Assembly (NCBI GenBank): GCA_903891475.1
Contig: CAITEP010000021.1
Span: 62,001-126,000 of the forward strand
DNA from: an uncultured Mucilaginibacter sp.
GTDB lineage: Bacteria > Bacteroidota > Bacteroidia > Sphingobacteriales > Sphingobacteriaceae
Direction of reading: 5' to 3'
Length of the DNA: 64,000 nt
Positions 1-64,000 of the stretch are shown here, one piece after another. The notes beneath the pieces were generated by a model. It searched no databases. It saw only the letters and a program-made list of their open reading frames with translations, and had not been told where the DNA came from. A program made the translations under genes and the position numbers. Every line of letters begins with the position of its first letter. Position 1 is the first letter of the stretch.

Positions 1-231
1 ACTTACACTTTTATACTAAATGACAGTAAAAAAAGTGGCTTTGGTATAGGTGGTTATGATAAAATTGGAGCTAGTGGCGGTGATATTTTTTATAACACAA
101 ATGCTGTTGTAACTGGCTCTGTGACTTTAAAAATTGTTTCAAATACAATAATTGCTGGTACTTTTTATTTTAACGCAGTTAATAGTACCGGCGATACGGT
201 AAAAATTACAAACGGTAGGTTTGATTGGTAA
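1..231 (+). CDS. C-terminal fragment of a DUF6252-like secreted protein
   Basis: An open frame runs from the window edge to TAA at 229-231 and gives 76 residues ending in ITNGRFDW. The segment GTFYFNAVNSTGDTVKITNG is typical of the C-terminal end of DUF6252-type proteins, small beta-rich lipoproteins common in Sphingobacteriaceae. The N-terminus and any lipobox lie outside the window. Function is unknown. Family assignment is from motif recall only; that the frame is a real gene end is much surer than its name. Confidence 0.6.
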   Translation, partial: TYTFILNDSKKSGFGIGGYDKIGASGGDIFYNTNAVVTGSVTLKIVSNTIIAGTFYFNAVNSTGDTVKITNGRFDW

Positions 232-251
232 CATGGTTAAATATTAACATC

Positions 252-338
252 ATGAAAACATTAAAAATGAACCTGATTATAACATTATTCATAGTTTTAA
301 TTTCCTCGTGCAAAAAAGACAAGGTAGACCTATTATAG
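252..338 (+). pseudogene. Truncated lipoprotein stub (28 codons)
   Basis: ATG at 252 opens a 28-residue peptide with a complete lipoprotein signal: a charged start (MKTLKMN), a hydrophobic core and a lipobox ending at Cys20 (LISSC), followed by KKDK and then TAG after only eight more residues. It starts 21 bases after the stop of the DUF6252-like gene, in a tandem arrangement. It is best read as the leftover 5' end of a second lipoprotein gene whose body was lost. A genuine micro-lipoprotein cannot be excluded. Confidence 0.5.
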
Positions 339-414
339 TAATTGCTTTTGGTCATAAAATTTTAAATAAAAATTTTTACTTTTACCACAAGAGCAAGTTT
401 AGTCTCAATTTTTA

Positions 415-999
415 ATGAGCCATCATCCATTTGGTAATTTACCCGAAATTATACTGGCCTCCAAATCGCCACGGCGGCAAGAGCTTTTAAAGCTGATGGA
501 TATCCGGTTTCGGATAATTTTAAAGGAGGTGGATGAATCGTACCCCGAAACCTTAGCCCCCGAGGAAGTAGCGGTTTACATAGCCGAAAAAAAGGCCCAT
601 GCCTTTGATGAGGCCCTAACCAACGAAATTGTACTAACCGCCGATACCATTGTTTGTATTGATAATCAAATTTTGGGCAAACCGGAATCTCTTCAAGGCG
701 CGGTTGAAATGTTGGAGCTACTATCGGGCAAAATGCATAGGGTAATTACAGGCGTTTGCTTGCTTTATCAGCATCAATTGCACAGTTTTTATGATGTATC
801 GGAAGTTTACCTCAATAAACTAAGTAGCGATGAGATTTTGTACTATGTACATAAATACCAACCTTTAGACAAAGCAGGCTCGTACGGCATTCAGGAGTTT
901 TTAGGCTTAATAGGTATCGAAAAAATTGTAGGCTCGTACACCAATGTGGTAGGTTTGCCTACCGAGAAGCTTTATAGGGCGTTGAAGAGTTTGCAGTAG
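415..999 (+). CDS. maf: Maf-family nucleotide pyrophosphatase
   Basis: This 194-residue protein is a Maf/YhdE-type house-cleaning enzyme that hydrolyses non-canonical or excess nucleoside triphosphates (family substrates dTTP, UTP and modified pyrimidine nucleotides) to monophosphate and pyrophosphate. The substrate loop ASKSPRR is at residues 15-21, the metal/base aspartate in TADTIV at 77, and the segment LSGKMHRVITGVCL plus the later DKAGSYGIQ motif point to the dTTP/UTP branch. Length is normal. It stands alone upstream of citrate synthase. The ATG at 415 leaves only a few residues before the first strand, as expected. Confidence 0.93.
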   Translation: MSHHPFGNLPEIILASKSPRRQELLKLMDIRFRIILKEVDESYPETLAPEEVAVYIAEKKAHAFDEALTNEIVLTADTIVCIDNQILGKPESLQGAVEMLELLSGKMHRVITGVCLLYQHQLHSFYDVSEVYLNKLSSDEILYYVHKYQPLDKAGSYGIQEFLGLIGIEKIVGSYTNVVGLPTEKLYRALKSLQ

Positions 1000-1128
1000 T
1001 AAATATCCTCTCGGCAATAAGCAGGCTGTTATTTTCCTCAATTTGAATTCAATTTTTCTAGGGTGATTTTTTAAAAAAAAATCTTCCAATCTGCATGTAA
1101 TTAAGGCGAATTAATACCTAGAATTTTT

Positions 1129-1136
1129 TACATTTG
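1129..1136 (+). promoter_or_regulatory. Probable -7 box of the citrate synthase promoter
   Basis: TACATTTG matches the Bacteroidota -7 consensus TAnnTTTG and ends 21 bases before the ATG at 1158, giving a leader of about 15 bases. No good TTTG -33 box is seen at the usual distance, so this rests on the -7 box alone. Confidence 0.45.
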
Positions 1137-1157
1137 TTGCAATAAAACTATTTCCTC

Positions 1158-2444
1158 ATGTCCGAAAATGCGCAATTAATAATTGGCGATAAAACGTATA
1201 GCTTACCAGTAATTGAAGGTACTGAAGGTGAAAAGGCGATTGATATTTCGAAACTCCGCGACCTTACCGGCTATGTTACCCTTGATGTTGGATACAAAAA
1301 CACAGGTGCCACCACCAGTGCCATTACCTTTTTAGATGGCGAATTGGGTATTCTGAAATATCGTGGTTATCCTATTGAGGAGCTTGCCGAAAAATCGAGC
1401 TTTATTGAAGTGGCTTATCTGTTAATTCATGGTGAGTTACCAAATAAGGAGCAGCTTGATTATTTTCAGTACGAAATAAGCAGGCATACCTTGGTACACG
1501 AGGATTTGAAAAAGTTTTTTGATGGCTTTCCGTCAAAGTCGCATCCAATGGGGCAATTGTCATCATTGGTTTGCTCTTTATCGGCCTACTATCCCGAATC
1601 GTTAAAGCAAGTGCAAACCGAAGAAGAGCTTCATTTAAGCATTATTAAAATGCTTGCCAAAATGACTACCTTGGTTTCATGGATTTATAAAAAGTCGTTA
1701 GGTCACCCATACATTTATCCGCAAAACAAATACGATTACGTTTCGAATTTTGTTTACATGACTTTTGGTCAGCGTACTGAGCCTTATGTGTTGGATCCGG
1801 TAATTGTTAAGGCCATGAATACCTTATTGATATTGCATGCCGACCATGAGCAAAATTGTTCAACCTCTACCGTACGTATCGTTGGTTCGTCCGAATCAAA
1901 TATATATGCTTCCGTATCCTCAGGTATTTCCGCGCTTTGGGGCCCATTGCATGGTGGCGCTAACCAGGCTGTAATTGAAATGTTGGAGCAGATTAAAGAA
2001 GACGGTGGCGATACTGATAAATGGATAGCCAAAGCTAAAGATAAAAATGATCCATTCCGTTTAATGGGCTTTGGGCATAGGGTTTATAAAAACTTCGACC
2101 CAAGGGCAAAAATAATTAAAAAGGCCTGCGATGAAATTTTGGAAAAACTAGGCATTGACGATGAAGTGTTGGAGATTGCCAAGAAGTTGGAAGAAGTGGC
2201 TTTAAAAGACCCTTACTTTGTAGAACGCAAATTATATCCAAACGTCGATTTTTATTCAGGAATCATATACCGTGCATTAGGTTTCCCAACTGATATGTTT
2301 ACCGTTTTGTTTGCCTTAGGCAGGTTGCCTGGATGGATTGCCCAATGGAAAGAAATGAAAGAGCATAAAGAGCCTATTGGCCGTCCGCGTCAAATATATA
2401 CCGGAAAGGTAAACAGGACTTATGTGGAGCTAAAAGACAGATAA
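1158..2444 (+). CDS. gltA: Citrate synthase (type II)
   Basis: A 428-residue citrate synthase that condenses acetyl-CoA with oxaloacetate at the entry of the TCA cycle. Catalytic residues are visible as His265 in GPLHGGANQ, His307 in GFGHRVYKNFDPRA and Asp364 in YPNVDFYSG, matching His264, His305 and Asp362 of the E. coli enzyme. The oxaloacetate-binding segment HADHEQNCSTSTVR is at 227-240. The N-terminal beta-rich extension and the length identify the hexameric, NADH-sensitive style type II enzyme rather than a methylcitrate synthase, although the two can be hard to separate by eye. It is monocistronic, with its own -7 box and a strong terminator directly downstream. Confidence 0.95.
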   Translation: MSENAQLIIGDKTYSLPVIEGTEGEKAIDISKLRDLTGYVTLDVGYKNTGATTSAITFLDGELGILKYRGYPIEELAEKSSFIEVAYLLIHGELPNKEQLDYFQYEISRHTLVHEDLKKFFDGFPSKSHPMGQLSSLVCSLSAYYPESLKQVQTEEELHLSIIKMLAKMTTLVSWIYKKSLGHPYIYPQNKYDYVSNFVYMTFGQRTEPYVLDPVIVKAMNTLLILHADHEQNCSTSTVRIVGSSESNIYASVSSGISALWGPLHGGANQAVIEMLEQIKEDGGDTDKWIAKAKDKNDPFRLMGFGHRVYKNFDPRAKIIKKACDEILEKLGIDDEVLEIAKKLEEVALKDPYFVERKLYPNVDFYSGIIYRALGFPTDMFTVLFALGRLPGWIAQWKEMKEHKEPIGRPRQIYTGKVNRTYVELKDR

Positions 2445-2470
2445 GAATTCCATTTTTTTGTAAATTATTA

Positions 2471-2512
2471 AAATTAGCGGATTTATATTTTTATAAATCC
2501 GCTAATTTTTTT
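2471..2512 (+). terminator. Rho-independent terminator of gltA
   Basis: A perfect 17-bp inverted repeat (2471-2487 with 2492-2508) encloses a four-base T loop and runs into a T tract. It begins 26 bases after the gltA stop and separates that gene from the downstream nuclease gene. Confidence 0.9.
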
Positions 2513-2535
2513 AGCAATGTTGTATATTTACTTCA

Positions 2536-3900
2536 ATGTACGCAATTGTTGATATTGAAACCACCGGCGGTCATGCCATTGCTAATGGTATAACCGAAAT
2601 TGCCATTTGCATACATGATGGTACCAAGGTGATTGAAAAATACAGCACCCTCATCAATCCCCGTAGGGAAATACCTTTTCATATTACCACACTTACCGGT
2701 ATTAGTAACGAGATGGTGAAAAACGCGCCATTTATAGAAGAGGTGGCCGCCGATATTTACAAAATGCTAAAGGGCAAAATATTTGTGGCCCATAACGTAA
2801 ATTTCGATTATTCTTTTGTCCGTTTTCATTTGGCGGCTTGTGGTTATACCTTGCAAAATGCCAAGTTATGCACCCTGCGTTTAAGCCGAAAAATTATTCC
2901 CGGCTATCCATCCTATAGTTTGGGGAAGCTTTGCCATCAATTAGGTATTGAAAATAATGCCCGGCATAGGGCCATGGGCGATGCCGAGGCTACCGCGATT
3001 TTGTTTTCCCTATTAATTCAAAAGGATAAGGACAAGTATATCACCAAGGCACTCAAACAAAACTCGAAAGAGCAGGTTTTACCACCAAATTTACCAAAAC
3101 AGGATATAGAGCAGTTGCCCAACAAACCGGGCATCTATTATTTTCACGATCAGCATGGTAAGGTGATTTATGTAGGTAAGGCCAAGAGTTTATACAAAAG
3201 GGTTTGTAGTCATTTTAGCGGCAATAATCCCGGACCGCAGCGGCAGGAATTTTTAAAAAATATTTATCAAATTTCCTATCAACTTTGTGGAACGGAACTG
3301 GTGGCTTTTGTTTTAGAAGCGATAGAAATAAAACGACTATGGCCTAAATATAACCAGGCTTTAAAAAGGTTTGAACATGCTTACGGAATTTATACATTCG
3401 AAGATCAGCGTGGTTTTTTACGCATGGCAATTGATAAGCAGCACAAGGCTATGAATGCCATATATACTTGTAATTCTTTGGCTGAAGGCCGCAACTTATT
3501 GTTGCAATTAATTGATGCTTTTGAACTATGCCCAAAGCTTTGTTTTATTCAAACTAATACAGGCGCTTGTACCGGGCCAAATAAAGATCAATGTGCTTGT
3601 GAAGGATTTGAGACAACCGAGGCATATAATACAAAGGTAAACAGGGCTATTGAAAAACTGAATGAGGCATTGCCAACCTATGCTATACGAGATGCGGGCC
3701 GTACCGATAACGAGCATAGCTGCCTTTTGATTGAAAAAGGGAAGTTTTACGGCTTAGGATTTATATCCAGTTATTTAGATGCAAATAATTTGGTTCACTT
3801 AAAACCCCATTTAACCGCTTATCCGGGTAATGATTATATAAAGAGCATTATTGCAGGTTATGCCACAAAATTCCCTGACAGAAAAGTTCAACTTAGCTAG
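2536..3900 (+). CDS. DnaQ-like 3'-5' exonuclease fused to a GIY-YIG nuclease domain
   Basis: A 454-residue fusion. Residues 1-165 form a DEDDh exonuclease: Asp6 and Glu8 in VDIETTGG, Asp91 in HNVNFDYSF, and His144 and Asp149 in HRAMGDAEAT. Residues about 195-280 form a UvrC/Cho-like GIY-YIG domain, with PGIYYF at 198-203, YVGKAKSLYKRV at 212-223 and a late LEAIEIKRLWPKYN helix. The remaining 170 residues, with several Cys, resemble the tail seen in Cho-type fusions. Such fusions are often annotated as DNA polymerase III epsilon but more likely act in excision repair. The ATG follows a TATATTTA box (2523-2530) by five bases. The stop overlaps the convergent gene by four bases. Confidence 0.9.
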   Translation: MYAIVDIETTGGHAIANGITEIAICIHDGTKVIEKYSTLINPRREIPFHITTLTGISNEMVKNAPFIEEVAADIYKMLKGKIFVAHNVNFDYSFVRFHLAACGYTLQNAKLCTLRLSRKIIPGYPSYSLGKLCHQLGIENNARHRAMGDAEATAILFSLLIQKDKDKYITKALKQNSKEQVLPPNLPKQDIEQLPNKPGIYYFHDQHGKVIYVGKAKSLYKRVCSHFSGNNPGPQRQEFLKNIYQISYQLCGTELVAFVLEAIEIKRLWPKYNQALKRFEHAYGIYTFEDQRGFLRMAIDKQHKAMNAIYTCNSLAEGRNLLLQLIDAFELCPKLCFIQTNTGACTGPNKDQCACEGFETTEAYNTKVNRAIEKLNEALPTYAIRDAGRTDNEHSCLLIEKGKFYGLGFISSYLDANNLVHLKPHLTAYPGNDYIKSIIAGYATKFPDRKVQLS

Positions 3901-4853
3901 TCGGCTATACTATCTAATTTATCACTTAAAGCGTTTATTTCGTAAGGTTGCAAGTAAAATGAATTAACTAATTTATGGCTCGAATAAATAGTTTCGCCAG
4001 TAAGCGCATTCACAATTACAATTACCTTGCCAGCAGTGGTGTTATGATAAAATAATAGGTAGTAGGTATTATCGTAGCCGGCTTTTATCTTTTCTTCTAA
4101 TAAGACATTCGAAATAACCTTATAACGGAATTTGTAGTTACCAAAAATCAGGTTCTCATATTCGTTTTTATCTTTCCAATAGTTTTTTGCCCATAAATTT
4201 TCTTCAGGACATAAAAGCACACCTTTTTTTACCTTTTTTAGTTCTTCAATATTGGCAAAATCATCAGATAAATCAATTTCTTTTCCAGCTTTAAGCCTCC
4301 TTTGTAGTTCTAATAGATTATTCTTTAGAATACCTGAATACCAGTTGGTAAAATAGCCATTGCCATCAAAGTCAAATCGAGGATAAACGCCATTTTGTAT
4401 TTTACCTACATTTTTTAAAACCATTGTATCAACTGATAATGGAATTTGAGCTATTGGTTTTTCATCAATTAATGAAACATCAACATGGCGGGTATAAAAA
4501 TTGTCGGTAAGTACCCAATAATTCAAGTAAAAATAAACCGAAGAATCTCCTTTTTCATTTACCTCAATATAATGCTCTAAGCTAAAATAGGAATCGCCGC
4601 GCTTTAAGTTTTTTTTGAGTTCGCCGGCTTTAATAAAATCAACGCTCTTTGTGGCTTTCCAATATTTTTTAATAACGCCAAAGAACTTTTCTGACCCTTT
4701 AAAATCCCACTTAAATTCAATTACGTGAGTATGCCCGTTTTTTATTTTTTTAAACGCTTTGATATCTACAATTTTAACCTGCCCATATATGTTTGCAGAC
4801 ATTAGCATCAGGAGGGTAACTATTACGTATAGGAACTTATTTTTGTTAAACAT
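3897..4853 (-). CDS. Secreted protein of unknown function
   Basis: A 318-residue protein with a Sec signal peptide (residues about 1-25, charged start, hydrophobic core, cleavage near IYGQ). The mature part is rich in Lys, Tyr, Phe and Asn and predicted mostly beta, with no catalytic motif that I recognise. A stretch near 255-318 (YYLLFYHNTTAGKVIVIVNA) reads like a beta-sandwich core. It converges on the DnaQ/GIY-YIG gene with a four-base overlap and stands alone on its strand. I do not recognise a family. Confidence 0.75.
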   Translation of the reverse strand: MFNKNKFLYVIVTLLMLMSANIYGQVKIVDIKAFKKIKNGHTHVIEFKWDFKGSEKFFGVIKKYWKATKSVDFIKAGELKKNLKRGDSYFSLEHYIEVNEKGDSSVYFYLNYWVLTDNFYTRHVDVSLIDEKPIAQIPLSVDTMVLKNVGKIQNGVYPRFDFDGNGYFTNWYSGILKNNLLELQRRLKAGKEIDLSDDFANIEELKKVKKGVLLCPEENLWAKNYWKDKNEYENLIFGNYKFRYKVISNVLLEEKIKAGYDNTYYLLFYHNTTAGKVIVIVNALTGETIYSSHKLVNSFYLQPYEINALSDKLDSIAD

Positions 4854-5051
4854 AAAAACAAAAAACTATGAGATATGGTGAAGTTTTGATAAAAAATTTT
4901 TCATAAAAATACGCTAATTATAAAATAAATCAAAATAAAATATGCGCAGAATCTGTAATAATTCTATTACCATATTTTTATAATTTATTGAATTTCAGTA
5001 GGTAAGTAATTTTTACCATATGGTTGGTTTAAAAAAGAAAAACATGTTATT

Positions 5052-5885
5052 TTAAATTATTTCAGCCTTTTCCAATTCAACCTTCATTTGTTGTTGCAGG
5101 TTTAAAGCCTCGTGTCTTGCGGCATCCGCAAAATCTTTTCCTTTTGAAGCGTATATAATAGAGCGCGATGCATTCACAATCAGACCACAATCAGCATTCA
5201 TACCATAGTGGCAAACCTCACTTAAATTCCCTCCTTGTGCACCAATTCCCGGCACTAGCAAAAAGTTATTTGGCGCATATTTTCTGATATTGGTAAATTC
5301 CGTACTTTTTGTAGCGCCTACCACAAACATTAACCTATCTGCACCTGCCCAAGTTGTAGCTTTTTGAAGCACTACTTCATAAAGCAAGCCTGCTTCAGTT
5401 TCAAGGTATTGAAAATCCTTACTTCCTGCGGATGAGGTTAGGGCCAATAAAATAATCCATTTATCAGGATATTTTAAATAGGGCGTCACCGCGTCATGGC
5501 CCATATAAGGCGAAACGGTAATAGCGTCAAAATTCATCCCCGATGCCGCTTCATCAAAAAACGTTTTTGCATACATTTCGGAGGTATTGCCCATATCGCC
5601 ACGCTTGGCATCAATAATACTCAAGCAGTTTTTAGGTAGATATTTGCAGGTATCAATTAAACTTTGCAATCCGCTTATTCCTCTACATTCATAAAACGCG
5701 GAATTTGGCTTATAGGCTATGCATAAATCCTCCGTAGCATCTATAATGCGCTTGTTGAATTCAAGAACCGGGTCGGGATAATCCAGCAAAAAGGAAGGTA
5801 TTTTCTCTATATCTGTATCAAGACCAACACAGAGAAACGATTTTTTAAGCTTTATTTGTTCAATTAATTGCTGACGAGAAATCAT
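5052..5885 (-). CDS. pyrF: Orotidine 5'-phosphate decarboxylase (type 2)
   Basis: The enzyme converts OMP to UMP, the last step of de novo pyrimidine synthesis. Motifs in order are [10 protein letters not shown] near the N-terminus, the catalytic Asp/Lys segment [11 protein letters not shown], and a phosphate-binding VPGIGAQGG near residue 215. These are of the type 2 group (UPF-like, about 270-280 residues) usual in Bacteroidota. The open frame extends to a GTG at 5894, but the ATG at 5885 ([10 protein letters not shown]) fits the family N-terminus better, giving 277 residues. It is divergent from rho across a 401-base spacer. No other pyr gene is nearby. Confidence 0.93.
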
Positions 5886-6286
5886 AAAAAGCACCCATTT
5901 TTTGTTCGGTCAAAAAAACAAAAAATAAACCAATAAAATGTTTTTGAACTATATTTTTTAAAATAGTTTGTATTTTTAAAATAATTGAGTACAATTGCAT
6001 GTTTTCTGATGGATTTTTTCTTGCACTAAAGAAATAATTTGAAACCCCAGTTTTTTATTAAATTTTAACCTGATGGTTGTTGCATAAATAAGATTGCAAA
6101 TAAGTTTTTTTAAATCACACTACTTTATTAAATACAAATTTTAACACATTAGCTATTATCTCATCATTCAGGCATGATATTTCAACTAACAATGATGCAA
6201 TCCTTTTGTACTATTGAGAAAACAAATAACCTACAAAAAAATAGAATATTCTAACTAAAATATCTTTTTGAACCATAATACATCAT
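5886..6286. other. 401-base spacer between divergent pyrF and rho
   Basis: AT-rich and free of convincing reading frames. It must hold the promoters of both pyrF and rho. I found only imperfect matches to TAnnTTTG and no clear hairpin, so I assign no site. A long rho leader would be consistent with Rho autoregulation seen in other bacteria, which is inference. Confidence 0.4.
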
Positions 6287-7897
6287 ATGTTTGATATAAA
6301 TGATTTGAACGACAAGCTCGTATCAGAGTTGCGCGAAATTGCCAGAAATTTAGGGATAGCCGAAGCTGACGAACTTAGAAAGGCGCAATTAATAACCAAG
6401 ATTGTTGAACAAGAACAACTGATTGAAGCCGCCAGATTACAGCAAAATATTGTCAATAGCATTTATGCACCCGCTGAAGCTGAGGCCCCTGTAGAAAAGG
6501 TGCGTAAAAGGATACGGACTGTAAAAAGTTCGAACGAGCGGAGGGTAGATGTACCTTTGGATGATACCAATTTATTTGATATACCGGACGATGAAATTAC
6601 AACCGATGAAGGCGAAGTAACCGCGCCCGTTTTAGAAGCCAGTTTATCACCTGAGCAAGCCGCTGAAATTACCAGTAAGTTGAACGAACAAAATGTGGAG
6701 GCTACGCATCAAAAGGTTGAAAGACGTGTTGCAAACCATGGCAATCAGCAAAAAAACCAGGAACCAGCTATCAACCTTGATTTTGATAATGTGATTGTAA
6801 ACGAAGGCGTATTAGAGATTATGCCCGATGGCTATGGCTTTTTACGTTCATCTGATTATAATTATCTAACCTCTCCCGATGATATTTATGTTTCTCAGTC
6901 GCAAATTAAGTTATTTGGATTGAAAACAGGCGATACCGTCAGAGGAAGCATTCGTCCGCCAAAAGAAGGTGAAAAATATTTCCCATTGGTAAGGGTTGAA
7001 GCTATAAATGGTAGGGTACCAGCCGAGGTGCGTGACCGGGTTCCATTCGACCACCTTACGCCTTTGTTCCCTTCCGAAAAATTGAGCCTCTTTACCGACC
7101 CCAATAATTACTCAACCCGCATCATGGACCTTTTCTCACCGATAGGTAAAGGCCAGCGTGGTTTAATAGTGGCACAGCCAAAAACAGGTAAAACCATGTT
7201 ATTGAAGGATGTGGCAAACGCCATTGCCAAAAACCATCCGGAAGTTTATTTAATTATATTGTTAATTGACGAACGCCCGGAAGAGGTGACCGATATGGCC
7301 AGAAGTGTAAGAGCCGAAGTTGTTTCCTCTACCTTTGATGAGCCTGCAGAACGACATGTAAAAATTGCCAATATTGTGTTGGAAAAAGCAAAGCGTATGG
7401 TTGAATGCGGTCACGACGTAGTGATCTTATTGGATTCAATCACACGTTTGGCGCGTGCTTATAATACAGTTGCACCAGCATCGGGTAAAATATTATCGGG
7501 TGGTGTGGATGCCAATGCCTTGCACAAGCCGAAACGCTTTTTTGGCGCGGCACGTAATATTGAAGATGGTGGTTCATTAACCATTATCGCTACAGCCTTA
7601 ACCGAAACAGGTTCCAAAATGGATGAGGTTATTTTTGAGGAGTTTAAAGGTACCGGTAATATGGAACTGCAATTGGATCGTAAGCTATCAAACAAACGCA
7701 TATTCCCTGCTATTGATATTACCGCCTCCAGCACCAGGCGTGATGACTTGTTGCTTGATCGCGAAACGTTGCAAAGAATTTGGATTTTACGTAACCATTT
7801 GGCCGATATGAATTCGCAGGAATCAATGGAGTTTTTGCAATCGCAAATTAAGGGTACAAAAACCAACGAGGAGTTTTTAATATCTATGAATTCATAG
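6287..7897 (+). CDS. rho: Transcription termination factor Rho
   Basis: A 536-residue hexameric RNA helicase/translocase. Residues 1-45 are the Rho N-terminal helical (SAP-like) domain; about 55-160 is a long low-complexity acidic/Gln-rich insertion absent from the 419-residue E. coli protein but usual in Bacteroidota; the cold-shock-like primary RNA site follows ([31 protein letters not shown]). The ATPase core shows Walker [10 protein letters not shown], Walker [12 protein letters not shown] and the Q-loop region [20 protein letters not shown]. The gene is monocistronic. Confidence 0.97.
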
Positions 7898-7981
7898 TTA
7901 TTGTTGCCTATGATTTGGAATGACTTGAGGCGTATTTACAAGTAGTTTAATTAGGTTATTTCTAAAAATATTGAGCATTGC

Positions 7982-8707
7982 ATGCCCATTATGCCAAACT
8001 TTATAAGTAAAAACATACCCAATGCCATTACCTGTGCAAACCTGTTTTGTGGGTGCATAGGTATTGTTTTTGCTTTTAAGGGAGATTTAAATACCGCCGC
8101 CGCCGCTATATTTTTATGCGCGGTTTTTGATTTTTTTGATGGCTTTGCCGCAAGGTTATTACGCGCATACTCGGCCATTGGTAAAGAACTTGATTCATTG
8201 GCCGATATGGTAAGCTTTGGCTTGTTGCCGGGTGTAATTATCTATGAGTTTTTTTTAAAGGCAGTTCAATTGTCAAATTCAGACGGCAGACTGGTTTATT
8301 TCGCCTTTATAATTCCCGTTTTTTCGGCATTGCGTTTAGCTAAATTTAATATTGATGAACGGCAAACAGATAATTTTATAGGCTTGCCCACTCCGGCATG
8401 CGCTATTTTAATTGCCTCCTTTCCGTTTATATTGCATAGGTATGCCAGCATATTTAATTTGGTGTTTTATAATCCTTATATTTTGGTATGTTTTACCCTA
8501 TTAATCAGTTTATTAATGGTGGTCGAAATACCCATGTTATCACTCAAATTCAAGAATTACCATTTTGCCCCCAATATTTTTAGGTATTTATTGTTATTGA
8601 TTTCGGCAATTATGATAGTATTTCTTAATTTTGCCGCCATACCGTTAATCATTTTTATATACATCATATTATCAATTATCCAGTTTAAATTTGTTACCGC
8701 TAATTAG
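7982..8707 (+). CDS. pssA: CDP-diacylglycerol-serine O-phosphatidyltransferase
   Basis: A 241-residue integral membrane enzyme that transfers phosphatidyl from CDP-diacylglycerol to L-serine, the precursor step to phosphatidylethanolamine. The CDP-alcohol phosphatidyltransferase signature is complete: Asp50, Asp53-Gly54, Ala57-Arg58, Gly67, Asp71 and Asp75. About six to seven hydrophobic helices follow. The serine-specific N-terminus (ITCANLFCGCIGI) supports PssA over PgsA. ATG at 7982 or 7991 are both possible. It lies 84 bases after rho and 70 before purS, all on one strand. Confidence 0.93.
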   Translation: MPIMPNFISKNIPNAITCANLFCGCIGIVFAFKGDLNTAAAAIFLCAVFDFFDGFAARLLRAYSAIGKELDSLADMVSFGLLPGVIIYEFFLKAVQLSNSDGRLVYFAFIIPVFSALRLAKFNIDERQTDNFIGLPTPACAILIASFPFILHRYASIFNLVFYNPYILVCFTLLISLLMVVEIPMLSLKFKNYHFAPNIFRYLLLLISAIMIVFLNFAAIPLIIFIYIILSIIQFKFVTAN

Positions 8708-8777
8708 TAACTTGGTTTAGCTTACAAACAAATCGAATTTTTTAGAAAATTTATCCCAATTAAATATAATTACAGCA

Positions 8778-9032
8778 ATGAAAAAATTCCACGCCGAGAT
8801 AGACATCATGCCAAAAAAAGAAATATTGGATCCACAAGGTAAGGCTGTAACCGGAAGCATGAAAAACCTCGGTCTTTCTGAAATTGAAAATGTAAGGATA
8901 GGGAAACATATCACCCTACAGCTAGAAGCCGAAACCAAAGAAATTGCCCATACAAAGGTTGATACCGCTTGTAAAAACCTATTGGCTAATTTAATTATGG
9001 AAAGCTATAGCTTTAACCTGTTAGAGGTTTAG
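8778..9032 (+). CDS. purS: Phosphoribosylformylglycinamidine synthase subunit PurS
   Basis: An 84-residue protein of normal PurS length. In the three-part FGAM synthase of purine synthesis, PurS bridges PurL and the glutaminase PurQ. Family features are the opening strand FHAEIDIMPKKEILDPQGKA, the central NVRIGKHITLQL strand and the closing helix NLLANLIMESY. No purL or purQ is next to it here, so its partners must be encoded elsewhere. Confidence 0.9.
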   Translation: MKKFHAEIDIMPKKEILDPQGKAVTGSMKNLGLSEIENVRIGKHITLQLEAETKEIAHTKVDTACKNLLANLIMESYSFNLLEV

Positions 9033-9064
9033 GTGTAGTTTTACTATTTTTTTTTGAAATTAAA

Positions 9065-9436
9065 TCAGGCTTCTTTTTCCTTTTTTATTAGCACAAGCGC
9101 GCTCATATTTTCCGTAATATAAGCCTTTGCTTCTACAAGTTTTGGAGCAATGGTATCATAATCAGGTGATTCTCCTTTCGAGGCAAATTCAATTTCACGA
9201 AACAATTCCTGACTCCTCAGCATACCAAAAATACCCAAGTTTGGCTTTAATTTATGAGCATAATTTGCAGCGGTTGGCCAATCGCGGTTTTCAATGGCAG
9301 TACCTAAAATGTCTATAATCTCTGGTGCTTGTTCCAAAAACATCGCGATGGTTTCAACGATGAATTCGTCACTTCCATCAGCCACTTCGTTCAAATAGGT
9401 TAAGTCTAAATCCCTTTTAGGATGTATAGTTGACAT
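9065..9436 (-). CDS. Histidine-containing phosphotransfer (Hpt) protein
   Basis: A 123-residue helical Hpt domain. The phospho-accepting His61 lies in YAHKLKPNLGIFGM, matching the HxLKxxxxxxG signature. It would relay phosphate between a hybrid histidine kinase and a response regulator, but no kinase or regulator is adjacent, so its partners are unknown. It begins 22 bases after the folK stop on the same strand and appears to have its own -7 box overlapping that stop. Confidence 0.88.
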   Translation of the reverse strand: MSTIHPKRDLDLTYLNEVADGSDEFIVETIAMFLEQAPEIIDILGTAIENRDWPTAANYAHKLKPNLGIFGMLRSQELFREIEFASKGESPDYDTIAPKLVEAKAYITENMSALVLIKKEKEA

Positions 9437-9453
9437 GAAATTAATGTTTAATT

Positions 9454-9461
9454 CAAAGTTA
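9454..9461 (-). promoter_or_regulatory. Probable -7 box of the Hpt gene
   Basis: On the minus strand the sequence reads TAACTTTG, an exact TAnnTTTG match, ending 17 bases before the Hpt ATG at 9436. It overlaps the last codons of folK. No -33 box was confirmed. Confidence 0.45.
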
Positions 9462-9938
9462 TAATTTTTTTACATCTAAAGTGTCAACTAGCTCATTTTT
9501 TATAGTCAAAATACTTTTATTCAATACCGGGTGTATCCAATCGGGAGCAATCTCGGCTAAGGGCTCAATGGTAAACCTTCTATTATGTAATTCAGGGTGT
9601 GGTATTTGCAGGTTTTGCTCCTTGATGATCATATCTCCGTAAAATAAAATATCGATATCAATAATTCTGGAGCCCCATTTCTCTTCTCGTACACGGCCTA
9701 AATCAAGTTCAATATTTAAAATCTTCTCTAAAACAATGTTGGCTGGTAAAGCTGTTTGCAGCAGGATAACCTGGTTTAAATAGCTTGGCGTATCAGTTTT
9801 ACCCCATGCGGCGGTTTCATAAATTGAGGATGATTTGATGATGGTACTAATTTGCTTTTCAATACCAATTATTGCTTTTTTCAGTTGCAATTCGCGATTA
9901 CCAAGATTACTTCCTAATAACAAAAATACGTTTATCAT
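9459..9938 (-). CDS. folK: 2-amino-4-hydroxy-6-hydroxymethyldihydropteridine pyrophosphokinase
   Basis: HPPK, 159 residues, transfers pyrophosphate from ATP to hydroxymethyl-dihydropterin in folate synthesis. Signature segments are LLLGSNLGNRELQL at the start, the pterin-loop WGKTDTPSYLNQV, the metal-binding aspartates in RIIDIDILFYGD and the closing PHPELHNRRFTIEPLAEI. Length and motif order are normal. It diverges from sppA, 85 bases away. Confidence 0.94.
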   Translation of the reverse strand: MINVFLLLGSNLGNRELQLKKAIIGIEKQISTIIKSSSIYETAAWGKTDTPSYLNQVILLQTALPANIVLEKILNIELDLGRVREEKWGSRIIDIDILFYGDMIIKEQNLQIPHPELHNRRFTIEPLAEIAPDWIHPVLNKSILTIKNELVDTLDVKKL

Positions 9939-10023
9939 GTTGTAACAAATAATTATAATGAAGCTCTTAATGTATAACAGTATTGAATTAGTAAATTAGC
10001 ACCAAAATTATCTTAATATTTTA

Positions 10024-11808
10024 ATGAAACAATTTTTCAAGTTTATGTTCGCCAGTATGGTGGGCTTTATTTTAGCGAGTATAGTAATAGTAATTGTATT
10101 TTTTATAGCAATTGTAGGTATTGTTAGTGTTGCCCAAAGCGATAAAACGGTGGATGTTGCCTCCAATTCGGTTTTAAAAATTACATTAAATACTACCATT
10201 CCCGAACGTACACCAAACAACCCATTTGCCGGTTTGAGCTTTTTGGGTTTTGATAATGATAAGTCAATTGGATTGAATGATATTTTAGCGAACATAAAAA
10301 AGGCTAAAACCGATGCCAATATAAAAGGAATTTATCTGGATGAGAGCTATTTGCCAGCCGGACAAGCAACTATCGAGGAAATCCGCGGGGCGCTGATTGA
10401 TTTTAAAAAATCGGGTAAATTTGTCATTGCCTATTCCGAAATATATACACAATCCTTTTATTATTTAGCCTCCGTAGCCGATAAAGTATATATCAATCCA
10501 AAGGGTATTTTCATGTTTCATGGCTTTAGCTCAAACATTACCTTTTTAAAGGGAGCCTTGGATAAATTAGGCGTTGAGGCCCAAATTATTAAAGTAGGTA
10601 CTTATAAAAGTGCGGTGGAACCCTTCTTCCTCACTAAAATGAGCGATGCTAACAGGCAACAAGTAACCTCGTATTTAGGCTCCATGTACGACCATTTTTT
10701 GGTTGGCATAGCCGAAAGCAGGCATATTAATAAAGATGTTTTGTTTAACACCGCCAATGAATTGAAAGTAAGGTTTCCGGAAGATGCCTTGAAGTATAAA
10801 TTGGTGGATGGTTTGAAATATAAAGATGAAATTTTAACCGAGCTAAAAACGCTGACAGGCATCGGCAAAAAGGATAATTTAAAATCTGTTGATTTAGGCG
10901 ACTATACCAAAAGCACAGCCAGTACAGATGAGGAGGATGTAAAAGTTTCAAAAAATCGCATAGCGGTTGTTTACGCGTCGGGAGAGATAAGCGGAGGCGA
11001 AGGTGATGATAACACCATTGGTTCCGAAAATATATCAAAGGCCTTAAGGCAAGTAAGGTTGGATGATAAGGTGAAAGCGGTAGTATTGCGTGTAAACTCA
11101 CCAGGTGGCAGCTCCTTAGCGTCGGATGTTATTTGGCGCGAAGTAATGCTCACCAAAAAGGTAAAACCCATCATTGTTTCTATGGGCGATTTAGCTGCCT
11201 CTGGCGGTTATTATATAGCCTGCGCCGCCGATTCAATTTACGCGCAACCCAATACCATAACAGGCTCTATCGGTATTTTTGCCATTCTGCCGAATATGCA
11301 GAAGTTATTTAATGATAAACTAGGTATTACTTTTGATGGGGTGAAAACTGGCAAATATGCCGATTTAGGCTCCATCGACCGACCACTAACCCCGGAAGAA
11401 AGGGCGATATTGCAAAGTCAGGTTGACCATGGTTATAACGATTTTACCTTGGCAGTAGCCAATGGCCGCCACAAAACCCAGGAATACATTAATAGCATTG
11501 GACAAGGTCGAGTATGGACAGGCGAGCAGGCGCTAAAAATTGGACTGGTTGATAAACTAGGCAATATCAATGATGCCATTAAATCGGCAGCCAAAAAAGC
11601 GAACCTTAAAGGGTACAAAATTGTAAACTACCCGGAGCAAAAAAGCATATTCAGTAAGCTGGAATCGGGTTTATCTTCCCATATAAAGGCTCATTTCATA
11701 CAATCGGAGCTCGGCGAGGAGTATAAATATTACCAACAAGTAAAAGCTGTAAGTAAAATGGCACGTACCCCGCAAGCCAGGTTGCCTTATGATATAGAGG
11801 TGCAGTAA
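10024..11808 (+). CDS. sppA: Signal peptide peptidase SppA, 67K type
   Basis: A 594-residue membrane-anchored serine protease that degrades cleaved signal peptides. One N-terminal transmembrane helix (residues about 10-36) is followed by tandem S49 domains. The catalytic pair is split as in E. coli SppA: Lys195 in VGTYKSAVEPF of the first domain and Ser393 in GDLAASGGYY of the second. The length matches the double-domain 67K form rather than the short Bacillus form. It is monocistronic, with an 18-base perfect palindrome just after its stop. Confidence 0.95.
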   Translation: MKQFFKFMFASMVGFILASIVIVIVFFIAIVGIVSVAQSDKTVDVASNSVLKITLNTTIPERTPNNPFAGLSFLGFDNDKSIGLNDILANIKKAKTDANIKGIYLDESYLPAGQATIEEIRGALIDFKKSGKFVIAYSEIYTQSFYYLASVADKVYINPKGIFMFHGFSSNITFLKGALDKLGVEAQIIKVGTYKSAVEPFFLTKMSDANRQQVTSYLGSMYDHFLVGIAESRHINKDVLFNTANELKVRFPEDALKYKLVDGLKYKDEILTELKTLTGIGKKDNLKSVDLGDYTKSTASTDEEDVKVSKNRIAVVYASGEISGGEGDDNTIGSENISKALRQVRLDDKVKAVVLRVNSPGGSSLASDVIWREVMLTKKVKPIIVSMGDLAASGGYYIACAADSIYAQPNTITGSIGIFAILPNMQKLFNDKLGITFDGVKTGKYADLGSIDRPLTPEERAILQSQVDHGYNDFTLAVANGRHKTQEYINSIGQGRVWTGEQALKIGLVDKLGNINDAIKSAAKKANLKGYKIVNYPEQKSIFSKLESGLSSHIKAHFIQSELGEEYKYYQQVKAVSKMARTPQARLPYDIEVQ

Positions 11809-11818
11809 GGATTTATTG

Positions 11819-11836
11819 TCCCGATAGCTATCGGGA
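11819..11836. repeat. 18-base perfect palindrome after sppA
   Basis: TCCCGATAGCTATCGGGA reads identically on both strands and lies 11 bases after the sppA stop. It can fold as a hairpin with a short turn but has no strong T tract, so it may be a weak terminator or an iterated intergenic element. I recall similar CCCGATAGCTATCGGG palindromes in other Bacteroidota, but in this window I see only one copy. Confidence 0.7.
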
Positions 11837-12018
11837 TATTGAATTTTTAGGTCGATATATCCATTGGCAATTAATACGTATATGCGTATTTTTTGTAACA
11901 TCCCAATCATTTTAACATCTAAATTATAAAATAACAAAGTATATAGTTATGCGTTTTTAAAAAGCGTGTTGTAACTTTACACCACCAATTAACATTTAAG
12001 AATTAATTTAAAACAATC

Positions 12019-12774
12019 ATGAAAAGAATATATATAGCAGTCATAGCTTTTATGGTTTTTGCTGTAGCATGTCAAAATCAACCGCAGCAAAATAATGTAA
12101 CCATCGAAAACAATACCACCTCGGGTTTTGATGTGAACAAGCTGGCGCAATTTGTAAAAACCAGTACCGACCCGCAGGTTTTGGAAAAAGCCATTAACGA
12201 CCCAAAAAATCAAATCAACAACCTGGATTTGGATAAGGATGGCAATATCGACTACCTAAAGGTAGAAGAACCCGGACAAAACCAACTGAAAGTGGTGGAT
12301 GATGTTAGTTCGTCCGAGTCGGTTACGGTAGCATCTGTAAACATTACGCCAAATGGCAATACCAATGCCGATTTAAGCATACAAGGTAACCCTAGCTATG
12401 TAGGTTATAACAACTACTACCATTCATCGTTCACCTTTACCGATTTCTTGCTGTTGAGTTATATGTTACATCCGCATAGCTATTATGTGCCTATGTACCA
12501 TTATGGCTATTATCCGCCATACTACTCACATGTACGTACAGTCACAACATTCCGCCCTACCAGTTCTCCATCTATGTCGAGCCGTGCACCTAGCAGGAGC
12601 AGTTTGGGTTCTCCGACCGGATCACAAAGATCATTTAGTACTCGTAACCCATCCAATGGCGTACGCAGTGGTGGTTTCGGTAACAGTAGCTCTCACAGTA
12701 GCGGCTTTGGCCGAAGCTCGGGCAGTAGCAGAAGCTTTGGGCGTAGCAGTGGTGGTTTTGGAAGAAGAAGATAA
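12019..12774 (+). CDS. Lipoprotein with EF-hand-like segment and Ser/Gly/Arg tail
   Basis: A 251-residue lipoprotein (lipobox ending at Cys18 in FAVAC). Residues 38-100 form a small globular part with an Asp-rich loop, DLDKDGNIDYLKV (70-81), resembling a calcium-binding EF-hand or dockerin loop. Residues 130-175 are rich in Tyr, His and Pro, and 183-251 are a Ser/Gly/Arg/Phe repeat tail ending in GFGRRR. It sits 32 bases upstream of the PspA-like gene on the same strand. The layout resembles proteins found beside PspA homologues in Bacteroidota. A role as envelope-side partner is inferred from context only. Confidence 0.75.
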   Translation: MKRIYIAVIAFMVFAVACQNQPQQNNVTIENNTTSGFDVNKLAQFVKTSTDPQVLEKAINDPKNQINNLDLDKDGNIDYLKVEEPGQNQLKVVDDVSSSESVTVASVNITPNGNTNADLSIQGNPSYVGYNNYYHSSFTFTDFLLLSYMLHPHSYYVPMYHYGYYPPYYSHVRTVTTFRPTSSPSMSSRAPSRSSLGSPTGSQRSFSTRNPSNGVRSGGFGNSSSHSSGFGRSSGSSRSFGRSSGGFGRRR

Positions 12775-12806
12775 TTTACAGACACTTAAATTTTAATATA
12801 CATAAC

Positions 12807-13508
12807 ATGAGCATATTTGATAGATTATTCCGCATAGGCAAAGCAGAAGCGAATGCCGCGGTTGATAAATTAGAAGATCCGGCTAAAATGGCCGATCAAA
12901 TACTACGTGAACTAAGGGCGAATTACCAGCAAGCCATCACAGGCGAAGCCGAAATTAAAGCCTTGGCTCTGCAACATCGCGCCAGCGAACTACAAAACCG
13001 AAATGCTGCCGATGATTGGGAGCGCAAAGCCAATGAATTGCTTGACCGCGTAGAAAGCAAGCAACTGGACGAAGCCAAAGGAAATGAATTGGCAATGAAA
13101 GCCGCCGAAGCACATCAAAACGCCTTGGTGCAAGCTGAGCAATTTGCTAAGATGGCCGAGAAAGAGGAAGCTGCAGTCGCGGTAATGGATGCAAAAATAA
13201 AACAAATTAAAGAACAAATTTCGGAAACTGAAAGTCGTGCGCAATTGATAAGCTCAAGGGCTAAAACTGCGGAGGTAACCGAGAAAATAAACAAAACCCT
13301 ATCAAACGTGGATACCGATGGTTTGATGGCTACCTTGAACAGGATGGACCAGAAAGCTACCGCTGCCGAGTTTAGGTCGGCTGCTTACGCGCAAATTGAG
13401 GATTCCACTATGTCTTCCGAACAGGAGATTAATAAGGTGTTGGGTTCAAATTCGGCCTCAAATGCTTTGGAAGCCATTAAGGCAAAACGTACCAAACTGT
13501 TAAACTAA
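12807..13508 (+). CDS. pspA: PspA/IM30-family protein
   Basis: A 233-residue, almost wholly alpha-helical coiled-coil protein. The N-terminus MSIFDRLFRIGKAEANAAVDKLEDP is the amphipathic helix and opening typical of PspA/Vipp1 proteins, which bind stressed inner membranes as ESCRT-III-like assemblies. Long Ala/Glu/Lys/Gln heptads cover residues 30-165. No PspF-like activator or PspBC is nearby. Its neighbours are the lipoprotein upstream and an acidic partner 11 bases downstream, so the three probably form an operon. Confidence 0.9.
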   Translation: MSIFDRLFRIGKAEANAAVDKLEDPAKMADQILRELRANYQQAITGEAEIKALALQHRASELQNRNAADDWERKANELLDRVESKQLDEAKGNELAMKAAEAHQNALVQAEQFAKMAEKEEAAVAVMDAKIKQIKEQISETESRAQLISSRAKTAEVTEKINKTLSNVDTDGLMATLNRMDQKATAAEFRSAAYAQIEDSTMSSEQEINKVLGSNSASNALEAIKAKRTKLLN

Positions 13509-13519
13509 ATTTTAGGATT

Positions 13520-14266
13520 ATGTTTTTAACAGATAATAATAAAAAATCGTTCAAGGCCATTATACTTTTGAACGAAATGATAAATGGTAACCATAAGTTT
13601 AAAACTATTGACAATGGCGATGATAAGGTGTTAGAACCTTTATTCATTGATTTGATGGCTAAAGGCTATGTTAAAACCGCGGGTATTAATTACGAGGTGG
13701 CGCCTAAAGGGCAGGAGGTATTTGATACCTTTATGAAACGCTATACCGAATACCTAAAGGTTTATGATATATTCTCGTTTGTGGATTTGGAAAAGGGGGA
13801 ATTTGCGTTTGCACGTTTCTTTGATTTTGATACCGACGAACAATGGGCCAGCTTTACAAACGACCAACGTTTTGACGATCTGAGAATAGCGGTGGCGATA
13901 TTTAAAAAGATTGACCCTGGCGAAATTGTTTTCATGTCGTTCATCAACGAGAACAGGTTTGATACCACCGCCAACGGTTGGCAAATGGATTTGGCATCAG
14001 ACAATAATTGGAAAGAGATTGAAGAGATATGCCGCACCGCCATTAAGCCCGAAGAAGTAGGCGAAGACGCGATGGTTGACATGATTGGTCAGGGTTCGGA
14101 GTTGATGATAAAATTGCTGGAAGAAGAGCAAAAAAACAACCAGCAAAACAATACGGTAAATTACGAAGAAACCATCGTAGAAGAACAAACCGTAACCTAC
14201 TACGAACCTTATTACGACCCATATTATGTGTCGCCAATATGGTTGGTACCATTGTTTTTGTGGTAA
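13520..14266 (+). CDS. PspA-linked acidic protein with hydrophobic C-terminus
   Basis: A 248-residue protein encoded 11 bases after the PspA-like gene. Residues 1-80 resemble a winged-helix fold (KAIILLNEMI, LEPLFIDLMAKGYVKTAG). The middle is acidic and Phe-rich. The tail has a Gln/Asn linker (about 205-213), then a Tyr/Pro-rich strip (YYEPYYDPYY) and a last hydrophobic run, SPIWLVPLFLW, that could touch a membrane. I recognise no named family. Context suggests a regulator or adaptor of the PspA module. A terminator follows. Confidence 0.75.
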   Translation: MFLTDNNKKSFKAIILLNEMINGNHKFKTIDNGDDKVLEPLFIDLMAKGYVKTAGINYEVAPKGQEVFDTFMKRYTEYLKVYDIFSFVDLEKGEFAFARFFDFDTDEQWASFTNDQRFDDLRIAVAIFKKIDPGEIVFMSFINENRFDTTANGWQMDLASDNNWKEIEEICRTAIKPEEVGEDAMVDMIGQGSELMIKLLEEEQKNNQQNNTVNYEETIVEEQTVTYYEPYYDPYYVSPIWLVPLFLW

Positions 14267-14291
14267 TAAAAAATAATTTTAAAAATAATGG

Positions 14292-14331
14292 CAAGCTCCA
14301 ATTCCGAAAGAATTTGGGGCTTGTTTTTTTT
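14292..14331 (+). terminator. Terminator after the PspA-module operon
   Basis: An imperfect GC-containing hairpin (arms about 14292-14304 and 14310-14323, one bulge and a G-T pair) runs straight into a run of eight T. It lies 25 bases after the stop at 14266. Confidence 0.85.
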
Positions 14332-14518
14332 AAGTTCAATTTTTATATTTAGTCGTTCTCAAAAGAAATAAACGATAAGATAAATTGAGATCATCCCACA
14401 ATTTTATAAAAATTGGGACTATATATGATTTGGGACAAAAAATGAAAATTTAATCAATAGTAATAGATTCATTTAATGTTTGTGTAACTTTATAATATCA
14501 AACTATTGCAAGCGTTTT

Positions 14519-15532
14519 ATGAATTTTGATAAGGAAGCAATTAAAAAAGAGTATTTAAAACTGAAACTCCACTTAGGAAGACAGCCCGGAAGTAAAGAAT
14601 TTTATAAGGAAACGGGAATTTCTGAATACCAAGTCGTACAAAACTTCCATAAATACACATCCCTTATTGCTGAAATGGGTGATAGTCAAAAATCGTTCGG
14701 TGATAAATATTATGACGTAGAAGAATATTGGAATAATTATGGCGATTTGGCAAGGAAACTCAATAAGGTACCAAGTAGTTCAGAATGGTTATTTCATAAA
14801 TGTAAACCATTAAAAACGTCCTTTTTAAAAAAATTTGGAAAAAATTGGTCTGAACTACCCCCATTGTTTTATAACTATGCAATAAACAAACCGGAATGGA
14901 GTGATATAATTCATTTTTTTTCATCAGAGAAAGAAAGTGAATTAGTTGCCTCTATCGACAATAATCCACATATAGAATTTAAGTATCTTCAATTTCTACC
15001 TCCTATACTAAATAATTTTTTAACCTTTTCTACGCAAGAAGGGAAGAATAACGAATTTGAAAAACAAGTAAACTTAGTATTTCAAATGTTGGGATTTGAT
15101 ACTAATTATTTTGGACAAGGAACAGGGAGGAACCCTGATAGTATAGCAAAAGCATCCCAATTTGGTTATGCATTATTAATTGATGCTAAAGCAAGAAAAG
15201 AGGCCTATCAAATAGGCACGGAAGATCGAAAGTTTATAGAATATATCAAAACACATAGTAGTAATTTAAATAGAACAGGGCATAGTATTATATATTTTGT
15301 AATTGTTTCAAGTGAATTTAAATCTATTACGGAATCTTCTTTAAAAAATATCATGACGGAGACTAATGTTGTTACAACACTTTTTAAGGCATCTACCTTA
15401 CTCAAATTACTATCGAAGAAAATAGAATATCCGTCAACTTTGAATTTAGAAAGTATAAAGGGGCTATTCCTGAATTCTGGAATAATAACAGATAAAGAGG
15501 TTGATAGGCTGTTAATTAAATTAAAAGTGTAG
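14519..15532 (+). CDS. FokI-like nuclease with homing-endonuclease-associated repeats
   Basis: The frame is open from a TTG at 14480, but the ATG at 14519 is the likely start (337 residues); a TAACTTTA box at 14485-14492 lies between them. Residues 8-54 and 70-116 look like two homing-endonuclease-associated DNA-binding repeats (LGRQPGSKEFYKETG; LNKVPSSSEWLFHK...FGKNWSELP). Residues 178-265 resemble the FokI cleavage domain: Glu179/181, Pro206-Asp207 in GRNPDSIA, Asp222 and Lys224 in LLIDAKARK, and QIGTEDRKFIEYI, close to FokI PD...DTK spacing. No methyltransferase lies alongside. The gene is more AT-rich than its neighbours and sits next to transposon debris, which suggests transfer. Confidence 0.78.
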   Translation: MNFDKEAIKKEYLKLKLHLGRQPGSKEFYKETGISEYQVVQNFHKYTSLIAEMGDSQKSFGDKYYDVEEYWNNYGDLARKLNKVPSSSEWLFHKCKPLKTSFLKKFGKNWSELPPLFYNYAINKPEWSDIIHFFSSEKESELVASIDNNPHIEFKYLQFLPPILNNFLTFSTQEGKNNEFEKQVNLVFQMLGFDTNYFGQGTGRNPDSIAKASQFGYALLIDAKARKEAYQIGTEDRKFIEYIKTHSSNLNRTGHSIIYFVIVSSEFKSITESSLKNIMTETNVVTTLFKASTLLKLLSKKIEYPSTLNLESIKGLFLNSGIITDKEVDRLLIKLKV

Positions 15533-15570
15533 TAACAGACAAATTTTATACGGCAAGTTTTTTATGGATT

Positions 15571-15706
15571 ACGGTTCTGAGCGAAGGTAAGGCAGTTGTG
15601 TTATGAGGAACGAATTTCACTCCTGCCAGCGGCAGCGATGCTGGCGGCGGAATGAAACCCGCCGCGATAGTGTGCATGGCGTAATGAAGCCGCTTGCCGC
15701 AACTGT
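15571..15706. repeat. GC-rich hairpin element next to transposon remnant
   Basis: A short GC-rich island in AT-rich surroundings. CTGCC/GGCAG at 623-627 and 631-635 (of 15,000) form one hairpin, GCGGCGG at 15644-15650 pairs perfectly with CCGCCGC at 15659-15665, and CAGTTG near 15593 is mirrored by CAACTG near 15700. All three reading directions give low-complexity proteins rich in Ala, Arg and His, so I treat it as a non-coding repeat, MITE or structured RNA. Reading frames on both strands exist but look like by-products. Confidence 0.45.
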
Positions 15707-15810
15707 AGGGAATGCTTTGTACCACCATGTAAGGACTTTCTATTTGTGTCTCTTCGTCGATTTTTTACTCCGCTTGCCATCTGATATATCATTGGCTTTA
15801 TTTTTCGTAA

Positions 15811-16143
15811 TCTATACCTGATGCAAAGGTGGTAACCGATGTTTACAGGTCTTACAATGGTTTAAATGCCATATATAAACATGTATCAATCAAACATACA
15901 GAGGGTAATTATATTACTATTGGTGATGACCAAACAAACAATATCGAGGGTTATTGGTCATTACTTAAAAGAGGTATTATAGGAATTTACCATTTTGTAA
16001 GCCCTAAGCATCTTCATAGATATTGTAATGAGTTTGGTTACCGTTATAATACTCGCAAAGTTTCTGATGTTGCAAGGTTTGAAAATTGCTTTAACGAAGT
16101 AAATAACTTAGGTTTAACTTATGTCAATCTAATAGCCAAATAA
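15811..16143 (+). pseudogene. IS1595-family (ISXO2-like) transposase, C-terminal remnant
   Basis: The last 110 codons of a DDE transposase of the IS1595/ISXO2 group. The second catalytic Asp is in VVTDVYRSYNG and the Glu in NNIEGYWSLLKRGIIG, followed by the family's YHFVSPKHLHRYCNEFGYRYN. The frame upstream stops at 15808-15810, no start exists, and the N-terminal zinc ribbon and first catalytic Asp are missing, so it cannot be active. The junction abuts the GC-rich hairpin element. Confidence 0.9.
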
Positions 16144-16295
16144 TGGCAAAGAAAAAAGAAACAAAACCACGTCCGAAAACCTACGGAAAAAGTGCCCTTT
16201 AAATTAACAGCACTTTTGAGCAGGTTATTAAGGCTTCTTTTTGGGGGAAACCAAAAGAAGATAAAAAAGTTGAAGATGGTGCAGGAAGTTCTTGA
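16143..16295 (+). pseudogene. Frameshifted small companion ORF of the IS1595-type element
   Basis: ATG overlaps the transposase stop (TAATG) and starts MAKKKETKPRPKTYGK before a premature TAA at about 16202. In another frame the sequence continues as NSTFEQVIKASFWGKPKED up to TGA at 16293-16295. Joined by a frameshift near 16190-16205, the two parts make a basic peptide of about 50 residues like the small ORFs I recall behind Bacteroidota IS1595 transposases. The element is thus decayed in both genes. Confidence 0.65.
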
Positions 16296-16339
16296 GGTGG
16301 AAAATAATTTCTATATTGTAAGGCTAAAACCAAACCTCA

Positions 16340-16843
16340 ATGAACGACGATATTTATTTTGAGATACTAAAAAGACTGGCAAAATCAGGTTTAAATCAGA
16401 AGACTGACATTTCAGATTTATTAAGAATTTATTTATCAAATAATATTGATTTAGGGGAGAGCATTAAAAACGGTATTTACACATATCTCCAAAATATGGA
16501 ATTATACAGCCATATCGGATTTAAAAATAACACTGTAGTTTTTGAAGAAAATAATTTAAATGAGATTTCAGTATCAGCATGGATTTTACCAGCTGGATTG
16601 ATATTTTATCAACAAAAAATACAAATAGACGTTATTACAAATTCAAATAATTTAAGCAGGTGGAATATATTTGCCACTTTATGTTTAGCATTATTATCAT
16701 TATTAATTAGTGCATTCGGGGCTTACAAGCAAATTACAGATATGTCCTCCAAACAAGAGATAGAAACTTTAAAACTGAAAATTTTCCAGCAAGATAAAAT
16801 ATTATTACAACAGCATATACAAAAAAATCAAACCAATCATTAA
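16340..16843 (+). CDS. Small membrane protein with C-terminal coiled coil
   Basis: A 167-residue protein of unknown function. Residues 1-100 are soluble and mixed helix/strand, one clear transmembrane helix spans about 108-129 (WNIFATLCLALLSLLISAFGAY), and 133-162 form a Gln/Lys/Glu-rich coiled coil. It lies directly behind the transposon remnant, and its AT-rich codon use matches the FokI-like gene rather than the flanking housekeeping genes. I do not recognise a family. It could be cargo of the same acquired patch. Confidence 0.65.
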   Translation: MNDDIYFEILKRLAKSGLNQKTDISDLLRIYLSNNIDLGESIKNGIYTYLQNMELYSHIGFKNNTVVFEENNLNEISVSAWILPAGLIFYQQKIQIDVITNSNNLSRWNIFATLCLALLSLLISAFGAYKQITDMSSKQEIETLKLKIFQQDKILLQQHIQKNQTNH

Positions 16844-16903
16844 TTTTAATGAGTTTTTTAATCTTGTCTCAACTAATATATAGTTACCTAAAAAATTACT
16901 GAA

Positions 16904-17347
16904 ATGAGTAAGGAACCTGATTTAACTGTTTCAATCTTAGTTGACAATTCGGCAGAGGAAGTATTTAAGGCTATCAATAATCCGCGCGAATGGTGGCAGG
17001 GTGAATTTATGGGTAATACCGATGTCTTGAATGAAGAGTTTGCATATCGTGTTGAAGATGTGCATTTTTCAAAACAAAAAGTGATAACACTAGTGCCCAA
17101 TAAAAAAGTAGTTTGGCTGATAACCGATAGCAATTTGACTTTTGTTGATGTAAAAGATGAGTGGACAGGGACTAAAATACATTTTGATATCACCACCGAA
17201 AACGGAAAAACTAAACTAACTTTTACGCACGAAGGTTTGGTGCCTAGTTTTCAATGCTATGCGGCTTGCTCGGGCGCATGGGGTGGATTGATTGCTAAAA
17301 GTTTATTCAGCTATATTACTACTGGTAAAGGTGTTAAACTATTTTAA
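16904..17347 (+). CDS. SRPBCC/AHSA1-like domain protein
   Basis: A 147-residue START-like protein. It opens with a strand and VDNSAEEVFKAINNPREWWQ, the usual helix of Aha1/SRPBCC domains, and continues through KVVWLITDSNLTFVD, TKIHFDITTENGKTKLTFTHEGL and the closing helix WGGLIAKSLFSYITTGKG. Such proteins bind hydrophobic ligands in a deep cavity, and this subgroup has no defined reaction. Its stop overlaps the convergent miaA stop by 14 bases. Confidence 0.88.
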   Translation: MSKEPDLTVSILVDNSAEEVFKAINNPREWWQGEFMGNTDVLNEEFAYRVEDVHFSKQKVITLVPNKKVVWLITDSNLTFVDVKDEWTGTKIHFDITTENGKTKLTFTHEGLVPSFQCYAACSGAWGGLIAKSLFSYITTGKGVKLF

Positions 17348-18263
17348 TACCTTCTTTATTCAGCCAATTCTCAAAATCAATCATCGGTTGCTCCGCATTC
17401 AACCAAACAATTTCGGCATCCTTCCTAAACCAGGTGAGTTGCCTTTTTGCAAAACGGCGGGTATTTTGTTTGATGAGTGAGATTGCTTCTTCAAGCGTTT
17501 GCTTTCCTGCTAAAAAATCAAAAAGTTCGGTATAGCCTACTGTATTTAAGGGGTTTAAATGTTGGTAGGGTAAAAATTGTTTTACCTCCTCCAACAAGCC
17601 CTCTGCCATCATGTTATCTACCCGTTGGTTTATGCGTTGGTATAGTTGTTCTCGTGGCAGGTTTAGCCCTAATTTAATGATATTGAACGGTCGCGCCTTC
17701 GCGTTTGCCTTGCGGAAACTGGAATAAGGGATGCCTGTGCTTTCAATTACCTCCAAAGCTCTGATCACCCGCTGCGGGTTATTGCTATCCACGGTATTAA
17801 AATAGCTTGGGTCTGCCTGCTTAAGTCTTTCCTGCAGCGGTGCTAGTCCATTAGCTGCATACTCTTCATTAAGTTTATTTCTGATAGCTGGCGCTATGTC
17901 CGGAAATTCATCAAAACCTTCGCAAACCGCTTTGATAAACAAGCCGGAGCCGCCAACCAAAACAACCAAATTATACTGAGCAAAAAGTTGATTTAAGAGA
18001 TGTAAGGCCTCCTTTTCGTAATCGCCAGCGGTAAAAGTATCAACAATGGAGTGGGAGTTTATAAAATGGTGTTTGGCCTCGCTTAATTCGGCTAGGCTTG
18101 GCTTAGCTGTACCAATCGCCATTTCGCGGTAAAACTGCCTCGAATCGGCAGATACAATTTCGGTATGGTAACGCTTGGCAAGTTCAATAGCAAAGGCTGT
18201 TTTGCCGATGGCGGTTGGCCCTGCAACTACGAGTAATGTTTTTGTGTGTAGGCCAATATCCAT
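17334..18263 (-). CDS. miaA: tRNA dimethylallyltransferase
   Basis: MiaA, 309 residues, transfers dimethylallyl from DMAPP to A37 of tRNAs reading UNN codons. The P-loop AGPTAIGKTAFAIELA is at about 15-30, followed by SADSRQFYREMAIGTAKPS, the family's DxxQ-type region, then GGSGLFIKAVCEG and the C-terminal QNTRRFAKRQLTWFRKD that contacts tRNA. Length is normal. The upstream gene on the same strand is 22 bases away. Confidence 0.96.
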   Translation of the reverse strand: MDIGLHTKTLLVVAGPTAIGKTAFAIELAKRYHTEIVSADSRQFYREMAIGTAKPSLAELSEAKHHFINSHSIVDTFTAGDYEKEALHLLNQLFAQYNLVVLVGGSGLFIKAVCEGFDEFPDIAPAIRNKLNEEYAANGLAPLQERLKQADPSYFNTVDSNNPQRVIRALEVIESTGIPYSSFRKANAKARPFNIIKLGLNLPREQLYQRINQRVDNMMAEGLLEEVKQFLPYQHLNPLNTVGYTELFDFLAGKQTLEEAISLIKQNTRRFAKRQLTWFRKDAEIVWLNAEQPMIDFENWLNKEGIKIV

Positions 18264-18285
18264 TAAATGCCCGATTTAATGAATG

Positions 18286-18939
18286 CTAATAGTCATCATC
18301 GTTTGAAAGGTGGTCGTCCATGCCATATTCCTCTTCCTCGTCATCAAAACCACCACCAAATTCATCGTCTTCATCCTCCGGGTCGGCTTTTTTTATGGGG
18401 GTATCGTCTACTAAGGAATCACTTACGTCCGATAAATCCTCGGTATCTTCCTCATTCAAGGCCATTTCATTCAAAAAGTCAAAATCATCATTTTCGGTTG
18501 CAGTGGAAGGAGCCACCACCACATTGATGAATTGCTTAGGCGCGTCCCCAACCGACTTGATTACAGCCGGATAAGTAACCCCCTTGGCCTCATCCAATAT
18601 GATGTTCAACAACTCAACATGGAAATCAAACGGCCTATCGAAGTTAAAGGTGTAATAAAACTTTTGATGCGGGTCGTCAATATATTTGGATAATTTAACA
18701 TTGGTCATTAAGGCAATGCCACGGTCAATTCGTTTTTGGTTTGGCAGATAGGTAATTTCTTCGCCCTTTATCCATTGGTCGTTACTGATATAAAACGACG
18801 AAGGGAACTCCGGGTTATAACCTGTTGATTTATGTATCGCGTAGTGTAGGTCTTCAAAAGTTTGGTTTGATTTTATGTCTATCACCCTGGTCACATCATC
18901 ATAATCCTCAAAAGAAACCCGAAATCTGTATACTGCCAT
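18286..18939 (-). CDS. pRiA4b ORF-3-like (IS1096 TnpR-type) domain protein
   Basis: A 217-residue protein whose first 120 residues (MAVYRFRVSFEDYDDVTRVI, FEDLHYAIHKSTGYNPEFPSSFYI) match the plasmid pRiA4b ORF-3-like family, also named after an IS1096 passenger. The last 70 residues are extremely acidic (Asp/Glu runs such as DEDDEFGGGFDDEEEE). In Bacteroidota this protein is a stable chromosomal gene near miaA and not a sign of a transposon. Molecular function is unknown. A -7 box lies 16 bases upstream. Confidence 0.82.
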   Translation of the reverse strand: MAVYRFRVSFEDYDDVTRVIDIKSNQTFEDLHYAIHKSTGYNPEFPSSFYISNDQWIKGEEITYLPNQKRIDRGIALMTNVKLSKYIDDPHQKFYYTFNFDRPFDFHVELLNIILDEAKGVTYPAVIKSVGDAPKQFINVVVAPSTATENDDFDFLNEMALNEEDTEDLSDVSDSLVDDTPIKKADPEDEDDEFGGGFDDEEEEYGMDDHLSNDDDY

Positions 18940-18955
18940 TTTTTATTTATTTATG

Positions 18956-18963
18956 CAAAAATA
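18956..18963 (-). promoter_or_regulatory. Probable -7 box for the pRiA4b ORF-3-like gene and miaA
   Basis: Minus-strand TATTTTTG is an exact TAnnTTTG match, ending 16 bases before the ATG at 18939. The gap of 22 bases to miaA suggests that one transcript covers both genes. No -33 box was found. Confidence 0.45.
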
Positions 18964-19056
18964 AGAATGTTTTAATTTATTTAAATGCCTACTTGGATTA
19001 AATCAACTTGAATTTTATGATAATTGTTGATAAATAAAGGTATTAGTCATTTATAA

Positions 19057-20466
19057 TCAGTTGGTTGCGACAGTATTCAAGCCCAATTCTTTCCCCTTTA
19101 ATATCGCGAAATTTAAGGCTTCCTCTCTCAAATTTGGTATCTCACCCTCCAAAATAGCTTCCCTTATCTGGTTTTTAATAATGCCTACTTCACGACCTTC
19201 TTTTAGGCCAAAAAGCTGCATAATATCATTCCCGGTAACAGGCGGTTGCCAGTTGCGTATGCTATCGCGCTCCTCCACATCCTTCAGCTTTTGCTGCACC
19301 AATTCAAAGTTTTGACGGTATTTTTTTACCTTGTATTCGTTTTTGGTGGTGATGTCGGCATTGCAAAGCAACATCAGGCTCTCTATATCATCGCCTGCAT
19401 CAAAAAGTAACCTTCGCACCGCCGAATCGGTTACTATAGACTGCGCCAATACGATGGGTCTTAAATGCAATTGCACCATTTTTTGCACAAACTTCATTTT
19501 TTCGTTGAGCGGAAGTTTTAGCTGCGCGAATATTTTAGGCACCATACGCGCGCCCTTATCCTCGTGCCCGTGGAAGGTCCAGCCGTGGTTGGGTTCAAAC
19601 CTTTTGGTATCGGGTTTGGCTATATCATGCAATATGGCCGCCCAACGCAACCAAAGGTCGTTTGTAGTATGGCAAATATTATCCAGTACCTGCAGGGTAT
19701 GATAAAAATTATCCTTGTGTCCTTTGCCATCAATCATTTCCACCCCATACAGCTTAGCCATTTGCGGGAAAATGAGGTGCAGCAAACCCGTATCAAATAA
19801 ATGGTTAAAACCAATGGATGGCACGGGCGACAGGATAATTTTATTCAACTCATCAATTACCCGCTCTTTAGATACAATGTCAATCCGCTGTTTGTTGTTT
19901 TTGATGGCCTCGAGGGCAACCGCGTCAGTCTTAAAATTAAGTTGTGAGGCAAACCTAATGGCGCGCATCATCCGCAGTGGGTCGTCCGAAAAAGTCTCAA
20001 TCGGGTTAAGCGGGGTTTTAATCAGCTTGTTTTCCAAATCCGTCATCCCATTAAATGGGTCAATCAATTCCCCATAACTTGCCGGATGTAAGGAGATGGC
20101 AAGGGCGTTGATGGTAAAATCCCTTCGTTTTTGGTCATCCTCCAAAGTGCCATCCTCTACAATGGGCTTGCGCGAATCTAAGCGGTACGATTCTTTCCGG
20201 GCTCCTACAAACTCCACCTCTAAATCATGGTATTTAAGTGAGGCGGTGCCAAAGTTTTTATAAACGGTTACTTTAACTTTTAACTTTTTAGCCACCGTTT
20301 CAGCAAATTGAATGCCATTGCCGATAATTACAATATCAATATCCTTTGAGGGGCGATTTAAAAAAATATCGCGCACAAAACCACCTATGGCATAAGCCTG
20401 CACGTCCATTTCGGCTGCTATTTGCGAAATGATAGAAAATATGCGGTGCTGTAGGTGTTCTTTCAT
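19057..20466 (-). CDS. cca: CCA-adding tRNA nucleotidyltransferase with HD domain
   Basis: A 469-residue class II nucleotidyltransferase. The catalytic head has GGFVRDIFLNRPSKDIDIVI (residues about 22-43) with the paired aspartates, then RRDFTINALAISL and the RNA-binding DPLRMMRAIRFASQL helix. From about 245 an HD phosphohydrolase domain follows (WAAILHDIAKPDT, FHGHEDKGA). It adds or repairs the 3' CCA of tRNA; with the HD part it could also remove 2',3'-cyclic phosphate, as in E. coli. A split into A-adding or CC-adding activity cannot be judged from sequence by eye. Confidence 0.93.
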   Translation of the reverse strand: MKEHLQHRIFSIISQIAAEMDVQAYAIGGFVRDIFLNRPSKDIDIVIIGNGIQFAETVAKKLKVKVTVYKNFGTASLKYHDLEVEFVGARKESYRLDSRKPIVEDGTLEDDQKRRDFTINALAISLHPASYGELIDPFNGMTDLENKLIKTPLNPIETFSDDPLRMMRAIRFASQLNFKTDAVALEAIKNNKQRIDIVSKERVIDELNKIILSPVPSIGFNHLFDTGLLHLIFPQMAKLYGVEMIDGKGHKDNFYHTLQVLDNICHTTNDLWLRWAAILHDIAKPDTKRFEPNHGWTFHGHEDKGARMVPKIFAQLKLPLNEKMKFVQKMVQLHLRPIVLAQSIVTDSAVRRLLFDAGDDIESLMLLCNADITTKNEYKVKKYRQNFELVQQKLKDVEERDSIRNWQPPVTGNDIMQLFGLKEGREVGIIKNQIREAILEGEIPNLREEALNFAILKGKELGLNTVATN

Positions 20467-20534
20467 TGATTATGCCCCTAAATTATACTGTATTTAAGGT
20501 TGTTTGAATAAATGCTAAAAATAATGAGCTGTGA

Positions 20535-21101
20535 CTATCTGCGTATAAACTGAAATTTACCATCGGGCTCTAAGCGCATAATGGTTGATGGATTTTTTAT
20601 TTCCATATCCTGCTGTTCAAGGTCGACCACATAATCCACCCCGTTAATAATCTCATCATTCACCTGCGCGAAATATTGCGGCGAGGCCTTACCACTTATA
20701 TTGGCAGATGTAGAAACCAATGGCTTACGCAAACGCTGGATAAGCTGCTCGCAAAATGGATGTTTTACCACCCTAATGCCAATGCTACCATCCTTGTTAA
20801 TAATAGCAGGCGAAAGGTTTTTGGCACCCGGCATTACCAGGGTTAAGGGGTTTTCGGCGTAGGCTATCAAATCATAAGCCAAGGGGTTTACATCGCTTAT
20901 ATAGCTTTCCAACTTGTTTTCGGTATCAATCAAAACAATCATGCTTTTGGCTTCATCACGTTGCTTTAACTTGAAAATTCTTTTGATTGCCTCGGTATTG
21001 GTGGCATCGCAGCCTATACCCCAAATGGTATCGGTTGGGTAAAGTATAATGCCGCCTTCGGTTATTATCTTTAAAGCTTTTGCAACTTCGTCCTTAATCA
21101 T
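20535..21101 (-). CDS. tsaC: L-threonylcarbamoyladenylate synthase
   Basis: A YrdC/Sua5-fold enzyme of 188 residues that makes threonylcarbamoyl-AMP from threonine, bicarbonate and ATP, for t6A37 of tRNA. Key motifs are GGIILYPTDTIWGIGCDATN near the N-terminus, KRIFKLKQRDEAKSMIVLI, and PLVSTSANISGKASP with the conserved Ser-Thr-Ser-Ala-Asn. It lacks the extra Sua5 domain. It overlaps the upstream GT9 gene by eight bases, but a minus-strand TATATTTG box ends only four bases before the ATG, so independent leaderless transcription is possible. Confidence 0.94.
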   Translation of the reverse strand: MIKDEVAKALKIITEGGIILYPTDTIWGIGCDATNTEAIKRIFKLKQRDEAKSMIVLIDTENKLESYISDVNPLAYDLIAYAENPLTLVMPGAKNLSPAIINKDGSIGIRVVKHPFCEQLIQRLRKPLVSTSANISGKASPQYFAQVNDEIINGVDYVVDLEQQDMEIKNPSTIMRLEPDGKFQFIRR

Positions 21102-22083
21102 GCTGCAAATATAAGCCCATCGCGCTTATTATCTGCAATTCCGATAACATCTCCATGCATTTTGGCTTATCATACAGTTTACAAGTGTTTTTTACACAAG
21201 GTTCGCAGTTTAATTGACCGTAGCGAAATACCGTAAGGTTTTGTTTATTAAAAGGTGCCGTGTTCAGCTCATTGCCTGCCCCAAATAAAACAATGACAGG
21301 CAAGCCAAGGGCATTTGCCAAATGCGCAGGACCAGAATCGGTACTTAACATTAAAGTACTATCCGACATTAAATGGCATAAATTAAGCAAGTTGGTTTTA
21401 CCTGCCAAGTTTTCAAAATTAGGGTTGGGGTTTGCCATGCTTATAATTTGCGCTATAAAATCAGCCTCTTTAGGCGCGCCAATAAAACTAAATGTTTGGG
21501 TAGGAAACGCCGCGGTACAGGCATTCAATATGGCAACCGCTTTTTCAGCAGGCATCCTGCGTGAGGAAGCTTCGGAATTAAAATTGAGGAGGATTTTTTT
21601 GTTTGGTTGGGAGGTCTGCTTTTCAATTTTTAGCCTAACCTCCTTATTGATAGCTTTTTTATGGTTGAATTGCTCCAATAGGTAAAGATATTCCTCCACC
21701 CGGTGCAGGTTTTTTGGCTTTTTATAAGTTTTTGTTAGAAAAATCAGACTGCCTTCTTTTTTAAACCCGATGCTCTTTTTTGCACCAACCCCCAGAGCCA
21801 TCAAACTGGATGATATGGAATGAGGCAGGTTAAACATGAAATCATATTTTTCGGCCTTAAGTGTTTTCCCGAATTGATAGGCGCCGTTTATTCCTTTAAA
21901 GCTTTGCTTATCAAAGGGGTAACATTTGTTGATGTTTGGGATAAGTTCCGCAATGGCAATCAACTCTTTTTTTACAATGACATCAATAATACAATCGGGA
22001 TAATATTGCGGTAAGGCATTGATAAAGGCGGAGGCCATTACCACATCGCCCAGCCAATTGGGTAACCTTACTAATATTTTCAT
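21094..22083 (-). CDS. Glycosyltransferase family 9 (heptosyltransferase-like)
   Basis: A 329-residue GT9 enzyme, probably adding a heptose or related sugar to lipopolysaccharide core on the inner-membrane cytoplasmic face. The N-terminal RLPNWLGDVVMASAFINALP is the acceptor-domain start of WaaF-like proteins, and the donor site appears as STDSGPAHLANALGLPVIVLFG near residue 250. A Cys-rich end (CEPCVKNTCKLYDKPKC) is common in this group. Length is typical. Its stop overlaps tsaC, so the two may be co-transcribed. Confidence 0.9.
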   Translation of the reverse strand: MKILVRLPNWLGDVVMASAFINALPQYYPDCIIDVIVKKELIAIAELIPNINKCYPFDKQSFKGINGAYQFGKTLKAEKYDFMFNLPHSISSSLMALGVGAKKSIGFKKEGSLIFLTKTYKKPKNLHRVEEYLYLLEQFNHKKAINKEVRLKIEKQTSQPNKKILLNFNSEASSRRMPAEKAVAILNACTAAFPTQTFSFIGAPKEADFIAQIISMANPNPNFENLAGKTNLLNLCHLMSDSTLMLSTDSGPAHLANALGLPVIVLFGAGNELNTAPFNKQNLTVFRYGQLNCEPCVKNTCKLYDKPKCMEMLSELQIISAMGLYLQHD

Positions 22084-22132
22084 GCGGTGTTTGGGGGGAG
22101 ATTTTAATAAGGATTTGCAAACAAATGTATGT

Positions 22133-22170
22133 ATGGCTAAATGAAAATGCCAAGCTTTTCATTTAGCCAT
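22133..22170 (-). terminator. Strong hairpin after dapD
   Basis: A perfect 15-bp inverted repeat (22133-22147 with 22156-22170) around an eight-base loop. It starts 10 bases after the dapD stop on the minus strand. It has no long T tract after the stem, so it may act as a weak terminator or an mRNA-stabilising 3' end. Confidence 0.6.
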
Positions 22171-22179
22171 AAGTTGGAC

Positions 22180-22995
22180 CTATACAGCCACGTTGTTTTC
22201 CCTTAAAGCATCGTTGAGGGAAGTTTTTTTATCGGTCGATTCTTTACGTCTGCCAATAATCAAGGCACAAGGCACCTGATAATCACCAGCCGGGAATTTT
22301 TTGGTATATGAACCAGGTATCACCACCGAGCGTGCCGGAACTATGCCCTTGTATTCAACAGGTTCATCTTTGGTCACATCAATTATTTTGGTAGACGCGG
22401 TTAAAACCACATTTGCACCTAGAACCACTTCCGATTCCAGATGTACACCCTCAACCACAATGGCACGGGAGCCTATAAAGCAATTATCCTCAATAATAAC
22501 CGGCGAAGCCTGTACAGGTTCCAACACGCCACCGATGCCCACACCACCACTCAGGTGCACATGCTTGCCAATTTGCGCGCATGAGCCTACGGTGGCCCAG
22601 GTATCAACCATGGTACCTTCATCAACAAAAGCGCCTATGTTTACATACGACGGCATCATGATGACCCCTTTGGCCAAATACGCGCCATAACGGGCTATGG
22701 CATGTGGTACCACCCTAACGCCGGTTTTTTTATAGTCGGTTTTCAGTTTCATTTTATCATGAAAAACAAAGGGTCCAACCACAATTTCCTGCATTTGCCT
22801 GATAGGGAAATATAAAATCACAGCTTTTTTTATCCATTCATACGTGTGCCAAATGCCACCAACAGGCTCGGCTACTCGTAAAGTTCCTTTATCTAATTTT
22901 TCAATAACGGTTTCAATAGCGGTAATGTATTCATTATATTGCAACAGTGTCCTGTCCTCCCAGGCATTTTCAATAAGTTTTTTTAGTTCGAGCAT
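22180..22995 (-). CDS. dapD: Tetrahydrodipicolinate N-succinyltransferase
   Basis: DapD, 271 residues, succinylates tetrahydrodipicolinate in the lysine/diaminopimelate pathway. After a helical N-terminus (LIENAWEDRTLLQ), the left-handed beta-helix is visible as hexapeptides: AYLAKGVIMMPSYVNIGAFV, EGTMVDTWATVGSCAQIG, HLSGGVGIGGVLEPVQA and CFIGSRAIVVEGV. GTMVDTWATVGSCA and GGVGIGGV are specific for DapD against other hexapeptide transferases. It ends in a strong hairpin. Confidence 0.96.
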   Translation of the reverse strand: MLELKKLIENAWEDRTLLQYNEYITAIETVIEKLDKGTLRVAEPVGGIWHTYEWIKKAVILYFPIRQMQEIVVGPFVFHDKMKLKTDYKKTGVRVVPHAIARYGAYLAKGVIMMPSYVNIGAFVDEGTMVDTWATVGSCAQIGKHVHLSGGVGIGGVLEPVQASPVIIEDNCFIGSRAIVVEGVHLESEVVLGANVVLTASTKIIDVTKDEPVEYKGIVPARSVVIPGSYTKKFPAGDYQVPCALIIGRRKESTDKKTSLNDALRENNVAV

Positions 22996-23095
22996 GCTTA
23001 ATAATTTTCAACAAATAAAAGCAAAATATAGGAATTTGTTAAATGGGAAATGTGCTTCTTATTAATGGTTACCAATTAAAACACTCCTACTAATA

Positions 23096-23127
23096 TTTGC
23101 CATACTAGTTAAATAGCCATATTTTTG
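23096..23127 (+). promoter_or_regulatory. Full Bacteroidota promoter for the S4-domain gene
   Basis: TTTG at 23096-23099 and TATTTTTG at 23120-23127 are 20 bases apart, matching the TTTG/TAnnTTTG promoter. The expected start of transcription falls about 23132-23134, at or just before the ATG at 23136, so this message is probably leaderless or nearly so. It also rules against the TTG at 23130 as start. Confidence 0.6.
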
Positions 23128-23135
23128 ATTTGATT

Positions 23136-23549
23136 ATGGCTGAGAAAGAAAAATTAAGGATTGATAAATACCTATGGGCAATCCGGATGTTTAAAACCCG
23201 CACACTTGCTTCGGATGCGTGTAAGGCGGGCAGGGTAAAGCTGGAAGGGCAAAACATCAAACCATCGCATGAGGTACGGGTTGGCGAAAATTACCAGGTA
23301 TCAAAAGGGATTGAGCGTAAAGTAATTATAGTAACCGCCTTACTCGAAAACAGGGTAGATGCCAAAACAGCCATCAACTTTTATCAAGATATTACCCCCG
23401 TTGAGCAGACACAGGCCTTTAAATCAATGTTCCATGCCCCGATTTTAAAACGAGATAGGGGAACAGGCCGACCAACCAAAAAAGACCGCCGTGAGATTGA
23501 TGATTTGAAGGATGACTTTTTTATAAAGGTGGATGAGGAGAAAAAGTAG
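23136..23549 (+). CDS. S4-domain RNA-binding protein (Hsp15-like)
   Basis: A 137-residue protein with an N-terminal S4 RNA-binding domain (LRIDKYLWAIRMFKTRTLAS, GRVKLEGQNIKPSHEVRVG, residues about 5-60) and a basic tail (ILKRDRGTGRPTKKDRREI). Hsp15 of E. coli binds stalled 50S subunits carrying peptidyl-tRNA, and this protein likely has a similar ribosome role. The frame extends back to a TTG at 23130, but the promoter geometry favours ATG at 23136. It converges on guaD with seven bases between stops. Confidence 0.9.
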   Translation: MAEKEKLRIDKYLWAIRMFKTRTLASDACKAGRVKLEGQNIKPSHEVRVGENYQVSKGIERKVIIVTALLENRVDAKTAINFYQDITPVEQTQAFKSMFHAPILKRDRGTGRPTKKDRREIDDLKDDFFIKVDEEKK

Positions 23550-23556
23550 AGAAGCT

Positions 23557-24024
23557 TCAATAAATCCTTTTCAATTCCGAACTATGCCAACTTTTAAACG
23601 CTTTTTGTGCTTCATCCCTTAGTAATTGTTCGCATGGTATTTTACGATTTTGCATGTCGCAATTCATTTCTTCGTAGATAAAATAATCGTCGAAGCCAAT
23701 TTCGGCGGCGTCGGCTTTGGTATTGGCATAATATATTTTATCAATCCGGGCCCAGTAAATAGCGCCCAGGCACATGGGGCAAGGCTCGCAACTGGTATAA
23801 ATTTCGCAACCCGATAAATTGAAGGTGCCCAGCTTTTGGCATGCCAGCCGGATAGCCGAAATTTCAGCATGTGCGGTTGGATCGTTCTCGGGTATTACTT
23901 TATTGGCACAGCCAGCAACAAGCACCCCATCCTTAACTATTACAGCACCAAAAGGGCCCCCTAAACCATTGGTAATATTATATTCGGCATATTCAATTGC
24001 CAGTTTCATAAAATCTTGATTCAT
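23557..24024 (-). CDS. guaD: Guanine deaminase (CDA-fold)
   Basis: A zinc hydrolase of the cytidine deaminase fold that converts guanine to xanthine. Zinc and catalytic residues appear in PTAHAEISAIR and SCEPCPMCLGAIYWARIDKIYY; the AEIGFDDYFIYEE segment matches the bacterial GuaD C-terminus rather than TadA. The frame is open to a TTG at 24072, but a terminator hairpin for the upstream gene lies at 24056-24085, so ATG at 24024 (MNQDFMKLA, 155 residues) or 24030 is the true start. Confidence 0.9.
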   Translation of the reverse strand: MNQDFMKLAIEYAEYNITNGLGGPFGAVIVKDGVLVAGCANKVIPENDPTAHAEISAIRLACQKLGTFNLSGCEIYTSCEPCPMCLGAIYWARIDKIYYANTKADAAEIGFDDYFIYEEMNCDMQNRKIPCEQLLRDEAQKAFKSWHSSELKRIY

Positions 24025-24055
24025 ACCCATCCGCTTGTTCCAAATGTAGGTAAAC

Positions 24056-24085
24056 AAAAAACCCCAAAGCAAATTTGGGGTTTTT
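24056..24085. terminator. Bidirectional terminator after the OmpH/Skp-like gene
   Basis: A 12-bp stem (AAAAACCCCAAA at 24057-24068 with its complement at 24074-24085) and five-base loop, with A and T runs on both outer sides so that it can end transcripts on either strand. It closes the minus-strand OmpH gene. Confidence 0.9.
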
Positions 24086-24122
24086 GTATTAAATTAAATT
24101 ACCAATAAATTGGTGTTTGTAA

Positions 24123-24719
24123 TTATTTTTTGTCTTTCGCGTAAGCGTCGTTCAAACGCTTTAATAATTCGGCAGTAATATCTAATGATTTATCGCCATA
24201 CATTACCACCGGATTAGCTCTTGAGTAGGTAAGTACTAATTTATAGCCTTTTTCTTTAGCAAGGCTCTTAACCTGATCTGATAATTTATCAAATACTTTT
24301 CCTGCTTCAGATGCTTGCATATTTTGAAACTCGGCAGAGGCGTTGTCAGACCGTGATTTCAAATCCTGCTGTTCGCGTTGTAGGCGTTGTTCGGTTGTTT
24401 GGCGCTGATCGGCAGATAATGTACTTGCGCTTTTCTGATAATCAGTAACTTCGCGCTGCCAAGCCTGACCGCGCGAAGCTAAATCACTTTGCGCTGATTT
24501 ACCTTTATCAGATAAAGATTTTTGAACATCTTTGGCATACTCATATTTGTTTAATATAGTATCTTGATTATAGTAAACATAAGGCTCTTTATTTTCAACC
24601 GCCGGGGTTGTTGTTGCAGCCGCCTTATCATCAGTTTTAGCGTTGTTACAGGCTGCCATGCTTCCTGCAAGTAATATTCCTAAAGTAATTTTTGTAAAAA
24701 TAGAAGCCGTAGTTTTCAT
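24123..24719 (-). CDS. OmpH/Skp-like periplasmic chaperone, lipoprotein
   Basis: A 198-residue lipoprotein from the ATG at 24719: the signal ends in LLAGSMAAC. Residues 55-195 form the Skp fold: a strand (YVYYNQDTILNKYEYAK), a long Gln/Arg/Lys/Glu coiled coil (about 75-150) and a return strand LAKEKGYKLVLTYSRANPV. Skp-type proteins hold unfolded outer-membrane proteins in the periplasm. The open frame extends to TTG 24788, but a -7 box lies there. The lipid anchor differs from E. coli Skp but is common in Bacteroidota. Confidence 0.9.
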   Translation of the reverse strand: MKTTASIFTKITLGILLAGSMAACNNAKTDDKAAATTTPAVENKEPYVYYNQDTILNKYEYAKDVQKSLSDKGKSAQSDLASRGQAWQREVTDYQKSASTLSADQRQTTEQRLQREQQDLKSRSDNASAEFQNMQASEAGKVFDKLSDQVKSLAKEKGYKLVLTYSRANPVVMYGDKSLDITAELLKRLNDAYAKDKK

Positions 24720-24785
24720 TTTATTGGGTTTTTCCTGTATAAGATATACAAATAATTGTTTTAATTGGATTGTAAAAAATTTTGA

Positions 24786-24793
24786 CAAATATA
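24786..24793 (-). promoter_or_regulatory. Probable -7 box of the OmpH/Skp-like gene
   Basis: Minus-strand TATATTTG, an exact TAnnTTTG match. Transcription would start near 24780, giving a leader of about 60 bases to the ATG at 24719. It excludes the upstream TTG start at 24788. Confidence 0.45.
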
Positions 24794-24884
24794 GGCTTTA
24801 GCAACTATAATCCTAATGTTTTGCACAGCAAGTTTGCCAAGCCCCTTATTTATCAACAATAGCGATATTTTGCCGCAAAATGCT

Positions 24885-24892
24885 TACTTTTG
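24885..24892 (+). promoter_or_regulatory. Probable -7 box of the gyrB promoter
   Basis: TACTTTTG, an exact TAnnTTTG match ending 22 bases before the gyrB ATG. A TTTTG lies upstream at 24868-24872 but with only 12 bases between, too close for a standard -33 box. Confidence 0.45.
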
Positions 24893-24908
24893 AAGGTTGT
24901 TGTTTTAA

Positions 24909-26873
<1,965 letters not shown>

Positions 26874-26895
26874 TAGATTTAGTTCACCAACATAT

Positions 26896-26929
26896 AAAAG
26901 TCCCTGAAATTGTTTTGGGGACTTTTTTT
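26896..26929 (+). terminator. Terminator of gyrB
   Basis: AAAAGTCCC at 26896-26904 pairs with GGGACTTTT at 26918-26926 across a 13-base loop and continues into more T. It lies 22 bases after the gyrB stop. Confidence 0.9.
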
Positions 26930-27030
26930 GTTTTGGATGAATCGCCTTTTCAAGTGCCAAGCTAAAAATATTAAACCAATTATTTTCAGCGTGCTTGTTT
27001 AGATAGACACGAGAATGAATTTAGATGATA

Positions 27031-27894
27031 TTACATGTCTTCAATTTTTGGTTTTTTCAAGTAATTAGTTATGATTTTATCAATTTCTGGTTGGTAGTGT
27101 CCGAAACAATTAACGACTTTACTATCTTTTATTTCAGAGATGTCTCCATATTTACACCCACTACAATCTTCATAAACATTTGCATAAATCTTGCCTTTAA
27201 AAGATCCTCCTTGCCAAACCTTTTTATTTAAAGGACAATCATTTACAAATGTCAAATAGAATGGAGATCCCAAAGTATTAACATTTCTATGTATTGAATT
27301 AGATTTCATTTTTTCTATGAAATCATTTAGTTTTACGTTATTAATCCAACGTTTACCATTTACGTCTTCTATTAATCTTTTTTCAAAATCTTTAAATCCA
27401 AATATTTTATATAATGGATTAAAAAGATTCTTAACATCAATTTCAATTGCAGAATAGCCACTTAAAAAAATCTTCTGTTTTTTTGACCAATCAACCATAT
27501 GGGTCACACTTATTTCGATTAATAATGGCTTACCCTTAACATGAATAATAATATCTGGAATTATGTTATTCAATCTTTTTTCAAGTAAAACGTTATTATA
27601 CTGAACTATTGTATCAGGATGTAGTATTCTATTATCAAAGTAAACGGGTGGCAAGACTATGGAAGTATTATTTATTAAAATATCTTTTGTTTTTATATGA
27701 AGTGCAGTTTCAACTCCTCTATTGCAATCTTCACTATGATAATGAGCAAAATGGTGCTCATTAATATTACCTTTTTTTGCAATCAGTTGTTTTCCGCAGC
27801 TTGGGCAAAAACAATTACAAGCCAATCCACTTTCCACCGACATGATATCTACCAACTTACCTTGCTGCATGCCGAATGGTAATTTAATATTCAT
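27031..27894 (-). CDS. CoiA-like zinc-finger/nuclease protein
   Basis: A 287-residue protein with the layout of competence CoiA-like proteins. An N-terminal Cys cluster (Cys26, 28, 30, 33 in CNCFCPSCGK) with HHFAHYH (47-53) and Cys57 forms a likely zinc site. Residues 113-130 (PDIIIHVKGKPLLIEIS) resemble a PD-(D/E)XK nuclease core. A second Cys group (CSGCKYG and later Cys) is near the C-terminus. CoiA homologues act in DNA uptake or recombination, but many family members sit in defence or mobile settings. No competence gene is adjacent. AT-rich and flanked by long spacers, it looks acquired. Confidence 0.75.
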   Translation of the reverse strand: MNIKLPFGMQQGKLVDIMSVESGLACNCFCPSCGKQLIAKKGNINEHHFAHYHSEDCNRGVETALHIKTKDILINNTSIVLPPVYFDNRILHPDTIVQYNNVLLEKRLNNIIPDIIIHVKGKPLLIEISVTHMVDWSKKQKIFLSGYSAIEIDVKNLFNPLYKIFGFKDFEKRLIEDVNGKRWINNVKLNDFIEKMKSNSIHRNVNTLGSPFYLTFVNDCPLNKKVWQGGSFKGKIYANVYEDCSGCKYGDISEIKDSKVVNCFGHYQPEIDKIITNYLKKPKIEDM

Positions 27895-28141
27895 TTTACT
27901 TGTGTTTATTCCTGAAAATAAATTTAATTATTTTAATTAATTGACATAATAATTTTACTATATTAAGAAAGCAGGTGCTAAACAGAATTTATAGTATTTA
28001 TTTTATATACATTATAAAAAACCCTCTTTTTAGTTGCTTCTTCAATTTAGATACCAAAAATATATTAAGAACCAAATAATTTCCAAATAGCTAAAAATTA
28101 GTTAAATTTAACAGAGACTTAATGTACTGTGGAAAATAAAA

Positions 28142-28435
28142 TTAGTCTTTCCCTTCTGTATTTTCCTTTTCTATTAATTTTTCCAGCAGTTGGTTTTGAA
28201 TCTCTAAAAAATAATTAGTGCGTTGTTGCTCATAAATTTGGGTATTCTGATTTTGTATTATATCATATACCTTCCACTACCATAACAACACACTTCTCAC
28301 CAATAAAAAAATACCAAAAAAAACCGCAATTACAAGTATGATTTTTGGTATTGAAAATGAAAATGGATTTGAATCTTGGGCGAATATTAGAATTGGGCTA
28401 AGAAATAACAGCTTCAATAGGATAATTTTTTTCAT
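28142..28435 (-). pseudogene. Small membrane-protein gene interrupted by an in-frame TAG
   Basis: From ATG at 28435 the frame reads MKKIILLKLLFLSPILIFAQ (signal peptide), then a transmembrane segment (IILVIAVFFGIFLLVRSVLLW), and meets TAG at 28277-28279. The same frame continues without a break for 44 more codons, starting WKVYDIIQNQNTQIYEQQ and ending LLEKLIEKENTEGKD before TAA at 28142. The second half is a Gln/Glu/Lys amphipathic helix that fits naturally behind the membrane segment. One base change (Trp or Gln codon to TAG) explains it. A 52-residue product is still possible. Confidence 0.6.
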
Positions 28436-28602
28436 GTTTTCAATTTTATGACAACATATTAATAAAGCAAATAGGTTAAAATTAATTCTTAAACTTAATT
28501 AATTAAAACTACTTCCGAAAATTCAAAAGAATCAAAAATGTTGTTAATAAAGTATGACACTTGAACTGGTGAAGTGATTTCTAAAATTCTAGCTGTTAAT
28601 TT

Positions 28603-29913
28603 TTATTTATTAATAGAGTTTATCAAACTATACCCCGCAATTTCTTCCCATCTAGCACCAAAGGGGCGGTAGTAAACCAGTAATTGGTAATCGTTTTCGG
28701 TTTCGTAATAATTGCCTTCCAACGCGGTATAATCTGTTTTTTTTGACTGGCTATCAAACCAAACATATTTATAATCGTATACGCCTTGCTTCAACAGTTG
28801 CCTGATATAATAATTTCCGCTTCTTTTATCGTACAATAGTTTGTAAGCGTCATTAATTTCGAACTGGTTGAATTGGCCTATCAAATAAATATCGCCCTCT
28901 GTGCTTGGCTTATTTGTATGCAGGCTAAATATTGTGTGCGTGTAATCAGCATCCACCCTTGGGTCGGTACCATCCTGATTAAGCGGATAAAAACTACCAT
29001 TTAAATCGTATTGAAAAGAATAGTTTATTTGATTTCTGTTAGCATCGGTTAATAAATAAATAGTGGTAGCACTATCTTTCAAAATGCGTGCAGTCCCTAT
29101 AGAATTTAACTTTAAACTACGGGTATCAAAATGCCGGAATTCATTGCCTCCGTCAAAATCGTTGGTAAAAGTATCGTTAAATATCAGTTGATTCCCGCTA
29201 ATGGTTACCGGTTGGTTATTGCTAATGGCGGTTTCCGCTATGCCATTTTGCATAACGAGGGTATGCACCTCTGCCGATGGGTTTTGTAGTCGGAGGTTGC
29301 CCGTATTGAGGGTGAAATTTATTTTTTGGTTTCGTTGCCTATCTGTGTTTGAAGGTGCCACTTCGGCAGTGATACCTATTTGAGCGTTAACTACATAGAA
29401 TCTGCGGGTGATGATAATTTTATCCGGACTATCTTCTTCATACACTTTCAATATATAATTTCCCGCAATTTTAGGGGCGATGTTTTCATTTGGGAGACTA
29501 AGCTCGTAATGGGTATATTTTTGAAAAGTATTGGTAGAGTAGCTATAGCTGGTGATTTTATCGTCGCTAAAGTTTTGGAGATAATCGGTAGTGATAAGTC
29601 CGGATGATTCCCAATCGCGGTTGCAGTGTTCAATGGTATAGCTGTACCTTTTACTGCCGCCATCCAAATCATCAAAAGCTAAAAGCAATTTTTCGGTTGA
29701 GTTTAACGGGATGACAGGAAAAGAGGTTTGTTTTTTGGTATTATAAAACTCCACCGTTTTAATTTGTGGAGCGTACACCCTATTATCAAAACCTGATTGT
29801 GCCAAAGCTTTAAAAATAGGGGAACAAAAAATAAACAGTATCAACAAAAAAAATACCTTGTTCAACTTTTTTATTTGGTAGCAACCTGCAAAATTGTACA
29901 AGGTATTTTTCAT
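28603..29913 (-). CDS. Type IX secretion plug-like protein (DUF5103)
   Basis: A 436-residue secreted protein. After a signal segment (about 18-38) the mature chain starts [18 protein letters not shown] and continues with [20 protein letters not shown] and [17 protein letters not shown], features of the DUF5103/type IX secretion plug family. In the F. johnsoniae translocon a plug protein of this type closes the SprA pore when no substrate is bound. The rest is beta-sandwich. No other T9SS gene is in the window. The assignment is by motif recall and fits the phylum. Confidence 0.85.
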
Positions 29914-29953
29914 CAGCTATTTTAAAATATCCACTAAAATAGGGAACAAAAGT

Positions 29954-31891
29954 TTATGCCTCCAGTTCCATTATTTGTTCGGCCAAGGCATCCCACTTTT
30001 GTTGGATAACGCCTAAATCCAATTTCTTTTTCTGATAAGTATTATTAATCTCCTTCAGTTTAGCGGCATCATTATATAGCTTATCATCCGCCAGTTGGGC
30101 CTCCAGCTGTTTAATGGTTTTCTCTAATTCGGCCATATCATCCTCCATTTTGGTCAAATCCTGATTAAGCTTCTTTAAAGTTTGATGCTTGTTTTCGGTA
30201 GACTTCCCATTGGTTTGCGCAATGGGAGCCTGTTCTTTTTTCTCTTCCTTTTTTGGTTGAGGGGCTGGTGCAGGGTTTAATTTTGCCTGTAATTTACGTT
30301 TAGCATACCATTCGTCAAACTCAGCATAGGTGCCGGGGTATTGCTTAATTTTTTTATCTTCAATAAACCAAATTTTGTTGGCGATATTATCCAGGAAGAA
30401 TCGATCGTGCGATACCACTATAAAAGTACCCTCAAATTGATCCAATGCCTGAATCAGGATATTTACCGAAGCGATATCAAGGTGATTGGTAGGCTCATCC
30501 AGAATTAAAAAGTTGGCATCGGCAGTCAATGCCTTGGCCAACGCCACACGCGATTTCTCGCCACCCGATAATACCTTTATTTTTTTAAATACATCATCGC
30601 CGGTAAACAAAAACGAACCTAAAATGGTACGCAATTCGGTTTCCGAATGCTTTGGGGCGAATGATTGTAATTCTTGTAAAGCCGTATTTTCCAAGTGCAA
30701 AGCCTCCAACTGGTGCTGCGCGAAAAACGTTTGCGATACATTGTGTCCGGTTTCGCATTTGCCTTTAAACTCTTTATCGGCTCCGGCTATGATTCTCAAT
30801 AAGGTCGATTTTCCTTTACCGTTGGCACCAATCAAGGCAATTTTATCACCTTTTTCAATTACCGCTTCGCCGCCTTCTAAAATATCAATAGTGGGGTATT
30901 TTTTTTCAACATCCTCCAAGGTAACCACATGCCTGCCCGATTGCTTTGAAAATCGAAAACTAAAGTTTACCGAAGGGTTATCATCATCCACATCGTCCAC
31001 ACGTTCCAATTTATCCAATGCCTTGATACGCGATTGTGCCATTTTTGCCTTGGATGCTTTGGCTCTGAAACGTTCAATTAAACGTTCCTCTTGTTTTATT
31101 TTTGACTGCTGGTTTTTAAATTCCCCACGTTGAATTTCCTCACGTTGGGCTTTCTCTTCCAAATAAAAAGAATAGTTACCCGCATAAACGGTCAGCTTTC
31201 CTTTTCGGGATTCTACCGTGCGGTTTATCACCTTATCTAAAAACCACCTATCGTGCGATACGATAATGACCGCGCCTTCAAAGGCTTTTAAATAATCCTC
31301 TAACCATTGAATAGAAGGTAAATCCAAGTGGTTGGTAGGCTCATCCAGCAATAAAATATCGGGGGCTTGCAATAATATTTTAGCCAGCATTACCCGCATG
31401 CGCCAGCCTCCCGAAAACTCGCTTAGTTTACGGTGCGTATCGGCCTCGCTAAAACCCAAACCCGCTAAAATTTCGTGCGCCTTGTATTCAATATTATAGC
31501 CATCTAAGGCTTCAAATTCATGCTGCCTGTCGCTTAGCTTGTGCAATAGGTCTTCTGTATATTCTGTTTCCAGTTTTTGAAGTAGAATTTCAATTTCATC
31601 ATGCAGTTGGTTTTGGCGTTCAAAGGCCTCCATGGCTACATGCAGAATGTTTTTATCGGATGAGTAAGAAAGTAAATCCTGATTCAAATAACCTATGGTC
31701 AAGTCCTTCGCCATGGATATGGTACCCGAAGTGGGTTTATAGTCGCCTACAATAATTTTAAGCAAGGTGGTTTTTCCGGTACCGTTAGCACCAATCAGAC
31801 CAATTTTTTCGCCCGGTTTTATATGCCAGTTAGCTTCATCGTATAGGGCGCGTGCACCAATCTCAAACGTAAGGTTATTTATCGCAATCAT
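29954..31891 (-). CDS. ABC-F family ATPase
   Basis: A 645-residue soluble protein with two ABC domains. Walker A motifs are GANGTGKTTLLK and GANGKGKSTLLR; signatures are FSGGWRMR and LSGGEKSR, each followed by LLDEPTNHLD or LILDEPTNHLD. The linker (about 245-300) is the positively charged P-site-interacting region, and residues 560-645 form a coiled coil, as in the Uup/YdiF branch. ABC-F proteins work on the ribosome E site. Antibiotic resistance cannot be inferred. A TACCTTTG box ends seven bases before the ATG, suggesting a leaderless message. Confidence 0.93.
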   Translation of the reverse strand: MIAINNLTFEIGARALYDEANWHIKPGEKIGLIGANGTGKTTLLKIIVGDYKPTSGTISMAKDLTIGYLNQDLLSYSSDKNILHVAMEAFERQNQLHDEIEILLQKLETEYTEDLLHKLSDRQHEFEALDGYNIEYKAHEILAGLGFSEADTHRKLSEFSGGWRMRVMLAKILLQAPDILLLDEPTNHLDLPSIQWLEDYLKAFEGAVIIVSHDRWFLDKVINRTVESRKGKLTVYAGNYSFYLEEKAQREEIQRGEFKNQQSKIKQEERLIERFRAKASKAKMAQSRIKALDKLERVDDVDDDNPSVNFSFRFSKQSGRHVVTLEDVEKKYPTIDILEGGEAVIEKGDKIALIGANGKGKSTLLRIIAGADKEFKGKCETGHNVSQTFFAQHQLEALHLENTALQELQSFAPKHSETELRTILGSFLFTGDDVFKKIKVLSGGEKSRVALAKALTADANFLILDEPTNHLDIASVNILIQALDQFEGTFIVVSHDRFFLDNIANKIWFIEDKKIKQYPGTYAEFDEWYAKRKLQAKLNPAPAPQPKKEEKKEQAPIAQTNGKSTENKHQTLKKLNQDLTKMEDDMAELEKTIKQLEAQLADDKLYNDAAKLKEINNTYQKKKLDLGVIQQKWDALAEQIMELEA

Positions 31892-31898
31892 TTGGGCG

Positions 31899-31906
31899 CA
31901 AAGGTA
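31899..31906 (-). promoter_or_regulatory. -7 box just upstream of the ABC-F gene
   Basis: Minus-strand TACCTTTG, an exact TAnnTTTG match, only seven bases from the ATG at 31891. Transcription would start at or next to the first codon. Confidence 0.45.
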
Positions 31907-32016
31907 CGCATTTACAAGGAAAGGTTAAAAGGCAAATGCCCTTTTTGACTGTTGGCTTAATAAAGCTGATAATGATGAATGCCGAAAAGCTATTTTGGGC
32001 TATAGTGAAGCAATAT

Positions 32017-32895
32017 TTATCCTTCAATTCGTTTTACATCCACGCTTACAATCATTTTTTGTCCGCCGCCGCTGTACACAATTCCTTTTAGGGGAACCAC
32101 ATCAGCAAAATCCCTGCCATTGGCTACCCTAATATGCCTATCGTTCACCAGTAAATTATTGGTAGCGTCAAACTCTACCCAACCAATTTCGGGGATATAC
32201 AATGCCATCCAAGCATGCGAGGCATCGGCACCAACCAACCGGGGCTTGCCGGGTGGGGGCAGGGTTTCAATATAGCCGCTCACATATCTGCCAGCCAAGC
32301 CAATCGACCGTACACAGGCAATGGCAAAATGCGCGAAATCCTGACAAACGCCTTTCTTGTAAGTAAAAACATCCGCCAAGGGGGTGCTGTTATCGGTAAA
32401 GCCGGGGGTGAATTTAAAATCTTTATTAATGCGTTCGTTCAAATCCAACATAGCCTGCATAATAGGTCTACCGGGTGTAAATGAGGTAAGCGCATATTCC
32501 CTTATGCCATCTATAAACGTGATATGTTTGGATTCCAAATAAAACTGACGAATTTCATTACTGGCTTCAATGGTATGTAACCAGGCAACTACTTCTTCCC
32601 AAGGTTTTGTGTTTTGTGGTAAAAAATCGGTCCAAACGGGTTTTATTATTTCTACTTCGCTTTTAATTTCCACATTTAGTTTTTGGTGCGATTTTTGGAC
32701 CGAGAAGTAGATATAATCGTTATCAAAAAAATCCTTACGGTTTGCCAAATAATTAGGTTCGGGCGTTATTTGCCAACCGAATTTATGAACCTGCTGAAAA
32801 TCATACACACCCGGAACCTGGTAAACTATGTTATGGCATAGCGACGCTGGAAGGGGATATTCGTACCGGGTATTATGTGTTATTTGAAATTTCAT
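32017..32895 (-). CDS. Transglutaminase-like protein (amidoligase locus A)
   Basis: A 292-residue cytoplasmic transglutaminase-fold protein with no signal peptide. The N-terminal half is the beta domain that precedes such enzymes (FQITHNTRYEYPLP). The catalytic triad is intact: Cys184 in KKGVCQDFAH, His227 in DASHAWMALYIP and Asp243 in EFDATNN. It begins 14 bases behind the ATP-grasp/alpha-E fusion gene and is surely co-transcribed. In comparable clusters this domain is thought to act as a peptidase or amide transferase on a peptide made by the ligases. Its sister in locus B shares layout but differs in sequence. Confidence 0.9.
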   Translation of the reverse strand: MKFQITHNTRYEYPLPASLCHNIVYQVPGVYDFQQVHKFGWQITPEPNYLANRKDFFDNDYIYFSVQKSHQKLNVEIKSEVEIIKPVWTDFLPQNTKPWEEVVAWLHTIEASNEIRQFYLESKHITFIDGIREYALTSFTPGRPIMQAMLDLNERINKDFKFTPGFTDNSTPLADVFTYKKGVCQDFAHFAIACVRSIGLAGRYVSGYIETLPPPGKPRLVGADASHAWMALYIPEIGWVEFDATNNLLVNDRHIRVANGRDFADVVPLKGIVYSGGGQKMIVSVDVKRIEG

Positions 32896-32909
32896 AAATC
32901 AATATTTGT

Positions 32910-35462
32910 TCATACCTCGGGCATAGTATTGCGGTTAACAAAACTAAACTGACTTTGGGTATGGCTAAAAAATGTTTCGTAAATCAGGGTAGACGATTGG
33001 CTTAATTTAGCAATCAACTGCTCCAAGAAATTACTCAACTCTTTCTTGCTTGGGTCGTCTTTTTGTAGGGTAACCAAATAGTTTACATCGCAAAGCCTCA
33101 CCATGGTCAAGGCCTCCAATAGCTTTTTACGTGCTGGACTCAAACTGCCTTCATCGGTATGGTTTGATGGCAGATGAGCCAGGTTTTCATCAATTTTATC
33201 AATTAAAAAAGCGACCGATTTTGGATTGTTTTCATAAACCAACAGCAAATTCAGTACCTCGGGCAGTTGCAAGGTGGAACGGTATAAGTAACGATAGGTA
33301 ATTAAACTTTCATTGCATACCAGGGCCAGTTCCATTAATTGCCTATCCACATCCAACTTAACATTGTTTGATAGCATGGCATTCAGGATGGTACAGGTAT
33401 TGATGGACGATTCAATAAATCGGCCAATGTTCAATAAGCGCCAACTGGAGGCCCTGGTCATGTTATTGCTGTTGAGCCCTACAAAGGCCATCATTTTTAT
33501 AATAAACTGGTCGAGGTTATGGTAGGTTTTTTGCAAATCGTTTCCGTTTGCCTTCATCAGCTCCAACTCTTCCTGTATGCTATCCAGTATCCGCCAAGTA
33601 TCCAGGCTCAATCGGTCGCGCACGGCATAACCGTTTGATAGGAACAATTGTAAACTATGCGCCAACGAACCCTGTTTGCTGCTATCGGTAGTTACGGAGA
33701 TTAATTCCTTCTCCAGGTTTTTTTTCAGGTCCTTTTTATCAATCAAACTCAAATCAGATATGGCTCCGGTAAGCATACCCAAGCTTTTAAACAGGATGAT
33801 GGAAGTTTGGTCGCTTTCCTCGTTCGGGTCGTTCAATCTTTCATTATACATCCTAAAAACAATGCGTAATAGGCGTACGGTATTTACGGTTCTATCCAAA
33901 TATCTACCCAGCCAAAACAAACTTTCGCCGGTACGGCTTGGTAGCACGTTTTTAACCTGTTGCAGGATGATAGGAGCCGCTTTTGCGCCATTAGTTTCGG
34001 CAGGCGCGGGGCCAAGCACCCAGGTATCTTTACTGATGCCGCCCGACTGATTGGAGATGATAAATACCCCTTGTATGGAGGAACTGCGCGACAGGCCTCC
34101 GGGCATCACATAATATGAGCCTTTTTCGGTATCAGCTACAATATAGCTGCGGAATACGGAGTTGCGGGCTTCTAGGTTATTATCTATCAATGATGGGGTG
34201 GTTGATGAGTTGATCATCTCTTGCCCGGCATATAAGTAAGGGTGAGCGTTAATTTTATCCTTTAATTGCTCCAATTCTTTTTTGCTCAATTCGCCACCAT
34301 AAACCGAAGGATTTTCATTGCTGCGGTAGATGGAGCGGATTACGAGCGTGGACAGATTATCGAGCACGTACTGTTTTTCTTTCTTCTGCCCGCACCACCA
34401 AGAGGCAACCGATGGAAGGATTAATTCTTCGCCCAATAAATGCCTGCTTAAAAGCGGTAAAAAGGGCATTAAACCTGGGTTTTCGAGTATGCGACTACCC
34501 AATGGGTTAATAACTATTACCTTTTTTTGTCGGATAGATTCCATTAAGCCAACCACGCCCAATTGCGAGGAACCCATAAACTCCAATGGGTCGCAAAAAA
34601 CATCATCTACTCGGCGCACTATTACATCCACCTTTTCAAGTCCGCGTAGCGTTTTTAGCCAAACATAGCCATCGCTTACGGTAAGGTCCTGCCCCAGCAC
34701 CAAGGTAAAACCCATGGAAGATGCTAGGTAAGCATGCTCAAAATAAGTTTCGTTTGCCGCGCCGGGCGATAACAATACCACCCGTGGATTTTCCTTGTTA
34801 TGGATGGAAAGCTTGGTAAGGGTTGTTTTAAGACGTTGGTAATAAGCCGAAATTTTACGCACTTCGTTTTCCCGAATCATATCAGGGAAAACACGGGTCA
34901 TGGCGGCCCTGTTTTCTAGGGTATAGCCAGCACCCGAGGGCGCATCCGTCCTATCATGCAAGACCCACATTTTACCATTGGGGCCACGCGCCAAATCGGC
35001 CGAGTATTGAATTAATTGGTATTCGCCATCAATTTTGATTTTATCGGCCTGCCTAAAAAATCCTTTATGGTTAAAAATAAGCTCGAATGGGATAAGCCCT
35101 TTGCTGATTAGCTTACGTTCCGAATAAATATCGGTTAATATCAGGTTTAAAAGTTCGGCACGCTGTATAAGCCCCTTTTCCATCAATTGCCAATCATCGT
35201 GATTGAATATCATGGGGATAGGATCCAGCTGCCAGGGGCGGTTTATGCCATCCGGGTCGCCGTAAATATTATAGGTAACACCGTTTTCTCTTAGTTCCCG
35301 GCTAACCTCGCCTTTGAGCTCCTCCATTTTTTGGAGACCAAGCGCTTCGTAACTTTGGGAAAGCTTTTTCCAGTGCTCCCTAATGGTACCATCCGGTGCA
35401 GCCAATTCATCAAAAAAAGTTACTTTGTTTTTAAGACGCTCCGAAAGATAGCCGTTAATCAT
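32910..35462 (-). CDS. Circularly permuted ATP-grasp ligase fused to an alpha-E domain (locus A)
   Basis: An 850-residue fusion. Residues 1-490 are a circularly permuted type 2 ATP-grasp domain (WQLDPIPMIF, VVLLSPGAANETYFEHAYLA, VIVRRVDDVFCDPLEF, MPGGLSRSS, SKDTWVLGP). Residues about 505-840 are an alpha-E helical domain starting LPSRTGESLFWLGRYLDRTV. The nucleotide-loop segment reads IRSIYRSNENPSVYGGEL instead of the Gly-rich loop seen in locus B. The pair probably forms an amide bond on a peptide or protein. Order with the downstream transglutaminase matches locus B. Confidence 0.92.
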   Translation of the reverse strand: MINGYLSERLKNKVTFFDELAAPDGTIREHWKKLSQSYEALGLQKMEELKGEVSRELRENGVTYNIYGDPDGINRPWQLDPIPMIFNHDDWQLMEKGLIQRAELLNLILTDIYSERKLISKGLIPFELIFNHKGFFRQADKIKIDGEYQLIQYSADLARGPNGKMWVLHDRTDAPSGAGYTLENRAAMTRVFPDMIRENEVRKISAYYQRLKTTLTKLSIHNKENPRVVLLSPGAANETYFEHAYLASSMGFTLVLGQDLTVSDGYVWLKTLRGLEKVDVIVRRVDDVFCDPLEFMGSSQLGVVGLMESIRQKKVIVINPLGSRILENPGLMPFLPLLSRHLLGEELILPSVASWWCGQKKEKQYVLDNLSTLVIRSIYRSNENPSVYGGELSKKELEQLKDKINAHPYLYAGQEMINSSTTPSLIDNNLEARNSVFRSYIVADTEKGSYYVMPGGLSRSSSIQGVFIISNQSGGISKDTWVLGPAPAETNGAKAAPIILQQVKNVLPSRTGESLFWLGRYLDRTVNTVRLLRIVFRMYNERLNDPNEESDQTSIILFKSLGMLTGAISDLSLIDKKDLKKNLEKELISVTTDSSKQGSLAHSLQLFLSNGYAVRDRLSLDTWRILDSIQEELELMKANGNDLQKTYHNLDQFIIKMMAFVGLNSNNMTRASSWRLLNIGRFIESSINTCTILNAMLSNNVKLDVDRQLMELALVCNESLITYRYLYRSTLQLPEVLNLLLVYENNPKSVAFLIDKIDENLAHLPSNHTDEGSLSPARKKLLEALTMVRLCDVNYLVTLQKDDPSKKELSNFLEQLIAKLSQSSTLIYETFFSHTQSQFSFVNRNTMPEV

Positions 35463-35882
35463 TTTTCAAATCTCTTATTTTTCATTGAAAAACCAAGTTT
35501 TTATTAAAATCTCTGTGATTAAGAATTGCTAATTATTTTGAAAACAAGTATTTATATGTAGTATTAAATTTCTGATCAAATATTCTTAAAGGTTATAATT
35601 TAAAAGCTTAATTTAGTATATTTGATAGTCACCATTGTCTTAGATAGTTTTTACAAAATCAACATGAATTTTCAATTGAATATCAACAACTAATATTAAA
35701 ATAAAAGTAACAGAAAAATGAAATAAATCATTTTACCTGTTTGATTTATATTTTTTTTTAACTTTATTAAAACTTCATTAACTTTATTTTTTTGTGCTAT
35801 TCAATTAACACTAATAAATCCTAAAACCAGATTATTCCAAATGAAAAAGCAATTCAATTTAGCCATGAGCCAAACAAAAATT
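35463..35882. other. 420-base spacer between the ATP-grasp fusion and a secreted-protein gene
   Basis: Very AT-rich with no convincing reading frame. It separates divergent genes, so it should hold promoters both ways. Two copies of TAACTTTA (35759-35766 and 35779-35786), close to the -7 consensus, precede the plus-strand gene. No hairpin was found. Confidence 0.4.
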
Positions 35883-36437
35883 ATGAATAAAGTATTTATA
35901 GCCTTTTTGTTTTTGTTCATCACCATGGTTGCACATGGACAGAACAAACAATCCGACTCCACCTCTAGCTTAAAAAGTACCGAGTGGAAAACACTTGATG
36001 TGGCCACTTATTCAATTCTGTACCCCTCAACTTGGGAATTGAATCAAAGCGGACAAATGGGAACCGCCTTTATTATTCTTTCACCGCAAGAGACAAGCCA
36101 AGATCAATTTAGAGAAAATGTAAATTTGATAATTCAAGACATATCAGCATATAATATTGATTTTGATGAATATGTAAGGATATCGGAGGATCAATTAAAG
36201 AAAGTAATCACGAATTCAACGATTATTGAAAGTAAAAGGATAAAAATTGGTCAAATAGAGTACCACCGACTGATTCATACAGGTGACCAAGGAATTTTTC
36301 ATTTAAAGTTTGAGCAGCATTTATGGATTAAGAACAAAAAAGCATATGTATTAACATTGACTTGCGAACAAGATAGGTTTGCTGATTATAAAGAGATTGG
36401 AGATAAAATTTTAAATTCTTTTACCTTAAAACAATGA
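35883..36437 (+). CDS. Secreted protein of unknown function (PsbP/Mog1-like fold possible)
   Basis: From the ATG at 35883 (184 residues) the protein starts with a clean signal peptide, MNKVFIAFLFLFITMVAHGQ. An upstream ATG at 35841 would add 14 residues without benefit. The mature part, WKTLDVATYSILYPSTWELN ... IIESKRIKIGQIEYHRLIH ... KILNSFTLKQ, has the pattern of small PsbP/Mog1-like domains (a start motif with YPSTW and closing NSF). Function is unknown. It and the next gene lie on the opposite strand inside locus A. Confidence 0.75.
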   Translation: MNKVFIAFLFLFITMVAHGQNKQSDSTSSLKSTEWKTLDVATYSILYPSTWELNQSGQMGTAFIILSPQETSQDQFRENVNLIIQDISAYNIDFDEYVRISEDQLKKVITNSTIIESKRIKIGQIEYHRLIHTGDQGIFHLKFEQHLWIKNKKAYVLTLTCEQDRFADYKEIGDKILNSFTLKQ

Positions 36438-36668
36438 GTCGACTATTGCTAACACATAAGGTATAATGATGAATGAGCAATAAACTTTGGCAACTTCCTA
36501 CTATTTAATTTTGTAAAAAGATCCTCTCAAATTTGTTAAACATAGGGACTTAAGCTATTGTTTGCTTTTTTATAAATTAAATTCAATAAATCTAAAGTTT
36601 TCTCAGTCTTTGATAAGCTCGAGTTTAAGATATTATCTAAATAAATTGAACCAAATTAACCAATTGCA

Positions 36669-37316
36669 ATGAAGTTTAGCTTTATAATTTTTGCATTCAT
36701 TATCCTTTTTTCCAAATCATGGGGGCAGGCTTCAAAGCCTATTAAAATAAAATGGGTAAACGGTTTATCGGGTGATTTTTCATTTTCAAAAAAATGGAGT
36801 TATCAATTGGGTGTAGAAAGGAAGAAAGATGGTAAGGCAGGCTGTGCCGACGGTGGTTTTTGTCCTGAACGCTGCTATAAAATGCTTGATAGTAATGGTA
36901 TTGTTCTCAAAGATTCTTCACGAATATTTTATCAGCTGTTAGATACCACTCATCAATTTCATAATATAAAATGTGAAGCACGGTGCTATGAATGGGCAGG
37001 AACCGACTTCATGGAAGTTACCCGAACAAAAAAAGGTAAGATATTTTGTTCAACCTTAATCAATGAAGCTACTCATTGCAGTTTACAACTTAATATTAAT
37101 AGTAATATTTGTACCGCCGCCATTCGTTTAAATAGTATTGTGCAGGGTGGAGGGGCTACCTACTATTGCACAAGCGGCTTTATAACAATTGATGAGCAAC
37201 TTTGGAAAAAAGGAAAAATGAAAACAAAGTTTAATTTCATTTTTAAAAACAAAGATGACATACAAAAGCCTTTTTATTGGAAAGGTAAAATATTCGCGAA
37301 AATTAAAACAGCTTAA
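36669..37316 (+). CDS. Cys-rich secreted protein of unknown function
   Basis: A 215-residue protein with a signal peptide (MKFSFIIFAFIILFSKSWGQ). The mature chain has about ten cysteines, including CADGGFCPERC and CEARCYEW, that could form disulfides in the periplasm or outside. No family is recognised. It lies 230 bases after the PsbP-like gene and ends 62 bases before the stop of the convergent DUF2126 gene, splitting an otherwise continuous amidoligase locus. Confidence 0.7.
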   Translation: MKFSFIIFAFIILFSKSWGQASKPIKIKWVNGLSGDFSFSKKWSYQLGVERKKDGKAGCADGGFCPERCYKMLDSNGIVLKDSSRIFYQLLDTTHQFHNIKCEARCYEWAGTDFMEVTRTKKGKIFCSTLINEATHCSLQLNINSNICTAAIRLNSIVQGGGATYYCTSGFITIDEQLWKKGKMKTKFNFIFKNKDDIQKPFYWKGKIFAKIKTA

Positions 37317-37378
37317 TACTGATGTAGCAATTCGAACTGTTAACAAAGAATTGACCTACCATTTTTGACCGCTATTTT

Positions 37379-40300
37379 CTATCTTTTTTTATACCTCCTT
37401 AAATCCATGGTGTAAGGATATTCCGGGTTTATCTGTTCGGTCACCATTTCGTAAGTTGGCAATATGTTCATTTTGGTAACAAACCTTCCTCCGGCACTAG
37501 GTTGTGATACCGTTGGCTCCACTAAATTTACGGTATGGCCAAAGTCAAAGAAACGGGATATTACCCTCGATTCGGCCTCATAGCTGTTGATTGGGAACGA
37601 ATTATAACTTCGGCCACCCGGATGCGATACATGATACTGACAAGCCGCAACCGATTTTTGCGACCAGGTATCGAACAAATCAAAAACCAGCGGAGTATCG
37701 GTACCTATGGTAGGGTGCAAGGCGGAAGGTGGTTGCCATGCCCGGTACCTTATACCAGCCACGTATTCGCCTTGTGTGCCTGTATTTTTTAGGGGGATAC
37801 GCAGGCCGTTACATAATAAATGGTAGCGCGAATCGGTAAGGCCGCTTACTTTTACTTGCACACGCTCCAACGATGAATCGACAAATCGGGAAGTACCCGT
37901 ACCCGACATTTCTTCACCCAACACATGCCAAGGCTCAATGGCCATTTTTATTTCTATATGGATATCATCCACCTGCAATTCGCCCAAGAATGGAAAGCGG
38001 AAGCTAAAGAAAGGCTCGAACCAAGCCATCTCTAGCGGATAGCCGTTTTCCCTTAGGTTTTCAACTACCTCGCTCAAATCTTTATAGCAGTAATGCGGCA
38101 GTAAAAAGCGGTCGTGCAGCTCGGTGCCCCAACGCACGAGTTTATGGTTATAGGGTTTTTTCCAGAACCATGCCAGTAGCGAGCGGATTAATAAAAATTG
38201 CACCATGCTCATCCTAAAATGTGGAGGCATATCAAAACCTCGAAGTTCCAGAATACCCAGTCGGCCGCTGGAAGAATCGGGCGAGTACAATTTGTCTATA
38301 CAAAACTCCGAGCGGTGGGTGTTTCCGGTAATATCGGTGAGTAAATGCCTGAAAATCCGGTCAACCAACCAAAACGGTACATCGTTTTCCTTATAATCGG
38401 GTATTTGTTGGAACGCTATTTCAAGCTCGTACAAAGTCTCTACCCTGCCTTCATCAACCCTGGGTGCCTGACTGGTTGGCCCGATAAACTGGGTGCTGAA
38501 CAAGTAGGATAGCGAAGGATGATGTTGCCAAAAGGTGATAAAGCTTTTTAAAATATCCGGTCGTCGCAGTAACGGACTTTCCTCAGGTGTTTGTCCGCCT
38601 AAAGTAACGTGGTTGCCCCCACCAGTACCCGTATGCCTGCCATCGAGGTTAAATTTTTCGGTAGCCAGGCGCGATTCAGCCGCTTTGGCGTATAAAATTT
38701 CGTAGTTATACAACAACTCCCGCCAGCTTTTGGCAGGTTGGATATTTACCTCAATTACCCCTGGGTCGGGGGTAACCATCATTTTGGTGATCCTGTTATC
38801 GGCTGGTGGGTCGTAACCTTCAATCAGTACAGGAATATTTAAGGCTTCTGCTGTGCGCTCCACCGCGTTTACCAGGTACAAATAATGCTCCAAATAACTC
38901 AATGGCGGGAAAAACACGAAGAGTTTGCCCTGACGAATTTCGACTACGATGGCAGTTTTAAAAATAATATCGCTGTTATTATGTTTGGCACTTTCTTCTG
39001 AAGTGGAATTTTTTCTGCTCGTTTTTGGAAGCGGACCAACATCCTCGAAAAGACTACGTTCTGGGATTACCTCCTGACTTTCGGGGTCGAAGTATTCAAT
39101 AGCGTTCAGCGGCAATCTTAAGCCCACCGGCGAATTACCGGGTATCAGAAACAAGTTTTTACGGCGGAAATGCCATTTACAACTTTGCCAGTTATTTTGA
39201 TGAAAATCCCATTTTAAAGGCAAAACAAAACCAACCGGACTGTTCAGGCCTTCGGTCAGTAATTCAGCCAGTTTTTGGCGCTCCAGCGGAGATTTTAAAT
39301 CCATTTTAAGTGGGTCGATATTGACGGGCACATTGCCCTCTTCCCAAATAAAATAAAGCGGATCCTCGTACGTGGCCCTTATATTTTTAGGGTCGGTACA
39401 AAGCTCCTGATTAAGCAGGTAGATGAAACTTTTGGCATCCTCAGTTTTTAGCTCATAATCCTTTGATAAATCGGCCATCAAGGCATCATTGTGCCATATA
39501 GGTTGGTTATCCTTTCGCCAGTAGCAAGCCAGTTTCCAGCGTGGCAAACGCTCGCCAGGATACCATTTTCCTTGTCCGTATTGCATTAGGGCTCCGCTGC
39601 CGTATTCGTCCTTTAATTTATGGAACAGGATGTTTGAGAGGTGCCTTTTATGTTCCCCATCGGCCGTCGTGTTCCATTCGGGCGCGTCGGGGTTATCAAT
39701 CGAAACAAAGGTAGGTTCGCCACCCATGGTTAGCTTAACATTGTTGGCTTCAAACTCGGCATCTACCTTATCGCCTAAATCCATAATCCTTCGCCATTGC
39801 GCATCCGAATAAGGTTTGGTTACCCTAGGGCCCTCCTCAATACGGGTAATGGTGTTTTCAAAAAAGAATTCCGTTTCGCAATTCTCAGCAGTACCACTTA
39901 TGGGTGCAGCGCTTTGCGGGTCGGGGGTACAAGCCAATGGAATATGCCCTTCACCAGCAAATAAGCCCGAAGTTGGGTCGAGCCCAACCCAACCCGCGCC
40001 CGGCAGGTAAACCTCTGTCCAAGCATGTAAATCGGTAAAATCCTCCTCAGGGCCAGATGGGCCATCCAAGGCCTTTATATCAGGTTTCAATTGCACCAAA
40101 TAGCCCGACGCGAAACGAGCCGCCAAACCTAAGTGACGAAGAATTTGCACAAAAAGCCAAGCCGAATCCCGGCAGGAGCCAGAGGCTAGCTCCAAGGTTT
40201 CCTCGCAAGTTTGTACACCTGTTTCTAAACGTATTTTATAGCTAATTTCTTGGTTAAGCAACTGGTTTACCAAAACCAGCATGTCAATCACTCGTATTTT

Positions 40301-40720
40301 TTTATCGAGCAGGAGTTTTACCTTTTCAATCCATTTTGATAAAAGCGGCCCCTTTTCGGTTACTTCTAAATAAGGGATGAGTTGTTTTTTCAGGTCCTCT
40401 TCATAGGCAAATGGAAAATATTCCGCGTATTCTTCAATAAAAAAGTCGAAGGGGTTTATCACCACCATATCGGCAATCACCTCCACATCCACCACAAACT
40501 CCTTAATTTTATCGGGAAAAACGATACGTGCCAAGTAATTGCCAAAGGGATCCTGTTGCCAGTTTATAAAATGCTTTTCGGGTTTTATATTTAACGAGTA
40601 GCCTTTTATACTGGTACGCGAGTGCGCTGCAGGGCGCAAACGGATTACTTGGGGCGATACCTCAATAAAACGCTCGTACTTGTAACTGGTAAAATGACGA
40701 ATGGCAACTTTGATAGACAT
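37379..40720 (-). CDS. Transglutaminase-DUF2126 ligase-like fusion (locus A)
   Basis: An 1113-residue two-part protein. Residues 1-290 form a transglutaminase with its beta N-domain and triad Cys183 (GSCRDSAW), His232 (DLHAWTEVYLP) and Asp248 (GLDPTSG). Residues about 305-1105 are DUF2126 (COG4196-type), related in published analyses to carboxylate-amine ligases; KLTMGGEPTFVS opens it, and DGRHTGTGGGNHVTLGG, TQFIGPTSQAPRVDE and RSEFCIDKLYSPDSSSGR are its strongest segments. The usual length is about 1100. In many proteobacteria it precedes the ATP-grasp/alpha-E fusion gene. Here the same order is kept but two opposite-strand genes intervene. Confidence 0.92.
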   Translation of the reverse strand: MSIKVAIRHFTSYKYERFIEVSPQVIRLRPAAHSRTSIKGYSLNIKPEKHFINWQQDPFGNYLARIVFPDKIKEFVVDVEVIADMVVINPFDFFIEEYAEYFPFAYEEDLKKQLIPYLEVTEKGPLLSKWIEKVKLLLDKKIRVIDMLVLVNQLLNQEISYKIRLETGVQTCEETLELASGSCRDSAWLFVQILRHLGLAARFASGYLVQLKPDIKALDGPSGPEEDFTDLHAWTEVYLPGAGWVGLDPTSGLFAGEGHIPLACTPDPQSAAPISGTAENCETEFFFENTITRIEEGPRVTKPYSDAQWRRIMDLGDKVDAEFEANNVKLTMGGEPTFVSIDNPDAPEWNTTADGEHKRHLSNILFHKLKDEYGSGALMQYGQGKWYPGERLPRWKLACYWRKDNQPIWHNDALMADLSKDYELKTEDAKSFIYLLNQELCTDPKNIRATYEDPLYFIWEEGNVPVNIDPLKMDLKSPLERQKLAELLTEGLNSPVGFVLPLKWDFHQNNWQSCKWHFRRKNLFLIPGNSPVGLRLPLNAIEYFDPESQEVIPERSLFEDVGPLPKTSRKNSTSEESAKHNNSDIIFKTAIVVEIRQGKLFVFFPPLSYLEHYLYLVNAVERTAEALNIPVLIEGYDPPADNRITKMMVTPDPGVIEVNIQPAKSWRELLYNYEILYAKAAESRLATEKFNLDGRHTGTGGGNHVTLGGQTPEESPLLRRPDILKSFITFWQHHPSLSYLFSTQFIGPTSQAPRVDEGRVETLYELEIAFQQIPDYKENDVPFWLVDRIFRHLLTDITGNTHRSEFCIDKLYSPDSSSGRLGILELRGFDMPPHFRMSMVQFLLIRSLLAWFWKKPYNHKLVRWGTELHDRFLLPHYCYKDLSEVVENLRENGYPLEMAWFEPFFSFRFPFLGELQVDDIHIEIKMAIEPWHVLGEEMSGTGTSRFVDSSLERVQVKVSGLTDSRYHLLCNGLRIPLKNTGTQGEYVAGIRYRAWQPPSALHPTIGTDTPLVFDLFDTWSQKSVAACQYHVSHPGGRSYNSFPINSYEAESRVISRFFDFGHTVNLVEPTVSQPSAGGRFVTKMNILPTYEMVTEQINPEYPYTMDLRRYKKR

Positions 40721-40850
40721 ATTTGTATAATTTCTATAAAAATATTCTATTTGTTTTAATATTGATAATAAATTTTATGTTTTTTAGTGAAAAATATAAA
40801 ATAAATAAGCAATTGGTGAAATTGCCATTGTTAAATCAGCTAATAAAATA

Positions 40851-40902
40851 AAAAAGCCAATAATGATAGTATAAACCTTGTATACACCAATATTGGCTTT
40901 TT
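40851..40902. terminator. Bidirectional terminator between DoxX gene and DUF2126 gene
   Basis: AAAAAGCCAATA (40851-40862) pairs with TATTGGCTTTTT (40891-40902), with an inner GTATA/TATAC stem. The A and T runs make it work on both strands; it closes the minus-strand DoxX gene. Confidence 0.85.
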
Positions 40903-40908
40903 ACAATT

Positions 40909-41277
40909 TTAATTGACTGTGTTTAATTTATGGTAGGTAATATAAGAGGTTGCAAGGACGGCAAAAACCACCACCGCCATAATAACATTAGAGCCAAAGC
41001 CATCCATTGCCCAATTTGATACGGCTGCGCCAATGAGTGATATGCCAAAGCCCGCGTATGCCCATTCTTTAAACCTGCCTTTTAATTGTGGTATAATCAA
41101 AACCAGGGCACCTGTTACCTTAAATACAGTGAGCATCACCCTAAAATAATCGGGGTAGCCTAAATGCCTGATGGCATCAACTGCCATTTTTGTATGTGAT
41201 GTAAAGGCTGGCATTACCCCATCAAACAGGAAAAAGATAATGGTGGTGGTCCAGTAAATAATTTTGATAGTCTTCAT
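40909..41277 (-). CDS. DoxX-like membrane protein
   Basis: A 122-residue protein with four hydrophobic helices (IIYWTTTIIFFLFDGVMPAF; FRVMLTVFKVTGALVLIIP; WAYAGFGISLIGAAVSNWAM; NVIMAVVVFAVLATSYITY). The pattern and HLGYPDYFRVML fit the DoxX-like family, small quinone- or redox-linked membrane proteins with few tested functions. The next gene upstream on the same strand is 31 bases away. A terminator follows. Confidence 0.82.
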   Translation of the reverse strand: MKTIKIIYWTTTIIFFLFDGVMPAFTSHTKMAVDAIRHLGYPDYFRVMLTVFKVTGALVLIIPQLKGRFKEWAYAGFGISLIGAAVSNWAMDGFGSNVIMAVVVFAVLATSYITYHKLNTVN

Positions 41278-41308
41278 GATTTATTGTTTTTATGGTTAAT
41301 TGATTGGT

Positions 41309-41872
41309 TTATAGTTTATTGGCTAAAAGCTTGAGCAGTTTCCCCCCTTTTGATTGTATGCCCGGCGAACCATTACGCATTAAAAATTGAATTTGATTGG
41401 CTAGTTCATCCTTTACCCATGTATATCGATTGCACAAATTATACAAACTTTCCAAGGCGAAAACTTTAACCGCGATTTTTACCTCAGGGTCAATGGCCCA
41501 GTCGAAGCATTGCTCCACAATGGGTTCCATATCCAATTTTTGCAATAGCTTTTTAATTGCTGAGGCTGCGTTTTTATCGGTTAAGTTCAGTATAATTTTA
41601 GCATAATGCCTTTTGCAAGCCGGGTTTACAATATTTTTTACTTTCGATAGCAGGTAGGGGATATCCTCTAAATAGTATTGAGGGGCTGATAAAAACAAGT
41701 TCTCCAAAACCCACGCGGCTCTAAAGCCAATACCCATATCAGGATGAAAGGTAAGATTTATCAAATCAGCTAAATCGAATTGGTTTTCCTTCAAAACCTT
41801 GCATAGGGATAAAACCTTTGTTTTACCTATTGATGGGCTTATTTGCTCAATTAGCTGTTCTACAGTTACCAT
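41309..41872 (-). CDS. HEAT-like helical repeat protein
   Basis: A 187-residue all-helical protein starting at ATG 41872 (MVTVEQLIEQ); a GTG at 41902 would add ten hydrophobic residues and is less likely. Helical pairs such as DMGIGFRAAWVLENLF, AKIILNLTDKNAASAIKKLL and KIAVKVFALESLYNL resemble HEAT/ARM repeats, which act as binding scaffolds. No catalytic motif. Partner unknown. Confidence 0.72.
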   Translation of the reverse strand: MVTVEQLIEQISPSIGKTKVLSLCKVLKENQFDLADLINLTFHPDMGIGFRAAWVLENLFLSAPQYYLEDIPYLLSKVKNIVNPACKRHYAKIILNLTDKNAASAIKKLLQKLDMEPIVEQCFDWAIDPEVKIAVKVFALESLYNLCNRYTWVKDELANQIQFLMRNGSPGIQSKGGKLLKLLANKL

Positions 41873-41987
41873 TAATATATAAACGTACAATAAAAGTATC
41901 ACTTCTGTTTACCAAAAACAAGTACCTATTAAATTATCAGTGGAGTGTTAAAACCCAAATAAGCCCTCCAACAAGCTAAAAAAATTC

Positions 41988-41995
41988 TACATTTG
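41988..41995 (+). promoter_or_regulatory. Probable -7 box of the M16 peptidase operon
   Basis: TACATTTG, an exact TAnnTTTG match, ending 29 bases before the ATG at 42025. No -33 box was confirmed. Confidence 0.45.
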
Positions 41996-42024
41996 CTGTC
42001 CTGTTAAAAAATTAATATTGATAC

Positions 42025-43281
42025 ATGGTTAAATTCAACCGTTTTACTTTAGCTAATGGCCTGCGGGTTATTGTTCATGAAGACCATACCACCCCTATGG
42101 CAGTACTTAATATTTTGTATGATGTAGGTGCCCGTGATGAGGACGCTGATAAAACAGGCTTCGCCCATTTGTTTGAGCACTTGATGTTTGGTGGCTCGGT
42201 AAATATACCCGATTACGATCAGCCCTTGCAACGGGTAGGGGGCGAAAACAATGCCTTTACCAGTAATGATATCACTAATTATTATATCACCCTACCATCC
42301 TCTAACTTGGAAACCGCATTTTGGTTGGAGAGCGACCGTATGCTCAGCTTAGCATTCAGCAAAAAAAGTTTGGAGGTACAGCGCAATGTGGTGATTGAAG
42401 AATTTAAGCAAAGATACTTGAACCAGCCTTACGGCGATGTTTGGTTAAAGTTAAGGCCAATGGTATATAAAAAACATCCTTACCAATGGGCAACCATAGG
42501 CAAAAACATACAGCATATTGAGGAAGCTAAGATGGAGGATGTGAAGGCATTCTTCAAAAAGCATTATAATCCCCAAAATGCCATAATGGTGGTTGGCGGT
42601 AATGTTAATACCGATGACATTAAATTAATGGCTGAAAAGTGGTTTGGCAGCATTCCGGCAGGCGAAAAGTACCACAGGAATTTACCACAGGAGCCAGAAC
42701 AACAAGAGGAAAGAAGGCTAACCACCACCGCGAATGTACCGCTGAATGATATTTATATAGCCTTCCAGATGGGGGCGAGGTTGGATGAGAGTTATTATGC
42801 AGCGGAGTTGTTATCCGACATACTTTCGAGAGGAAACTCCTCAAGGCTATACCGAAGGCTGGTGAAGGAAAAGCAATTATTTAGCGAGGTGCATGCTTAC
42901 ATGACGGGTAGTATTGACAAGGGCATGTTTGTATTTGAAGGTAAACCTACCAAAAATGTAAGTATTGAAACTGCGGAAGCCGCTATTTGGGAAGAGCTTG
43001 AATTGTTGAAAAATAGCGAAGTAACGGTAGAGGAGCTTACCAAGGTGAAGAACAAGGTAGAATCGACCATGATATTTTCGGAAATGTCGTTATTGGATAA
43101 GGCCATGAATTTGGCATTTTTTGAGCTATTGAGCGATGCCGAGATGATGAATGCTGAAACCGATAAGTATAGCAAGGTAACTGCCGAAGAAATTTTGGAA
43201 TTATCGCGCAAAATGTTTGTAAAAGAAAATTCATCTACCCTGATATATTTGGCTGAAAAGGCTACTGCAGATTTGACTTAA
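42025..43281 (+). CDS. M16-family zinc peptidase, catalytic subunit
   Basis: A 418-residue insulinase-like peptidase. The inverted zinc motif HxxEH is present as His48-Leu-Phe-Glu51-His52 in FAHLFEHLMFGGS, with a third ligand likely in the NVVIEEFKQRY segment about 75 residues later. The tail half has the usual inactive M16 fold (ISRGNSSRLYRRLVKEKQLF). No signal peptide is seen, so it is probably cytoplasmic unless exported otherwise. The next gene, 30 bases away, encodes its non-catalytic partner. Confidence 0.93.
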   Translation: MVKFNRFTLANGLRVIVHEDHTTPMAVLNILYDVGARDEDADKTGFAHLFEHLMFGGSVNIPDYDQPLQRVGGENNAFTSNDITNYYITLPSSNLETAFWLESDRMLSLAFSKKSLEVQRNVVIEEFKQRYLNQPYGDVWLKLRPMVYKKHPYQWATIGKNIQHIEEAKMEDVKAFFKKHYNPQNAIMVVGGNVNTDDIKLMAEKWFGSIPAGEKYHRNLPQEPEQQEERRLTTTANVPLNDIYIAFQMGARLDESYYAAELLSDILSRGNSSRLYRRLVKEKQLFSEVHAYMTGSIDKGMFVFEGKPTKNVSIETAEAAIWEELELLKNSEVTVEELTKVKNKVESTMIFSEMSLLDKAMNLAFFELLSDAEMMNAETDKYSKVTAEEILELSRKMFVKENSSTLIYLAEKATADLT

Positions 43282-43311
43282 ACAGTTTGTACAGCTACAT
43301 AAAATTAAAGA

Positions 43312-44592
43312 ATGACATTAAATAGAAAAATAGCCCCGGAATTTAAGGGGATTGATAATATAAGCCTGATACATCCCGAAAAGCTGCAGCTAAAAAACGG
43401 TTGCCAAATGTTTAGCTTTAACTCGGGCGATCAGGATTTGGTACGCATTGAATGGATATTTGCCAACCAACGTTTTAATCCGGAAAAGCCTTTATTGAAT
43501 GTTGCTGTAAATACCATGTTGACGGATGGTACCGGCACTTTATCGGCAGCGCAAATTGCGGATAAGATAGATTTTTATGGCGCATTTTTGCAGGTTGATT
43601 ATGGGTACGACCATTCAACTGTTACTTTGTTTAGCTTAACAAAACACCTGAAGCATACCTTGCCGGTGGTAAAGGATATTTTGACTAATTCTAACTTCCC
43701 CGAAAAGGAAATAGAGACTTATATCCGTAACCAACAGCAAAAATTACAGGTGAGCTTGCAAAAAAACGATGTGGTGGCGCGTCGCTTGTTTAATAAGGCC
43801 CTGTTTGGGAATACCTTGTACGGCTTAGGCGCCAACCCAGAAGATTACAGGACTTTACAGCGAGATGATTTGTTGCAGCATTTTAGGCAAATGTATCAGC
43901 CTAAAAATTGTGTACTGATAGCTGCAGGTAAACTGGGTGCTGATGTAACCGATTTGATTTCAACAACTTTTGAGGGGGATTGGGGCGCCGAAAAAGTGCA
44001 AAATGATACTACCCAACCTGCTATTGAAGCCGCTCAAGAACATTTTTATTTTGAGGAAAAACCCGAAGCCTTACAATCGGCAATTAGGATGGGGATACCG
44101 GCTATTAACCGTTCACATCAGCATTTTCCGGCATTGCAAGTACTTAATACCGTTTTAGGGGGCTATTTTGGCTCAAGATTGATGGCTAATATCCGCGAAG
44201 ATAAGGGTTATACCTATGGCATAGGTTCGGGCTTAAGTTCATTAAAAAATGGCGGAGCCTTATTTATAGCTACCGAAGTAGGTGCTGATGTTTGTAAAGC
44301 CGCCATCACAGAAATTGAAAAGGAGATAGATATTTTAAAAACAACGCTTATCCCAATCGAAGAGTTAGCCTTGGTGCGTAACTATTTGCTAGGTTCATTA
44401 CTTGGCAGCCTAGAAAATGTATTCTCGCACGCCGATAAGTTTAAGAATTTATACTTTGCCGGGTTAGATTATAGCTATTACGATAATTACGTACATATTG
44501 TAAAAACGGTTAGTCCGGATGAGTTGAAGGATTTGGCCAATGTGTACTTAAATTTGGATGGATTTTATAAAGTGATAGTGGGGAAGTATTAG
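43312..44592 (+). CDS. M16-family peptidase, non-catalytic partner
   Basis: A 426-residue M16 homologue encoded 30 bases behind the active subunit. The zinc motif region reads AVNTMLTDGTGTLSAAQIAD, without HxxEH, so it cannot bind zinc in the usual way. The glycine-rich C-terminal landmark GSRLMANIREDKGYTYGIGS is intact. Active/inactive heterodimers are a known architecture for M16B proteins. Substrate unknown. A strong terminator follows. Confidence 0.9.
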   Translation: MTLNRKIAPEFKGIDNISLIHPEKLQLKNGCQMFSFNSGDQDLVRIEWIFANQRFNPEKPLLNVAVNTMLTDGTGTLSAAQIADKIDFYGAFLQVDYGYDHSTVTLFSLTKHLKHTLPVVKDILTNSNFPEKEIETYIRNQQQKLQVSLQKNDVVARRLFNKALFGNTLYGLGANPEDYRTLQRDDLLQHFRQMYQPKNCVLIAAGKLGADVTDLISTTFEGDWGAEKVQNDTTQPAIEAAQEHFYFEEKPEALQSAIRMGIPAINRSHQHFPALQVLNTVLGGYFGSRLMANIREDKGYTYGIGSGLSSLKNGGALFIATEVGADVCKAAITEIEKEIDILKTTLIPIEELALVRNYLLGSLLGSLENVFSHADKFKNLYFAGLDYSYYDNYVHIVKTVSPDELKDLANVYLNLDGFYKVIVGKY

Positions 44593-44694
44593 GGGTTGGT
44601 GAGTTGTTGTTCTTTAGTGAATGGTTGATTGAGTTAGATTTAGTGAATGGTAGGTTGAATGTTTAAATTTTGTGACTGAAATGCCTTAAAAAAT

Positions 44695-44732
44695 AAATGG
44701 TCGGTTCCTCATCGCGAGGGGCCGACCATTTT
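44695..44732 (+). terminator. Terminator of the M16 operon
   Basis: A 16-bp stem (44695-44710 with 44716-44731, two G-T pairs) around a five-base loop, ending in T. About 100 bases after the stop. Just upstream, TAGTGAATGG occurs twice (near 44616 and 44641). Confidence 0.88.
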
Positions 44733-44792
44733 GGTTAGTGTATAGGGCAAACTATGTTAAGGAGGTAGGTTTATTTTGTTATAAGTTGTTGC

Positions 44793-45275
44793 TTAATTGC
44801 CAGTTTTATTATAAACAGTACGGGCAAAATCGGGCATCAAGGGGGCAAGTGTCAGTTGGTTGCTATTTATGGTAATAATTGAACTTGCAAAAAGTGAATT
44901 ATCATTGTTGAAGTAAATAACATTATAAGCTACCGTATCAAATTTTATTGCGCTTTTAACTATATGGAAGACACCGTTATCGTTCAAGGCACCATCTTGG
45001 TAATGCTTGTAAGTACTGTCGCTATTAAATTGATAAGTATTACCATTTCCGGCAGGGAAGTCGGCTGGTAAAATATTGCCGCCGTAGCGTTTGGTTAATT
45101 CCCATTTACCAAAGAGGCTGCTTGTTAAGCTATCGCTTTTCTTTAAACCGGCAAACGTGTTTTTAACATTGCTATAATTCGGATTATTTGCATTGGAATT
45201 ATTCATGTCCACTTTTTTGCAAGCCACAAATCCTATTGCTACTAATAAGGTAAAAATTAATACTGCTCTTTTCAT
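44793..45275 (-). CDS. Lipocalin-like lipoprotein
   Basis: A 160-residue lipoprotein (signal MKRAVLIFTLLVAIGFVAC, lipobox at Cys19). The mature part has LFGKWELTKRYGG followed by alternating beta strands (NTYQFNSDSTYKHYQDG, VFHIVKSAIKF, SSIITINSNQLTLAPL), the usual pattern of Bacteroidota lipocalin-like proteins. Ligand unknown. It stands alone, convergent with the M16 operon. Confidence 0.78.
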   Translation of the reverse strand: MKRAVLIFTLLVAIGFVACKKVDMNNSNANNPNYSNVKNTFAGLKKSDSLTSSLFGKWELTKRYGGNILPADFPAGNGNTYQFNSDSTYKHYQDGALNDNGVFHIVKSAIKFDTVAYNVIYFNNDNSLFASSIITINSNQLTLAPLMPDFARTVYNKTGN

Positions 45276-45456
45276 TTTTTAAGGTTGTTTTATAAATACA
45301 TTACGAGCGGTAAAAATGAAATGATACAGGGGGGGAGAAAAAAATTAACAAATCTAGTATTGTTATTTGGGGATTAGGATATAGTAAAAAATTTAAAAGT
45401 ACTTTTAAATACAAAGTAAATAGTTAATTTTGTTTTTACTTATTCTAAAATCATTT

Positions 45457-46035
45457 ATGAAAATAATCAGGATATTAACGCCCATTATTTTATTGCTTCT
45501 TTCCATATTTTATTTTTTAGATAAGCAGCTTTTTTTCGTTGGAAGGAATGATCTAAAAATTTATAATTTATTGCCATTCAATATCAAAACCGACTACAAC
45601 CCGGATTATGGAGGTGGTTTTTCTTTAACCGATGAAAAAGGTTTCTCTATTTCCAAAGGAGATACTTATCATGTTAAAGGAAAATATATCAAAATCAATA
45701 AGATTATTAAATATGGATATAATGAGAGTCAATTTGTAATACAAATTGAAGATACAACGGCAGCCAAGCATTATTTAAAACTTTCCTTAATAAACAAAAT
45801 TTCTACTTATATAAGCGAAATATTTATTACTAAAGATGAACTTCGGTTTTATAATTCAATAATTTGGGTAGATATTGACAATGAAAGTAATTATAAAAAT
45901 GAGATGTATCATACTGCCCTAAAGTTTATTTTACTTCCACTAATTTTAATTGTTGTTTATAAACTCATAAAACAGATTTGGGCTTTATTTATAAACTCAA
46001 AGTTTTTTAACAAAATATTGCTTTTTTTTGAATAA
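45457..46035 (+). CDS. Membrane protein of unknown function, two TM helices
   Basis: Starts at ATG 45457 (192 residues); the longer frame begins with TTG. A transmembrane helix at residues 4-22, a long non-membrane loop (YNLLPFNIKTDYNPDYGGGF ... IKINKIIKYGYNES), and a second hydrophobic helix near 155-175 (ALKFILLPLILIVVYKLI). The loop is probably periplasmic. No family recognised. AT-rich. Confidence 0.65.
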   Translation: MKIIRILTPIILLLLSIFYFLDKQLFFVGRNDLKIYNLLPFNIKTDYNPDYGGGFSLTDEKGFSISKGDTYHVKGKYIKINKIIKYGYNESQFVIQIEDTTAAKHYLKLSLINKISTYISEIFITKDELRFYNSIIWVDIDNESNYKNEMYHTALKFILLPLILIVVYKLIKQIWALFINSKFFNKILLFFE

Positions 46036-46220
46036 CTATTTTAACAATATGTTCAATTCATGAAAAATTACTTAGATGAAAAGTAGAAAACTTTATGCCA
46101 AATAGTGTAAAAAAATTAGTTAATGGAGTGTAATAGACATTTTGGGGGATTTTAGGGGGTCAAAAAGTTCAAGTGGACATTTTAAGATTATGAGCCAAAT
46201 TACAAGTAGTAAAACAATTA

Positions 46221-46676
46221 TCAATAAAACTTTTGTTGATTACTTAAATGGTAAATGGCATTCAAAAAAGTCTCCTTTGTTATTATTTCATATTCAATAA
46301 CCGGAAGGGTATTTCTAAACATCCATTTATGTTTTTTACTATAAACAATTGATATGGTATTATTTGGCCCAATCATATCAATACGGTTATACCTTTTTTG
46401 TTTGTACTTTCCAATTGGCTCCAAAATGATAGATACCGATGAGTCAATTTGTAAAATAATTCTTTTAGTGTTTTCAGAATTGTAAAAAAAGGTTTCATTG
46501 GCAGCCATCTTTTCTTCCTTAATTGTTAATAACCCTTTTTCCTCAAATGGAGTAAGCCAATCCCTAATATTTGTTATAAATTCAATAACTTTCAGTGGCC
46601 AGTCATCATTCGTATCAACCAATAAATTCTTTGTTTTCCTTCTTTTTAAAAAAGCCTCGAATGTTTTGGAATCCAT
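46221..46676 (-). CDS. Hypothetical protein
   Basis: A 151-residue protein, apparently cytoplasmic: no signal or membrane segment. It starts MDSKTFEAFLKRRKTKNLLV and contains IILQIDSSVSIILEPIGKYKQKRYNRIDMI, likely a beta-hairpin core. No family recognised. A good promoter lies upstream, which supports a real gene. Confidence 0.6.
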   Translation of the reverse strand: MDSKTFEAFLKRRKTKNLLVDTNDDWPLKVIEFITNIRDWLTPFEEKGLLTIKEEKMAANETFFYNSENTKRIILQIDSSVSIILEPIGKYKQKRYNRIDMIGPNNTISIVYSKKHKWMFRNTLPVIEYEIITKETFLNAIYHLSNQQKFY

Positions 46677-46689
46677 AAATATGATACTG

Positions 46690-46721
46690 CAAAAATAAAA
46701 CCATTCCCCAGTTTAAGACAA
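46690..46721 (-). promoter_or_regulatory. Promoter of the 46221-46676 gene
   Basis: Minus-strand TTG (46719-46721), 21 bases, then TATTTTTG (46690-46697). The -7 box ends 13 bases before the ATG at 46676. Confidence 0.5.
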
Positions 46722-46970
46722 TTAAAAATTAAAAAGGATGTAATTGTTACACTTTTTAATTAATGGAATAAGATTGCCTTTTTCATAGTACTTATTAAGG
46801 TTTTTATGAAATATTTGGTGGCTTTTTTTCCGTAAAATGGAAATTGTAAATCCTGAATTTGGAACTATTGCTTTTAATTTGGGGCATACTATTATAAAAG
46901 AATATTCATTTTTAATTTATATCATCAAAAAAAATTTGTTTAAATTTTTATAAATAGATCTATAGGTTAT

Positions 46971-47957
46971 TTATTCCTTTTTGATAGTCAATTCCCCTGA
47001 AGTTTTATCAGAGCTAAGGTCATCAGAAATAAAACTTACTAAAATCTCTATATGATAAGTTCCTTTATGATCAAAAGCTTTTTTAATGTAATTGGTGTTT
47101 TTATCCAATAAAATAAAATCAGCTCGATCATTATTATTAATTAGAATGGTAATTTTACCTGTAACTTCTGGTGGGTGGGCTATTGTTACATACAAATCAT
47201 TTATTGATTTGTATGTATGACGAGTTTGTAATAATATTATGGAATCCTTTACTTTTGTATAGGTTTGAGCACTAAACATGTACCCTAGTCTCTTTGTTAC
47301 ATTTCCAAATGAATCATATCTGATTAGATAAAATCTATTACCAAAAATGTCATAGGTTTGATAAAGACTAATTATTTTGTTCTTAAAGTAATAATAAAAA
47401 TCTCCATAAGGTTTACTATTCAACCAATTTCTGGTATATTTTAAATTTCCATCCTCATAGTATGCATGTTCTATTCCATTGGCGTTGTTGTTTTTATAAA
47501 ATAAAGTTCGGTCAACTTTTCCATTTCGATAATATATTATTTCAGAGCCTTCCTTTTTCCCGTCTTTATAGGTTCGCTTCATATTGATTTTTCCATCCTC
47601 AAAATAGCTATATTCAATACCATTCTTTATATCGTTTTTAGCAAAATATTTTCTCTTTATTAAGCCATTAGGATAATAATAAATTGCCCAACCATTTATG
47701 AGTCCATTTTTAAAAGTTGCCTTACGGGTTATTTTACCATTTTCATAAAGTTCAATTTCTCCATTTAGTTTACCATTCTTATAATAGGTACCTACTAGAC
47801 CACTTCTATGAAATGCAATCATATACTTTTTTTGTATAAAAGTAAATTCAGTTGCCATAAATATTGAAATTATGGCTATAGATACTGCGATGATAGAAAG
47901 GAAGTATATGGATTTCTTCTGTGTCATATCAGGTTCTATTTCGGCTTTTCCATACAT
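46971..47957 (-). CDS. YwqK/MORN-repeat membrane protein
   Basis: A 328-residue protein with one N-terminal transmembrane helix (about 15-32). Residues 58-200 hold at least six MORN-like repeats of the YwqK type (GTYYKNGKLNGEIELYENGK, YYPNGLIKRKYFAKNDIKNG, YFEDGKINMKRTYKDGKKEG, YYRNGKVDRTLFYKNNNANG, YYEDGNLKYTRNW). The last 90 residues are a separate beta domain (VTIAHPPEVTGKITILIN). YwqK proteins are sometimes called antitoxins, but no toxin partner is adjacent, so I do not call it one. Confidence 0.82.
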   Translation of the reverse strand: MYGKAEIEPDMTQKKSIYFLSIIAVSIAIISIFMATEFTFIQKKYMIAFHRSGLVGTYYKNGKLNGEIELYENGKITRKATFKNGLINGWAIYYYPNGLIKRKYFAKNDIKNGIEYSYFEDGKINMKRTYKDGKKEGSEIIYYRNGKVDRTLFYKNNNANGIEHAYYEDGNLKYTRNWLNSKPYGDFYYYFKNKIISLYQTYDIFGNRFYLIRYDSFGNVTKRLGYMFSAQTYTKVKDSIILLQTRHTYKSINDLYVTIAHPPEVTGKITILINNNDRADFILLDKNTNYIKKAFDHKGTYHIEILVSFISDDLSSDKTSGELTIKKE

Positions 47958-48103
47958 AAATTATGGTTTGTAGTTAAGGTAGCTTATTTTTGCCATCCGA
48001 TTCCTATGACCCTAAAATAAAAGATTAGAACGAAAATTTTTTAGAAAATAGGTTCATTTATTACCTAATCAAACTACTTAACCCCATTCTTAACTCCTAC
48101 TCT

Positions 48104-49507
48104 CTAATTACACGCTCCCGAAATACTACCTGTAAAAAACAGGGTATTTACATGGTTGGCACTTGCCGGGTCGGGTTTATACTCAACATTAAAGCTAAAG
48201 TCGCTTCCTGTTATTGGTGGGATGGTATTTCGGGATGCTGTAAATTGTCCGCTTGAGTAGGTGCTGCCATTATAAATGGTATTTACAATGTAGGTATGCC
48301 CGTTTATTAAATATCCTGATAATTTTCCATCCGTCACGTATAAGTTGGTACTTAGCGTTGGATCGGTTACATCATTAAACTGCACCCACATATTAGGGTA
48401 AACCACTAAATTTTTATCGGTACAATTTATACTGATATTGCCTTGTGCCGGTATATAATCAGGATTTGGTACCGTATATAACAATGCCCAGTTAGAGAGG
48501 TGGGTAATTTTAAAGCTTGCTGCCAAGTTACCATCGGTGTTTTTTACCACATTGGCTACACCTTCATATTTCCATTGCCCCGTATTTTCGTTTTGGCTCC
48601 AAAGAGGTATGGTATCGCCAGCCACTACTAATTTTCCGGTGGTATAATTGGTTTGTGTTTTGGCTAACTCTAAATTGGCTGTTAAAGGCTTTGAAAATGA
48701 TTTTACAGTTGTGTTGCCAGCCGTCATGTTTATGTTAAGTAAAGCGGCCGACTTAAAGTTCACCATACCGTTTATCAGTGTTCCATTTGTACCAATGGCA
48801 TTATTGGTTTGCAAACCAGCACTACTTAAAATAGCCGAAATATTATTTAATAAACCAGCATACGCCAAGTTGGTTTGTAGCGAACTGGCATTGATGCTAT
48901 TGGCCGAAATATCAAAAAATTGTGTGCCCGCATCAATAGTAATGGAAGCAGGTTTGCTACTAGCATCGGATAGAATTGTAGAGAGTAAGGTGCTAATATT
49001 AGTAATATTGCTACTTAAATTAGTAGTTGCGCTAAGCGAGCTTAGGCCTTGAACCGGGTTATTAATATCAAATACAGGTATGGTTTGCACATAAAGGCTA
49101 TCATAACTAATAGTAATGGTTCTTGACACAGGGGCATAACCCGGGATATTTGCATTGATTGAAAAGGTAACTGGCTTACTTACTGATGGTGCAGCATCTT
49201 TACTAAGTGAAATAGCTAAAAGCCCGTTGCTGACTACAAAATTATGTTTACCAATATCAGTTTGTACCAATTCGGCATCTGGTCCACCAATGGTAACAGC
49301 AAAACTTGAAGGCAATGAAGAACCTGCTTTACCGCTGGCATTAATAAAGGCAACCAAAGTTGGCGCTTTTACCAATGATTTGAGATTGATAATTAAACTT
49401 ACCCCATCGGTAGGTTTTTTACAAGTACTAAATAAAACAACCCCAGCCAACATGCATATCATCAAGGCTTTAAACGGATTGTTTATTAAGTTAGTAATCC
49501 TATTCAT
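48104..49507 (-). CDS. Large lipoprotein, partner of an outer-membrane protein
   Basis: A 467-residue lipoprotein (signal ending GVVLFSTC). The mature chain is Ser/Thr/Asn/Ala-rich beta. Residues about 305-350 hold DTIPLWSQNENTGQWKYEG and THLSNWALLYT, a pattern I associate with CILP/FAM171-like and other surface beta-domains. The last 100 residues are Ig-like. It follows the OMP gene by ten bases, so the two probably work as a pair at the outer membrane. Function unknown. Confidence 0.75.
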   Translation of the reverse strand: MNRITNLINNPFKALMICMLAGVVLFSTCKKPTDGVSLIINLKSLVKAPTLVAFINASGKAGSSLPSSFAVTIGGPDAELVQTDIGKHNFVVSNGLLAISLSKDAAPSVSKPVTFSINANIPGYAPVSRTITISYDSLYVQTIPVFDINNPVQGLSSLSATTNLSSNITNISTLLSTILSDASSKPASITIDAGTQFFDISANSINASSLQTNLAYAGLLNNISAILSSAGLQTNNAIGTNGTLINGMVNFKSAALLNINMTAGNTTVKSFSKPLTANLELAKTQTNYTTGKLVVAGDTIPLWSQNENTGQWKYEGVANVVKNTDGNLAASFKITHLSNWALLYTVPNPDYIPAQGNISINCTDKNLVVYPNMWVQFNDVTDPTLSTNLYVTDGKLSGYLINGHTYIVNTIYNGSTYSSGQFTASRNTIPPITGSDFSFNVEYKPDPASANHVNTLFFTGSISGACN

Positions 49508-49517
49508 TTTTAATATT

Positions 49518-50285
49518 TTATTTAATTCTGAAATTAAAATTTAGTTGTAAAACGGGCACCCATCTATAATCTTTTAAATTATCGTTTACTTTGGGTTCTA
49601 GTAGATAATTATCGCTCAATAAGTTAGTCCCGGATATTTTAACTGTTGGCGCGTTTACGTAATAGGCACCCAAATCCAAATTTATATTAAAAAAATGATT
49701 TGGAAAACTTTTCCCAAATCCTAGACCCATATATGGCGCAAAACCTTTTAGGGTAAGACCAATATTTAGCTGCCCAATATCGGCTCCGGTAATTACATAA
49801 TTGCCTTGCGTATAACTACCTGATGGTATAATATTGGTGTTTAGCAGGCCTCGGTAGGTATAAGCCATACCACCAACCATTCTGAAACCTTGGGCATGAT
49901 TAAAAGGTGCAAAGTCTAACCAGGAATGAAAGTTTAAAAAATTAGCTTTTATACTATAATTAACCACTAGCCCGGAGGCATGTATGTTGCCAAGGTAAGT
50001 TAAAGGGGTATAGGCCGAACCCACGCGCAATGATAATTTACGTACTAAACCCAATCGTAAATCTCCACCAAGACCTTGAGTTCCTCCAAATACTTGTAAG
50101 GCAATTTTAAAAGAGTTGGTATCGGTTTCTTTTACAGGAATAATGGTTGGTCGGAATTTGGGAATCTTTTTCTTGTTTTTTGGAACAACATCATAAGGAA
50201 TTGAGGGAATGGTATCGTGCTTTAAAACAGCAGCTGCCGAAATAAACGGAAATAAAATAAATGAAATGAGTAAATATTTTTTCAA
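49518..50285 (-). CDS. Outer-membrane beta-barrel-like protein
   Basis: A 255-residue secreted protein (signal MKKYLLISFILFPFISAAA). The mature part alternates Gly/aromatic residues (FKIALQVFGGTQGLGGDLRLGLV, LSLRVGSAYTPLTY, IGLTLKGFAPYMGLGFGKS) and ends VLQLNFNFRIK, as in small beta barrels. It is the first gene of a two-gene unit with the lipoprotein. No family recognised. Confidence 0.75.
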   Translation of the reverse strand: MKKYLLISFILFPFISAAAVLKHDTIPSIPYDVVPKNKKKIPKFRPTIIPVKETDTNSFKIALQVFGGTQGLGGDLRLGLVRKLSLRVGSAYTPLTYLGNIHASGLVVNYSIKANFLNFHSWLDFAPFNHAQGFRMVGGMAYTYRGLLNTNIIPSGSYTQGNYVITGADIGQLNIGLTLKGFAPYMGLGFGKSFPNHFFNINLDLGAYYVNAPTVKISGTNLLSDNYLLEPKVNDNLKDYRWVPVLQLNFNFRIK

Positions 50286-50571
50286 TGGTTTATTTTATAA
50301 GTTTAGGTTTTTAGGCTGTTGCTCAAAAAATTATAATTTTTTTTTAGGCAATAAATTCTAAAGTCGCTATTGTAACATATTGATATTATGTACATCACGC
50401 TTGTAAAGATAGTACATAACCTCAAAAAATCAAAAAAAATATCCAAAATTAAAATACAAAAAAATGGAGATTTTTAGCAATAACCACTATTGCACATGTT
50501 ATGGATTGTTAATGTATTACTGTATGTGATATTTTTGAATCTTTATTAATTTGAGAGTAAGGTTATAATTT

Positions 50572-52095
50572 TCAAACTGTTACAGGCTCCATCATTTTCA
50601 ATATAGTGTCCAAATACTCCCGGTTATTAGCCAACCTAGGTACCTTATGCTGACCGCCAATTTTACCCCTTTCTTTCATCCAATTAAAAAATGTGCCTCT
50701 AGATGCCATTCGTACAATGGGTCTTTTTAAGGCGAGGTCTTTAAATCGTTTAGCATCATAATCAGAATTGATGCGTCTTAAAGTTTCATCTAAAATATCA
50801 ACGAAGCGTTCAAATTCGGCAGGCTTTTTCTCAAATTCTATGATCCACTCGTGGGCGCCGCTTTCGTTATCCTTTATGTAAACAGGGCCTGCTGTATATT
50901 CGTGTAAAATAGCACCAGTTTGCTGACAGGCTTCCTCAAGTGCACGTTCGGCATTGTCAATAATTACTTCCTCGCCAAAGGCATTGATGAAGTGTTTGGT
51001 TCGCCCGGTAATTTGGATACGGAAAGGGGAGAGGCAGGTAAAGCGAATGGTGTCGCCAATCATGTAACGCCAAAGTCCGGCATTAGTGCTGATAATGAGG
51101 GCATAGTTTTTACCCAGTTCTACTTCATCCAAAGTGAGTGTTTTGGGGTTTTCTAAGCCGATGTCTTCCAATGGCAAAAATTCATAAAAAATACCATAAT
51201 CAAGCATCAGCAACATTTCGCCTGGTTCTCGGGTATCCTGTATGCCAAAAAATCCTTCCGAAGCATTGTAGTTTTCAAGGTAATACATCTCCTCATTAGG
51301 AATCAACTTCTTAAATTGCTCCCTGTATGGGGTAAAATTTACTGCACCGTGAAAATACATCTCTAGGTTTGGCCAAATTTCCAGCAGGTTCTTTTTGCCA
51401 GTAATCTCTAATATTCTCTTAAATAAAATGAGGTTCCAGGTGGGTACACCGCTAAGGCTGGTTACGTTTACATCCTTGGTTATTTGGGCAATTTTTTCAA
51501 TTTTTTCTTCAAAATTTTCTAAAAGCGCAATATCCAAATGCGGGGTGCGGTGAAACTCGGCCCACAAAGGCAGGTTTTTCATCAACACTGCCGATAAATC
51601 GCCATAGCTGGTATCGGCGCCAAGCTGACTAATTTGATGACTACCCCCTAACGTCAATATTTTGCCCGTAAACATTTTTGAATCGGGCTGGTTATTAAAG
51701 TATATGGTTAGTAAATCCTTACCACCTTTAAAATGGCATTCCTCCAACGCTTCTTCACTTACCGGGATAAATTTGCTGCGGTCATTAGTAGTGCCTGATG
51801 ATTTTGCAAACCAGCGAATTTCTGAAGGCCATAAAATATTTTGCTCACCTTTGAGCATGCGTTCAATATAAGGTTTTAGGGAATCATAATTTTGGATGGG
51901 TACCCTTTCTTTAAACTGGTGAAGGTTTACAATGCTTTTGTAGCCATATTTTTTACCCCACTCGGTATTTTCAGCACCCGATACGAGTTGCTCAAACCAT
52001 TCTTCTTGTACCTCGTTAGGGTATTTCATAAAAAGCTCAATTTGATGGATTCGCTTTTTCATAAACCAAGTGAAAACGGAGTTAAAGATGGTCAC
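50572..52095 (-). CDS. GH3-family acyl-adenylating enzyme
   Basis: A 507-residue GH3-type protein of the ANL superfamily. Plant GH3 enzymes join auxin or jasmonate to amino acids via an acyl-AMP; bacterial members have untested substrates. Visible landmarks are the ATP-binding AKSSGTTNDRSKFIP (like SSGTS), LGGSHQIS, YNASEGFFGIQ and YMIGDTIRFTCLSPFRIQITGRTKHFINAFGEEVI near the C-terminal hinge. It starts 20 bases upstream of the lptB stop, separate from any hormone gene. Confidence 0.9.
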   Translation of the reverse strand: MTIFNSVFTWFMKKRIHQIELFMKYPNEVQEEWFEQLVSGAENTEWGKKYGYKSIVNLHQFKERVPIQNYDSLKPYIERMLKGEQNILWPSEIRWFAKSSGTTNDRSKFIPVSEEALEECHFKGGKDLLTIYFNNQPDSKMFTGKILTLGGSHQISQLGADTSYGDLSAVLMKNLPLWAEFHRTPHLDIALLENFEEKIEKIAQITKDVNVTSLSGVPTWNLILFKRILEITGKKNLLEIWPNLEMYFHGAVNFTPYREQFKKLIPNEEMYYLENYNASEGFFGIQDTREPGEMLLMLDYGIFYEFLPLEDIGLENPKTLTLDEVELGKNYALIISTNAGLWRYMIGDTIRFTCLSPFRIQITGRTKHFINAFGEEVIIDNAERALEEACQQTGAILHEYTAGPVYIKDNESGAHEWIIEFEKKPAEFERFVDILDETLRRINSDYDAKRFKDLALKRPIVRMASRGTFFNWMKERGKIGGQHKVPRLANNREYLDTILKMMEPVTV

Positions 52096-52114
52096 GGGTG
52101 TTTACTTTTGTTAT

Positions 52115-52864
52115 TTATTTGGTTGTATTTGGAAATACTTTTCTTTTTAGCACGAAATTATTACCAAGGTAAACTTTTCGTACCATTTCATTTTCGGCCA
52201 AAACTTCGGGTACACCCGATTCGAGTATTTTACCTTCAAACAGCAAATATGCTCTATCAGTAATTGAAAGTGTTTCTTGTACGTTATGGTCGGTAATCAA
52301 AATACCAATATTACGATGTCTTAACTTAGCTACCATTGCCTGAATTTCTTCCACAGCGATAGGGTCAACACCTGCAAACGGTTCGTCTAATAAAATAAAA
52401 TTGGGTTCGGCTGCAAGTGCACGGGCAATTTCAGTTCGGCGACGTTCTCCTCCCGAAAGCAAATCACCTCGGTTTCTGCGTACCTTGTGTAAACTAAACT
52501 CATCAATCAGCTGTTCTAATTTTTCGGCTTGCTTGTCTTTGGGCATCGTGCCCATTTCTAAAACCGCCTTGATGTTATCCTCCACCGTGAGTTTCCTGAA
52601 AACAGAGGCTTCCTGAGCCAGGTAGCCTATGCCTTTTTGAGCCCGGCGATACATTGGGTCGCCTGTAATATCTTCATCATCTAAAAATATTTTACCCTCA
52701 TTGGGTTTTATCAGCCCAACTATCATATAAAAAGAGGTGGTTTTACCAGCTCCATTAGGTCCAAGTAAACCCACAATCTCGCCTTGTGCCACATTGAACG
52801 AAACATCGTTTACAACGGTGCGTTGTTTATATTTTTTTAATAAGTTATCGGCCCTTAATATCAC
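52115..52864 (-). CDS. lptB: LPS export ATPase LptB
   Basis: A 249-residue ABC ATPase that powers LPS transport from the inner membrane through LptFG. Walker A is [10 protein letters not shown], the Q-loop follows, and the signature and Walker B are [19 protein letters not shown] and [20 protein letters not shown]. The GERRR signature and FAGVDP are typical LptB. LptFGC/A genes are not in the window. It lies between recJ and the GH3 gene, all on one strand. Confidence 0.95.
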
Positions 52865-52922
52865 TTCTAATCAGTTTAATGGTATGTATAAAATTTAATT
52901 CAATACGAGTCTAGTCGACAAA

Positions 52923-54629
52923 TTAAATTTCTTCAAATCTAATCCCTTTTATGTTTAGTTGTATGGTTCTTTTTTCTTGCCAAACATTTTCTTCAATGGT
53001 ATAACAAATATCAAAATGAACATCTTTTTTAATTTTTGTGATGTATTCGGCCTGATTAAACGCTATACAACTAAAACCCGGCGCATCTTCTTGTATAACT
53101 GTCATTTTTAGGTGGTTTAACCCAACAATACTTGCTGTGCCAACTAGGTAAACATTTTTGGTAATAAATACCGGAGCCATATTGCCTGGCCCAAATGGTG
53201 CAAATTGGTTTAAAACCCGGTAAAACTTGGGTGTTATTTGGCTTAAACGTAATTCGGCATCAATAAGTACTTGGGGTATCAATTGTTCGGGCAATATGGT
53301 GTTGCTTACCACTTCCTCAAAACGGTTGGCAAAGGCTTCCATGTTTTCGGGTTCAAGGGTAAGTCCGGCCGCGTACTTATGTCCCCCAAATTGTACCATA
53401 AGTTCAGTGCATTCGCAAAGTGCCGCATACAAATCAAAGCCAACCACGCTACGAGCCGACCCGGCAATCAATCCGTTCGATTTGGTGAGTACAATGGTAG
53501 GACGGTAATATTTTTCGGTAAGGCGCGATGCTACAATGCCTACAACTCCTTTATGCCAGTTTTCGTTGTAAACTACCGTGGTTTTGCGGTCAATCAGTAT
53601 TTGATTGCTATCAATCATGCCTAAGGCCTCATCGGTAATTTGCAAGTCGTGCCCTTTGCGTTCGGTATTTTTTACATTTATCAGCCAACTTTTTTCGGTT
53701 GCTTCGGCCTCATCGGTTGCAATTAATAGCGCAACGGAATGTTTGGCATCATCAATACGACCAGCGGCGTTGATGCGAGGCCCCAATAAAAAAACCACAT
53801 CGCTAATGGTGTATGTTGAGCCCTTACCAGCAACTTCCATTAAGGTTTTTACGCCTACACAAGGGTTGTTATTAATTTTGGTTAAACCCATGGAAGCCAG
53901 CACACGGTTTTCGCCGGTTATTTGTACAATATCGCAAGCTATACTAATGGCAACCAAATCAATATAATGACTAACTTCCTCAAATCTGATGTCGTTTTTT
54001 TCGGCATAAGCCTGAATCAGTTTAAATCCTATTCCGCATCCTGATAATTCTTTATAAGGGTATTCGCAATCGGGTCTTTTAGGGTCTAATACCGCTACAG
54101 CGGCGGGTAGTTGGTCGCTAGGTAAATGGTGGTCGCAAATAATAAAATCTACACCTAAAGCATTGGCATAGTCAATCTTATCAACCGATTTGATACCGCA
54201 ATCGAGCGCTATTATAAGTTTGAAATCATTTTCAGCGGCATAATCAATCCCTTTTGTGGATATTCCATAACCCTCGGAATAGCGGTCGGGGATGTAATAC
54301 TCCAAAAAGGGGCAATATTTTTTAAAGAAGCTATAAACCAAAGCAACTGCGGTGGTACCATCCACATCATAATCACCATAAATCAAAACCTTTTCGTTGT
54401 TATTGATTGCTTGTTCAACACGTAATACCGCTTTCTCCATATCGGCCATCAAAAAAGGGTCATGTAGGTGCAGCTCGTCGGGTCGAAAAAATAGGCGAGC
54501 CTCTTCAAAAGTATTGATACCCCTACTTATCAATAAATTACTTAAAACAAGGTCAATACTTAAATCAGATGCTAATTGTTCGCTTGTAATAATATCAACA
54601 GGGGGGCTCACCAACCAGCGTTTATTCAT
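52923..54629 (-). CDS. recJ: Single-strand-specific exonuclease RecJ
   Basis: A 568-residue DHH-superfamily 5'-3' exonuclease. Motifs: LIYGDYDVDGTTAVALVYSF (DHH motif I), IALDCGIKS, FIICDHHLPS with the DHH, LGPRINAAGRIDDA, and the DHHA1 glycine loop VQFGGHKYAAGLTL. The OB domain ends the chain. Length is normal. It is 58 bases upstream of lptB on the same strand. Confidence 0.95.
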   Translation of the reverse strand: MNKRWLVSPPVDIITSEQLASDLSIDLVLSNLLISRGINTFEEARLFFRPDELHLHDPFLMADMEKAVLRVEQAINNNEKVLIYGDYDVDGTTAVALVYSFFKKYCPFLEYYIPDRYSEGYGISTKGIDYAAENDFKLIIALDCGIKSVDKIDYANALGVDFIICDHHLPSDQLPAAVAVLDPKRPDCEYPYKELSGCGIGFKLIQAYAEKNDIRFEEVSHYIDLVAISIACDIVQITGENRVLASMGLTKINNNPCVGVKTLMEVAGKGSTYTISDVVFLLGPRINAAGRIDDAKHSVALLIATDEAEATEKSWLINVKNTERKGHDLQITDEALGMIDSNQILIDRKTTVVYNENWHKGVVGIVASRLTEKYYRPTIVLTKSNGLIAGSARSVVGFDLYAALCECTELMVQFGGHKYAAGLTLEPENMEAFANRFEEVVSNTILPEQLIPQVLIDAELRLSQITPKFYRVLNQFAPFGPGNMAPVFITKNVYLVGTASIVGLNHLKMTVIQEDAPGFSCIAFNQAEYITKIKKDVHFDICYTIEENVWQEKRTIQLNIKGIRFEEI

Positions 54630-54770
54630 ATCTTTATTGCTTTAACTGGTAAATATATAGCAAATAATATTTTGTTTGATAAGAAGGTTTTAAAATGCAG
54701 GATACCAGAATTTTAGCCGTTTAACAGGAAAAACCGCATTTTAAAAATTAAAGTTTTGAAAAAATAATAA

Positions 54771-55544
54771 ATGGAAATTTATGTACTGGGCGAAGGCTCT
54801 TATTCTGTTGACGCCACAAAAAAATTCATTCCCTTTAACCCTGAAATTGATAGTCCTAAGGATCGACCAGCCTCTATTTTTATTCATGTTAGTCCATTTT
54901 TAGTAAAAACCAGTTCCGATTTGATTTTGTTTGATACAGGGTTGGGATACCAAAATACTTCGGGCGAATTGATTATACACCAGCACATACGTAATGCTGG
55001 GTTTGAGCCTGAGGAGGTAAGTTTGGTACTCATGTCTCACCTCCATTACGATCATTCGGGAGGTTTAGTGATGGAGCATAACGGAAAACTGCAAGCCAGT
55101 TTTATACGAGCCGAGCATGTAATACAGAAAAAGGAATGGGAGGTAGCAATGCAAGGAAAATCATCATCATACCATAAAGAAATTTTTGAAGCATTAGATA
55201 AAACAGCCAATATCAATTTTGTAGATGGGGATGGCGTTTTGAAAGATGGTATCAAGTTTGAACTATCCGGAGGCCATTCTATATACCATCAGGTATTTTA
55301 TTTAGAGGATGGGGATGATAAATGCTTTTTTGGGGGAGATGAATTGCCAGAGCCAGAGCAATTGATTAGGAAATTTGTTGCCAAATATGATTTTGACGGC
55401 CGGAAGGCAATGGCTTTAAGGGAACAGTATGGAAAAATGGCTGCCGAAGAAGGGTATACATGCTTATTTTACCATGCCAAAAAGTTGAGTGTTGGAAACG
55501 TTATTTATGTTGATAACGCCTTTAAGGTTGAACCTTTAGTTTGA
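54771..55544 (+). CDS. Metallo-beta-lactamase-fold hydrolase
   Basis: A 257-residue cytoplasmic protein. Zinc ligands are seen in SHLHYDHSGG (His90, His92, Asp94, His95), a third His in GGHSIYHQVF and Asp in FFGGDELPEP. The IDTGLG-like strand is at LILFDTGLGYQ. The pattern resembles AHL-lactonase-like members, but the family is very broad and the substrate cannot be named. Its stop overlaps the convergent receiver-domain gene by nine bases. Confidence 0.88.
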   Translation: MEIYVLGEGSYSVDATKKFIPFNPEIDSPKDRPASIFIHVSPFLVKTSSDLILFDTGLGYQNTSGELIIHQHIRNAGFEPEEVSLVLMSHLHYDHSGGLVMEHNGKLQASFIRAEHVIQKKEWEVAMQGKSSSYHKEIFEALDKTANINFVDGDGVLKDGIKFELSGGHSIYHQVFYLEDGDDKCFFGGDELPEPEQLIRKFVAKYDFDGRKAMALREQYGKMAAEEGYTCLFYHAKKLSVGNVIYVDNAFKVEPLV

Positions 55545-55955
55545 GTATTCGTGCTTAAACAAATGTCGTAACTTTTCAACATTAAGTGGCTTGGATATAA
55601 AATCAGTCACCAATTCAAATAACCTTGATTTATTGATATCATTACTAAATACGGAAGAAGAAACGATGTAAATTTTTATTTTACCTTCAGGGTCAATTTT
55701 TAATCGCTCAAATTCTTCCAAAAATTCCCAGCCATTCATTACCGGCATATTAATATCGAGCAAAATATAGTCAGGCAACAAATCTGGCTGCTTGTTATGA
55801 ATTTCGCTTAGCTGATTGATTGCAAATTTGCCATTGAGGCAAGCCTTAATATCTGTATTGAGGAGTGTTTTTTTTATCAGTTTGATGGAGATGAAATTGT
55901 TTATCTCATCATCATCAACCAGTAAAACACTAATAGATTTGTCTGCTTGTCCCAT
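55536..55955 (-). CDS. Single-domain response regulator
   Basis: A receiver domain without output domain, 139 residues from ATG 55955 (MGQADKSIS); the open frame to 55982 begins with TTG. The acidic pocket is VDDDEIN, the phospho-acceptor Asp is in YILLDINMPVMNG, the switch Ser in IVSSSVF and Lys in FISKPLNVE. Such stand-alone receivers in Bacteroidota often serve hybrid kinases. No kinase is adjacent. Confidence 0.92.
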   Translation of the reverse strand: MGQADKSISVLLVDDDEINNFISIKLIKKTLLNTDIKACLNGKFAINQLSEIHNKQPDLLPDYILLDINMPVMNGWEFLEEFERLKIDPEGKIKIYIVSSSVFSNDINKSRLFELVTDFISKPLNVEKLRHLFKHEYSN

Positions 55956-56386
55956 TATATTTAGTCTATAAGTTTTAAACAAACAATTAAATTAAGTTTC
56001 AGAATAGTTAGTATTCTGTCTTTCACTTGATATAAATTCACCCTTGAAATATGTCTAAAGTTAAACAAAAATATTTATACAAATTGCTCTTTTTAGATTA
56101 TTCATAAATATAAATATTAAAATGCGTTGTACATAATTTAGTTCATAATATTGTTGAAATTGTTACAAAACAAACTTTTTTAGTTATAACAACAATAAAA
56201 GAGTAAGTAATTACCATGCTTTTTTTTGGAAGTACGTATATAGGTTTTATAGTGAAATATCAATAAAATAGCTTGGTTTTGTTATTAAGAAATAAAAAAC
56301 ACTTCGGGTTTTGTAAAATTTAGCTAGCTTTATAGTAAAATTTAATTTCTGAAGGAATTTAACTAAGTAAAAACAAGATTGTATTT
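55956..56386. other. 431-base spacer before an oxidoreductase gene
   Basis: AT-rich with no reading frame that I can support. It separates divergent genes and should contain promoters for both. TAGCTTTA at 56325-56332 is a weak -7 candidate for the plus-strand gene. No hairpin seen. Confidence 0.4.
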
Positions 56387-57412
56387 ATGACTGAGATGTC
56401 AAAGCCAATAATAACTGGTATTTTATCGTATGGTATGTCGGGAAGGATATTTCACGCCCCCTTTATAAGTACCAACCCACATTTTAAATTTAGGGCCATC
56501 GTTGAAAGGCATGAAAAGAAAGCCAATGCCAGATACCCCGAAGTTATAAGCTATCAAGCGGTTGATGATTTAATTGCGGATAATGAAATTGAATTGGTAA
56601 TAGTTAATACACCAAATAATACCCATTTTGATTATACGATGCAGGCTTTAAATGCTGGCAAGCATGTATTGCTTGAGAAACCTGCCGCTGCCACCGTTGC
56701 GGAAGTAAAAAAAATTTTCGAATTGGCTCGAAAAGTAAACAGAAATGTAATGGTATACCATAACCGACGTTGGGACAGCGGTTTTTTGTTGATGAAAGAG
56801 GTAATTGAAAGCGGCAAACTGGGCCAACTGATTGAAGTTAGCTTAAGATTTGACAGATATAAACGTGAAATTGGGCCTAAAAAATTTAAAGAAACAGCCA
56901 GCACTCCTGCCAACGGTTTGGTTTACGATTTGGGTTCGCATTTAATTGATAACGCTATTTGTTTATTTGGCAAGCCACTTAGTTTTACCAAAACCGTTGG
57001 TATTTACAGAGAAAATTCGGAAGTTGCCGATTATTTTAATTTTCATATAAAGTTTCCTAATCAACTAAATGTATATTTAACATCGAGCTTACTTACTGCC
57101 GAAAATTTACCAGGTTTTGTTGTACATGGCACAAACGGGAGTTTTGTAAAAGACCGATCAGATGTGCAGGAAAAGCAATTGGATGGCGGTATGATGCCTA
57201 ATGAGCCCGGTTATGGGGTTGAACCTGATGGAAGTGAAGGGAAATTAACCATTATAGATCAATATAACCATAAAATTATAGAATGGTTGAAAGCCCCGTT
57301 GGGCAATTATCCGGGTTTATTTGAAGATGTATATAATACCATACGTTACGCTGCGTTATACCCGGTAACAGAAGAACAGATAACATGGCAATTGGAATTG
57401 TTGGAAGCTTAA
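56387..57412 (+). CDS. Gfo/Idh/MocA-family oxidoreductase
   Basis: A 341-residue NAD(P)-dependent sugar or inositol dehydrogenase type. The Rossmann start is GILSYGMSGRIFHAPFI, with the second motif VIVNTPNNTHFDYTMQAL and the EKP signature LLEKPAAATV; the catalytic-side motif DLGSHLIDNAI follows. GMSGRIFHAPF is typical of the YdgJ/IolW-like branch. It may also be the first gene of a unit with the next gene, 29 bases away. Confidence 0.92.
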   Translation: MTEMSKPIITGILSYGMSGRIFHAPFISTNPHFKFRAIVERHEKKANARYPEVISYQAVDDLIADNEIELVIVNTPNNTHFDYTMQALNAGKHVLLEKPAAATVAEVKKIFELARKVNRNVMVYHNRRWDSGFLLMKEVIESGKLGQLIEVSLRFDRYKREIGPKKFKETASTPANGLVYDLGSHLIDNAICLFGKPLSFTKTVGIYRENSEVADYFNFHIKFPNQLNVYLTSSLLTAENLPGFVVHGTNGSFVKDRSDVQEKQLDGGMMPNEPGYGVEPDGSEGKLTIIDQYNHKIIEWLKAPLGNYPGLFEDVYNTIRYAALYPVTEEQITWQLELLEA

Positions 57413-57441
57413 TATAATTTATAAAATATAAAATAGAACTT

Positions 57442-57927
57442 GTGAAAAAATTACTTTTATTATTTGTAGCACTGATTATGTTTGGTTGCAGTAATGCTCA
57501 AAACTTTACACCACCAGCTACCATACCTCCCTACAAAATTTTAAATACCGATAGTGTAAATATTGGATCGGCTAACTTAAAGAAAAACAAGCCCGTAATG
57601 ATTATTTACTTCTCGCCCGATTGTAGCCATTGCCAGCATCTAATGGATGAGATGAAGCCTCACTTTGAAAAATTAAAAGGGGTGCAGGTGGTAATGATAT
57701 CCTTCGTGCAACTAAAGTCTATCCAAGCTTTTTATAAGACATATGGGTTAAAAAAATATCCTAACTTTATAGTGGGTACAGAAGGTTATACCTATGCTAT
57801 GCAAAAATTTTATCAAATTAAAACAACCCCCTATATAGCTATTTATGATAAAAAAGGAATCCTAACCAAAACTTTTGAAAAAGCGCCTTCCATGGATGAC
57901 TTGATGGCCGTGGTTAGTAAAATTTAA
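57442..57927 (+). CDS. Thioredoxin-fold exported protein
   Basis: A 161-residue exported protein starting with GTG. The signal LLLLFVALIMFGCSNAQ has a Cys that may be lipidated. The active site is CSHC in YFSPDCSHCQHLMDEM, followed by the cis-Pro region KTTPYIAIYD. It resembles the TlpA/ResA-like peroxiredoxin-type reductants. It ends directly before the stop of the convergent transglutaminase gene, with no gap. Confidence 0.88.
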   Translation: MKKLLLLFVALIMFGCSNAQNFTPPATIPPYKILNTDSVNIGSANLKKNKPVMIIYFSPDCSHCQHLMDEMKPHFEKLKGVQVVMISFVQLKSIQAFYKTYGLKKYPNFIVGTEGYTYAMQKFYQIKTTPYIAIYDKKGILTKTFEKAPSMDDLMAVVSKI

Positions 57928-58899
57928 TTATTGCTGTTGCTGCTGTTGTTGGATAATTTCCATATACCGCTGGTAACTGTTTTTAGTAAAATCAGTTACC
58001 TTGGTGGTGGCATGTGCCTCGTTAATAATGGTTTCGTTGTTGTTGTTTAATGCATTTTCATGGTCAACAGAAACAGCCACTTCCAATTTATGGTTTGATG
58101 AGCCTTTATATACCCCTTTAACAGGCGAACAATCGGAAAAATTACGACCTACTGCCAAACGTACATGGTTTTCATTAGCTACGCAGTTATTGGTAGGGTC
58201 AATGCCTAACCAACCATATTCGGGTATGTAGGCTTCGGTCCAGGCATGGGTAGCCCCTTCGCCGCGCATTTCGCTTTTGCTTGAGCATATATAACCGCTC
58301 ACATATCGTGCAGGGATTTGCACCATTCGTAGCATTTCCATCAAAATATGGGCAAAATCCTGACAAACACCCGCTTTTAATTTCCAAATTTCATCAAGCG
58401 TTGTTTCAACAGTAGTAACTCCCTTTATATAATTAAAATTTTCGTAAACATATTTACAAAAGCGCAAAGCAACTTGATAAGGGCCATCATTTTCTACCCA
58501 AATCTGGTTTACAATAGCTCTTAGTTCATCAATGCCTTGAAAATATTCTTGCCGCAAAAAATCAATATAAGGAACAACAAACTGCAGCCTTTTAAGGTCT
58601 TCCCATTGTTGAGAGGGGAATATTTCAGTTTCGGGCAGGCTGCGGTGTTTGGTAGTAACCCATATTTTCGAGTTGATGGTTAAAACTAAATGAGGCTCTC
58701 GGATGGTAAAACTACCAACTTCATTGCCATAATAATCAATATAAGTATCAACCACAGGGTTGCCGCTTATAGTGAGTTCTTGCTTTTGCAATTCCTGATA
58801 TTCGTCCTTTATCGGGAAGAGTATGATTTGGTTGGCACTATCACGTACCGGGCTTTCATAACTATATCTGGTAATATGTTGTATTTCAAATTCGGGCAT
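57928..58899 (-). CDS. Transglutaminase-like protein (amidoligase locus B)
   Basis: A 323-residue cytoplasmic protein with the beta N-domain (FEIQHITRYSYESPV) and triad Cys179 (KAGVCQDFAHI), His218 (GATHAWTEAYIP) and Asp234 (GIDPTNN). The C-terminus carries seven Gln. It lies 77 bases after the alpha-E gene and has its own promoter, so it can be made alone. It is similar in layout to the locus A protein, but sequence and N-terminal domain differ. Confidence 0.9.
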   Translation of the reverse strand: MPEFEIQHITRYSYESPVRDSANQIILFPIKDEYQELQKQELTISGNPVVDTYIDYYGNEVGSFTIREPHLVLTINSKIWVTTKHRSLPETEIFPSQQWEDLKRLQFVVPYIDFLRQEYFQGIDELRAIVNQIWVENDGPYQVALRFCKYVYENFNYIKGVTTVETTLDEIWKLKAGVCQDFAHILMEMLRMVQIPARYVSGYICSSKSEMRGEGATHAWTEAYIPEYGWLGIDPTNNCVANENHVRLAVGRNFSDCSPVKGVYKGSSNHKLEVAVSVDHENALNNNNETIINEAHATTKVTDFTKNSYQRYMEIIQQQQQQQ

Positions 58900-58923
58900 C
58901 TTGTTGTTTTGCGGTTATGATTG

Positions 58924-58952
58924 CAAATATATTTTTACTATGCTAATACCAA
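58924..58952 (-). promoter_or_regulatory. Promoter of the locus B transglutaminase
   Basis: On the minus strand TTG (58950-58952), 18 bases, then TATATTTG (58924-58931), ending 24 bases before the ATG at 58899. Confidence 0.5.
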
Positions 58953-58976
58953 TAATATTTATTTATAAAGGTAGAT

Positions 58977-59912
58977 TTATGAATGGGCAAAGTAATGTTC
59001 ATTCAGCGAATTGCCAATTCCGTAAAGCTCTTTTCTGATTTGACTTAAAAAGATATTAATACCTTCTTGCTCAATACTACTTACCGAACTGTATTTAATT
59101 CGGCTTTGCAGGCGACCAATCTTGAACGACATGTCTCTGAAATCATCATGGTTACTTTCGTTCTTTAGTCTTTCAAAATAACGTTGAATGTTGTTGACCG
59201 AATAGATAACGGAGCGCGGAAAATCGGTATTGAGCACCACTTGCTCTAAAATATTTGAAGCCTCAAAACCTTCACGATAAGTTTTTAAATACAATTCATA
59301 CCCACCTAATGATAGCAATAAATGTTTCCAATAAGTAGTATCTGTCAATAAATCGGGGTTGTCATTAACCGAGCCAAACTTGGTATCCAAAATATCAACT
59401 GATTGTATGGCTCGTTCCAGGTATTTACCTATATTCATAAAGCTACGTCCTTCGCCACGTTCCATGGTAATTTCGGCGGTACCATAATAAAGCATAACTT
59501 GTTTTATCAGAACATCCAATACACCAATCGGGTCTTCGCGCAGCAAGGCTTTTTCAAGTCGGGCATCTTTTACAGTATGATAATATTCATTTAAACATTG
59601 CCATAAATCTTTCGGAATATGCTCTTGTACCCCCCGGGCATTTTCGCGCGCAAGGGTAATGATGTTGAGGATGGAGTTTGAATTGCTTTTACCAACCACC
59701 ATATACTTTAAAACCGATCTGCTGTTGTTTTCGAGCTTTGTAGCTTCCTCCTCGTCCGATCCTGCAAAAATTCGAATCACGGGTTCCCAAGTAAATTCCT
59801 TAATGGTATCCTGCGATGAGGCATAATTTATTTTTAGCATTCGGAGCATACCGTCGCTACGTTCAATGTATCTGCTTAACCAATAAAAACTTGCTGCTAC
59901 CCTACTTAACAT
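58977..59912 (-). CDS. Alpha-E domain protein (amidoligase locus B)
   Basis: A 311-residue, all-helical alpha-E protein, usually found with permuted ATP-grasp ligases. It starts with the family hallmark MLSRVAASFYWLSRYIERSD and continues with a helical bundle (YLERAIQSVDILDTKFG; IQRYFERLKNES). Function is not proven; it is likely a scaffold or substrate-holding partner. In locus A the same domain is fused to the ligase. Its start is 78 bases after the ATP-grasp stop. Confidence 0.92.
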   Translation of the reverse strand: MLSRVAASFYWLSRYIERSDGMLRMLKINYASSQDTIKEFTWEPVIRIFAGSDEEEATKLENNSRSVLKYMVVGKSNSNSILNIITLARENARGVQEHIPKDLWQCLNEYYHTVKDARLEKALLREDPIGVLDVLIKQVMLYYGTAEITMERGEGRSFMNIGKYLERAIQSVDILDTKFGSVNDNPDLLTDTTYWKHLLLSLGGYELYLKTYREGFEASNILEQVVLNTDFPRSVIYSVNNIQRYFERLKNESNHDDFRDMSFKIGRLQSRIKYSSVSSIEQEGINIFLSQIRKELYGIGNSLNEHYFAHS

Positions 59913-59990
59913 GCCTTTAAATTACAATTTACTAAATTTCAATATTTTTGTCTGATAAAATGAGCTAGACGAACTTCTAATTTTTCCTAA

Positions 59991-61439
59991 TTAAGCTAGC
60001 ACCCAGGTGTCTTTACTGCCACCGCCTTGCGAACTATTTACCACTAGCGAGCCCTCTTTCAAAGCTACCCTTGTAAGTCCGCCGGGAACAATTTCAATAC
60101 CATCAGGCCCGAAAAGCGCGTAAGGTCTTAAATCAACCCGGCGTGGATGCAAGCCGCCTTGCATGTAGCAAGGTGCCGCCGAAAGACTGATAGTTGGCTG
60201 TGCAATAAAATTACGCGGATCTTTTAACACTTCCAGTTTGTAATCCTCCATTTCCTTTTCGGTTGCCGCATGCCCCATTAGCATACCATACCCTCCGCTT
60301 CCATTAGTTTTTTTAATCACCATTTTATTCAGGTTGGCAAAAACTTCCTCACGCTCGTCAGTATTTCCTAACTGATAGGTGGGTACATTTTTTAGGAGGG
60401 GCTCCTCATTTAAGTAATAACGTATCATATCTGGCACATAAGTGTAAATAGCCTTATCATCGGCAACACCTGTTCCTACAGCGTTTACTATGGCCACATT
60501 GCCTTTTCTATAAGCACCCATTATACCAGCAACACCTAACATACTGCTAGGATTAAACACCAGTGGGTCGAGGTATTCATCGTCAACCCTTCTGTAAATT
60601 ACATCCACCTGTTGCAGGCCAGTGGTGGTTTTCATATACACTTTGTGGTTATTTACCACTAAGTCGGTCCCTTCTACCAATTCAACACCCATTAACCTGG
60701 CTAGTGTAGTATGCTCAAAATAGGCTGAATTGTAAATACCCGGAGTTAATAGTACAATGGTTGGGTTTGATATTTGCCTTGGCGATAAGGCCAAAAGGTT
60801 TTTGTACAAAATGGTAGGATATTCCGTTACGCTCCTAACCCCACATTTTGGCAATAAATCTGGAAATAATCGTTTTGTAATTTCCCGATTCTCAAGCATA
60901 TAACTTACGCCCGAAGGGGTACGCAGGTTATCTTCTAATACATAGAATGTGCCATCGAAGTCACGTATAAGGTCGATACCCGAAATATGCACATAAATAT
61001 CATAAGGTACCTGCAATTGATACATCTCCCGTAAAAAGTGCGGGCAGGAGTAAATCATATCAATAGGTACGATACCATCTTTTACGATGAACTGGTTGTT
61101 GTAAACATCCTTTAAAAAGAGGTTGAGGGCAGTAAGACGTTGTTTAATCCCTTTTTCAACAAATTCCCACTCGGGCGCGGTGATAATTCTGGGGATAATA
61201 TCGAAGGGGAATATTTTTTCAATGCCTTCGCCACTATTATATACGGTGAAGGTAATACCCTGACTCATGAACAGGCGTTTCGCCAGCTCCTCTTTTTTGT
61301 TGAGGTCATCGGCCGATTCGCCAGAAATATATTCAATCACCTTACGATAATGATCGCGAACCTTTGAATCGGCCCCATACATTTCGTCCCAAACGCCATT
61401 TATGGCCTTATATTTATCAAAATAAGCTGATTCCTGCAT
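59991..61439 (-). CDS. Circularly permuted type 2 ATP-grasp protein (locus B)
   Basis: A 482-residue stand-alone ligase. Segments in order are FDIIPRIITAPEWEFVEKGI, LEDNLRTPSGVSYMLENRE, IVLLTPGIYNSAYFEHTTLA, VIYRRVDDEYLDPLVFN, the Gly-rich nucleotide loop VIKKTNGSGGYGMLMG and PGGLTRVALKEGSLVV, SKDTWVLA. The Gly-rich loop is intact, unlike locus A. It is the first gene of locus B. An amide- or peptide-bond-forming role is inferred from the fold. Confidence 0.93.
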   Translation of the reverse strand: MQESAYFDKYKAINGVWDEMYGADSKVRDHYRKVIEYISGESADDLNKKEELAKRLFMSQGITFTVYNSGEGIEKIFPFDIIPRIITAPEWEFVEKGIKQRLTALNLFLKDVYNNQFIVKDGIVPIDMIYSCPHFLREMYQLQVPYDIYVHISGIDLIRDFDGTFYVLEDNLRTPSGVSYMLENREITKRLFPDLLPKCGVRSVTEYPTILYKNLLALSPRQISNPTIVLLTPGIYNSAYFEHTTLARLMGVELVEGTDLVVNNHKVYMKTTTGLQQVDVIYRRVDDEYLDPLVFNPSSMLGVAGIMGAYRKGNVAIVNAVGTGVADDKAIYTYVPDMIRYYLNEEPLLKNVPTYQLGNTDEREEVFANLNKMVIKKTNGSGGYGMLMGHAATEKEMEDYKLEVLKDPRNFIAQPTISLSAAPCYMQGGLHPRRVDLRPYALFGPDGIEIVPGGLTRVALKEGSLVVNSSQGGGSKDTWVLA

Positions 61440-61787
61440 AAATAAACCTCTTCATTAATAAAATAGATAATCAGTTAATTTAAAAAACGTAATTTAGGAA
61501 GTGTTTTTATATATTAAAGAATATTTTGTTATTTTTTTTGATAAAATTATAAATAAATGCGACTAAACTATTAAATATTGTAATTTAATTATAGAAAGCT
61601 ACTCATTTTTAGCTACTATTTTATAAATAGAACAAAAAACACATTTATTTGTAATTTTTATTAAAACTAATAACTAAAATATAATCATTCTTAAAAATAT
61701 CTATTAAAAATTGATTTTTTTATTCAAATTTTATCCTGAAATCCTAGATATATCCATGTAAATGTATTAAATTTTGGTATTTTTAAA
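61440..61787. other. 348-base AT-rich spacer upstream of locus B
   Basis: Extremely AT-rich, no reading frame worth calling. It must hold the promoter of the ATP-grasp gene and the end of the upstream gene. I found no clean TAnnTTTG and no strong hairpin. Confidence 0.4.
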
Positions 61788-62528
61788 TTAGAATTGACTA
61801 TTTATTTGCTCAAATAACTGATCGCCTTTGGTTCGTAAGCCAACTGCCATGCCTATGGGTGCTTCAAATTGGTCGTTTTTAATGGCTAACATCGCGCCCT
61901 CTATAAACTCGGCTACCGGGATGCCTCCGTGCGATTGGTTTTTGTCTTCCCGACGATCATGACCAAGTTCGGTATCAACAGCAGGTGGAGCAATCTCAAA
62001 AACTTTAACTCCTAGGTTTTTTAATTGATGACGTAAGGAAAGGGTTAATGAATGCATGGCTGCTTTGGTGGCACAATAAACAGGCATAAAAGCGATGGGA
62101 ACAAAAGCTAAACCTGAGGTTATGTTAATTATCGCTGCATTATTGTTTTTAGCCACAATTGGTGCAAAAAGGCTTGCTAAATGTACCGGAGCTATAAAAT
62201 TGGTTTCAACCTCCAAACTTACCCTATCAGTATCGCAAGGTTTGGTTAAATCTGTTGTTAACTGGATTCCCGCATTATTTATAAACAGGTTTAGGTGCGG
62301 ATAATTTTCATGCACCCAAGAAGCCAATTCGAGTCTTTGATTGTTGTTTCCAACATCTGAATGTTTAATAATCATTTCAGGAAATCTTTTTTTGATTGCT
62401 TCTAACCTATTAAGACGCCGGCCAGTAATGATTACCGTATTATTATTTTTTATAAACTCTTCGGCAAAGGCTAAACCTATACCTGAAGTGCCCCCGGTAA
62501 TTAAAATGGTATTTTCTGAAATATTCAT
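61788..62528 (-). CDS. Short-chain dehydrogenase (DltE-like)
   Basis: A 246-residue Rossmann enzyme from ATG 62528 (MNISENTILITGG); the GTG at 62558 is less likely. It has TGGTSGIGLAFAEEF, FINNAGIQ, the Ser-Tyr-Lys site in ITSGLAFVP and VYCATKAAM, and APPAVDTELG. This fits DltE-like SDRs, whose substrates are mostly unknown. NAD or NADP use cannot be fixed by eye. Confidence 0.9.
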   Translation of the reverse strand: MNISENTILITGGTSGIGLAFAEEFIKNNNTVIITGRRLNRLEAIKKRFPEMIIKHSDVGNNNQRLELASWVHENYPHLNLFINNAGIQLTTDLTKPCDTDRVSLEVETNFIAPVHLASLFAPIVAKNNNAAIINITSGLAFVPIAFMPVYCATKAAMHSLTLSLRHQLKNLGVKVFEIAPPAVDTELGHDRREDKNQSHGGIPVAEFIEGAMLAIKNDQFEAPIGMAVGLRTKGDQLFEQINSQF

Positions 62529-62624
62529 TATTAAGTTTTTAACGATTTTTTTAAACACCTAATTTAAAACAAAGTTTGTTTTGAATAGCATTTTAAAAAA
62601 GAAAAACTGGTATAAAAAGATAAG

Positions 62625-63815
62625 CTAAAACCTATGCTTGTTGAATATTTTGACTGTGTTTTTATGGCTGGAATTGACAAGCATTTTTTTGACCCTAGCA
62701 AGCATTTTACCATTATGAGCCCCCTGATGCCCGTTACCAGCAACTGTTGAAACTGTACCATCAGGTGTGATTTTTCTTATCAGGTTGTTATTGGTATCAG
62801 CTACATAAACATTTCCCGCGGCGTCAACAGCTAATCCGGAGGGGCCATTAAAACTCGCGTTAGTACCTTTACCATTGGCTATAATATCAGCCCTGCCACT
62901 ACCAGCAAAGGTACTCACCATACCATCGGGTGTAATTTCGCGTATCAAATTATTTACCCCATCTGCTACATAAATAATGTTTCGCTTATTATCAACGGCT
63001 ACGCTATTAGGGTAATAAAAACTTGCAGTAGCTAGAGAACCATTCGAATTGCCAAAACTTCCACTCCCTGCAAATACGTTGATATTGCCTAAATTATCGC
63101 TTATTAAAATATTGTTGCTTAAGTAATTGGCTATATAAACATTCCCCTTATTGTCGACAGCCACACCAGTAGGGTTATTTATTAAATTGGCAAATCCGGA
63201 GGGACTAGTAGCAAACGTTGTAACAGTGCTATCAGGTGCTATTTTTCTTATTAAATTATTTCCTGCATCGGCAACAAATAAGTTTCCACCTGCATCAATT
63301 GTTATCCCTATTGGTGATGAGAAGGAGGAATGACGCCCAATGCCATTTTCGGCAACAATAGTATCGCCTCCGGCAAAATTTAACACATTGCCCGAACTGG
63401 TAATCTGACGAATCAAATCATTACCTGAATCAGCCACATATAAATTTCCGGCACCATCTATAGCAATTCCGGTAGGCGAATTAAATGAGGCAAGATTATT
63501 TGTACCATTGCTATTCCCCTCATTTCCATTTCCGGCATAAGTACTTACAACACCTCCGGAAGTAATCTTTCGAATCAGGTTATTTCCGTAATCTGCCACA
63601 TATATATTTCCTACACCGTCAACAGCAAGACCAACCGGGCTGTTGAACGATGGCAATGAATCAACCAAACGCAAGCTATCTATTTTTGATGTATCAACAG
63701 GAATTCTTGTAATTTCAGTCGGTTTTGGCAAAATCTCTTTGCATGAATTAAATAGTCCTGCAAGTAGCAAAAGACAGGCAAATTGGTATAAGGATTGCTT
63801 GGTTAAATGCGGCAT
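62625..63815 (-). CDS. Six-blade NHL-repeat lipoprotein
   Basis: A 396-residue lipoprotein (signal ending LFNSC, Cys25). Six NHL-type repeats of about 53 residues each show the pattern SPxGLAVDGxGNIYVADxGNNLIRKI and a VSTYAGNG turn, starting at about residues 56, 109, 163, 217, 267 and 322, so a six-bladed beta-propeller is expected. The last 25 residues (MLARVKKMLVNSSHKNTVK) do not fit any repeat and may be a frameshifted or divergent end. Ligand unknown. Confidence 0.85.
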   Translation of the reverse strand: MPHLTKQSLYQFACLLLLAGLFNSCKEILPKPTEITRIPVDTSKIDSLRLVDSLPSFNSPVGLAVDGVGNIYVADYGNNLIRKITSGGVVSTYAGNGNEGNSNGTNNLASFNSPTGIAIDGAGNLYVADSGNDLIRQITSSGNVLNFAGGDTIVAENGIGRHSSFSSPIGITIDAGGNLFVADAGNNLIRKIAPDSTVTTFATSPSGFANLINNPTGVAVDNKGNVYIANYLSNNILISDNLGNINVFAGSGSFGNSNGSLATASFYYPNSVAVDNKRNIIYVADGVNNLIREITPDGMVSTFAGSGRADIIANGKGTNASFNGPSGLAVDAAGNVYVADTNNNLIRKITPDGTVSTVAGNGHQGAHNGKMLARVKKMLVNSSHKNTVKIFNKHRF

Positions 63816-63940
63816 TTAAATGTTTTTTAACATCATTACTTCATGTGATATGGTACTAATAACGAAGTAAATTAAAATTATTTATAAAAGTAGGTGTTAT
63901 TGATCAAAAAAAATATTTTTTGATTTTAAACCTCATTTGT

Positions 63941-64000
63941 TTATTTGAACCTAATTGCCTTTACCGGAGTAATTTTTGTTACCAGCATAGAGGGACCTAG
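63941..64000 (-). CDS. C-terminal 19 codons of an unidentified gene
   Basis: From the window edge the minus frame reads LGPSMLVTKITPVKAIRFK and stops at TAA (63941-63943), 125 bases upstream of the NHL gene's start. The end with Ile-Arg-Phe-Lys resembles ends of exported beta proteins but is too short to classify. Confidence 0.3.
   Translation of the reverse strand, partial: LGPSMLVTKITPVKAIRFK

What the first reader, a model, noticed from the sequence alone, without database searches (positions are those of the whole stretch)
14519..15532. Orphan FokI-like nuclease with two homing-endonuclease-associated repeats
Seen: two repeat units with the LGRxPxxxEF / FGxxWxxL pattern followed by PD-x14-DxK-type residues (Asp207, Asp222, Lys224) spaced almost as in FokI. 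FokI itself uses different DNA-binding modules. No methyltransferase or specificity gene is beside it, so either it is a solitary defence or mobile-element nuclease, or the modification gene was lost. The combination of domains is unusual.
Basis: partly seen in the sequence, partly recalled or inferred. Interest (0 to 1): 0.65.

Follow-up and report, generated by a model that had tools for sequence, protein, structure and literature searches.

The report
Lone FokI-like nuclease with DNA-binding repeats
A bacterium carries a small, travelling, stand-alone enzyme that joins the DNA-cutting half of the restriction enzyme FokI to two small repeats known from homing-type nucleases, with no partner methylase found next to it; it is probably a one-gene weapon against foreign DNA, but nobody has tested it.

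Summary
The ORF at 14519-15532 (+, 337 aa) is intact. Residues 3-122 form two related helical repeats linked by profile to Pfam HNH_repeat (HNR); residues ~153-337 are a FokI-type cleavage domain (Pfam E=1.5e-7, over cut-off; AlphaFold model against FokI Z 21.1, rmsd 2.4, 177 aligned). D207/D222/K224 align with FokI's catalytic residues and are invariant in 10 of 10 full-length members. The same two-part protein occurs sporadically in Mucilaginibacter, Chitinophaga, another genome of the window's family, and MAG contigs labelled Saccharibacteria, Spirochaetes, Verrucomicrobia and Nitrospirae. It is under purifying selection (dN/dS 0.13), GC-poorer than its surroundings in 10 of 10 loci, and no DNA methyltransferase was recognised beside it at 12 loci. 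It occurs on mobilizable or integrase-bearing elements, as an integron cassette, alone between housekeeping genes (lepA/folD; DUF58/mscS), and in the window perhaps inside a decayed 2.47-kb IS1595-type element. Best reading: a solitary, horizontally spread FokI-type endonuclease acting against foreign DNA without a linked methylase. Homing is disfavoured: two members with 87% identical repeats sit at unrelated sites. How the host is spared is unknown. New variant of a known kind; no functional data.

The parts
14519..15532 (+). Gene for the solitary HNR-HNR-FokI-type nuclease (337 aa)
   Evidence: dN/dS 0.13 against the M. flavus relative
14525..14710 (+). HNR-like repeat 1 (residues 3-64), helices 5-19, 25-32, 36-43, 46-52
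   Evidence: E=2.7e-6 against repeat 2; helices; resembles TetR-type HTH units and SauUSI 616-669, Z 5-7, which may be only a common arrangement
14711..14884 (+). HNR-like repeat 2 (residues 65-122), helices 67-81, 87-92, 99-106, 110-121
14975..15529 (+). FokI-type cleavage domain (residues 153-337)
15137..15139 (+). Asp207 codon (FokI D450 equivalent; FokI number recalled)
15182..15190 (+). Asp222-Ala-Lys224 codons (FokI D467-T-K469 equivalent; FokI numbers recalled)
14415..14438 (+). Candidate left terminal inverted repeat of a 2.47-kb element
   Evidence: found after the fact, moderate support
16864..16888 (-). Candidate right terminal inverted repeat
15829..16143 (+). C-terminal fragment of an IS1595-family transposase (104 aa; profile positions 81-153 of 153)
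16340..16843 (+). 167-aa ORF of unknown function (GC 0.27) inside the same low-GC stretch, possible second passenger
   Evidence: no family match over a cut-off

Best explanation
A solitary, horizontally mobile endonuclease. Shown by sequence and model: two tandem HNR-type helical repeats followed by a FokI-type PD-(D/E)XK cleavage domain with an intact catalytic set; maintained by purifying selection; found without a linked methylase in several unrelated settings. Inferred: the repeats bind a DNA sequence, two molecules pair through their cleavage domains as FokI does and cut both strands near it, and the activity destroys incoming DNA (phage, plasmid or competing element), so that one gene suffices as cargo. 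Inferred and not shown: the host escapes because the target is long and absent or rare, is cut only when two sites or a foreign modification are present, or is covered by an unlinked methylase.
For: Cleavage domain. Catalytic residues invariant in 10 of 10. D236-R237 are also invariant in 10 of 10; D236 aligns with the Asp of FokI's IGQAD and R237-K238 with the Gln-Arg just after it, the place of FokI's dimer contacts D483/R487 (recalled). Repeats. Selection: dN/dS 0.13 overall, 0.074 in the repeats, 0.127 in the catalytic part (window against M. flavus), 0.10 between the two Chitinophaga copies. Horizontal spread: window protein 60% identical to Chitinophaga but 38% to the congeneric G116; 3 of 149 genus genomes carry it, at three different sites; GC below that of the surrounding sequence in 10 of 10 loci. 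Cargo settings: relaxase, NikA-like protein and serine recombinase near Chitinophaga copy L006, integrase and tRNA near G305's; integron cassette in L012. No methyltransferase recognised at 12 loci. FokI-like domains on other N-termini occur beside a type I specificity gene (L018) and beside a C5 methylase (L059). On the contig of the interrupted copy (G093) lies an AAA_15/AAA_21 ATPase gene of the kind seen in defence systems (that last remark recalled).
Against: No activity, target or phage data exist. In the window, M. flavus and G116 the neighbours are housekeeping genes or mobile-element debris, not a defence island. PADLOC matches are weak or partial: PDC-S28 in 8 of 10 members, best E=7.2e-5; REase_II in G116's, E=1.8e-8; Cmr5 in L009's, E=1.5e-5, over the middle of the protein. 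One relative (G093) has an in-frame TGA and another (L011) is matched only over residues 223-336 at a contig end. The methylase motif scan flagged a 168-aa ORF in each Chitinophaga locus (NPPF or SPPF), with no similarity to the 9 methylase queries; I take it as chance. An unlinked cognate methylase is not excluded: of 8 methylases of three classes in the window's genome, 5 have a recognised restriction gene as the one neighbour scanned and 3 do not; type I methylases were not sought.
Confidence: 0.58

Rival explanations
1. Free-standing homing endonuclease: the gene cuts alleles lacking it and is copied in by repair, which is why it can stand alone between housekeeping genes.
For: HNR is described by Pfam as homing-endonuclease-associated. 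Lone insertion between lepA and folD (20 of 20 sampled relatives have the two genes next to each other without it) and between a DUF58 gene and mscS (8 of 10 sampled relatives have these next to each other without it, 2 of 10 lack the DUF58 gene nearby). The flanks of 4 of 10 loci show inverted-repeat similarity at p<=0.058.
Against: Window and M. flavus proteins have 87% identical repeats with the lowest dN/dS of the protein (0.074), so the same target is expected, yet they sit at different sites whose 120-base flanks align no better than chance (426 and 476 of 500 shuffles score as well). 12 of 110 other genes in the same loci also have flanking inverted repeats at p<=0.06. No relative confirmed in viral contigs or phage records. 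Other members lie on ordinary vehicles.
Confidence: 0.15
2. Restriction half of a split R-M system: an unlinked methylase in each host protects its target.
For: The window's genome has 8 methylases of three Pfam classes (1 D12, 1 N6/N4, 6 C5); the D12 one, one C5 one (L110) and one C5 one with an unrecognised 280-aa neighbour (L112) have no recognised restriction gene next door. PMC3488263 (abstract) predicts distant methylases for 57 of 272 solitary restriction genes.
Against: No linked methylase was recognised at any of the 12 loci (10 full-length genes, 1 interrupted, 1 partial); a single gene moving among phyla would need a matching methylase at every stop. The D12 methylase lies among short phage-like ORFs (by eye).
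Confidence: 0.12
3. Modification-dependent (type IV or IIM-like) nuclease that cuts only DNA with foreign modification.
For: Explains the absence of a methylase and tolerance in many hosts; repeat 1 resembles residues 616-669 of SauUSI, an ATP-dependent restriction enzyme (Z 7.3, 54 aligned, rmsd 2.0).
Against: No known modified-base-reading domain appeared in the Pfam scans; a Z near 7 for a small helical unit may be only a common arrangement (note).
Confidence: 0.1
4. Decaying passenger without present function in this genome.
For: It lies in a low-GC stretch with an IS1595 transposase fragment and possible decayed element ends; one relative is interrupted.
Against: Intact frame, full catalytic set and dN/dS 0.13.
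Confidence: 0.05

Closest known systems
FokI (type IIS restriction endonuclease), cleavage domain PF09254
   Same: Cleavage-domain profile over the cut-off, fold (Z 21.1, rmsd 2.4, 177 aligned), PD...D-x-K residues, C-terminal position after a DNA-binding part.
   Different: FokI's own recognition domains are not matched; two HNR-like repeats (about 120 residues) take their place; 337 aa against 576-579 in the FokI chains; no linked methylase recognised.
Nt.BspD6I / R.BspD6I FokI-like nickase and small subunit
   Same: Same cleavage fold (Z 14-16).
   Different: Different N-terminal part; BspD6I is a two-subunit enzyme (title: heterodimeric).
HNR (HNH_repeat, PF18780) proteins
   Same: The family profile finds proteins with strong PF18780 matches (G448 E=8e-23, G679 E=1.6e-13).
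   Different: Those two show no FokI domain in Pfam; G679's, and G037's repeat protein, continue into other C-terminal parts.
PDC-S28 (PADLOC candidate defence protein)
   Same: Weak match of the nuclease domain near its C-terminus (8 of 10 members at E<=0.01).
   Different: Profile of 831-846 positions; the match covers about 65-165 of them.
Solitary restriction endonucleases surveyed in PMC3488263
   Same: Restriction-type gene without a nearby methylase.
   Different: The 21 type II cases there without any candidate methylase are all in orthologous groups with enzymes of annotated R-M systems (section read); in this family no member examined here has a recognised linked methylase.

Membership tests
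FokI-type cleavage domain (PF09254) | Profile match over the curated cut-off | tested here: met
   31.5 bits against 25, E=1.5e-7; 8 of 10 members match at E<=1
FokI-type cleavage domain (PF09254) | FokI fold | tested here: met
   2fok_A Z 21.1, rmsd 2.4, 177 aligned; Foldseek best E=4.3e-9
FokI-type cleavage domain (PF09254) | Catalytic D, D, K | tested here: met
   D207, D222, K224 aligned with FokI, invariant in 10 of 10
FokI-type cleavage domain (PF09254) | Dimerisation needed for double-strand cutting | not testable with these tools
   Only conserved D236-R237 at about the corresponding place
Type IIS restriction enzyme like FokI (whole enzyme) | FokI-type N-terminal recognition domains | tested here: not met
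   Pfam at E<=10 gives only FokI_cleav_dom, Mrr_cat and HNH_repeat; the full model's FokI alignment covers residues 143-328 only
Type IIS restriction enzyme like FokI (whole enzyme) | Linked cognate methyltransferase | tested here: not met
   None recognised in the window or at 11 further loci (6 to 21 kb each) by phmmer with 9 methylases plus a motif scan; independent control found (C5 gene of L059); two chance-like motif hits in Chitinophaga
HNR / HNH_repeat (PF18780) | Curated cut-off reached by the window protein | tested here: not met
   13.3 against 26 bits; genome search with the family found none at E<=0.001
HNR / HNH_repeat (PF18780) | Profile relationship to certified members | tested here: met
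   Family profile matches G448 and G679 repeat proteins, E=9.5e-7 and 3.4e-5 in one genome each; those proteins score 81 and 51.2 bits with PF18780
HNR / HNH_repeat (PF18780) | Tandem repetition | tested here: met
   Repeat 1 against repeat 2 E=2.7e-6
Homing endonuclease | Gene lies in its own recognition site; members with the same specificity share the site | tested here: not met
   Window and M. flavus copies (repeats 87% identical) lie at different sites with unrelated flanks; the target itself is unknown
Homing endonuclease | Intact empty sites in relatives | tested here: met
   lepA-folD 20 of 20, DUF58-mscS 8 of 10; the gaps there vary in length and content, so the exact insertion point was not fixed
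Type IV / modification-dependent nuclease | Modified-base-reading domain | tested here: inconclusive
   None in the Pfam scans; repeat 1 resembles a SauUSI segment weakly
Integron gene cassette (locus L012 only) | attC site directly after the gene | tested here: met
   73-nt site at L012:6845-6917 overlapping the stop codon, hairpin z -6.85 as DNA, 0 of 200 shuffles as good; integrase gene not sought
IS1595-family element (window) | Transposase, terminal inverted repeats, target duplication | tested here: inconclusive
   Transposase fragment only; candidate ends 18 of 21 alike, reached by 7 of 500 shuffles and about 10 of 2000 placements; the pattern made from them is matched twice in 4 of 100 shuffled windows; flanking 8-mers 7 of 8 alike, as in 7 of 12544 local pairs; five plasmid relatives gave no matching ends

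The most novel reading that the evidence does not exclude
A natural, modular 'repeat plus FokI' nuclease family: short HNR helix-turn-helix-like units act as an interchangeable DNA-reading array, fused in nature to FokI-type and to other nuclease parts, spread as one-gene immunity that needs no methylase. It would be a natural counterpart of engineered zinc-finger and TALE-FokI nucleases, with its own rule for sparing the host.
Probability: 0.2. Interest if true: 0.75.

Novelty: new variant of a known kind. Interest (0 to 1): 0.48.

Why it matters
FokI's cleavage domain is a workhorse of genome engineering, but (my impression, not surveyed) few natural architectures that use it are described. 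A compact natural fusion to HNR repeats, alone and mobile, makes two questions testable: how HNR repeats read DNA (no HNR protein stood among the 7 PDB sequences hit), and how a type II-like nuclease can live in many hosts without a linked methylase.

Tried and rejected
Homing at a palindromic site: the flanks of the M. flavus and G116 copies looked like arms of intergenic palindromes. An ungapped test on 13 loci found little; a gapped test gave p<=0.058 in 4 of 10 loci, but 12 of 110 other genes in the same loci also reach p<=0.06; not claimed. For L010 the start used in these tests was approximate, as its frame is open further upstream.

Lost methylase: rejected as the main account, because none was recognised at 12 loci. 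The HsdM match of L018 is the query finding itself and no control; the C5 gene of L059 is the independent control. A FokI_cleav_dom survey of the phylum (3 of 296 genomes, the window's included) shows the domain is rare; that profile search may not list more distant forms. NCBIfam scans gave nothing useful; PHROGs gave a weak unnamed family in 4 of 10 members, over the repeats in the window's. Fold search among viral proteins gave low-TM matches, some named restriction endonuclease. The IS1595 ends could not be confirmed on five plasmid relatives. Rfam: nothing in the window, one tRNA in six loci. The attC search in five other loci gave only sites inside long ORFs of L008 and L010 and none in L009, L015 and L017.

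Literature: no paper held both 'FokI' and 'homing endonuclease associated repeat'; PF18780/HNH_repeat is in one paper (PMC8078820, one passage seen). The listings of the other searches showed no description of this fusion; they are listings only. 'Not in print' holds only for those searches of one open-access library. PMC3488263: abstract and two sections read. PMC11092175, PMC7371123, PMC3129680: passages only.

Left out before counts: G093 (in-frame TGA) and L011 (fragment) are not in the 10-member alignment; for the window site 14 of the 15 other genomes with the upstream gene were fetched (G348 at a contig end was not); for lepA/folD 20 of the 38 other genomes with folD; for mscS 10 of the 41 genomes with a match.

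Full report
What is there. The gene at 14519-15532 (+) encodes 337 residues. Pfam places residues 168-297 in FokI_cleav_dom over the curated cut-off (31.5 against 25 bits, E=1.5e-7), with sub-threshold matches to Mrr_cat (residues 177-229) and HNH_repeat (residues 5-47). No NCBIfam model matches. A phmmer search of PDB sequences with the single protein finds nothing useful, but the family profile finds FokI (1fok E=7.9e-8; 2fok E=1.4e-7) and aligns the PD...D-x-K residues. An AlphaFold2 model (mean pLDDT 82.3, pTM 0.55) aligns with FokI over residues 143-328 at Z 21.1, rmsd 2.4, 177 residues; the next matches are the BspD6I nickase (Z about 16) and its small subunit (Z 14.4).

The N-terminal part. 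Residues 3-64 and 65-122 are related to each other (hhalign E=2.7e-6, probability 76%). Each is a small helical unit. Links to certified HNR proteins come through the family profile, which matches proteins in G448 and G679 that score 81 and 51.2 bits with HNH_repeat, with three and two stretches. Structural look-alikes are TetR-type HTH units and a SauUSI segment at Z 5-7, none with a Foldseek E-value under 0.001, and the sequence profile has a marginal match to a segment of sigma-28 (E=0.0055); these point to a helix-turn-helix-like DNA-binding unit but do not prove it. G037 has a protein with the same N-terminal repeats (27% identical) and a different C-terminal part, so the parts look exchangeable.

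Relatives. The labels are those of the records and may be wrong for single contigs. That the window's genus is Mucilaginibacter is inferred: the hit in congeneric G760 has the same contig coordinates and identity as the M. flavus record. Invariant motifs include GQGxGRxxD, D-x-K-x-R and GTxDRxFxEY. Distribution is sporadic: 4 of 151 genomes of the family (two with the full protein, one with it interrupted by a TGA, one with the repeats only), 5 of 300 of the order (three full, one cleavage domain only, one repeats only), 3 of 149 of the genus, all full, and in the phylum sample 5 of 395 with any part, of which only the window's own is full. No relative was confirmed in viral contigs or phage records; there is one plasmid match to the nuclease part, in an archaeon.

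Selection and transfer. Window against M. flavus: dN/dS 0.13 overall, 0.074 in the repeats, 0.294 in the linker, 0.127 in the catalytic part; the two Chitinophaga copies: 0.10. The window protein is closer to Chitinophaga (60%) than to the congeneric G116 (38%). GC content is below that of the surrounding sequence in 10 of 10 loci, clearly in most (window 0.304 against 0.378 for the whole window; M. flavus 0.295 against 0.418; L009 0.296 against 0.524), weakly in L012 (0.602 against 0.632).

Where it sits. In G116 it stands alone between lepA and folD (gene identities); 20 of 20 sampled congeneric genomes have those genes next to each other without it, with gaps of varying length and content. 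In M. flavus it stands alone between a DUF58 gene and mscS; 8 of 10 sampled relatives have those next to each other without it, with gaps of 6 to 1180 bases. Near the Chitinophaga copy L006 are a relaxase, a NikA-like mobilization protein and a serine recombinase (L007 has the same set by eye); near G305's a tyrosine integrase and a tRNA. In L012 it is an integron cassette with a 73-nt attC overlapping its stop codon. In the window it follows a 248-aa gene; 14 of 14 fetched relatives with that gene lack the nuclease after it, and what follows the gene there differs. The stretch 14415-16888 (GC 0.315) is bounded by candidate inverted ends and by 8-bp flanks alike at 7 of 8 positions, contains an IS1595 transposase fragment and a 167-aa ORF, and may be a decayed element with passengers. 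IS copies carrying passenger genes are mentioned in PMC3129680 (passages seen), which cites the IS1595 family paper (not read) for it. Against: five distant IS1595 relatives showed no matching ends, no further copy turned up in the loci held, and the end pattern was chosen after seeing it; shuffled windows match it twice in 4 of 100 cases.

No partner methylase recognised. Nine methylases as phmmer queries and two motifs found none at 12 loci with the gene (10 full-length, 1 interrupted, 1 partial; the 11 besides the window hold 6 to 21 kb each) nor among the window's ORFs of at least 100 aa; the C5 methylase beside the FokI-like gene of G463 was found as an independent control (304 ORFs, part of the window counted twice, some from loci without the full gene). 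Two 168-aa ORFs in the Chitinophaga loci carry an NPPF or SPPF string but match no query. The window's genome does have 8 methylases of three classes: MvaI/BcnI-, Eco47II-, NgoFVII- and MutH-type genes lie beside four of the C5 ones and a ResIII gene beside the N6/N4 one; two C5 genes and the D12 gene have no recognised partner (one neighbour scanned for seven of the eight, none for the D12 gene). Type I methylases were not sought.

Interpretation. The anatomy is secure. That it is a maintained, mobile, stand-alone nuclease is well supported by conservation and context. That it acts against foreign DNA is inference, favoured because restriction-type single genes are kept across unrelated vehicles and hosts, and because homing fails its main test: near-identical DNA-binding repeats at unrelated sites. 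How the host is protected is open; PMC3488263 lists absent target sites, silent or inactive enzymes and unknown methylases among the options for solitary restriction genes.

Verdict. Not an ordinary R-M gene and not an artefact; a new variant of a known kind (a FokI-type nuclease with HNR repeats as the putative DNA-binding part). Interest is moderate because function and target are unknown.

Noticed in passing
L018:7980-9332 (G151) and L057:709-2070 (G493): FokI-type cleavage domains on another N-terminal part (alike by eye); L018 lies in a stretch with a type I specificity gene (Pfam) and HsdM/HsdR-like ORFs (by eye), L057 directly after an ORF that looks like HsdM by eye: a possible second FokI-based accessory of type I systems.
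   Followed up: partly
L059:1429-3021 (G463): 530-aa protein with a FokI-type C-terminal domain (23.8 bits, just under the cut-off) directly beside a C5 methylase: a candidate type IIS-like R-M pair.
   Followed up: partly
L060:853-1746 (G679) and L019:3512-4384 (G037): HNR-type repeats fused to C-terminal parts other than FokI; G037's gene sits near a relaxase gene. Their C-terminal parts have PD-(D/E)XK-like residues by eye and no convincing Pfam match.
   Followed up: partly
L058:1240-2403 (G448): 387-aa protein with three HNH_repeat stretches and no recognised nuclease domain, ending in a part with weak HTH matches.
   Followed up: no
lepA-folD intergenic region in loci L076-L095: The gap between lepA and folD varies widely between species and often holds palindromic repeats or a longer, coding-like stretch (by eye, for example L083-L086), as if it were an insertion hot spot.
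   Followed up: no
window 15540-15830: A higher-GC stretch (0.454) between the nuclease and the transposase fragment that I could not read as transposase in any frame; origin unknown.
   Followed up: partly
G000 contigs C21, C31, C10, C48, C36, C43, C32: The window's genome is rich in R-M genes: six C5 methylases, a type III-like pair and a D12 methylase, the last among short phage-like ORFs (by eye).
   Followed up: partly
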